Shown: in pieces, positions 1-36,653 of the stretch
Position numbering within the stretch: the first letter of the stretch is position 1
How the letters are laid out: each line of letters opens with the position of its first letter
Assembly (NCBI GenBank): GCA_019116705.1
Contig: DXBF01000006.1
Coordinates: 1 to 36,653 of the forward strand
Length of the DNA stretch: 36,653 bases
Reading direction: 5' to 3'
Source: Candidatus Gemmiger avistercoris
GTDB taxonomy: Bacteria > Bacillota > Clostridia > Oscillospirales > Ruminococcaceae
Notes under the pieces: model-generated
What the model was told of the DNA's origin: nothing
The model's input: only the letters and a program-made list of their open reading frames with translations
Database searches by the model: none
Position numbers and translations under genes: made by a program

Positions 1-59
1 CTGCATCCGCGTTCCCGCACCCTACGGCTTTACGGAAATTGCGAACAAAATCGTAAATA

Positions 60-430
60 CCAATTCCCGTCAGGCCGCCCGCGCAATTTTATCTTGCCGT
101 GAACGCACGGTGCTACATCTGCGTACCCGCACCCTGTAGGGCGGGGGCTTGCCCCCGCCGCGCGGTTTTGCCTTGCCCGCAAATTCCCTGCCTGCCGCAG
201 CATCCCCCGGCGCGGTCAAGACGCGCGCCCTACAAATCTACGGAATTTGCGAATGAACATCGTAAACTGCAAATTCTCGTCAGGCCGTAGGGCGGGGTCT
301 TGACCCCGCCGCGCGGTTTTGCCTTGCCCGCAAATCCCCTGCCTGCCGCAGCATTCCCCGGCGCGGTCAAGACACGCGCCCTACAAATCCACAGAATTTG
401 CCCCCGGCGCGGTCAAGACGCGCGCCCTAC
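60..430. repeat. REP/BIME array with 151-bp unit
   Basis: Five GTAG-foot hairpins lie at 136-159, 209-233 (inverted), 287-310, 360-384 (inverted) and 405-429 (inverted). The 136 to 287 and 209 to 360 distances are both 151 bp, so this is a tandem repeat of a two-hairpin unit, as in the array at 26.3-27.2 kb. No gene is credible in 1-522: the open frames here are translations of the repeats. The array continues beyond the left edge of the window. Confidence 0.9.
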
Positions 431-490
431 AAATCTACCGAAAGATCATAAATCGCCTGTTTTGCTTCCGTACATCCCGGACAAAACCCA

Positions 491-573
491 AAAAATGCCA
501 TGGGGTTTCCCCCATGGCATTTTTAATCGGGATTTCTTTGGTCCTTTCTTTGCAAAGAAAGGACGCCCCCCTC
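491..573 (-). repeat. Three-hairpin element, degenerate copy; AraC-gene terminator
   Basis: Read leftwards, this has the outer palindrome TCCTTTCTTT-GC-AAAGAAAGGA (552-573), a short spacer, then a core stem AAATGCCATGGGG with its complement (491-524) ending in a T run on the minus strand. The second outer arm seen in other copies has decayed. The core should act as a rho-independent terminator for the araC-type gene. The outer arm lies inside that gene's 3' end and encodes its last residues. Confidence 0.75.
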
Positions 574-1437
574 CCCGCCGCGCACGCTCTGCACGAACTG
601 CCGGGGCGTCTGGCTGTATTCCGCCTTGAACGCCCGGTAAAAATTGGCGTAGTCGCCAAAGCCGCAGTACTGGCACACCTCGTTGGGCAGCACGCCGCCC
701 GCCAGCAGCTGCTTGGCGTTGATGAGCCGTTTCTGCAAGATATACCGGTGCACCGTGGTGCCCACCTGGGCGTCGAACTTGCGCAGCAGGTGGTATTTGC
801 TGATGAAGAACCGCGCGGCCAGGTCGTCCAGCGTCAGCGGCTCGTTGAAATGCTCGTTGATGTAGTGCAGCACCGCGTCCACCACTTCGTCGCTGGCGCC
901 CGCGGGGCGGCTGTCGCTGCGCTCCTCGGCGGCGCGGTTCAGCCCGATGACCAGCTCCACCAGCGCCCCCTGGGCCAGCAGGTCGCTGCCGTAGGCGCGG
1001 GATTCCTTCTGCTTGTACAGCCGTTCCGCCGCAGCCCGCAGCTGGGCCCCCGTGGCGCCGTCGGGCCGCAGCAGGTTGGTGTGGGTGGCCACCGTGGTGT
1101 CGAAACAGCGGGTCAGGCTGGTGTTCGGGGTGGACAGCCGCTCCAGATAAGGCCGCGCCACCCACAGCACGATGCGCTCATACGCGTCGTCCGCGCCGAT
1201 GCGCGCCTGGTGCAGTTCCAGCGGGCTGACCAGCATCCAGTCCCCCGGCCGCATGCGGAAGATCTTGTTCTCCACGATGTACTCCACCCGTCCCCGCAGC
1301 AGCAGGTAGATCTCGTAAAAATCATGGTGGTGCAGGTCCACCTCGTTCATGTAGGTGGAGCGGTAGCGGTAGATCTCATAGTCCTGCTCCACCATCGTCT
1401 GCCGCCGCGTATAGGGATTGAACGCCGCTTTCGCCAT
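523..1437 (-). CDS. AraC family transcriptional regulator
   Basis: A 304-residue AraC/XylS-type regulator. The N-terminal half looks like a cupin ligand-binding domain (residues about 25-120, with HHHDFYEIYLLLRG). The C-terminal hundred residues hold the double helix-turn-helix (LTLDDLAARFFISKYHLLRKF, then VCQYCGFGDYANFYRAFKAE and the SQTPRQF signature). GGAGG precedes the ATG. It is divergent from the uxuB-like gene, so control of hexuronate genes is a reasonable inference, not shown. The last dozen residues (LSLQRKDQRNPD) are encoded by the three-hairpin repeat, so the natural C-terminus was probably replaced. The ligand cannot be read from the sequence. Confidence 0.9.
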   Translation of the reverse strand: MAKAAFNPYTRRQTMVEQDYEIYRYRSTYMNEVDLHHHDFYEIYLLLRGRVEYIVENKIFRMRPGDWMLVSPLELHQARIGADDAYERIVLWVARPYLERLSTPNTSLTRCFDTTVATHTNLLRPDGATGAQLRAAAERLYKQKESRAYGSDLLAQGALVELVIGLNRAAEERSDSRPAGASDEVVDAVLHYINEHFNEPLTLDDLAARFFISKYHLLRKFDAQVGTTVHRYILQKRLINAKQLLAGGVLPNEVCQYCGFGDYANFYRAFKAEYSQTPRQFVQSVRGGEGGVLSLQRKDQRNPD

Positions 1438-1835
1438 TTTTATGCCTCCCGGTCAACAGGGGCGGCAGCAGCGCACCGGCTCCGCAGCCCCTCCGCCAAA
1501 ATTCCAGCCAGGACCGCGCACCCGCCGCGGGGCTCCCCGCATGCGATTTTGGCTGAAATCCCCCTGTATGTGTCCCCCGCCGCCGGCGCAATCTCCGGCC
1601 TAAGCGCCGGGCCTTTGGCCCGGTTGGCCTCCGAAACGCGCCTGCGGGCGCAGTGTCCGCCGGCGGGGACGGTTTTGAACTTCGGCTTCTCTGTTTTTTA
1701 GTTTACCGCAATTATTGCAATCTTTCAAGCAATCTCGGCCATTTTCTTGTGAAAAATTGCAGCGTATACTGTAGGCATCAGGGCGGCACAAGGCCGCTCA
1801 TCCCCACGCGTTCACACAAAAGGAGCGATTTTATC
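1438..1835. promoter_or_regulatory. Divergent araC-uxuB intergenic region
   Basis: A gap of about 400 bp between divergent genes. It holds an inverted repeat ATTGC-N10-GCAAT (1714-1733), a possible operator; a -10-like TATACT at 1765-1770 with no good -35 box; and AAGGAG before the uxuB start. At 1497-1685 there are GC-rich hairpins resembling those at 29755-29880: both have CAAAATT, ACCGCGCAC, ATTTTGG and a TGTCCGCCG/GACGGTTTT end. No protein-coding gene is credible here. Confidence 0.5.
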
Positions 1836-3464
1836 ATGCAGATGAATGCAACTTCCCTTGTGCGGCAAAAGGCGGAATGGGAGGAACTGGGCGTCAGGCT
1901 GCCCGCTTTCGACCACGCCGCCATGGCCGCCGCCACCAAAGCCCACCCGGTGTGGGTGCATTTCGGCGCGGGCAACATTTTCCGCGGGTTCATCGCGGCG
2001 CTGCAGCAGCGGCTGCTCAACGAGGGGCTGGCCGACCGCGGCATCATCGCGGCGGACACCTTCGACTACGACATCATCGACAAGATCTACGCCCCCTATG
2101 ACAACCTGACCATGATGGTCACGCTGAACCCCGACGGCACCACCAGCCGCGAGATCATCGGTTCGGTGGCCGAGGCGCTGAAGGCCGATTCCACCGACCC
2201 CGCCATGATGGCCCGTTTCAAAGAGATCTTCACCGACCCCGGCCTGCAGATGATCTCCTTCACCATCACCGAGAAGGGCTACGCCCTCTACCGCCCCGAC
2301 GGCAGCCTGATGCCGGTCGTCCAGGCCGACATGGACGAGGGCCCCGAACACGCCCGCCACGCCATGAGCATGGTGGCCGCCCTGCTGTATGAGCGGTTCC
2401 AGGCCGGGCAGTACCCGCTGGCCGTGGTCAGCATGGACAACTGCTCCCACAATGGCGAAAAGCTGCAGGCCAGCGTGATGACGGTGGCCGAAGCCTGGCA
2501 GAAGAACGGTTTCGTGGGCGAGGATTTCCTCGCGTACCTGCGGGACGAGCGCAAGATCGCCTTCCCCTGGTCGATGATCGACAAGATCACCCCGCGCCCC
2601 CACCAGATGGTGGAGGAATCGCTGGCGAAGGACGGCATCGAGGGCATGGCGCCCATCGTCACCTCCAAGAACACCTACATTGCGGCCTTCGTCAACGCCG
2701 AGCGGCCCCAGTACCTGGTGGTGGAGGACAAGTTCCCCAACGGCCGCCCGCCGCTGGAGAAGGCCGGCGTTTACCTGACCGACCGCGACACCGTGAACAA
2801 GACCGAGCGCATGAAGGTCACCACCTGCCTGAACCCGCTGCACACGGCCATGAGCGTCTACGGCTGCATGCTGGGCTACACGCTGATCTGCGACGAGATG
2901 AAGGACGCCGACATCGTGGCGCTGATCAAGCGGCTGGGCTACGTGGAGGGCCTGCCGGTGGTCACCGACCCCGGCATCCTGGACCCGAAAGACTTCATCG
3001 ACGAGGTGGTGGGCCAGCGCCTGCCGAACCCCTTCATGCCCGACGCGCCCCAGCGCATCGCCACCGACACGTCCCAGAAGGTGGGCATCCGCTTTGGCGA
3101 GACCATCAAGAGCTACATCGCCGAAGGCCGCGACCTGAACACGCTGGTGTCCATCCCGCTGGCGCTGGCGGGCTGGCTGCGCTACCTGCTGGCGGTGGAC
3201 GACGAGGGCAAGGCCTTTGAAGTGTCCGCCGACCCGCTGAAGGATGACCTGCAGGCGAAGCTGGCGGGCATCGAGGTGGGCAAGCCCGGGACGTACCAGG
3301 GCCAGCTCAAGAGCATCCTGAGCAACGCCTCCATCTTCGGCGTGGACCTGACCGCCACCCCGCTGGCGGCGAAGATCGAAGCATACTTTGTGGCCGAACT
3401 GGCGGGCCCCGGCGCGGTGCGCAAGACGCTGCACGAAGCGCTTTCTAGTAGGGCGGGGTCTTGA
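1836..3464 (+). CDS. uxuB: Mannitol dehydrogenase family protein, probable fructuronate reductase
   Basis: A 542-residue member of the polyol-specific long-chain dehydrogenase family. In this context it probably interconverts D-fructuronate and D-mannonate with NAD(H) in the cytoplasm, feeding the neighbouring UxuA. The Rossmann start VHFGAGNIFRGF is near residue 40. The family's catalytic Lys/Asn/His segment is visible as MKVTTCLNPLHTAM. The start at 1836 follows AAGGAG; earlier in-frame codons lack a site. The 3' end is odd: the final residues SSRAGS and the TGA stop lie in a GTAG-type REP that begins at 3448, so insertion set the stop. Substrate is inferred from the uxuA neighbour; another hexonate or polyol is possible. 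Confidence 0.85.
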   Translation: MQMNATSLVRQKAEWEELGVRLPAFDHAAMAAATKAHPVWVHFGAGNIFRGFIAALQQRLLNEGLADRGIIAADTFDYDIIDKIYAPYDNLTMMVTLNPDGTTSREIIGSVAEALKADSTDPAMMARFKEIFTDPGLQMISFTITEKGYALYRPDGSLMPVVQADMDEGPEHARHAMSMVAALLYERFQAGQYPLAVVSMDNCSHNGEKLQASVMTVAEAWQKNGFVGEDFLAYLRDERKIAFPWSMIDKITPRPHQMVEESLAKDGIEGMAPIVTSKNTYIAAFVNAERPQYLVVEDKFPNGRPPLEKAGVYLTDRDTVNKTERMKVTTCLNPLHTAMSVYGCMLGYTLICDEMKDADIVALIKRLGYVEGLPVVTDPGILDPKDFIDEVVGQRLPNPFMPDAPQRIATDTSQKVGIRFGETIKSYIAEGRDLNTLVSIPLALAGWLRYLLAVDDEGKAFEVSADPLKDDLQAKLAGIEVGKPGTYQGQLKSILSNASIFGVDLTATPLAAKIEAYFVAELAGPGAVRKTLHEALSSRAGS

Positions 3465-3748
3465 CCCCGCCGCGAACCCCCGATATCACATCCACGTTCC
3501 CATCCCCTGTAGGGCGGGGTCGTACCCCGCCGCGAACCCCCGGTATCACATCCACGTTCCCATCCCCTGTAGGGCGGGGTCGTACCCCGCAGTGCAAATT
3601 TACCTTGCCCACAATGTTCCTGTCTGCCGCCACATTCCCCGGGCGGCGTACACGCCGCCCCTACAGGCAACGGGACCTTGCGCGGCAAACACCAAAACCA
3701 CGCCTGCCAAACTGCGCCGCGGCAGTAGGGGCCGCATGTATGCGGCCC
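3448..3748. repeat. REP cluster between uxuB and uxuA
   Basis: Five GTAG-foot hairpins at 3448-3471, 3509-3531, 3569-3590, 3641-3664 (inverted) and 3725-3748. The first three sit in a unit of about 60 bp repeated in tandem. Stems differ (GGCGGGGT, GGGCGGCG, GGGCCGCA) but each keeps its complement. The first copy overlaps the uxuB 3' end. The uxuB-uxuA gap (3465-3861) otherwise holds only the uxuA promoter and ribosome binding site. Confidence 0.9.
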
Positions 3749-3779
3749 GTGCGCAATGCGGCCGGGCACCCGTTCCCGG

Positions 3780-3810
3780 TTCAACTCCCCCAACCGTTCT
3801 ATGTTATAAT
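3780..3810 (+). promoter_or_regulatory. Probable uxuA promoter
   Basis: An extended -10 box TG-T-TATAAT (3802-3810) with a weak -35 TTCAAC at 3780-3785, about 50 bp before the uxuA start. The REP cluster between uxuB and uxuA could block read-through, making a separate uxuA promoter useful. Confidence 0.6.
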
Positions 3811-3861
3811 AAAAATAAAAATCACCCACACACCCACAACACAACAAGGAGGACACCCCCT

Positions 3862-4965
3862 ATGAAAATGAAAATGGGCTGGCGCTGGTACGGCGAAGGC
3901 AACGACCCCATCACGCTGGACGACATCCGGCAGATCCCGGGCGTGGAGAGCATCGTCTGGGCGCTGCACGACAAGATGCCCGGCGAAGTCTGGCAGGAGG
4001 ACGAGATCAAGAAGGTCGTGGACCTGATCCACTCCAAGGGTTTTTCCGCCGAAGTGGTGGAGAGCGTCAACGTCCATGACGACATCAAGATCGGCCTGCC
4101 CACCCGCGACCAGTACATCGAGAATTACAAGCAGTGCATCCGCAACCTGTCCAAGTACGGCGTGAAGGTCATCTGCTACAATTTCATGCCCATCTTTGAC
4201 TGGACCCGCACCGACCTGTTCCACCCGGTGGGCGACGGTTCCACGGCGCTGTTCTACCAGAAAGATCTCATCAAGGACGATTACAAGGCCATGGCCGAGT
4301 ATATCATGAGCTTTACCGAGAAGTACAACATGACTTTCCCGGGCTGGGAGCCGGAGCGCATGGCCAAGCTGGACGAGCTGTTCAAGGCCTACGCCCCCGT
4401 CACCAAGGAAAAACTGTGGGAGAACCTGCAGTATTTCCTGGAAGCCATCATGCCCACCTGCCGCGAATGTGACATCAAGATGGCCATTCACCAGGACGAC
4501 CCGCCGTGGGACATCTTCGGCCTGCCGCGCCTGCTGGTCAACGCCGAGGCCATCGACCGGTTCCTGTCCATGGTGGACGACCCGTACAACTGCCTGACGC
4601 TGTGCTCCGGCAGCCTGAACGCCAACCCGGACAACAACGTGGCGGCCATCGTGCGCAAGCACAGCGACCGCATCCCGTTTGCCCATATCCGCAACATCCA
4701 CCACTTCGAGAACGGCGATTTCAGCGAAGCCGCCCACCGCGACTGCTGCGGCGAGACCGGCATCATCGAGATCCTGCGCGCCTACCATGACGGCGGGCAC
4801 GATGTGATCATCCGCCCCGACCATGGCCGCCAGCTGTGGGAGGAAGGCCCCGGCAACTGCCGCCCCGGCTACGGCAAGTACGACCGCGCCCTGGGCACCC
4901 AGTACATGCTGGGCGTCTGGGACCTGCTGGACCGCCTGGACGAGGAGAAGGCCGCCCAGGCGTGA
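3862..4965 (+). CDS. uxuA: Mannonate dehydratase
   Basis: A 367-residue UxuA that dehydrates D-mannonate to 2-keto-3-deoxygluconate in the cytoplasm. Family motifs are clear: GWRWYGEGNDPITL at the N-terminus, YNFMPIFDWTRTDL near residue 110, HQDDPPWDIFGLPR near 210, LCSGSLN near 250, HIRNIHHFE and RPDHGR towards the C-terminus. The His, Asp and Cys of these segments are those expected to bind the metal. The length is normal. AAGGAGG precedes the ATG. It follows the uxuB-like gene, with a REP cluster in between, and is followed at once by a three-hairpin terminator element. Confidence 0.96.
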   Translation: MKMKMGWRWYGEGNDPITLDDIRQIPGVESIVWALHDKMPGEVWQEDEIKKVVDLIHSKGFSAEVVESVNVHDDIKIGLPTRDQYIENYKQCIRNLSKYGVKVICYNFMPIFDWTRTDLFHPVGDGSTALFYQKDLIKDDYKAMAEYIMSFTEKYNMTFPGWEPERMAKLDELFKAYAPVTKEKLWENLQYFLEAIMPTCRECDIKMAIHQDDPPWDIFGLPRLLVNAEAIDRFLSMVDDPYNCLTLCSGSLNANPDNNVAAIVRKHSDRIPFAHIRNIHHFENGDFSEAAHRDCCGETGIIEILRAYHDGGHDVIIRPDHGRQLWEEGPGNCRPGYGKYDRALGTQYMLGVWDLLDRLDEEKAAQA

Positions 4966-4977
4966 GTTTGGCGAATG

Positions 4978-5090
4978 TCCTTTCTTTGCAAAGAAAGGAC
5001 CAAAGAAATTCCAGATAAAAAAGGCATGGGTATCTACCCATGCCTTTTTTGATTAAAATTCTTTTGGTTCTTTTCTTATAAGAAAAGAAC
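4978..5090 (+). repeat. Three-hairpin element after uxuA
   Basis: Outer arm 1 is TCCTTTCTTT-GC-AAAGAAAGGA. The core stem is GGCATGGGTA with its complement and a T6 run. Outer arm 2 is GTTCTTTTCTTATAAGAAAAGAAC in form. It starts 12 bp after the uxuA stop, and the core is a good rho-independent terminator. Confidence 0.85.
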
Positions 5091-5154
5091 GATAAAAAAT
5101 GATTTTACGCCGTGCAAGCGTCCCGGAAGGTGAAGCCTGCCGCAAAGTTCCCGC

Positions 5155-5331
5155 GGCGGGGTCAAGACCCCGCCCTACAACCCGCCGCAAACGGCATATT
5201 GCATTGCAGACATTCCGGCAGATCGTAGGGGCGGCATGTATGCCGCCCGGAAGGTGTTCCTGCGGCAACGCGGTTTTGCGAGCCGACAGCCCGTTTTCGG
5301 ATGTACCGTAGGGCGGGGTCTTGACCCCGCC
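5155..5331. repeat. REP copies in the uxuA to lipoprotein gap
   Basis: Three GTAG-foot hairpins: 5155-5178 (inverted, stem GGCGGGGT), 5225-5248 (stem GGGCGGCA) and 5308-5331 (stem GGCGGGGT). Outside these and the preceding three-hairpin element I see nothing in 5091-5427. Confidence 0.9.
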
Positions 5332-5427
5332 GCACGGTGTTTTCGTTGCCCGTGAGGTTCCGGGTCAGGGGAACGTTCCCCGCCAACCGCCCGGTCCCCA
5401 TTAGGCGCAGGGGCCTCTCGCCCCCCA

Positions 5428-5889
5428 TCAACTCACGCCGTCCACCAGCCAGGCGCCGTCCTGAAGCACCAGGGCGATCTCGCCGGAAAATTCCGCGCCG
5501 TCCTCGCCCTCCGGCCCGGCGGTCAGGGTGTAGGTGAAATACTGCTCGGTATCGGTGGCGGTGGCACTGGAGGTCACCTCCAGGTCCTGCACCGTCACGG
5601 CCTGCCCCGGCCACTGGGACGCGGCACGGGTGGGCAGGCGGTTCTCCATCGCCGCCTGCACCCCCGCGTCGGTGATGCCGCCGTCCAGGCCGGCGCGCAG
5701 CTGTTCTTCCAGCGCCGCCGTGTCGCCGTCCGCCAGGGCCGTTTCCAGCGTTTCAGCCGTCCCCGCGTCGGCGGTGTACAGCGCCCGCAGGGCGGTCTCG
5801 GCCGCCTGTTCGGCGTCCGGGGCTTTTTGCTGGCCGCAGCCGGCCAGCACCGCCAGCGCGGCGGCGCACAATAAACGTGTCTTGTTCAT
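5428..5889 (-). CDS. Putative lipoprotein, unknown function
   Basis: A 153-residue protein with a lipoprotein signal peptide: MNKTR, a hydrophobic run, then the lipobox LAGC at residues 16-19, so it is probably anchored outside the membrane through Cys19. The mature part is acidic and alanine-rich, with a C-terminal beta-rich segment ending in a pattern like EIALVLQDGAWLVDGV, reminiscent of small NTF2-like or DUF4878-type lipoproteins. That resemblance is weak. GGAG precedes the ATG. The gene follows a small membrane protein by 17 bp and is probably co-transcribed with it. I do not recognise a function. Confidence 0.75.
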   Translation of the reverse strand: MNKTRLLCAAALAVLAGCGQQKAPDAEQAAETALRALYTADAGTAETLETALADGDTAALEEQLRAGLDGGITDAGVQAAMENRLPTRAASQWPGQAVTVQDLEVTSSATATDTEQYFTYTLTAGPEGEDGAEFSGEIALVLQDGAWLVDGVS

Positions 5890-5906
5890 CCGTAAGCTCC
5901 TTTCCG

Positions 5907-6164
5907 TCAGGCATAATAGAAGGCGATGCCTGTGTTCACCAGCGCCATCGCCCCGAAAAACAGCGCCAGCCCGCCGTGCAGCAGCCGCAGCCAGCGGCGG
6001 CCCGCCTGCCGGCAGGACAGCCAGGACCCCGCCATCCACAGCAGCCACAACGGGGTCCAGCCCCAGTAGGGCAGGAAAAACAGCAGCACGCAGGACGCCA
6101 CCGTGATCAGCTGATACCGCCGGGTCGGTTCCAGCACCCAGGCGCGCAGGAATCGTTTCAGCAT
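5907..6164 (-). CDS. Small membrane protein, unknown function
   Basis: An 85-residue protein with three probable membrane segments: around residues 18-35 (ITVASCVLLFFLPYWGW), 38-50, and 62-83 near the C-terminus. Basic residues lie at the N-terminus and between helices 2 and 3 (CRQAGRRW). A strong AAAGGAGG site precedes the ATG. It is the first gene of a two-gene unit with the lipoprotein downstream. No family is recognised. Confidence 0.7.
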   Translation of the reverse strand: MLKRFLRAWVLEPTRRYQLITVASCVLLFFLPYWGWTPLWLLWMAGSWLSCRQAGRRWLRLLHGGLALFFGAMALVNTGIAFYYA

Positions 6165-6251
6165 CGGGCCCCCTCCTTTGCAGCTGCAGCGTTTTTTTCA
6201 TCATAGCACGCCCCCACGACCCCGTCAAGTTTTTTCGCTGCTGCGTGGTTG

Positions 6252-6534
6252 TCCTTTCTTTACAAAGAAAGGACCAAAGAAATTCCAATTAAAAATCCCA
6301 GAGGGGGTGTACCCCCTCTGGGATTTTTGGTTAAGAGTTCTTTTGGTTCTTTTCCGGGTGCAGCGGGCTGGGCAACGGTGCGAGAATGCCCGCTGCCGGG
6401 CGCAGCCGCAAGGAAGGAGGACGCCGCCATACTGTATGTATGGCAAGACCGAGTGACGCGGCGGATGCGGCCCGGCAGCAGGGCAGGAACGCGCCGGGGA
6501 TCCGGCTCCGCTGTACCCAGGGCAAGAAAAGAAC
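6252..6534. repeat. Three-hairpin element whose second arm is split by a 167-bp palindrome
   Basis: Arm 1 (6252-6273) and the core stem CCCAGAGGGGG with its complement (6298-6326, T run follows) match the other copies. The second arm is split: GGTTCTTTTC ends at 6354 and GCAAGAAAAGAAC resumes at 6522. Between them lies a GC-rich imperfect palindrome whose ends (GGGTGCAGCGG and CCGCTGTACCC) and inner parts (GCTGCCGGGC and GCCCGGCAGC) pair. The element fills most of the 6165-6537 gap and ends just past the birA stop, so it may terminate birA transcripts. Confidence 0.75.
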
Positions 6535-6537
6535 CCG

Positions 6538-7293
6538 TCACACCGCGCCGTAGATGCCGCGCACCGATACTTCCCCCGTGAACACTTTCTGCACGCCGCC
6601 GTCGGTGCGCACCACCAGGCGGCCTTCCGCGTCGATGTCCCCGGCCACGCCGCTGCCGCCGTCAAAGGTCACGCGGCGGCCCAGGTTCACGCAGGCCGCC
6701 TTGTACCGTTCGCGGTACGGCGCGAAGCCCTCCACCTCGTAGGTGTACAGCGCGCGGTCAAAGCCGAAATCCGTCAGGTACTGCGCCAGCCATTCGGGGT
6801 CGCGGTCCAGGTCCACGTCCACGCCCTGGCAGGCAAGGCTGGCGCCGTGGGGCAGGCCCTGCGCTTCAAAAAACGCCTGCGGCTGGCCCAGGTTGACCCC
6901 CACGCCCACCAGCAGGGCATGGCCGTCGCCGGCGCTTTCGCACAAAATGCCCGCGATCTTTTTGCCGTTCAGCAGCAGGTCGTTGGGCCACTTGATCCGG
7001 CACTGCACGCCGTAGCGCGCGTGCAGGGTATCGGCCACGGCCAGGCTGGCGAACAGCGGCAGCGTGGCGGGCTGGGCCAGCGGCGTCTTGAGCACCACCG
7101 TGCAGAACAGCGCCTGCCCCGGCGCGTCCGCCCAGGCGCGGCCCAGGCGGCCCCGGCCCGCGGTCTGGTTGGTGGTGTACACCGCCCCGATGGGCCCGAA
7201 CCGGTCCAGGTGTTCCTTGGCCCAGGCGTTGGTGCTGCCCACCCGGGGCAGAAAGAGCACGCTCTCGTTCAAATTTCCGGCACCCGCTTCCAT
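6538..7293 (-). CDS. birA: Biotin-[acetyl-CoA-carboxylase] ligase
   Basis: A 251-residue biotin protein ligase, which makes biotinyl-AMP and attaches biotin to carrier lysines of carboxylases and decarboxylases. The ATP/biotin loop GRGRLGRAW is near residue 50, and KWPNDLLLNGKKIAGILCE contains the catalytic Lys. A C-terminal SH3-like domain ends with VFTGEVSVRGIYGAV. It lacks the N-terminal winged helix of the E. coli type, so it is probably not a repressor. The start is uncertain: ATG at 7293 overlaps yfcE by 25 bp; a GTG at 7305 or a TTG at 7272, overlapping the yfcE stop as TTGA, are alternatives. A biotin-dependent pump (oadG, oadB) lies 7 kb away. Confidence 0.93.
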   Translation of the reverse strand: MEAGAGNLNESVLFLPRVGSTNAWAKEHLDRFGPIGAVYTTNQTAGRGRLGRAWADAPGQALFCTVVLKTPLAQPATLPLFASLAVADTLHARYGVQCRIKWPNDLLLNGKKIAGILCESAGDGHALLVGVGVNLGQPQAFFEAQGLPHGASLACQGVDVDLDRDPEWLAQYLTDFGFDRALYTYEVEGFAPYRERYKAACVNLGRRVTFDGGSGVAGDIDAEGRLVVRTDGGVQKVFTGEVSVRGIYGAV

Positions 7294-7763
7294 CCAAATT
7301 CGCACTGGCCGTCGGTCACCGTGATGACCCCGTAGCTGCCGCCGTCCCGCAGGCTGCCGGGGTTGAACACGGTGGCCGCCGCGCCCACGCCCCGGGTCAG
7401 TTCCCGCACATGGGTGTGGCCGAACAGCGCCACGTCCGCCCCGCGCGCCCCGGCGCTCTCGGCCAGCCGTTCGCTGCCCATTTTCACGCCGTAATGGTGC
7501 CCGTGGGTGTAGAAGAACAGCACCCCCGCAAAGGGGGCCAGGCCCTCGGCGGGTTCGCTGTAACCCACGTCGCAGTTGCCCGCCACCCGGTAGATGGGGT
7601 ACGGCACGGGGGTCTTGCGCAGTTCCAGCGCCGCGTTCAGGTCATACAGCCCGTCGCCCAGGTAAAACAGGGCGTCGGCGGATTCATTGTCCAGCACCCA
7701 GCGCAGGCTGCGCAGGCGGCCATGGACGTCGCTGATCACAAGGATCTTGGTGGTCTCAGACAT
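7269..7763 (-). CDS. YfcE/MJ0936 family metallophosphoesterase
   Basis: A 164-residue cytoplasmic phosphodiesterase of the YfcE/MJ0936 type. Di-metal ligands are visible: ISDVHG (residues 10-15), GDGLYD, GNCD, THGHHYG and GHTH. The length is typical for this small family. Its true substrate is unknown here; family members hydrolyse model phosphodiesters. AAAGGA precedes the ATG at 7763. It overlaps birA downstream, which suggests translational coupling. Confidence 0.93.
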   Translation of the reverse strand: MSETTKILVISDVHGRLRSLRWVLDNESADALFYLGDGLYDLNAALELRKTPVPYPIYRVAGNCDVGYSEPAEGLAPFAGVLFFYTHGHHYGVKMGSERLAESAGARGADVALFGHTHVRELTRGVGAAATVFNPGSLRDGGSYGVITVTDGQCEFGWKRVPEI

Positions 7764-7854
7764 CGGAGGGGTCCTTTCAGAAGATACAAGATACTGCATA
7801 AGGAACGTTGCGGCAGGCGGGGTTTTGGCAGGGGCCGCGCCGGGGCCCGTTGTG

Positions 7855-7879
7855 TGCAGGGGCGGCGTGTACGCCGCCC
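7855..7879 (+). repeat. Degenerate REP (GCAG foot)
   Basis: A hairpin with stem GGGCGGCG, loop TGTA and complement CGCCGCCC. Its foot reads GCAG rather than GTAG. It lies in the 177-bp gap between rsmI and the phosphoesterase, which otherwise shows nothing. Confidence 0.7.
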
Positions 7880-7940
7880 GGGGAACGCCGTATCGGCCCG
7901 GAACATGGCGGGCAGGGCCCTGCGGCCTGCAGGGCGCGCG

Positions 7941-8777
7941 TCACTCCCGGCCGATCAGTTCCCGGTAGATCTCCCCTTTGCTGAACGGCGTGCCCGCGGC
8001 GGCCTGTTTGGCCGCGGCGGCGGGGGGCAGCCCGCCCTGCTGCAAGGCGCGGGCGGCGGCCACCACGTCCTCCTTCGCGGGGGCGTCGGCCTGCACGGCG
8101 CCGGGCGCGGCCCCCGCCACCACCAGCACATACTCGCCGCGCGGCTCGTGGTCCCGGTAAAATTCCACCGCCGCGCCCAGGGTGGTCTTGACGATCTCCT
8201 CATGCAGCTTGGTCAGTTCCCGGCACAGGCTGGCGGGGCGTTCGGGGCCCAGCGCCGCCGCCAGGTCGTCCAGCGTGGCGCGCAGCTTGTGGGGCGCTTC
8301 ATACAGCAGGATGGTCCGGGTCTCGCCCTGCAGCGCCGCCAGCCGCGCGCGGCGGTCGCGCTTGGGCACCGGCAGGAAGCCCTCGAACACGAAGCGCGCC
8401 GTGGGCTGGCCGCTGGCCGCCAGCGCCGTGATGCACGCCGACGCCCCCGGCACCGGCACCACGCGGATGCCCCGGGCGTGGGCTTCGGCCACGATCTGCT
8501 CCCCGGGGTCGCTGATGCAGGGCATGCCCGCGTCGCTGCACAGGGCGCAGTCCTCCCCCGCTTCGATGCGCTGCAGAATGGCCGCGCCGTGGTGCAGGGC
8601 GTGTTCATAGTAACTGACCAGCGGTTTTTTCAGCCCCAGGTGGTTGAGCAGCCGCAGCGTGACGCGGGTATCCTCGGCGGCGACGAAATCCACCGCGCCG
8701 AAGGTCGCCGCCACCCGGGGCGGCATATCGTCCAGATTGCCGATGGGCGTCGCCACCAGATACAACGTACCCGCCAA
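7941..8777 (-). CDS. rsmI: 16S rRNA (cytidine(1402)-2'-O)-methyltransferase
   Basis: A 278-residue RsmI, a tetrapyrrole-methylase-fold enzyme that 2'-O-methylates C1402 in the 16S rRNA decoding centre using SAM. The hallmark LYLVATPIGNLDD opens the protein. AAEDTRVTLRLL, SDAGMPCISDPG (SAM site), VPVPGASA and CRELTKLHEE follow in the normal order. I place the start at the TTG at 8777. It has a GGGAGG site, gives the usual N-terminus (M)AGTLYLV, and lies downstream of a strong promoter. The ATG at 8801 would be almost leaderless and has no site. Confidence 0.93.
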   Translation of the reverse strand: MAGTLYLVATPIGNLDDMPPRVAATFGAVDFVAAEDTRVTLRLLNHLGLKKPLVSYYEHALHHGAAILQRIEAGEDCALCSDAGMPCISDPGEQIVAEAHARGIRVVPVPGASACITALAASGQPTARFVFEGFLPVPKRDRRARLAALQGETRTILLYEAPHKLRATLDDLAAALGPERPASLCRELTKLHEEIVKTTLGAAVEFYRDHEPRGEYVLVVAGAAPGAVQADAPAKEDVVAAARALQQGGLPPAAAAKQAAAGTPFSKGEIYRELIGRE

Positions 8778-8810
8778 CGCAGCCCCTCCCTTCCCTTGCA
8801 TAGTCTATCC

Positions 8811-8839
8811 ATTATACACGCAAAGCCCCGCTTTGGCAA
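8811..8839 (-). promoter_or_regulatory. rsmI promoter
   Basis: On the minus strand, TTGCCA (8839-8834), a 17-bp spacer and TATAAT (8816-8811). The start of transcription would fall near 8804, which supports the TTG start of rsmI at 8777. The -35 box sits inside a GC hairpin (AAAGCCCCGC with its complement, 8822-8848) that may also end acyP transcripts. Confidence 0.75.
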
Positions 8840-8929
8840 GCGGGGCTTTGCGGTTTTTCGCCGTCCAACGGCGCTTTTTCCCCGGGAAACGGTTCCGGGG
8901 AAAGCCGGGACCGCCCCGCGGGACAAAAC

Positions 8930-9214
8930 TCAGTCGCCGCTGCGCTCCTCGAACCCGTATTCGTGTTCTTCCGGCGGCAGGTTGCGCACCGTCATGCCCT
9001 CGATGCGCCCCCAGCGGCAGGTCTGTTCGATCATGGGCACCAGGCGTTCCAGCTGCCCGGGGTCGCCCTGGGCTTCCAGCGTCACGCTGCCGTCCCAGTT
9101 GTTGGCCACCCAGCCGGTCAGGCCCAGCCTGCGGGCCGCGCAGGTGGCAAAGTAGCGGAACCCCACCCCCTGCACCCGGCCCGTGAAGCGCCAGCGCCGT
9201 CGTTGTATGCTCAT
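8930..9214 (-). CDS. acyP: Acylphosphatase
   Basis: A 94-residue acylphosphatase, which hydrolyses the carboxyl-phosphate bond of acyl phosphates. The phosphate loop GRVQGVGFRYF (with the catalytic Arg) is at residues 12-22, followed by the catalytic Asn region WVANNWDGSVTLEAQGD. The length is normal. GGAGGG precedes the ATG. The start codon overlaps the stop of the upstream P-type-ATPase-like gene (ATGA), so the two are translationally coupled. Confidence 0.95.
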   Translation of the reverse strand: MSIQRRRWRFTGRVQGVGFRYFATCAARRLGLTGWVANNWDGSVTLEAQGDPGQLERLVPMIEQTCRWGRIEGMTVRNLPPEEHEYGFEERSGD

Positions 9215-11211
9215 GGCCGTCCCTCCGTGACGTTTGTTTCCGGTGTTTCCGGCTCCCGGCGGCACAGCCGCCGCGCGTGCCGCGCCATCGCCCAGGCCGC
9301 GGCGCAGGCCGCCAGCGCCCCCGCCAGGGGGTGGACGCCCACGCCCGTCAGTTCCTGCAGCAGCGGCCCCAGGGCCGCCAGCACCGGCAGCGCGTCATGG
9401 TACGCGATGGCCCACCGCAGGCCCTGGCGCACGTTCTTCACCGCCTCCCGGGCCAGGGCCACCGCTTGCGGCAGGCCGGTCAGGTCCCGGCGCATCAGCA
9501 GCAGGGCGGCGGCGTCCAGGGGGCCTTCCGCCGCGCCGGTCTGCACCGGCAGCGCGGCGGCGGCAAAGGCGGCGGGCGGCGTGTGCGGCCCGCCCACCAG
9601 CGCCGCGGGGGCGTGGAGTTCCCGGGTCTTTTGCACAAAACCCTCCGCATCCAGCCCTGCGGCGACGGCGTCTGCGCCCAGGCCCGCCTGACGGGCGGTG
9701 TGCAGGACGGCCGGGGCCTGCGCGGCCGAGAATACCGCCACCTGCAGGCCCAGGGCCTGCAGTGCGGCCACGGCGGGGGCCGCGTCGGGCCGCACCGAGC
9801 GCGAGATGCCGATGACCCCCGCGGGGCTGCCCGCCAGCACGAAATACAGCGGCGTAGCGCCCCGGCGTTCCAGCGCCTGCCCTGCTTCAAGCAGGTCGGG
9901 CGGCAGGGGGCAGAACCCGGCGATGAACGCCGCGCCGCCCCCGGCGATGACCTTGCCCGCCACCTTGCCCTGCAGGCCCTGGCCGGGGACCGTTTCGGCC
10001 CCGGCCACGGCGGTGTACTTCACGCCGTCGGCCTCGGCCCTGCGCAGGATGGCCCGCGCCAGCGGGTCGGCGGCCTGCAGGCAGAGCCCCGCGGCCATGC
10101 TCAGCAGGAATTTTTCCGGCACGCGGCGGGTGCCGGCGACCTGCACGACCTCCGGCTCGCCCGCGTCCAGCGCCGCGGCGGCGTCCAGCCCCACGGCGCG
10201 CACCTCTGCGGCCTGTTCCAGCGCGGCCAGCGTGCGGAAATACACGCCCCGCACCGCGGCGCTGCCCGCAGCCCCGCACAAAGCCGCCGTCACCCCCGGC
10301 AGCAGGGCCGTCGGGCTGCCCACGGCCAGCACGGCCAGGGCGGCCCCCAGCGCGCGCCCGGGCCCGAAGCCGGCCGCCAGCCACAGCAGGAAGGCCGCCG
10401 CGGCCAGCGCCAGCGCCCGCCGCGCGGTCTTGCGGGCAAACTGCCCCGCCCACCGGGCCAGGGGGCCTTCCCCGGCGGCGCATTCGGTGACCAGCGCGGC
10501 CAGACGCGCCTGTACGGTCGCGGCCCCGGCGCGCTCCACCTCGCAGGTGAGCGTGCCCTCTTTCAGCACGGTCCCGGCGCAGACGGCGGAACCGGGGAAT
10601 TTTTTCACCGGCGCTTTTTCGCCGGTCAGCGCCTGCTCCCGCACGGCGCCCACGCCCTCGCACACGGCGCCGTCGGCGGGGATGACCTCCCCGGCCCGCA
10701 CCAGCACCCGGTCCCCGGGGCGCAGGGCGGCGGGGTCCACGGCCTGTTCCGCGCCGTCCTGCAGGCGGCGGGCGCTGCGGGCGCGCCGCCCCACCCGGAA
10801 CAGCGGCGCGGCGGCCTGTTCCAGCTTCTGCTGCCAGAACCACTCCCCCGCGGCGGCCAGCGCCGGCAGCAGGGCGGCGGCTTCAAAATACCAGTCCCGG
10901 CGCACGGGGCCGCCCGCGGCGGCCCCGGCCCCCAGGGCGAGCACGCCGTAGGCCAGCCCCGCGCAGGCCCCCAGCAGGGCCAGCGCCGCGCCGCCGGGTT
11001 CGCGGCGGGCCAGTTCCTGCGCGCCCCGGCGCAGCACGTCCCGCAGCGCCCAGGCCACGCCCAGGGCCAGGGCCAGCTGCACCGCCCCGCACGCCAGCGC
11101 GGGCGCGCCCTGTTCCAGGGCGTCGGGCAGCGGCGCCAGCGCCAGCGCCAGCAGCGGCGCCAGCAGGCAGAGCGCCGCCGTCAGCTGTTTTTTCCTGTTC
11201 TCGCGTTGCAT
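9211..11211 (-). CDS. P1B-type ATPase-like protein with lost catalytic motifs
   Basis: A 666-residue membrane protein that aligns along its length with heavy-metal (P1B) ATPases. Several membrane segments come first, then the actuator domain (ALTGEKAPVKKFPGS with the TGE motif), further helices, and phosphorylation and nucleotide-binding domains. The key motifs are altered. CPC in the transport helix reads SPT (AVGSPTALLPG). DKTGT reads DAAAA (VGLDAAAALDAGEPEVV). TGD reads SAA (VAVFSAAQAPAV). GDGxND reads GGPHTPP. The HP motif is DP. It should therefore not hydrolyse ATP by the normal cycle, yet the frame is open throughout. AAGGAG precedes the ATG; a leader hairpin lies at 11245-11270. It may be a decayed copper ATPase or a non-catalytic binding or regulatory protein. 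Confidence 0.8.
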   Translation of the reverse strand: MQRENRKKQLTAALCLLAPLLALALAPLPDALEQGAPALACGAVQLALALGVAWALRDVLRRGAQELARREPGGAALALLGACAGLAYGVLALGAGAAAGGPVRRDWYFEAAALLPALAAAGEWFWQQKLEQAAAPLFRVGRRARSARRLQDGAEQAVDPAALRPGDRVLVRAGEVIPADGAVCEGVGAVREQALTGEKAPVKKFPGSAVCAGTVLKEGTLTCEVERAGAATVQARLAALVTECAAGEGPLARWAGQFARKTARRALALAAAAFLLWLAAGFGPGRALGAALAVLAVGSPTALLPGVTAALCGAAGSAAVRGVYFRTLAALEQAAEVRAVGLDAAAALDAGEPEVVQVAGTRRVPEKFLLSMAAGLCLQAADPLARAILRRAEADGVKYTAVAGAETVPGQGLQGKVAGKVIAGGGAAFIAGFCPLPPDLLEAGQALERRGATPLYFVLAGSPAGVIGISRSVRPDAAPAVAALQALGLQVAVFSAAQAPAVLHTARQAGLGADAVAAGLDAEGFVQKTRELHAPAALVGGPHTPPAAFAAAALPVQTGAAEGPLDAAALLLMRRDLTGLPQAVALAREAVKNVRQGLRWAIAYHDALPVLAALGPLLQELTGVGVHPLAGALAACAAAWAMARHARRLCRREPETPETNVTEGRP

Positions 11212-11306
11212 GGCAAGCTCCTTCGCAAGATCCCGTCCCCTTTTGCCGCCTTCTGTGCCGGGAAGGCGGCGCGGGGGAACGCCAAAAAAAGAAAGTCCGA
11301 TCCCCA

Positions 11307-12223
<917 letters not shown>

Positions 12224-12227
<4 letters not shown>

Positions 12228-13522
12228 TCCAGCGTGTACACGCCGTCGCCCAGCGCCCGCAGGTGTACGCGGTAGAAGGCGGCCACGGCGCGGATCATGG
12301 CGTTCACGTCGGCCACGGCGGCGGTCTCCACCGCCGCGTGCATGGCCAGCTGGGGCAGGCCGATGTCGGCCATGGGGATGGGCAGGCTGTGGCTCAGCAG
12401 GTTGCCCAGGGTGCTGCCGCCGGGTTCGTCGGCGCGGTTGGTGAAGGCCTGCACCGGCACCCCGGCTTTTGCGCACACGGCGCGGAACACCCCGCCGCTG
12501 AGGGCGTTGGTGGTGTATTTCTGGCTGGCGTTGTATTTGAGCACCACGCCGCCGCCCAGCCGCACGGGGGCGGCGGGGTCGCTCTTGGCGGCGAAGTTGG
12601 GGTGCACGGCGTGGCCGTTGTCGGCGCTGAGCAAAAAGCTGTTGGCCAGCGCGCGCGGCCCGGCCTGGGCGCTGTGGGGCACGGCTTCCAGGATGCGGTC
12701 CAGCACGTCCCGCAAAAAGCTGCTCTGCGCCCCCTGCCGGGAGGAGGAGCCCACTTCCTCGTTGTCCAGCATGGCCCACACGGGGGCGCAGGCGCTGTCG
12801 GTCTCGGCCGCTGCGTCCAGGAAGGCCAGCAGCGTGGCGGCGGCGCATTCCAGGTCGTCGATGCGCGGCGCCAGGAAGAACTCCCCGTCCGGCCCGATGC
12901 GCGCGGGCGTCTGGCGCACCACCAGCTGCAGGTCGCGGTCCAGGATATCGGCGGCCGCCACGCCCAGTTCCTCACACAGCAGGTCGGTCAGGGTGCGGCC
13001 CTCCGCGGGGCCCCACAGGGGCTGCATGTCGATCTGGGGATTGTACTCGTGGCCGCGGTTCACGTCGCGCTGCATGTGGATGGCCAGCGAGGGGATCACC
13101 AGCAGGTCGCGGTCCAGGTGGACCAGCCGCGTTTCCACGCCGTCCGCGGTGCGCAGCAGCACGCGGCCCGCCACGGTCAGCGGGCGGTCCAGCCAGGTGG
13201 CCATGTTCATGCCGCCGTAGCCCTCCACGCTCAGGCGGCGGCAGCCGTCGTTTTCCACCGTGTCGGCCTTGACCTTCCAGCCGGGGGAATCGCTGTGGCT
13301 GGCCGTGATGCGCCACCCGCCGATGGCGTGGTCCGGCACGCGCCAGGCTGCCACGGCGGACCCGCCGCGCACCAGGTAGTACCCGCGGCCGGGTTCCAGG
13401 TTCCAGTAATCGGCCTCCTCCAGCCGGGTGAAGCCGGCGGCGTCCAGCCAGGCGGCGGCGGTGGCGGCGGCATGGCAGGGGGTCACGCCCTCCTGCAGAA
13501 ATTCAAAAACGTCTTCGATCAT
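12224..13522 (-). CDS. M18 family aminopeptidase
   Basis: A 432-residue zinc aminopeptidase of the M18 (aspartyl aminopeptidase / ApeB) type, which removes N-terminal residues from peptides in the cytoplasm. Metal and catalytic segments are ASHSDSPG (His76, Asp78), PRIDDLECA, MLDNEEVGS (the Glu pair near residue 250), SADNGHAVHPNF and the C-terminal MHAAVETA. The length is usual for the family. GGAGAGG precedes the ATG. It is first in a unit with gluQ and has its own divergent promoter. Confidence 0.94.
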
Positions 13523-13551
13523 CGCTTTCCCTCTCCTGTCGTTCTGTTTCC

Positions 13552-13610
13552 ATTCTACCGCAAATGCCTGCCCGGGGCAAGTTGCAAAAAAGGAAATTTC
13601 CGCCTATACT
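13552..13610. promoter_or_regulatory. Divergent promoter pair, M18 peptidase / lipoprotein
   Basis: Leftward: TTGCCC (13580-13575), 17 bp, TAGAAT (13557-13552) for the aminopeptidase. Rightward: TTGCAA (13582-13587), 17 bp, TATACT (13605-13610) for the lipoprotein. The two -35 boxes are almost adjacent, so the promoters may compete. Confidence 0.75.
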
Positions 13611-13683
13611 GGGACGGGGGCGGCGGCGGCCCTTTTTGGCCCCGCCGCGCATACTATGGAACACATGGGAAGGGGGAGCTGCT

Positions 13684-14199
13684 ATGAATGGGAAGAACAA
13701 GGCCCGGGCCGGGGGGCGCGGGCGGCGCATTTTACTGTGGGCCCTGGCGCTGGCGGTCCTGCTGGCGGGCTGCGCCCCGGCGGCGGCCGCCGGGGAAAGC
13801 GCGGCCACGGCGGAGAGCGCCGCCGCGCCTGCCGCCGTGCAAAGCCGCCTGACGGCGGTGCTGGACGCCTTCGTCGCCTATGAAGCGGACACGGCGGGCG
13901 GCAGCCTGAAAACGGCGGCCGCCGCCGCGGACCTGGTGTTCTACCTCAGCGGGGATCCCGTGCCCGACGACCTGTACGGGCAGACGCGGGCCTGGCAGCA
14001 GGGCCTGGACGCAGGCGGGCAGGCGTTGCTGGAGGCCAACTGGCCGGGCATCTACGCCTGCGCCCGGGACATCTGCGCGGACCCCGCGGCGCAGCAGGGG
14101 CTGCTGGACGACGCCGGTGTGACCGGGGACCTCGCCGCCCTGGACCTGGACGGCGTGCCCGCACGGCTGGACGCCATGAACGAGGCGCTGGGCGGCTGA
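13684..14199 (+). CDS. Putative lipoprotein, unknown function
   Basis: A 171-residue protein. A basic N-terminus (KNKARAGGRGRR) and hydrophobic run lead to the lipobox LLAGC near residue 27, so it is probably a membrane-anchored lipoprotein. An alanine/serine-rich linker follows, then a mostly helical domain with no recognised family. GGGGGAG precedes the ATG. It has its own promoter at 13582-13610 and a hairpin terminator after it, so it is likely monocistronic. Confidence 0.75.
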   Translation: MNGKNKARAGGRGRRILLWALALAVLLAGCAPAAAAGESAATAESAAAPAAVQSRLTAVLDAFVAYEADTAGGSLKTAAAAADLVFYLSGDPVPDDLYGQTRAWQQGLDAGGQALLEANWPGIYACARDICADPAAQQGLLDDAGVTGDLAALDLDGVPARLDAMNEALGG

Positions 14200-14210
14200 C
14201 GCCCGCGCCC

Positions 14211-14247
14211 AGGGCAGGGGCGGCGCGGCGGGCCGCCCTGTCTTTTT
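14211..14247 (+). terminator. Terminator after lipoprotein gene
   Basis: A GC-rich hairpin (CAGGGGCGGC paired with GCCGCCCTG, 14215-14240) followed by TCTTTTT. Confidence 0.7.
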
Positions 14248-14290
14248 CCCATCTTTTTTTGCGGAAACGCTACTCAAAAAACACACAATG

Positions 14291-14299
14291 TGTTATAAT
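14291..14299 (+). promoter_or_regulatory. oadG extended -10 box
   Basis: TG-T-TATAAT, about 65 bp before the oadG start. No good -35 is visible at the normal distance. Confidence 0.55.
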
Positions 14300-14363
14300 A
14301 CTGTTAAATATCCCCTGCGCGGCTGCGTCCCGCAGGTTTCGTACAAAAAGGAGGATACCCGTC

Positions 14364-14789
14364 ATGCCCAATCCCACATTCCTGGCCCTGGAAGCCTTCG
14401 ACGGCACCGTGGTGATGGTCAGCATCGTGCTGGTCTTTGCCATGCTGGTGGCGCTGTGCCTCATCATCATGCTGGAAGGCCGCTTCTTTGACCGCGCCTC
14501 CGGCAAGGCGGCCGAACCGGCCCCCGCGCCTGCCCCCAAACCCGCCCCCAAGGCGGCCCCGGCAGCCCCGGCAGCCCCCGCCCCGGCGGCGAAGGCCCCC
14601 GCCGCGCCCGCGCCTGCGGACGGCGCCGTTCCCGGCGAGGTCGTGGCCGCCATTGCGGCGGCGGTATCCGTCCTGCTGGGGGAGGGCGCCGTGGTGCGCG
14701 GTATCCGCCGCGTGCCGGCTTCCGCCGCTTCCCGCCGCGGGGCCTGGGGCGACGCTGCCGCGCGTGAACTCACCACGCCGTTCATGTAA
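14364..14789 (+). CDS. OadG-type gamma subunit of Na+-pumping decarboxylase
   Basis: A 141-residue small subunit of a sodium-translocating biotin-dependent decarboxylase. One membrane helix (VVMVSIVLVFAMLVALCLIIM, residues about 17-37) is followed by a flexible Ala/Pro linker. The C-terminal segment is VVAAIAAAVSVLLGEGAV, then IRRVP and RGAWGDAAAREL, as in OadG/MmdD proteins. Family members anchor the carboxyltransferase to the membrane pump. AAGGAGG precedes the ATG. oadB follows after 12 bp. No carboxyltransferase or biotin-carrier gene is next to it, so the substrate (oxaloacetate, methylmalonyl-CoA or glutaconyl-CoA) cannot be decided. Confidence 0.85.
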   Translation: MPNPTFLALEAFDGTVVMVSIVLVFAMLVALCLIIMLEGRFFDRASGKAAEPAPAPAPKPAPKAAPAAPAAPAPAAKAPAAPAPADGAVPGEVVAAIAAAVSVLLGEGAVVRGIRRVPASAASRRGAWGDAAARELTTPFM

Positions 14790-14801
14790 GGGGGTGCGCA
14801 T

Positions 14802-15992
14802 ATGGGTGCGATTCTGACCAATATCACCGAGATCTTCGCCAACTCCGGCTGGGCGCAGATCTTTCTTGTGCAGGACGGCTGGAAATACGCCGTCATGCTG
14901 GCGGTGGCCTGCGTGCTGCTGTACCTGGCCATCGTCAAGCAGTTCGAGCCGCTGCTGCTGCTGCCCATCGGCTTCGGCATGCTGATGACCAACCTGCCGC
15001 TGGACGGCATCTTCCATATCGAGATCTTCCTCAATGAGACCAACCATATCAACTGGGAGATGCTGGGCAATTCCGGCGGCCTGGCGGACTACATCTACCT
15101 GGGCGTCAAGCTGGGCATCTACCCGCCGCTGATCTTCCTGGGCATCGGCACCATGACCGACTTCACCCCGCTGATCGCGCGGCCCTCCAGCCTGCTGCTG
15201 GGCGCGGCGGCCCAGCTGGGCATCTTCTTCACCTTCATCGGCGCGCGCCTGCTGGGCTTCACCGGCCCCGAGGCCGCGTCCATCGGCATCATCGGCGGCG
15301 CGGACGGCCCCACGGCCATCTACACCACCACCCGTCTGGCGCCCCACCTGCTGGGTTCCATCGCGGTGGCCGCCTACTGTTATATGGCGCTGGTGCCGGT
15401 GATCCAGCCGCCCATCATGCGCTTCCTGACCACCGAGAAGGAGCGCCAGGTCATCATGGACACCCCGCGCCAGGTCTCCAAGACCGAGAAGATCCTCTTC
15501 CCCATCGTGGTCACCATCATCGTCAGCCTGACGCTGCCCGACGCGGCCATCCTGGTGGGCTGCCTGATGATGGGCAACCTGATGAAAGAATCCGGCGTGG
15601 TGGAGCGCATCACCAAGACCGCCGGCAATGAGCTGATGAACATCATCACCATCTTCCTGGGCTTCTCGGTGGGCTGCACGACCAACGCCTCCACCTTCCT
15701 CACGCTGCAGACCGTGGAGATCATCGTCCTGGGCGTCGTCGCCTTCGGCGTGGGCACGGCGGGCGGCGTGCTGCTGGGCAAGGTCATGTGCGCCCTGACC
15801 CACGGCAAGATCAACCCGCTGATCGGCTCCGCCGGCGTGTCCGCCGTGCCGATGGCGGCCCGCGTCAGCCAGAAGGTCGGGCAGGAGTACAACCCCCGCA
15901 ACTACCTGCTGATGCACGCCATGGGCCCCAACGTGGCCGGCGTCATCGGTTCCGCCGTCGCGGCCGGTATCCTCATCAACATTTTCGGCTGA
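14802..15992 (+). CDS. Na+-pumping decarboxylase beta subunit
   Basis: A 396-residue polytopic membrane protein of the OadB/GcdB/MmdB family. It accepts carboxybiotin, decarboxylates it and exports Na+. Conserved stretches include [25 protein letters not shown] with the Asp needed for Na+ coupling in known members, [30 protein letters not shown], and [20 protein letters not shown] at the C-terminus. About nine to eleven membrane segments. GGGGGT precedes the ATG, 12 bp after oadG, so the two form an operon. The remaining subunits must be encoded elsewhere. Confidence 0.95.
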
Positions 15993-16018
15993 TCCAAAGC
16001 CGCTTCCTTCCTGTCATG

Positions 16019-16050
16019 CTCCCCGCCGGCAAACCCCGGCGGGGAGTTTT
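16019..16050 (+). terminator. oadGB terminator
   Basis: A perfect 11-bp stem (CTCCCCGCCGG / CCGGCGGGGAG) with a short loop, followed by TTTT. Confidence 0.85.
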
Positions 16051-16089
16051 GCGTCCCCCGGCGCGCGTTTTTTTGAACAGGTGTATCTT

Positions 16090-16119
16090 TTTACAAAATG
16101 TTCATACCAGAATCATAAT
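16090..16119 (+). promoter_or_regulatory. Promoter of candidate small RNA
   Basis: TTTACA (16090-16095), 18 bp, CATAAT (16114-16119), in an AT-rich stretch after the oadB terminator. No reading frame follows it before the next terminator. Confidence 0.55.
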
Positions 16120-16125
16120 TTTTTC

Positions 16126-16260
16126 GCAGTTATCGGGTATTGTATAAGCACAGGGACGGAGCCGCAACCGATCCCTGGAACATGATTCCTCCTCACACCG
16201 AACGAAATACCCCAAATGCCCCCGCCCGGAGCCGCAACCGGGCGGGGGCGCTTCGTTTTT
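16126..16260 (+). ncRNA. Candidate small RNA, two hairpins with the same loop
   Basis: About 135 nt between a promoter-like pair and a strong terminator, in a gap with no gene. Hairpin 1 (16151-16177) has stem CAGGGA/TCCCTG topped by CGG-AGCCGCAA-CCG. Hairpin 2 (16218-16249) is a perfect 12-bp stem GCCCCCGCCCGG topped by the same loop AGCCGCAA, followed by TTTTT. The linker is free of strong pairing and holds CCTCCT (16188-16193), which is complementary to Shine-Dalgarno sequences. A trans-acting sRNA is one reading. I do not recognise the family. Confidence 0.4.
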
Positions 16261-16272
16261 CCGCACCAAGGC

Positions 16273-16316
16273 ACGGGAAAGCCGCGCGGCAGCATGCCGC
16301 GCGGCTTTCCCGTTTT
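16273..16316. terminator. Long hairpin after hydrolase gene
   Basis: CGGGAAAGCCGCGCGGC and its complement form a stem of about 17 bp around a short AGCAT loop. A T run follows only on the plus strand. It sits just past the hydrolase stop and may serve both directions. Confidence 0.6.
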
Positions 16317-16324
16317 CCGTCTTT

Positions 16325-17257
16325 TCAGGTTTTCAACTGCGCTGTTAAAAACTCCGTGGTGATGCGGCAGAGGTCGGCGTCCAGCTGCGCATCCACCGCC
16401 GCGTCGGCGTTGTTGTAGTTGTGGTCGCCCTGCGCGAACAGCCCGGTCTCCACCGTGCCTCCGGGCAGGCTCTGCACGGTGGACACCGTGCCCGCCATCG
16501 TCGCTTCGCTGAGCACGGCGTCCTGCCCGCTGTAGGTCAGCAGCACCGGCAGCCCGCAGGCGCGCAGGGCGGCGTTGGGGTCGCTTTCCCGCATCTGCCG
16601 CACAAAATCGGCGCTGATCTCCACGCCCCATTTGGTGCCCGCCTGGCCGTTGGCCTCGGCTTCGGCGGCGACGGCCTCCACCTGGCTGAAATCCTCGATG
16701 TTCAAAAATTCCAGCCCCTGCAGCCCCGTGCCGTTGGCGGGGCTCCACAGGGCCAGCGCCGCCACCGCCTGCGTGCCCAGCTGGGGGTACAGGCTGGCCA
16801 GCCGCCCGCCCATGCTGTGGCCTGCCAGCCCCACGGGGCCGTCCACGCCGTATTCTTCCCGCATCCAGGCAATGACGCTGTCCACGTCGGCGGCCATGTT
16901 GGTCAGGGTGTAGGCGGTGTAGGGCTCGGCGCTGGCGCCGCACCCCGCAAAATCCAGCCGCACGGTGGCGACGCCCTGTTCGGCCAGCTGCGCGGCCAGC
17001 GGTTCAAAGTGGCCGTCGCCCAGGCGGCTGCCGGTGAACCCGTGGCACAGCACCACCAGCGGCACCTCGCCGCCCCGGGCCAGTTTGGCGGGCATCTGCA
17101 CGGTGGCCGGGATGTTCCCCCGGGCGCCGGGGATCTCGACCTCCTGCGGCTGCGGCGTGCTCAGCAGCAGGAACAGCGCCCCCGCCGCGCACAGGGCCAG
17201 CGCCGCCACGCAGCCCCACAATACGATCATCGCTTTCCGCCTTCTTCCCCGCCTCAT
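16325..17257 (-). CDS. Membrane-anchored alpha/beta hydrolase
   Basis: A 310-residue alpha/beta-fold hydrolase (serine aminopeptidase S33 / esterase type). A basic start and one N-terminal membrane helix (MIVLWGCVAALALCAAGALF, residues 9-28) suggest the domain faces outside. HGFTGSRLGDGHF forms the oxyanion region. GHSMGG holds the nucleophile Ser near residue 145. The acid is probably the Asp of TYSGQDAVL, and the His that of QGDHNYNN. AAAGGAGG precedes the ATG. Substrate unknown: an ester or peptide. Confidence 0.88.
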   Translation of the reverse strand: MRRGRRRKAMIVLWGCVAALALCAAGALFLLLSTPQPQEVEIPGARGNIPATVQMPAKLARGGEVPLVVLCHGFTGSRLGDGHFEPLAAQLAEQGVATVRLDFAGCGASAEPYTAYTLTNMAADVDSVIAWMREEYGVDGPVGLAGHSMGGRLASLYPQLGTQAVAALALWSPANGTGLQGLEFLNIEDFSQVEAVAAEAEANGQAGTKWGVEISADFVRQMRESDPNAALRACGLPVLLTYSGQDAVLSEATMAGTVSTVQSLPGGTVETGLFAQGDHNYNNADAAVDAQLDADLCRITTEFLTAQLKT

Positions 17258-17294
17258 GCGCGCCTCCTTTATTTGGTGGTTGTTCCGTACCCCC

Positions 17295-17323
17295 ATTAAA
17301 CCCGATACCCGCCCGTTTGTCAA
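17295..17323 (-). promoter_or_regulatory. Promoter of the alpha/beta hydrolase gene
   Basis: On the minus strand a consensus TTGACA (17323-17318), a 17-bp spacer and TTTAAT (17300-17295), about 38 bp before the start codon. Confidence 0.75.
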
Positions 17324-17402
17324 GGGAAAGGGCGGATATGCCGCCGGGGGATGTGGCGGCGGCCGGAGCGTCCCCCACACACCGCCCGGTTTTCCTATAG
17401 AC

Positions 17403-17576
17403 GTAGGGGCGGCGTGTACGCCGCCCGGGGATGTGGCGGCGGCCCGGAACATTGCGGGCCACGCAAATTTGCACGGCGGGGTACGACCCCGCCCTACGGA
17501 AAACGGGAACACGGCGGCAACGACCGGCGTTCGCAACAAGATAAAATTGCCCGGGCGGCCTGCAGGCCGCCCCTAC
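17403..17576. repeat. REP copies between hydrolase and jag
   Basis: Hairpins at 17403-17426 (stem GGGCGGCG), 17475-17497 (inverted, stem GGCGGGGT) and 17553-17576 (inverted, stem GGGCGGCC with a TGCA centre). Apart from the hydrolase promoter and the jag terminator, nothing else is seen in 17258-17727. Confidence 0.9.
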
Positions 17577-17681
17577 GACCGAACGGAAATTGGAAATTCC
17601 CATTCCAACTTTCAACATCCTTCCCCGGGTTCGTGGAATATCACCACCTGTTTTCCTCCCTGTTTTTTCTTCCTTCTTTAC

Positions 17682-17717
17682 AAAAAAAGGACCGCAGAAA
17701 CCCTCTGCGGTCCTTTT
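17682..17717 (-). terminator. Terminator of the jag-yidC unit
   Basis: AAAAGGACCGCAGA and its complement (14 bp) with an A run at 17682-17688, which is a T run in the leftward transcript. It ends 10 bp from the jag stop. It carries a decayed outer arm of the three-hairpin element (CTTCTTTACAAA). Confidence 0.85.
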
Positions 17718-17727
17718 GGTTTTCCTG

Positions 17728-18849
17728 TTACAGTTCGATCTTGCCGAAGGCGAAATCGTCGCCGTCGTGGATGCGCTCGGTGGCGCGGGGGGCCATGGGC
17801 TTGGCCTCGGGGTCGTAGGGGCGGTCCGCGAACTCACGCGGCGGCACGCTGCTGCGCGGGCCGCCGTAGCGGCGCGGGCCGTCGCGGCGGGGTCCGCGTC
17901 CGCCGCGGCTGCCGCGCTCGCTGCGTTCCCCGCGGTCGTTCCGGCGGCGCGGGCCGCCGTGGCCCCGGCCGGAGGCATGCCGCCCGCCCCGGGCGTTGCG
18001 GGCGTTGTCGCGGTCGGGCAGGTTGCTGGCGTCGGGGTCGGTGGAATAGATCACCACGCGGCGGGCCGGGCCTTCGCCCTTGCTCTCGCTGCGCACGCCC
18101 TCGATGCCCGCCACGGCGGTGTGGATGATATGCCGCTCGTAGGGGTTCATGGGTTCCATCTCATAGTAGCAGCCGGTGCGGATGACCCGCTCCGCGATGC
18201 GCCGCGCCAGGGCGTTGAGGTCGTCCTCCCGCTTGTTGCGGTAGCCGCCCACATCCAGGCCCAGCTTGACGTAGGGGCCTTCCATGCGGTTGACCACCAG
18301 GCTGGCCAGGTAGGACAGGCTCTCCATCGTTTCGCCGCGGCGGCCGATGAGCACGCCCATGTGGCTGCCGCTCACCCGCAGGATGGTGGCCTCGCCCTGC
18401 CTGCAGGCGGTGAAGGAGAAATCCTCCACGCCCATCAGGCGGAAGATCCCGCTCAGGTAGTCCACGGCGGCCTGCAGGCGCGCGTCGGCGGCGATGTCCA
18501 GGGCCACTTCCGTCTCCCCTTCCGGGGCGGCCTGTTCCTCCCCGGCCGGGGCGGCCTGTTCCTCCCCGGCCGGGGCGGCGGGGGATTCCGGGGCCGGGGT
18601 CTCCGGCACCGGGGCGGGGGCCTGTACGGGGGCGGCGGGCGCGGCGACGGGGGCCTCGGGGGCTTCGGGCGCGGCGGGTTCCTCCACCGTCACCCGCACT
18701 TTGGCGGGGATGGTCTTGAAGAATTTGCGGGCCGGGAACTCCAGCACTTCATAGCTCACGTTCAAATCGTCACGGCTGACGCCCAGGGCTTCGCAGGCGG
18801 CTTCCACCGCCGCTTCCACGGTGCGGGCGCTCATTTCAATGCTGCGCAT
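17728..18849 (-). CDS. jag: Jag/KhpB RNA-binding protein
   Basis: A 373-residue KhpB (Jag, SpoIIIJ-associated) protein that binds RNA, often with KhpA. The Jag-N domain covers residues about 1-55 (ending KFFKTIPAKVRV). A Pro/Ala/Glu linker of about 70 residues follows. A KH domain has SHMGVLIGRRGETMESLSYL, where GRRG is the GxxG loop. The R3H domain contains NPYERHIIH. An arginine/glycine-rich tail from about residue 295 (RGGRHASGRGHGGPRRR and more) is longer than in Bacillus. AAGGAGG precedes the ATG. It follows yidC by 12 bp, the usual pairing. Confidence 0.95.
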   Translation of the reverse strand: MRSIEMSARTVEAAVEAACEALGVSRDDLNVSYEVLEFPARKFFKTIPAKVRVTVEEPAAPEAPEAPVAAPAAPVQAPAPVPETPAPESPAAPAGEEQAAPAGEEQAAPEGETEVALDIAADARLQAAVDYLSGIFRLMGVEDFSFTACRQGEATILRVSGSHMGVLIGRRGETMESLSYLASLVVNRMEGPYVKLGLDVGGYRNKREDDLNALARRIAERVIRTGCYYEMEPMNPYERHIIHTAVAGIEGVRSESKGEGPARRVVIYSTDPDASNLPDRDNARNARGGRHASGRGHGGPRRRNDRGERSERGSRGGRGPRRDGPRRYGGPRSSVPPREFADRPYDPEAKPMAPRATERIHDGDDFAFGKIEL

Positions 18850-18861
18850 GGTATACCCTCC

Positions 18862-19881
18862 TTACTGTTGCAACGGAGCAGTCCGTTCATCCTTGTGCAG
18901 TTCGGCGTCGCGTTTGCGCGCCAGTTCCAGGCGCAGCTTGTTGGCCTCGGCGCCGGTGACCTCTCTGGTGACGGTCTGGCCGTCCTCCTCATAGGTCAGG
19001 GTCTTTTTCTTTTTCTTTTCGGCGCGCTTGGCGGCCAGTTCGGCCTCGTACTGGGCCTTGAATTTTTCCGGGTTATAGATGCGGTAGGTCACGAAGCTCT
19101 GCCCGATCTGGAAGATGTTGGACACGCCGTAGTACAGCGAGAAACCGACGGGGGCGTTGAAGCAGAAAGAGACGAACATCAGGTTGGTGATAACCAACAT
19201 GACCTTCATGCTGCCCTGCATCTGGGCGCCCATGCCGGAGAGTTTCTGGGTGATGAAATAGCTGAGGATCATCGTCACGGTGGCGATGACGGGGAACACC
19301 ACGATGGGCGTGAGGTGGAAGCCCGGGATGTCGCACATATCCATGCCGAAGAACATGGTGTTGAAGTTGCGGATCTCCTCGACGATGTCGGCCGGGATGA
19401 TGGACGGGTCGATGACCGCGCCGTTGTGGATGGCCTGGATCAGCGCGGTCTGCATGGTGGAGGTGTTGGCGGTGGCCAGGCCGATGGCCTCACAGGCGGC
19501 CTTGACGGCGGAATCCGAGACGCCGAAGATGTAGTGCACGGGGTAGTACACCACGCCCAGGAAGCCGAACAGCACCAGCATGGTCAGCAGCATGGGCAGG
19601 CAGCCGGCCATGGGGTTGAAGCCGTGTTCCTGCTGCAGCTTGAGCAGTTCCTCCTGCTGTTTCTGCTGGTTGTTCTTGTACTTCTGCTGGATCTCGTTCA
19701 TCAGCGGCTGGAACACCGACATCTTGGCCATGGATTTCTGCTGGTGGATGGCCAGCGGAAAGAGCAGCAGCTTCAGAATGATGGTGGCGACTACCATCGT
19801 CGCCGCGTAGTTGCCGATGAAGGAGTAGAGCAGCTTCACCAGCGGGCCAATCAGGACGGCCAGAAAGTAGAAAATTTGCAT
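18862..19881 (-). CDS. yidC: Membrane protein insertase YidC
   Basis: A 339-residue YidC/Oxa1 insertase that places proteins in the membrane with or without Sec. The first membrane segment starts directly at the N-terminus (MQIFYFLAVLIGPLVKLLYS), with no lipobox. NYAATMVVATIILKLLLFPL carries the conserved core, including the positively charged Lys in the groove. A charged hairpin with QQKYKNNQQKQQEE follows, then further helices and a basic tail (KRAEKKKKK). The ribosome binding site is weak (TGGA). A cluster of REPs separates it from yidD, an unusual break in a normally tight operon. Confidence 0.95.
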   Translation of the reverse strand: MQIFYFLAVLIGPLVKLLYSFIGNYAATMVVATIILKLLLFPLAIHQQKSMAKMSVFQPLMNEIQQKYKNNQQKQQEELLKLQQEHGFNPMAGCLPMLLTMLVLFGFLGVVYYPVHYIFGVSDSAVKAACEAIGLATANTSTMQTALIQAIHNGAVIDPSIIPADIVEEIRNFNTMFFGMDMCDIPGFHLTPIVVFPVIATVTMILSYFITQKLSGMGAQMQGSMKVMLVITNLMFVSFCFNAPVGFSLYYGVSNIFQIGQSFVTYRIYNPEKFKAQYEAELAAKRAEKKKKKTLTYEEDGQTVTREVTGAEANKLRLELARKRDAELHKDERTAPLQQ

Positions 19882-19997
19882 ATCGTATCCATTCTGCCCC
19901 GGCTGCGCCCGGAACCTGTATTTTAACGTGGGTCTCTGCGGCGCAGCGCAAAGACATGAGTGGCGGAAGAAAAAAGATATGTAAAAAAGAGCGGGGA

Positions 19998-20240
19998 GGG
20001 CGGCGTACACGCCGCCCCTACGTCTACAGGAAAACCGGGCGGTGTGCGGGAAACGCTGCGTCTGCCGGGGCGTTCCTGCGGCGGGGTCAAAACCCCGCCC
20101 TACAAACTGACGGAAATTGCGAATCCAAATTGTAAATGCCCAATTTCCGTCTGGCCGTAGGGGCGGTTTTTCCAAAACACAGACGTTCCGGGCCTGCCGC
20201 CTTGTTTCGTTATTCCGTAGGGCGGGGTCTTGACCCCGCC
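19998..20240. repeat. REP copies between yidC and yidD
   Basis: Hairpins at 19998-20021 (inverted), 20080-20103 (inverted), a truncated foot and half stem at 20157-20175, and 20217-20240. They occupy most of the 400-bp yidC-yidD gap (19882-20280), where I see no gene. Confidence 0.9.
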
Positions 20241-20280
20241 GTGGGGAGTTGCCTTGCCTGCAACGTTCCGGGCTCCCCCC

Positions 20281-20535
20281 TCACCCTCTGGTCAGGCGGC
20301 GTTCGTCGCTGACCCACCGCCCCCTGGGGGGCACCGGGTCAAAGCCGAACTTGCACAGGGGATTGCACCGCAAAAGCCGCCAGGCCGTGAGCAGCAGGCC
20401 CTTGCACAGCCCGTGGACGGCCAGCGCCTGCATGGCGTACTCGCTGCAGGTGGGGATGAAGCGGCAGTGGTGGCCCAGCAGCGGGCTGATCCACCGCTTG
20501 TACCCCCGCAGCAGCGCGATGAGCAGCCGGGTCAT
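20281..20535 (-). CDS. yidD: Membrane protein insertion efficiency factor YidD
   Basis: An 84-residue YidD, a small membrane-associated protein that assists YidC insertion. The family signature is clear: [29 protein letters not shown] with its conserved cysteines, and [16 protein letters not shown]. The start ATG overlaps the rnpA stop (ATGA), as is usual. The length is normal. Confidence 0.96.
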
Positions 20536-20879
20536 TGGGGGTTTTGCAGGTCCGGCAGGCCCGCCTTGGCCAACAGTTTGGCCAGCGTTTTGCTCAGCTG
20601 GGTGCTCTTGAGGCGGGGCGTCTGGGCGCGCGCCACCAGTATTATATCATATCCTCCGCAATTTGGCGAGAGGTGTTCCCGCAGCGCTTCCCGCATGACG
20701 CGCCGCGCGCGGTTGCGCTGCACGGCGTGGCCCACCTTTTTGGTGGCGGTCAGGCCCACCCGGGTCACGCCGGCGCGGTTTTTGGCCACGTACAGCACCA
20801 CATGGGGGTGCACGTAGCTTTTGCCGCGGCCATACACGCGGTTATACTGCCAGTTTCGGTTCAGCGTGCGGTAACGCAT
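20532..20879 (-). CDS. rnpA: Ribonuclease P protein component
   Basis: A 115-residue protein subunit of RNase P, which helps the RNA subunit cut 5' leaders from pre-tRNA. The RNR signature is [18 protein letters not shown] near residue 60, after [12 protein letters not shown]. The start at 20879 has AAAGGAGG nine bases before; earlier in-frame codons run into repeat-like sequence. It lies 220 bp downstream of rpmH with a terminator-like hairpin between them, so some transcripts may stop after rpmH. Confidence 0.95.
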
Positions 20880-20908
20880 GCCCAGCCGCCTCCTTTCCGC
20901 GGGGTCCG

Positions 20909-20929
20909 GGTCCTTTCGACGAAAGGACC
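20909..20929. repeat. Lone outer arm of three-hairpin element
   Basis: GGTCCTTTC-GAC-GAAAGGACC palindrome just upstream of the rnpA ribosome binding site, followed by GAAGCAATTTT as in element spacers. It could fold in the rnpA leader. Confidence 0.5.
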
Positions 20930-21014
20930 GAAGCAATTTTACCATGCTTTTCCGTTCGTGGGCTCTTGCAGGAAACGTTCCTTGCCTGCTTTCGCCAGGA
21001 AAGCGGGATACTCT

Positions 21015-21050
21015 GAAAAAAGGGCTGCTGACCATTATCAGCAACCCTTT
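21015..21050 (-). terminator. Attenuator-like terminator between rpmH and rnpA
   Basis: AAGGGTTGCTGA pairs with TCAGCAGCCCTT (minus strand) followed by a T run. Partial termination here would lower rnpA relative to rpmH, in keeping with the greater need for L34. Confidence 0.75.
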
Positions 21051-21100
21051 CCTAATTCAAAGATCATCGGCCCTTTTGAAACAAGGCCGCGCGGCCCTGC

Positions 21101-21235
21101 TTACACCGTCAGGCTCTTGCGGCCCTTGGCACGGCGGCGGGCCAGCACTTTGCGGCCGTTCTTGGTGCTCATACGCTGCAGGAAACCATGCACGCGGCTG
21201 CGCTGACGCTTCTTGGGCTGGAAAGTACGCTTCAT
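21101..21235 (-). CDS. rpmH: 50S ribosomal protein L34
   Basis: A 44-residue L34 with the full family pattern: [18 protein letters not shown], then [19 protein letters not shown] and a short tail SLTV. GGAGG precedes the ATG. It is first in the leftward rpmH-rnpA-yidD-yidC-jag cluster, transcribed away from the origin. The leader contains a hairpin GTATGGG / CCCATAC (21262-21290). Confidence 0.97.
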
Positions 21236-21313
21236 TTTTCATTCCTCCTGTTAAGATCCCGGTATGGGCGGTTTCGTGGCTAAACCCATACAGGGGCAGC
21301 CTTGCAGTCTTAG

Positions 21314-21343
21314 ATTATACGCGATACAAAGGGCCTTTGTCAA
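21314..21343 (-). promoter_or_regulatory. rpmH promoter
   Basis: Perfect consensus boxes on the minus strand: TTGACA (21343-21338) and TATAAT (21319-21314) with an 18-bp spacer. This should be a strong housekeeping promoter for the L34 cluster. Confidence 0.85.
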
Positions 21344-21517
21344 GGGTTTTCCGCAATTTTATTCGCCGGAACGTACAGTTGTGGTTTTCTTCCGGCCCCT
21401 CCCCCATATTTGGTGGCCCTTTTTGCGGAAACCCGCCCCTTTTGTTCGGAATATCCGTAAGGCCGCGCCGGGGATGCGGCGGCAGGCGGGAAATTTGCGG
21501 GTCACGCAAAATCCCAC

Positions 21518-21696
21518 GGCGGGGTCAAGACCCCGCCCTACAGGGCGCGGGAACGGGGATACAGCACCGCGCGTTCACGGCAAAATAAAATTGCACGGGC
21601 GGCCTGCAGGCCGCCCCTACGACCGAACGGGAATTGGTATTTACGATTTTGTTCGCAATTTCCGTAAAACCGTAGGGCGCGCGTCTTGACCGCGCC
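21518..21696. repeat. REP copies between rpmH and dnaA
   Basis: Hairpins at 21518-21541 (inverted, stem GGCGGGGT), 21597-21620 (inverted, stem GGGCGGCC) and 21672-21696 (stem GGCGCG). No DnaA-box cluster is seen in 21236-21907, so this gap looks like regulatory and repeat DNA rather than the main origin. Confidence 0.9.
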
Positions 21697-21802
21697 GGGC
21701 AACGTCCCGGCAGGCAGGAACACCCCGGGCACCCCCCGCCCAATCCTTCCCGTTTTGTGTCCGGGAAAAGAAAAATTTTCCCTACTTTATTATAATAGGG
21801 TG

Positions 21803-21831
21803 TTGTTTTGCGCCCCTTTTTGTGGTATACT
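21803..21831 (+). promoter_or_regulatory. Probable dnaA promoter
   Basis: TTGTTT (21803-21808), 17 bp, TATACT (21826-21831), about 75 bp before dnaA. A second TATAAT lies at 21790-21795 without a clear -35. Confidence 0.6.
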
Positions 21832-21907
21832 GTATGTAATATTTCTGCGCCCAGCCTTTTGCGGTCCGGGCGCGATTTTTAACAGGAAGTGGGGAATATC
21901 GTAAGTC

Positions 21908-23218
21908 ATGGATTCCATCAACGACGTATTGGACGCGGCCAAGGCCTACTGCCGTGAACATACTGCCGAGGCAACCTATCAATATTATATCAGCGACATC
22001 AAGGCCGTCAGCTTTGAAAATTCCCGCACCATCACGCTGGAGATCCGCAACGCCTTCATCATGGGCATCGTGTCGGACCGGTACACGGCGCTGCTGCAGG
22101 ACGCTTTCAAATCGGTGCTGGGTTTCGATGTAGAGCTCGCCTTCGTGACCCCCAAGAAGGAGGAAGAGCCCGAAAAACCCAAGATGGACGAAAAACTGCT
22201 GCCCAGCGGCCGGTACGACTTCACCTTTGAGAATTTCATCAAAGGCCCGTCCAACCAGTTCGCCTATGCGGCGGCGCAGGCGGTGGCGGCGAACCCGTCG
22301 GGGGCGTACAACCCGCTGTTCATCTACGGGCCGTCGGGGCTGGGCAAGACCCATCTGCTGAACGCCATCCAGATCGAGATCAAGAAGAACCACCCGGACT
22401 TCAACATCGTCTATGTGGACTGCGAGATGTTCACCAATGAGATCATCACGGCGGTCAAGACCGCCACCACCGAGCAGTTCCGGCAGAAATACCGGCAGGC
22501 GGACGTGCTGCTGATCGACGACATCCAGTTCCTGGCGGGCAAGGAGAGCACGCAGGAGGAGTTTTTCCACACCTTCAACACGCTGCACAACGACGGGCGG
22601 CAGATCGTCATTGCGTCGGACCGTCCCGCCAAAGAGATCAAGAGCCTGGAGGAGCGCCTGCGCACCCGGTTCGAGTGGGGCCTGACGGCGGACATCCAGC
22701 CGCCGGATTTTGAGACGCGCGTGGCCATCGTCAAGCGCAAGGCGGAGCTGCTGAACCTGGACCTGCCCGACGACGTGGCGGAGTACATCGCCAATCATCT
22801 GAAACAGAACATCCGCCAGCTGGAAGGCGCGGTGAAAAAGCTCAACGCCTATTACATGCTGGAGGGCATCGCCCCCTGCATCGGCGTGACGACCACCGCC
22901 ATCAAGGATACCCTCAACGACAGCCAGCCCATCCCGGTGACCATTGAGAAGATCCTCAACGAAGTGGCCCGCACCTACAATGTGATGCCCGCGGACATCC
23001 GCGGCAAAAAGCGCAACGCCAACGTCAGCGCCGCGCGGCAGATGACCATGTACATCATCCGCGAAGTGACCGGCATGAGCATGGAGGCTATCGGGCAGGA
23101 GTTCCAGCGCGACCATTCCACGGTGGTGTATTCCATCAAGACGATGGCCGAAAACATCACCAGGGACCAGCACTTAAAAGAAATGTGCAGCGACATCATC
23201 AAGAACGTCCGCACCTGA
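21908..23218 (+). CDS. dnaA: Chromosomal replication initiator protein DnaA
   Basis: A 436-residue DnaA, the ATP-bound initiator that melts oriC. Domain I is residues about 1-80, followed by a short linker (KKEEEPEKPK). The AAA+ domain has YGPSGLGKTH (Walker A, about 139-148) and LLIDDIQFLAGKES (Walker B, about 200). The C-terminal DNA-binding domain ends with the signature QEFQRDHSTVVYS near residue 400. The start follows a rather distant GGAAGTGGGG. It leads the rightward replication cluster. Two three-hairpin elements follow the stop in tandem. Confidence 0.98.
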   Translation: MDSINDVLDAAKAYCREHTAEATYQYYISDIKAVSFENSRTITLEIRNAFIMGIVSDRYTALLQDAFKSVLGFDVELAFVTPKKEEEPEKPKMDEKLLPSGRYDFTFENFIKGPSNQFAYAAAQAVAANPSGAYNPLFIYGPSGLGKTHLLNAIQIEIKKNHPDFNIVYVDCEMFTNEIITAVKTATTEQFRQKYRQADVLLIDDIQFLAGKESTQEEFFHTFNTLHNDGRQIVIASDRPAKEIKSLEERLRTRFEWGLTADIQPPDFETRVAIVKRKAELLNLDLPDDVAEYIANHLKQNIRQLEGAVKKLNAYYMLEGIAPCIGVTTTAIKDTLNDSQPIPVTIEKILNEVARTYNVMPADIRGKKRNANVSAARQMTMYIIREVTGMSMEAIGQEFQRDHSTVVYSIKTMAENITRDQHLKEMCSDIIKNVRT

Positions 23219-23219
23219 G

Positions 23220-23322
23220 TTCCTTCTTTACAAAGAAAGAACCAAAGAAATTCCAATAAAAATCGCACGAAGTGCGATTTTGGATAAAAGTTCTTTGCCC
23301 GCTTTCTTACAAGAAAGCGGAA
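23220..23322 (+). repeat. Three-hairpin element after dnaA, copy 1
   Basis: Outer arm 1 TTCCTTCTTTAC-AAAGAAAGAA, core AATCGCAC-GA-AGTGCGATT with T run, and outer arm 2 CCGCTTTCTTACAAGAAAGCGG. It begins directly after the dnaA stop. Both the core and arm 2 stems differ from other copies but keep pairing. Confidence 0.85.
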
Positions 23323-23342
23323 CACCGCAAATAGTCCGCTTT

Positions 23343-23444
23343 GTTCCTTCTTTACAAAGAAGGAACCGAAGAAATTCCAACCAAAACGCACGTACGTGCG
23401 TTTTAATTGAAAGTTCTTTGCCTACTTTCTTTCAAGAAAGTAGG
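23343..23444 (+). repeat. Three-hairpin element after dnaA, copy 2
   Basis: Outer arm 1 GTTCCTTCTTTAC-AAAGAAGGAAC, core AACGCACGTACGTGCGTT, and outer arm 2 CCTACTTTCTT-TC-AAGAAAGTAGG. It lies in tandem with copy 1 and ends one base before a DnaA-box-like site. Confidence 0.85.
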
Positions 23445-23711
23445 TTATCAACAGAGTTTTGCCTTTTCAACGGTGCGTTTTCAAGGCCCCCTGTGCAAAA
23501 CCCCGGGTTTTCCCCTTTTTCCACCATCCTTTGCACCGGCCCGTCTTGAAAATCCAACCGCCTTTTTCCGCGGCGGCGTCGCATCCGCGCCACTTTTCCA
23601 CCGTTTTCACACCCCCTACTACTACTACGGGAATAGTTACTAGTTTCTGCAACCAAAACCATCCAGACGGACGGAAGAAAAGGGCTCCCAACCCCCTGTT
23701 TTTGTGGAAAA
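23445..23711. other. Probable oriC (DnaA-box and trio region)
   Basis: In the dnaA-dnaN gap there are four DnaA-box-like 9-mers: TTATCAACA (23445-23453), TTTTCCACC (23517-23525 and 23594-23602) and TTTTCCACA on the minus strand (23711-23703). A perfect trinucleotide run lies at 23616-23628 (CTACTACTACTAC, that is TAG repeats on the other strand), followed by AT-richer GAATAGTTACTAGTTTC. TAG-type trios beside DnaA boxes are part of the basal unwinding system known from Bacillus. None of the boxes is the exact TTATCCACA consensus. No gene is seen in the gap. Confidence 0.6.
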
Positions 23712-23812
23712 GCAAATAGAGCAATCCCAACGATCGCCGCCCCTGCCCTGGATTCTACAAAACGTATACTTTCTGCACACGAACCATCCTGACTCTTGAG
23801 AAAGGAACCGTC

Positions 23813-24922
23813 ATGAAATTTGAATGTGAAAAGACGCTGCTGGCGTCCGCGATCGAGGGCGTGTCCCGCGCCATCACCAACCGTTCCGCGATCCCGGTGC
23901 TGGAAGGCGTCTACCTGAAAGCCGAGGGGTTCAACCTGACCCTCACCGGCTATGACATGGAAATGGGCATCACCACCACCATCGAATGTAACGTGCTGGT
24001 CCCCGGCGAGACCGTGCTGGAAGCCAAACTGCTGCTGTCGATGGTCAGCCGGATGCCCGCGGGCGATGTGCGCATCGAACTGACCGACGAGGGCCAGGCC
24101 ATCATCAGCGGCGGCGTGGCGGAGTTCGAGATCCCGGCGCTCAACGCCTCCGACTACCCCAGCCTGCCGGTGACGGGGGCCGACAATACCATGACCATCC
24201 CCACCTCCATGATGCGGGAACTGATCGAAAAGACCATCTACGCCGTCAGCCAGGACGACAAAAAGCCCGCCCATACCGGCGAACTGTTCGTCATTGAACC
24301 GGGCAGCCTGACCATCGTGGCGCTGGACGGCTACCGTCTGGCCATCATCCAGCGGGACGTGGAATGCACGCGCGACATCCGCATCATCATCCCCGCCAAG
24401 ACGCTGCAGGAACTCTTGAAGATCCTGGGCGGGCCGGAGGACCCCGTCAAGATCGACGCCAACCGCCGCTACGTGGTGTTCACCACCAACGGCTACACCA
24501 TCATGAGCCGCCTGATCGAAGGCGATTTCCTCAGCTATGAGACCGTCATCCCCAAGGAAAAACGCACCCGGGTCGTCGTGGACTGCCGCACCTTCATCAA
24601 CGTCATCGAGCGCTGCAGCCTCATCATCACCGAACGGCTGAAAAACCCGCTGCGCATCACCTTTGCGGAGGACAAGATCACCGTGCGCTGCCAGACGCCG
24701 CTGGGCAAGGTGGTGGACGAGTTCCCGCCCGTGAAGCTGGAAGGCGACCCGGTGGAGATCGGCTTCAACAACCGTTATCTGCTGGACGCGCTGCGCTACT
24801 CCAAGTGCGAGCGCATGGCGCTGGAGATCAACGGCCCGTTAAGCCCCGTGAAACTGCTGCCCGAGGAAGGCAAGGACTTCATCTACCTGGTGCTGCCGGT
24901 GCGCTTCAAGAACGAGGGGTGA
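23813..24922 (+). CDS. dnaN: DNA polymerase III beta sliding clamp
   Basis: A 369-residue beta clamp that rings DNA and tethers the polymerase. Three repeated clamp domains are visible: residues 1-120 starting [14 protein letters not shown]; about 128-245 with ALDGYRLAI; and about 250-369, ending in the typical [18 protein letters not shown] precedes the ATG. A TATACT -10 box lies at 23765-23770. Four bases separate it from the S4-domain gene. Confidence 0.98.
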
Positions 24923-24926
24923 ACCC

Positions 24927-25142
24927 ATGGACAAAATTCGCATCCATACCGAATTCATCAAGCTGGACGCCCTGCTGAAATTTGCGGGCCTGTGCGAGAC
25001 CGGCGGCGAAGCCAAGGAACTGATCCAGGCCGGGGCCGTGACCGTCAACGGCGAAGTGTGCACGATGCGGGGCAAAAAATGCCGCGCCGGGGACGTGGTG
25101 GAACTGGACGGCCGCGCCGTGCAGGTCGCGGAGGGTTCCTGA
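24927..25142 (+). CDS. rlbA: S4 domain protein RlbA/YaaA
   Basis: A 71-residue S4-domain RNA-binding protein of the YaaA/RlbA type, always found between dnaN and recF in Firmicutes. The S4 fold is visible as [21 protein letters not shown], then [25 protein letters not shown]. Its proposed role is in ribosome biogenesis or maintenance. The stop overlaps the recF start by one base (TGATG). Confidence 0.93.
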
Positions 25143-26245
25143 TGCGGCTTGCCCATCTGGAACTGACCGACCACCGCAACCTGGCCCACGCCGTGCTGGA
25201 CCCCGACCCCCACCTGACGGTGCTGTGCGGGCCCAACGGCCAGGGCAAGACCAATTTGCTGGAAGCCGTCTGGCTGCTGACCGGGGGCAAGAGTTTCCGC
25301 GGCAGCAGGGACGCCGAGCTGATCCGCCGCGGGTGCGCGTTCTCGGTCGTGGAAGGCGTTTTCGAGAGCGGCGGCAGCGAAAAGACCATCCGCCTGACGG
25401 TGGGCAGCAAGGGCAGCCAGCGCCCCGGGCGCACGGCGAAACTCAACGGCGCCGACCAGGGCCGCGCGGCGGCGCTGGCCGGAAATTTCCAGGCCGTGGT
25501 GTTCGAGCCGGACCTGCTGGCGCTGGTCAAGGGCGGGCCGGAAGGGCGGCGGCGGTTCCTGGACGCGGCCCTGTGCCAGATCTACCGGCCTTATCTGGTG
25601 GCGCTGCGGCGCTATATGCGGCTGGTGGCGCAGAAAAACGCCCTGCTCAAAAGCTACGACATCACCCCCAACGCCGGCCTGCTGCTGGACGCCTACAACG
25701 AGCAGCTGGCGGGGTACGGCGGGCAGATCATGGCCCACCGGCAGCGCTTTACCGACGCGCTGGCCCCGGCGGCCGCCGCCAACTACGGCGAGATCTCCCA
25801 CGGGGCCGAGGCGTTCACGCTGCGGTATCTCTGCTGCGCGGAAGCCCCCACGGGGCAGGCGCTGGCCGAAAAGCTGGCGGCGGTGCGGGGCAGCGAACTG
25901 CGGGCGGGGTTCTGCCTGGCGGGCCCTCACCGGGAGGACCTGGACCTGCAGCTGGACGGCCAGCCCGCGCGGGTGTACGGCAGCCAGGGCCAGCAGCGCA
26001 GCTGCGTGCTGGCGATGAAGCTGGCGGAAGCCACGGTGGCGGGCGAACTGTTCGGGGAACACCCGGTGCTGCTGCTGGACGACGTGCTCAGCGAACTGGA
26101 CGACGACCGGCAGACCTACCTGCTGACGCGGATGGGCGAGCACCAGACCATCGTCACCACCTGCGACACGGCGGCCTTCGCCCGCACGAACGGCAAGATC
26201 GTGTATGTCAAGGGCGGCCAGGCATCGGAAACGCCCTTTGCCTAG
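25142..26245 (+). CDS. recF: DNA replication and repair protein RecF
   Basis: A 367-residue SMC-like ATPase that loads RecA at gaps with RecO and RecR. Walker A GPNGQGKT is at residues 30-37. The signature GSQGQQRSCVLAMKLAE lies near 280. Walker B with VLLLDDVLSELDDDR is near 315. The normal length is kept. It overlaps rlbA by one base. A long REP array follows, separating it from remB. Confidence 0.97.
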   Translation: MRLAHLELTDHRNLAHAVLDPDPHLTVLCGPNGQGKTNLLEAVWLLTGGKSFRGSRDAELIRRGCAFSVVEGVFESGGSEKTIRLTVGSKGSQRPGRTAKLNGADQGRAAALAGNFQAVVFEPDLLALVKGGPEGRRRFLDAALCQIYRPYLVALRRYMRLVAQKNALLKSYDITPNAGLLLDAYNEQLAGYGGQIMAHRQRFTDALAPAAAANYGEISHGAEAFTLRYLCCAEAPTGQALAEKLAAVRGSELRAGFCLAGPHREDLDLQLDGQPARVYGSQGQQRSCVLAMKLAEATVAGELFGEHPVLLLDDVLSELDDDRQTYLLTRMGEHQTIVTTCDTAAFARTNGKIVYVKGGQASETPFA

Positions 26246-26325
26246 GCGCGGCAACAGCGTATCCATGTTCCATGGGGCGGGGGTTTGTGTGACCCGCAAA
26301 TTTCCTGCCTGCCGGGACGTTGTCC

Positions 26326-27180
26326 GGCGCGGTCAAGACGCGCGCCCTACAAATCTGCGGAATATGCAAACAAAAACGGTAAATTGCAAATTCCCGTCAG
26401 GCCGCCCGCGCAATTTTATCTTGCCGCGAACGCGCGGTGCCGCATCCTCGTACCCCGATCCTGTAGGGCGGGGTCTTGACCCCGCCGTGGGATTTTGCGC
26501 GGCCCGCAAATTTCCCGCCTGCCGGGACGTTGTCCGGCGCGGTCAAGACGCGCGCCCTACAAATCCACGGAATTTGCGAACAAAAATGGCAAATCGCAAA
26601 TTAACGTCAGACCGTAGGGCGGGGTCTTGACCCCGCCGCGCGGTTTTGCGCGGCCCGCAAATCCCCCGCCTGCCGGGACGTTGTCCGGCGCGGTCAAGAC
26701 ACGCGCCCTACAAATCTGCGGAATTTGCGGACGAAAACGGTAAATCGCAAATTCCCGTTAGGCCGCCCGCGCAATTTTATCTTGCCGCGAACGCCCGGTG
26801 GCGCATCCTCGTACCCGCGCCCTACAAATCTACGGAATTTGCAAACAAAAACGGCAAATTGCAAATTCCCGTCCGGCCGTAGGGCGGGGTCTTGACCCCG
26901 CCGTGGGGTTTTGTGTGACCCGCAAATTTCCCGTCTGCCGGGACGTTGCCCGGCGCGGTCAAGACGCGCGCCCTACAAATCTGCGGAATTTGCAAACAAA
27001 AACGGCAAATTGCAAATTCCCGTCAGGCTGTAGGGCGGGGTCTTGACCCCGCCGTGGGATTTTGCGTGACCCTCAAATTTCCCGCCTGCCGGGACGTTGC
27101 CCGGCGCGGTCAAGACGCGCGCCCTACAAATCTACGGAATTTGCGAATGAAAATGGCAAAATGCAAATTCCCGTCCGGCC
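26326..27180. repeat. REP/BIME tandem array between recF and remB
   Basis: Facing hairpins in tandem. GTAG-foot copies start at 26463, 26614, 26879 and 27030; inverted copies end in CTAC and start at 26326, 26536, 26687, 26952 and 27103. Steps of 151 bp recur (26463-26614, 26879-27030, 26536-26687, 26952-27103). One step of 265 bp contains an extra 114 bp and a copy that kept only its CTAC end near 26823. Spacers are also conserved (for example AAATCTGCGGAATTTGC). The whole 1-kb gap 26246-27245 has no gene; its open frames translate the repeats. Confidence 0.95.
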
Positions 27181-27245
27181 GTGGGATTTTGCGTGACCCG
27201 CAGCTTCCCCATTTGCCGGAACGCCCCACCCCAAGGAGGGTCCCT

Positions 27246-27509
27246 ATGTATTTCCATGCAGGGCAGGATTTCGTGCTCAATACCCGCGACGTGCTGGGGG
27301 TGTTCGACCTGGACACCGCGGGCGCGTCCCGCCGCACCGGCGACTACCTGCGCCGCGCCGAACAGGAGGGCGCCGTGGTGGACCTGTGCGCCCCCGGCAC
27401 GCTGCCCAAAAGTTTTCTCGTCACCGATTTCCCCGGCGAGACCGTCTATGTCAGCCCCCTCTCCCCCGCCGCCCTCAAAAAACGGGCGGAGCGTTCCCAG
27501 ATAGATTGA
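27246..27509 (+). CDS. remB: DUF370 family regulator RemB
   Basis: An 87-residue protein of the DUF370 (extracellular matrix regulator) family, found between recF and gyrB in Bacillus as yaaB/remB. YFHAGQDFVLNTRDVLGVFDLD opens it, and SFLVTDFPGETVYVSPLSP forms the second conserved half. The related RemA is a DNA-binding activator of matrix genes; the role of RemB is less clear. AAGGAGG precedes the ATG. The gap to gyrB (27510-27693) holds a decayed REP near 27594 and a lone outer arm of the three-hairpin element. Confidence 0.88.
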   Translation: MYFHAGQDFVLNTRDVLGVFDLDTAGASRRTGDYLRRAEQEGAVVDLCAPGTLPKSFLVTDFPGETVYVSPLSPAALKKRAERSQID

Positions 27510-27648
27510 GCGGGGACGGCAAAACCGGCAGGTCCCGGGCCGCGCCAACCCCCCATGGCAGCCGCCCCGTAACCCCCGTGGCCGAGGGAGCACGGCGGGG
27601 TACGACCCCGCCCTGCCCCTGTACGGGAGACCCATCAGAGTTTCTTTG

Positions 27649-27672
27649 GTCCTTTCTTTGCAAAGAAAGGAC
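27649..27672. repeat. Lone outer arm of three-hairpin element before gyrB
   Basis: GGTCCTTTCTTT-GC-AAAGAAAGGAC ends about 20 bp before the gyrB start, with no core or second arm. It would fold in the gyrB leader close to the ribosome binding site (GAGGAAAG). Confidence 0.7.
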
Positions 27673-27681
27673 AGAAAGTGA

Positions 27682-29679
<1,998 letters not shown>

Positions 29680-29683
29680 AAAG

Positions 29684-29940
29684 GTCAAAAGGGGCAACAC
29701 TCGCGCACGGCGGTGCCTGACGCTCGTGTTTCCCCTCTTTGAAATCCCCTTCGACAAAATTTTACCCAAAACCGCGCACTCGGCCTTTGGCCTCGCACAC
29801 AATTTTGGGCAAAATTTCCCTGTCGGTGTCGCCGTCGTCGGCGCATGTCCGCCGACGGCGACGGTTTTAAAAGTGCCGCGGTCCCGGATCGGGGGCGGCC
29901 CCGTTCGGCGGCCCTCGCCGTTATCCAGCCTGACGCCGGC
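29684..29940. repeat. Hairpins after gyrB, upstream of the RAYT gene
   Basis: A hairpin directly after gyrB (AAAGGGG and AACAC paired with GTGTT and CCCC, 29690-29741) is a possible terminator. At 29755-29880 there are GC-rich hairpins related to those at 1497-1685 (shared CAAAATT, ACCGCGCAC, ATTTTGG and TGTCCGCCG-CGG-GACGGTTTT pieces). The two copies differ in stem sequence, so they may form a third repeat family. No gene is credible here. Confidence 0.55.
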
Positions 29941-29954
29941 AGGAGGTCCCCGCC

Positions 29955-30509
29955 ATGGACTACCCCAAACGGAAAAATCCCCGGTTGGCCGCCTTTGATT
30001 ACAGCGCGCCCAATATCTACTTTCTGACGCTGTGCACCCGGGGCAGAAACCGCTGCCTTTCCCGGATCGTAGGGCGGGGTCTTGACCCCGCCGTGCCGCG
30101 CCCCGGCAGCCGGGACCCTTCCACCGTAGGATACGCCCTGGAATTGACGCCCTTCGGTCGCATCGCCGAACAGGACCTGCTGGACCTGCCCCGGCATTTT
30201 GACGGCGTGACGGTCCTGCAATACGTCATCATGCCCGATCATATCCATATTCTTTTGCAATTGGATGCTGCCGGACCGGCGGCGGGGTCAAGACCCCGCC
30301 CTACAAAGCCCCCGGATCAAGGGCGGCCCCGTCCGGCGGTCCCCACCATGATCGGGCAATATAAATCGGGCGTCAGCCGCCGCTGCGGCCGCGCCCTGTG
30401 GCAGCCTTCCTACTATGACCATGTGGTGCGCAACGAAGCGGAATTGCTGGAGATCCGGCGTTATATCGAAAACAATCCCCTGCAATGGCTGCTGGACGGC
30501 AAGGCGTAG
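29955..30509 (+). CDS. REP-associated tyrosine transposase (RAYT, Y1/HUH family)
   Basis: A 184-residue IS200-like single-domain transposase. The N-terminus YSAPNIYFLTLCTRGRNRC is typical. VIMPDHIHILL holds the HUH pair His96 and His98. WQPSYYDHVVRNEAELLEIRRY gives the likely nucleophile Tyr170 before IENNPLQW. AGGAGG lies 8 bp before the ATG. Relatives cut single-stranded REP hairpins at their GTAG foot. Two REP hairpins lie in the frame itself: 30069-30092 (residues 39-46) and 30281-30304, inverted (residues 110-116), in loops between core motifs. Another REP is at 30525. It sits between gyrB and gyrA. Catalytic residues look intact; activity is not known. Confidence 0.9.
   Translation: MDYPKRKNPRLAAFDYSAPNIYFLTLCTRGRNRCLSRIVGRGLDPAVPRPGSRDPSTVGYALELTPFGRIAEQDLLDLPRHFDGVTVLQYVIMPDHIHILLQLDAAGPAAGSRPRPTKPPDQGRPRPAVPTMIGQYKSGVSRRCGRALWQPSYYDHVVRNEAELLEIRRYIENNPLQWLLDGKA
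30069..30092 (+). repeat. REP inside the RAYT gene, copy 1
   Basis: GTAG foot, stem GGCGGGGT, loop CTTG and full complement, the same sequence as the copies at 3448, 5308 and 26463. It is translated as VGRGLDPA within the transposase. At 24 bp it keeps the frame. Confidence 0.95.
30281..30304 (-). repeat. REP inside the RAYT gene, copy 2 (inverted)
   Basis: The same 24-bp hairpin in inverted orientation, ending in CTAC, translated as GSRPRPT between the HUH motif and the YKSGVSRR segment. With copy 1 it makes a facing pair within the coding sequence. Confidence 0.95.
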
Positions 30510-30524
30510 ACCTTCCGTTGCCCT

Positions 30525-30547
30525 GTAGGGCGGGGTCGTACCCCGCC
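30525..30547 (+). repeat. REP downstream of the RAYT gene
   Basis: GTAG foot with stem GGCGGGGT and loop CGT, 16 bp past the transposase stop. The rest of the gap to gyrA (30548-30653) is AT-richer with AAGGTGG before the gyrA start. Confidence 0.9.
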
Positions 30548-30653
30548 GCGGTACGTGTCCTCAACCCCACCGTTCCCGGTTTGCCTGCACACCCCTCTCC
30601 CAACCGCATTTATTATCTTTTATCTCTTACTCTTTCTTAAGGTGGTACACTGA

Positions 30654-33224
<2,571 letters not shown>

Positions 33225-33234
33225 TTGGCTTTTT

Positions 33235-33353
33235 GTTCCTTCTTTGCAAAGAAGGAACCGAAGAAACTCCAATTAAAAATCCCAGAGGGGGCGTGCCCCC
33301 TCTGGGATTTTTGGTTAAGAGTTCTTTTGGTTCTTTTCTTGCAAGAAAAGAAC
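33235..33353 (+). repeat. Three-hairpin element between convergent gyrA and permease genes
   Basis: Outer arm 1 GTTCCTTCTTT-GC-AAAGAAGGAAC, core CCCAGAGGGGG with complement and T run, and outer arm 2 GTTCTTTTCTT-GC-AAGAAAAGAAC. This is the most complete copy. It lies between two converging genes and could terminate both, as the core has A and T runs on both sides. Confidence 0.9.
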
Positions 33354-33361
33354 AAGAAAAC

Positions 33362-34771
33362 TCAGTCGTGGCGGATAGCCTCCAGGGCGCTGATCCGGAC
33401 GGCCTTGTTGGCGGGCAGAATACCCGACACCAGGCCCACCAGGGTGGCGAACGCCAGCGCCGCCAGCATCAGCCACGGCGGGATCACCGACACCATGGTG
33501 GAGGACGCGCCGTAATACATGCCGCCCATCAGCCCCGAAAGATCCAGGCTCTGGCCCGACATGGCCAGGATGGTGGACAGGTTGTTGAGCAGAAAACTCA
33601 CCGCCACGCTGATAAGGACCCCCACGACCCCGCCCAGGAACCCGATGCAGGAACTCTCCATCAGGAACATGGCGCGGATGTTGTTCAACTCGCACCCCAG
33701 CACCTTCATGACGCCGATCTCCCGCGTGCGCTCATAGATGGCCATGGTCATGGTATTGATGATGTTGATGGCCGCCACCAGCAGCGATACCGCCGCCACG
33801 CCGCCGAAGATCATCTGGCTGCGCATCACCTGCTGCTGCATCTCCTCGCGCTGCTGGTTCATCGAATAGGTATTCTCGAACCCCATGTCATGGATGGCCT
33901 GCTCCACGTCGGAGACGTTCTCCAGTTCGTCCACCTTCACATACACCTGGTCGTAGCCCTGGCTGCTGTTGGTGGTGATGCGCGCCATCTTGTTGTAGGC
34001 TTCCTGCACCATTTTCAGGTCCTGGCTGCGCAGGATGATGTTGCTCTGGGTCCACCAGCCCTTGCTGGCGTCCTGCTGGATGTGGCCCACCACTTCCAGT
34101 TCCCAGGTCTGGGTCTGTTCGCTGCCCTCCTCGCCGCTGCGGATGGTCAGGGTCATGGTCTCCTTGTCGGGGTCCACGAACGGCTCCACCGGGTTGCCCA
34201 GCGCGTCGGTCTGGCCCTGCCAGCGGTAGCGCTTGGGGCTGTTCATGCTGCGGCGGGTATCGTAGAAGTTATAGCCCGTGTAATCGCAGACCAGCACCTG
34301 CAGTTTTTCGGCGCGGCGGTTGGCGGGGCCGGTGTCCGGCCAGCGCCCCGAGGAGAGCACGAACCCCATCGGTTCCATGGCCGCCGGGTCCACGCCGGTC
34401 AGGCTGCCCAGGTCCATGGCGTAGCGGTCGCCGCGGCCCGCCGTGATCTGCCCCTGCAGGTTGTACGCCGAGATATAGGCCGTGGCCGCCTGCACGTGGT
34501 CCAGTTCCTTGAAGGATTCAATGGCGGCGTCGTCCAGTTTCAGGGTCTGGCCGTCGGGGCCCATGGCCATGCCGCCATAGACCTGGATCTGGGTCAGGTC
34601 GCCCCAGCTTTGCAGCATCTCGTCGTTGGCCTGGGTCTGGGCGATGCCCAGCGAGATCATCAGCACCACCATGCAGGTGCCGATGACCACGCCGATCAGC
34701 GTCAGGGCCGTGCGGCCCTTGCGCCGTGCCAGGTTGCGCGCGCTCAGCGCGATTTCATCAGAGATCTTCAT
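33362..34771 (-). CDS. FtsX/MacB-type ABC transporter permease
   Basis: A 469-residue permease. The N-terminal helix follows LARRKGRTALTLIGVVIGT. A large extracytoplasmic MacB-PCD-like domain spans about residues 45-310. Three C-terminal membrane segments follow, with ERTREIGVMKVLGCELNNI as the usual FtsX cytoplasmic loop, ending LPANKAVRISALEAIRHD. Such permeases work with a cytoplasmic ATPase in lipid or peptide export or in mechanotransmission. No ATPase gene is present on either side within the window. The start overlaps the upstream surface-protein gene by 14 bp, so both are coupled. Confidence 0.9.
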   Translation of the reverse strand: MKISDEIALSARNLARRKGRTALTLIGVVIGTCMVVLMISLGIAQTQANDEMLQSWGDLTQIQVYGGMAMGPDGQTLKLDDAAIESFKELDHVQAATAYISAYNLQGQITAGRGDRYAMDLGSLTGVDPAAMEPMGFVLSSGRWPDTGPANRRAEKLQVLVCDYTGYNFYDTRRSMNSPKRYRWQGQTDALGNPVEPFVDPDKETMTLTIRSGEEGSEQTQTWELEVVGHIQQDASKGWWTQSNIILRSQDLKMVQEAYNKMARITTNSSQGYDQVYVKVDELENVSDVEQAIHDMGFENTYSMNQQREEMQQQVMRSQMIFGGVAAVSLLVAAINIINTMTMAIYERTREIGVMKVLGCELNNIRAMFLMESSCIGFLGGVVGVLISVAVSFLLNNLSTILAMSGQSLDLSGLMGGMYYGASSTMVSVIPPWLMLAALAFATLVGLVSGILPANKAVRISALEAIRHD

Positions 34772-36227
34772 CGCTGTCCTCGGCTTCCAGGGCCGCCAGG
34801 GCCGCCGCCTTCTTCTTCTTGCGGCGCACGACCACCACGACGACCACGACCACCGCGCCGCCGCAGACCACCAGCAATACCCAGCCCCACACCGGCATGC
34901 CGGCGGACTCGGGCTGCATCGCATCCATGCCGGGGTCCACCATGGGGTCCTCGTAGACCAGTTCCTCCACGTTGGAGGTGAAATCCTTGGTGACGGTCCG
35001 CGGTTCGCCCGCGGCGTCCTCATAGCTCAGGGTGATGGTGCCGCTGACCGGCCCGGCCGCGTCGGGGATCAGGTCAAAATCGACGCTGCCCTCGGTCCCG
35101 GCGTTCAGGTTGCCCAGGTACTGGTAGCCGCCCGCGCCCACGTTGGTGCCGGTGAGCCGTGCTTCCAGGTTGGAGACGGGGTTCTTGCCCTTGTTGACGT
35201 AGCTCAGGCTGACGGTGCCGGTGTCGCCCAGGTAGAGCGTGTCGCTGACTTCCAGCTGGCCGACCTCGAAGCGGTCGGGCTGGCTGATGGGCACCGAGAT
35301 GGCGGTGGTGCCGGTGACGGCCTTGCCGGACACCGCCCCGGTGCCCGCCAGGTTGACCGTGATGTTGGCCACGGTGCCGGTGAACCCGGAGGCGGGCAGT
35401 ACCGGGAAACTGACGGTCTGCATGGTCTCGGGCTGCAGCGAACCCAGGTAGAACGAGAGGCTGCCGTTGGAGAGCGAGACGTTCTCCGGCAGGGTCAGCG
35501 AAACGATCACGTCGCTGAGGGGTTCGTTGCCCGCGGTGGCGTAGACGCCCAGCGAGAGGGTAAATTCCTCACCGGCCACCACGCTGTCGCCGTAGCTGGA
35601 AGAACGCACCAGCAGGTTGGGGGAGGTGGTCTGGTCCTTGTCCACGCACTGGCCGATCTGCACGCTGAACTGCTGCATCGGCTTGCTGGTGTCCAGGTAG
35701 GTGAGGTTGATGGGCAGGGTGTTGCCGCCGCCCTGGTAGATCACGTCGCGGAACAGCAGCACGTAGCTGTAATAGTTGTAATAGGCGTTGGCGGCCTTCT
35801 CCTCCTCCGACGCTTCGCCGTTGCGCACCCGGCTCAGGCGGGTCTGGTCGGGGTCGTCGTTGCTCTGGAACAGCTGGCCGATCTCGCCCACGCCGGTATA
35901 CTGGAACACCGAGGAATTGATGCGGGCGGAGATCTCCTCCGCCTTGACGTTATAGCGGGCCGAGGAATGGTCCACCACCTGCAGCACCACGTTCACATGG
36001 TCGCCCACGTCCACGGTGGTGATCTCGCCGCCGGCAATGTCGGTGACGGTATAGCCCACCACATAGACGCCGTCGGTATTGGCGGGGGCGGGGTCGGTGA
36101 CGCCGCCGGAAGAGCCGCCGCCGGAAGAGCCGTCGCCGCCGGAAACGGCGTCCTCCGCCAGTACGGGGGCGGTCATGGCAGCCGCCAGCGCCAGCACAGC
36201 CAGCAGGGAAAAGATTCGTTTGAGCAT
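34758..36227 (-). CDS. CARDB-like surface protein with C-terminal membrane anchor
   Basis: A 489-residue secreted protein. The signal peptide has KRIFSLLAVLALAAAMTAPVLA with likely cleavage near residue 24. A Gly/Ser linker follows. Several beta-sandwich repeats resemble CARDB/NEW3-type domains (VAGEEFTLSLGVYATAGNEPL, LYLGDTGTVSLSYVNKGKNPV). A C-terminal helix (VWGWVLLVVCGG plus a long valine run) and the basic RRKKKK stop anchor it in the membrane. GGGAGG precedes the ATG. It is coupled to the FtsX-type permease, suggesting an extracellular partner of that transporter. Substrate unknown. Confidence 0.85.
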   Translation of the reverse strand: MLKRIFSLLAVLALAAAMTAPVLAEDAVSGGDGSSGGGSSGGVTDPAPANTDGVYVVGYTVTDIAGGEITTVDVGDHVNVVLQVVDHSSARYNVKAEEISARINSSVFQYTGVGEIGQLFQSNDDPDQTRLSRVRNGEASEEEKAANAYYNYYSYVLLFRDVIYQGGGNTLPINLTYLDTSKPMQQFSVQIGQCVDKDQTTSPNLLVRSSSYGDSVVAGEEFTLSLGVYATAGNEPLSDVIVSLTLPENVSLSNGSLSFYLGSLQPETMQTVSFPVLPASGFTGTVANITVNLAGTGAVSGKAVTGTTAISVPISQPDRFEVGQLEVSDTLYLGDTGTVSLSYVNKGKNPVSNLEARLTGTNVGAGGYQYLGNLNAGTEGSVDFDLIPDAAGPVSGTITLSYEDAAGEPRTVTKDFTSNVEELVYEDPMVDPGMDAMQPESAGMPVWGWVLLVVCGGAVVVVVVVVVRRKKKKAAALAALEAEDSDEDL

Positions 36228-36263
36228 CAGGGACCTCCCGAAAAAATAAGTAGAGTTTCTTCG

Positions 36264-36287
36264 CTTCCTTCTTTGCAAAGAAGGAAG
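36264..36287. repeat. Lone outer arm of three-hairpin element
   Basis: CTTCCTTCTTT-GC-AAAGAAGGAAG palindrome, about 40 bp upstream of the surface-protein start, with no core or second arm. Confidence 0.7.
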
Positions 36288-36370
36288 AAAAACAGAACAA
36301 AAATGGTAAACCGCCGTGGGGTTTTGCCTTTACGCAAACGCCCGGTATGGCATCCACGTTCCCGCATCCT

Positions 36371-36653
36371 GTAGGGCGGGGTTTTGACCCCGCCGTGGGG
36401 TTTGGCGCGGCCCGCAAATCCCCTGCCCGTCCGGTCGTAGGGGCGGCCTGTAGGCCGCCCGTGCAATTTTATCTTGCCGTGAACGCGCGGTGCTGCATCC
36501 ACGTTCCCGTTTTCTGTAGGGCGGGGGCTTGCCCCCGCCGCGCGGTTTTGCGTTGCCAGCAAATTCTCCGCCTGCCGCAGCGCTCCCCGGCGCGGTCAAG
36601 ACACGCGCCCTACAAATCCACGGAATTTGCGAATAAAAATGGCAAATTGCAAA
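36371..36653. repeat. REP/BIME array at right edge
   Basis: Hairpins at 36371-36394, 36437-36460 (stem GGGCGGCC), 36516-36539 (stem GGCGGGGG) and 36589-36613 (inverted). The last two are 73 bp apart, the same spacing as the pair at 136 and 209, and the spacers match. The array runs off the window. No gene is seen in 36228-36653. Confidence 0.9.

Follow-up and report, generated by a model that had tools for sequence, protein, structure and literature searches.

Outward-facing pairs of REP hairpins inside the coding sequence of RAYT genes from Gemmiger and other Clostridia

The window, i.e., the whole 36,653-nt stretch of DNA analysed here, comes from Candidatus Gemmiger avistercoris (contig DXBF01000006.1), whose genome bin (G000) is 1.95 Mb in size and 83% complete. 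A gene for a REP-associated tyrosine transposase (RAYT, or TnpAREP) lies in it between gyrB and gyrA (Table 1). This placement, made in an initial annotation from the letters alone, agrees with the family models, since the translated reading frame matches PF01797 (Y1_Tnp) at 30.8 bits against a cut-off of 23 and both neighbours are identified as gyrase genes. The best NCBIfam match is the REP-associated tyrosine transposase model NF047646 (E 3e-15). The window RAYT misses the cut-off of this model (56.2 bits vs 80), which is one database's naming threshold and corresponds to no defining trait in the passages of the RAYT papers covered. A six-frame PF01797 search of the genome returned 0 matches and missed the RAYT gene, which the protein search recovered. 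It is the single RAYT match in the 83% complete bin, fitting the usual one gene per REP family. The AlphaFold model has a mean pLDDT of 86, and Foldseek matches it to 2xm3 (ISDra2 TnpA) and 4er8 (the E. coli RAYT-REP complex). The HUH pair and nucleophile proposed at the outset hold in an alignment of 41 sequences, where every sequence has His96, and conservation of His98 and Tyr170 is 90% or higher. With a Y1 HUH fold, an HUH motif and one tyrosine, the protein is identified, from sequence and modelled structure, as a RAYT/TnpAREP. The RAYT in this gut bacterium is a domesticated transposase. Its closest named match is L061, from a Candidatus Gemmiger genome of the same genus (G022).

Table 1. 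Genes, catalytic codons and GTAG hairpins in the window, with positions counted from its first letter.
Feature	Position	Strand	Remark
RAYT (TnpAREP) CDS	29955..30509	+	184 aa, Y1 HUH; family models and fold
gyrB, upstream neighbour	27694..29679	+	above NCBI equivalog cut-off
gyrA, downstream neighbour	30654..33224	+	above NCBI equivalog cut-off
HUH motif codons, His96-Ile-His98	30240..30248	+	ORF translation, alignment
Probable catalytic Tyr170 codon	30462..30464	+	ORF translation, alignment
Site 1 embedded REP hairpin, GTAGGGCGGGGTCTTGACCCCGCC	30069..30092	+	codes VGRGLDPA, residues 39-46
Site 2 embedded REP hairpin, GTAGGGCGGGGTCTTGACCCCGCC	30281..30304	-	after HUH strand, low-confidence loop 108-119
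Third GTAG hairpin, 3-nt loop variant	30525..30547	+	just past RAYT stop codon
Exact REP copy	287..310	+	pattern search
Exact REP copy	3448..3471	+	pattern search
Exact REP copy	5155..5178	-	pattern search
Exact REP copy	5308..5331	+	pattern search
Exact REP copy	20217..20240	+	pattern search
Exact REP copy	21518..21541	-	pattern search
Exact REP copy in repeat array	26463..26486	+	pattern search
Exact REP copy in repeat array	26614..26637	+	pattern search
Exact REP copy in repeat array	26879..26902	+	pattern search
Exact REP copy in repeat array	27030..27053	+	pattern search

Two identical 24-nt hairpins with a GTAG foot lie in the RAYT coding sequence, in opposite orientations and both in frame, and a third follows the stop codon, as first described. 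Folded as single-stranded DNA, each has an 8-bp stem (z -4.2, -3.2 and -2.7), and the foot of the window stem, GGC/GCC, makes three G-C pairs. In the AlphaFold model, site 1 lies between the first strand and the next helix, at a strand end running into a loop, and site 2 (about residues 109-117) is inside the sole segment with pLDDT below 50, residues 108-119. The claim that both hairpins keep the frame and fall in loops is thus borne out. They had also been called identical to hairpins elsewhere in the window, and there are ten further exact copies there. The genome holds 37 exact copies of the 24-mer GTAGGGCGGGGTCTTGACCCCGCC and 64 with up to three mismatches, vs 0 for a reversed control. 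Rfam matched nothing in the window at gathering thresholds.

Two other hairpin families are present in the window. A palindrome of about TTCCTTCTTTGCAAAGAAGGAA, with no GTAG foot, is found at 4974-5020, 6248-6294, 23216-23262 and 23340-23386, with further sites of this family at 27637-27686, 33232-33278 and 36252-36301; a similar palindrome is also in the gyrB-gyrA gap of a relative (G001, L146). A GTAG-type family, mostly GTAGGGGCGGC..., occurs at 3715-3749, 5215-5249, 7846-7880, 17393-17427 and 36427-36461. A second RAYT to go with it was not found in the 83% complete bin.

The embedded hairpins match repeats across the genome in type. Four embedded types (A-D), chosen because they are present in RAYTs, were counted exactly over all 35 genomes of the genus. 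The threshold of three copies outside the gene was reached in 13 of 13 genome-type cases with the embedded type vs 9 of 127 others (pooled Fisher p 7e-13, ignoring phylogeny). The gene therefore carries hairpins of the RAYT's own cognate repeat family, as had been presumed, and the RAYT-repeat correlation, whose absence had been named as refuting, is strong. Type A is frequent without a type-A embedded RAYT in G019 (23 copies), G013 (44), G034 (12) and G004 (10), and five more such mismatches are type B in G016 (3), type C in G006, G016 and G003, and type D in G023. Loss of the RAYT may explain frequent types that lack their own embedded RAYT. The match extends to the loops of type C, in-gene copies counted: 22 of 25 copies in G027, two of them in the gene, have its RAYT's loop GTGACC, and all 16 in G028 and 11 in G017 have GTGCCC, like their RAYTs. 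The type of Ruminococcus albus is in 3 of the 24 genomes behind related loci. Two of these are the genomes whose RAYT carries it, with 4 and 11 copies, and in both the gene accounts for two of the copies. Samples of 80-400 kb from seven genomes gave copies outside the gene for 10 of 13 embedded types, and for 3 of the 13 only the gene's own two copies were found. These samples are mostly from RAYT-holding contigs, and part of the fetched stretches was analysed. The counts show that the two in-gene hairpins are members of the genome's REP family.

Outside the RAYT gene, the same hairpins mostly lie between genes. Gene calls for this comparison, in the window and in three genus genomes (G006, G016 and G027), come from a rough ORF heuristic that missed one RAYT gene. 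Called ORFs in the window overlap 3 of the 14 other copies there. The sampled DNA of the three genomes, 82-84% of which is covered by called genes, has 289 hairpins, 16 of them in RAYT genes. Of the 273 non-RAYT hairpins, 243 are outside called genes, 14 are at least 100 nt inside another called gene and 16 are within 100 nt of a gene end. Hairpins mostly avoid genes here, and the RAYT gene is a systematic exception. This placement goes against the proposal of selection on the 24-bp unit for insertion that leaves the frame unchanged. The proposal was rejected on hairpin length as well: in homologues, the same two sites hold hairpins of 23 to 26 nt and the frame is intact.

The homologues come from 100 related genomes (27 with matches) and 35 genus genomes (18 with matches), two sets that overlap, together with one genome-collection scan that gave 73 loci. 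The lists of relatives are biased to the query, since the scan used peptide patterns from the window RAYT. From 112 loci scanned, 91 genes were kept for the count. Six repeats were dropped (L034, L135, L137, L138, L140 and L142; one separate G027 gene was lost via L140), as were fifteen partial or broken hits (L056, L057, L101, L102, L107, L115-L118, L123, L124, L128-L130 and L136), among which L101 and L128 each reached a pair score of 21. Some of the 91 are nearly identical genes of separate origin, and three have an internal stop (L047, L054 and L055), with L054 counted as having a pair. A pair was defined as a GTAG-anchored inverted pair inside the coding sequence with at least 17 of 23 positions matching. 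Arms were compared with each other directly, and hairpin detection without G-T pairs missed L062, L070 and L077 among others.

By this definition, 49 of the 91 genes have an embedded, outward-facing pair, which in 48 of them spans the same two loops. The pair scores are 23 in 27 genes, 22 in 11, 21 in 6, 20 in 3, and 19 and 17 in one each, and the remaining 42 genes reach at most 16 of 23. None of 4900 codon shuffles of the 49 genes reached 17 of 23, so a pair in the coding sequence is not expected by chance. Pairs are found in 49 of 62 genes of Bacillota or of the window's own order and in 0 of 29 from other phyla. The arm order is plus then minus with the GTAG feet outward; a feet-inward pair was seen in L061 only. 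Site 1 opens with an in-frame GTA (Val) codon in 49 of 49 genes, followed by GGG in 48 and GCG in 1, and the pair spans 158-239 nt (median 197, n = 47). Across these genes, the place, order and polarity of the arms are conserved in many RAYTs of Oscillospirales and other Clostridia.

A check proposed at the outset was whether the hairpin segments are extra relative to hairpin-free homologues. The median loop length is 21 residues in hairpin-free vs 29 in hairpin-bearing genes at site 1 and 22.5 vs 27 at site 2, though the ranges overlap. The shorter-loop, hairpin-free relatives include E. coli RayT and the Pasteurellaceae RAYTs. Nine genes of the same order have no pair (L038, L039, L040, L045, L047, L049, L050, L055 and L141), and some of these keep one arm. 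A single intact arm is present in five genes (L040, L047, L049, L055 and L082), and one arm is decayed at site 1 in G017 and at site 2 in G030 and G002. Directly 3' of the RAYT gene of G017 is a tandem array of twelve GTAG hairpins, repeating about every 31 nt (L040:1986-2352).

Two genes have grown at site 1. In L061, two 120-nt hairpin units and a third hairpin stand in tandem and in frame (L061:5115-5400). Its counted pair is within this expansion, and its site-2 arm has no CTAC foot. The two in-gene units are identical at 115 of 120 positions, and a unit lying shortly after the gene shares 83% identity with them over 107 nt. In L122, in-frame 84-nt hairpin repeats give about four copies of a 28-residue peptide (L122:5001-5876). 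These in-frame units imply that the embedded arms take part in repeat exchange.

Stem type varies widely between genes, as seen from the 34 distinct site-1 sequences. Beyond the GTAG, arm identity is 18.0 of 19 within a gene vs 9.0 of 19 across 34 genes of distinct type, and the within-gene match was reached in 0 of 10000 permutations. Thus, in the genes compared, the stem type changes at both sites together. Among genes of the same type (23 comparisons of 24 genes), hairpin DNA identity is 99.0%, vs an average of 58% at third codon positions elsewhere; since the genes were picked because they share a type, it is the contrast with the third positions that is informative. On this contrast, the conserved element is the DNA hairpin, not the peptide.

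Embedded and flanking pairs are seldom found together. An outward flanking pair within about 500 nt accompanies 1 of 49 genes with an embedded pair vs 10 of 42 without (Fisher 0.002, phylogeny ignored), as if one arrangement replaces the other. For the window gene, no outward flanking pair of at least 18 of 23 was found within about 500 nt. Of the 27 genus loci with both neighbours seen (among 30 loci retrieved), 10 have the RAYT between gyrB and gyrA. Seven of these ten genes have embedded hairpins of type A or B, those of G019 and G016 have an outward flanking pair, and that of G013 has neither. Elsewhere, in G095 (L043:999-1427 and 1501-2022), the RAYT adjoins a gene 43% identical to the window GyrA over the part probed, perhaps another type II topoisomerase neighbour. 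In the trees, the flanking G019 gene is sister to the embedded G028 gene (99/85), and the embedded gene L052 is placed among flanking Pasteurellaceae genes (97/88), so the arrangements probably changed several times. The trees need 10 label changes, and starred branches force at least 2 in one analysis and at least 7 in another; they rest on 133 columns with many open forks and unsettled bootstrap, and gain is indistinguishable from loss.

Among adjacent GTAGGG hairpins within 300 nt, outward pairs outnumber inward ones in four sampled genomes (49/22, 23/3, 5/1 and 10/4), but close pairs of the GTAGGGCGGGGTCTTGACCCCGCC type in the window are outward in 8 cases, inward in 9 and the same way in 4. 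Outward pairs are commonly 72-98 nt in the window, G006 and G016, and longer in G036 and G013. A mobile copy of the coding segment between the arms was searched for with 12 genes, the window gene not among them, in sampled DNA of 8 genomes. None was found outside RAYT genes, the search returning other RAYT genes or matches of up to 22 nt, so the pair shows no sign of transposing as a unit. A mobile coding REPIN was therefore rejected for the sampled DNA.

We suggest that the gene is a compact REPtron, i.e., a RAYT that carries its cognate REP pair in its own coding sequence, where the pair would be kept as a DNA-level signal. From the sequence comparisons we give this reading a probability of roughly 0.6. 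With its GTAG feet outward, the pair has the same polarity as classical pairs flanking a RAYT and as most close REP pairs in the sampled relatives. One REP is thereby available on either strand of the RAYT gene, and the RAYT would recognise the embedded hairpins as single-stranded DNA, with one REP substrate per strand. For TnpAREP of other groups, passages of PMC8266576 describe binding and cleavage of single-stranded REP and not of its inverse, with cleavage at CT or CA sites and the GTAG involved. We infer that the RAYT acts on its embedded hairpins and that the pair seeds the REPs of the genome; the pair would be kept because cis linkage to its own REPs lets an enzyme seed and sustain that REP family. 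Cis preference and orthoswitching were proposed for RAYT-flanking REPs in the covered text of Nunvar et al. 2013 (PMC3686654), and the embedded arms may take the role that flanking REPs have in this orthoswitch model.

The main rival is that the hairpins are mere passengers, left by an ancient entry of REPs into two permissive loops and since overwritten, like all other REP copies, via REP exchange or gene conversion, with no benefit to the RAYT. We consider this appreciably less probable than the compact REPtron, even though passive homogenisation could produce the co-variation of the arms. Passages of PMC6006769 and PMC3733652 describe intragenic REPs at loops, in RAYT as well as other genes, both sites here are at loops in the AlphaFold model, and the in-frame 120-nt expansion of L061 indicates that exchange with neighbouring repeats does happen. 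Passengers should, however, be lost or left single, yet 49 genes have both arms in one fixed polarity, against five noted with a single intact arm. The scarcity of hairpins in other called genes and the rarity of a flanking pair where an embedded one is present also argue against passengers.

Control at the level of the mRNA is less probable again, and we regard it as unlikely. The hairpins, or a 24-bp duplex between them, would act by slowing translation, by recruiting RNase III or by binding the RAYT, and the transposase would thus limit its own synthesis. REP hairpins may down-regulate RAYTs as has been observed for IS200 transposases, according to passages of PMC3733652, and the window mRNA folds with a z of -4.0, its minimum-energy structure pairing sites 1 and 2 as a long duplex. 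The differences between arms point the other way. In the 34 of 36 distinct pairs with comparable geometry, the arms differ at 9 of 297 stem pairs and 13 of 108 loop positions, and of the nine stem differences eight are compensatory (both pairs Watson-Crick), none is one-sided and one is of another kind; two of the eight fall in the expanded gene L061. Such changes keep the local hairpin and break the long site-1/site-2 duplex, which is therefore disfavoured as the selected structure. Non-Watson-Crick stem pairs, read in the GTAG orientation, are G-T in 10 cases, A-C in 1 and others in 19. The site-2 mRNA strand then has A-C instead of G-T, and this bias points, weakly since the sites are not independent, to the GTAG DNA strand. 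Regulation, moreover, needs no match to the genome's REP family.

A protein-level need, with the hairpin-coded peptides as functional loops and the DNA palindrome as a by-product, is very improbable: the valine codon that always starts site 1 and the longer median loops would fit it, but the peptides vary with stem type (VGRGLDPA, VGEGLAPP, VGADARIGP and VGATIGRP), third positions are conserved inside the hairpins and not outside, and the hairpin-free L038, L045 and L094 keep open frames and the HUH motif.

REPs inside a RAYT gene are of a known kind. For TnpAREP subclass 2.4, the covered text of Quentin et al. 2018 (PMC6006769) describes REPs inserted in frame into tnpAREP genes, as a rule between HuH and Y and on top of flanking REPs, so the core observation is not in itself new. 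By description, subclass 2.4 (RAYT group 4) resembles the present genes in the Y1 HUH protein and the in-frame GTAG REPs in the gene. Its variable b3-aC loop corresponds to site 2, and neither it nor the window RAYT has a long C-terminal extension. The window stem fits the foot given there (three G-C pairs or a double foot), whereas type B (GGA) and the R. albus type (GGT) do not. Unlike subclass 2.4, the genes studied here have a fixed outward pair with site 1 before HuH and site 2 between HuH and Y, an outward flanking pair accompanies the embedded one in only 1 of 49 genes, and the taxa are Clostridia. In a Chloroflexi MAG (L073, about 813-840) and a Peribacteria MAG (L098, about 2842-2870), an in-gene palindrome has GTAG at both ends (GTAGAGACG...), resembling the double-foot REPs described for subclass 2.4 in the text covered of PMC6006769.

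As described in passages of PMC8266576 and PMC3686654, the classical REPtron (E. coli, Stenotrophomonas, Pseudomonas) likewise has one RAYT per cognate REP family, a genome-wide REP population and type switches between orthologues (orthoswitch). Its REPs are outside the gene, whereas here they are inside; G019 and G016 have the flanking form at the gyrB-gyrA locus. The embedded pair has two inverted REPs like a REPIN, as presented in the covered text of Bertels and Rainey 2011 (PMC3116915), but its spacer is coding and no mobile copy was found for the 12 genes in the 8 genomes sampled. Intragenic REPs in the passages covered of Di Nocera et al. 2013 (PMC3733652) are also in frame in coding sequences, in recB at about the same site in two species. 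The genes there include uvrA, recB and dnaE2, mostly with different sites, whereas here the cognate transposase has a fixed pair. The fixed two-site pair, the concerted stem change and the genome-wide arm match are absent from the passages covered of PMC3733652, PMC6006769, PMC8266576, PMC3686654, PMC3116915 and PMC12306157. Within this literature text, these three features appear new beyond subclass 2.4.

The compact REPtron bears on the origin of REP families, on their switches of type and on the lasting tie of each to one RAYT; in the passages covered of PMC3686654 the authors of the orthoswitch model call its molecular mechanism only a matter for speculation. A tentative and rather doubtful extension of the compact REPtron is that the genome's REP family is determined genetically by the RAYT coding sequence, with the two arms as master copies. 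Specificity and substrate would then be inherited and transferred together in one ORF, and a change of the arms would reset the REP type chromosome-wide. A clade with the enzyme and its cognate REP pair in one frame would provide many natural enzyme-substrate pairs of predicted specificity that could be swapped. It would also be a clear example of a coding sequence overridden by selection, or drive, at the DNA level.
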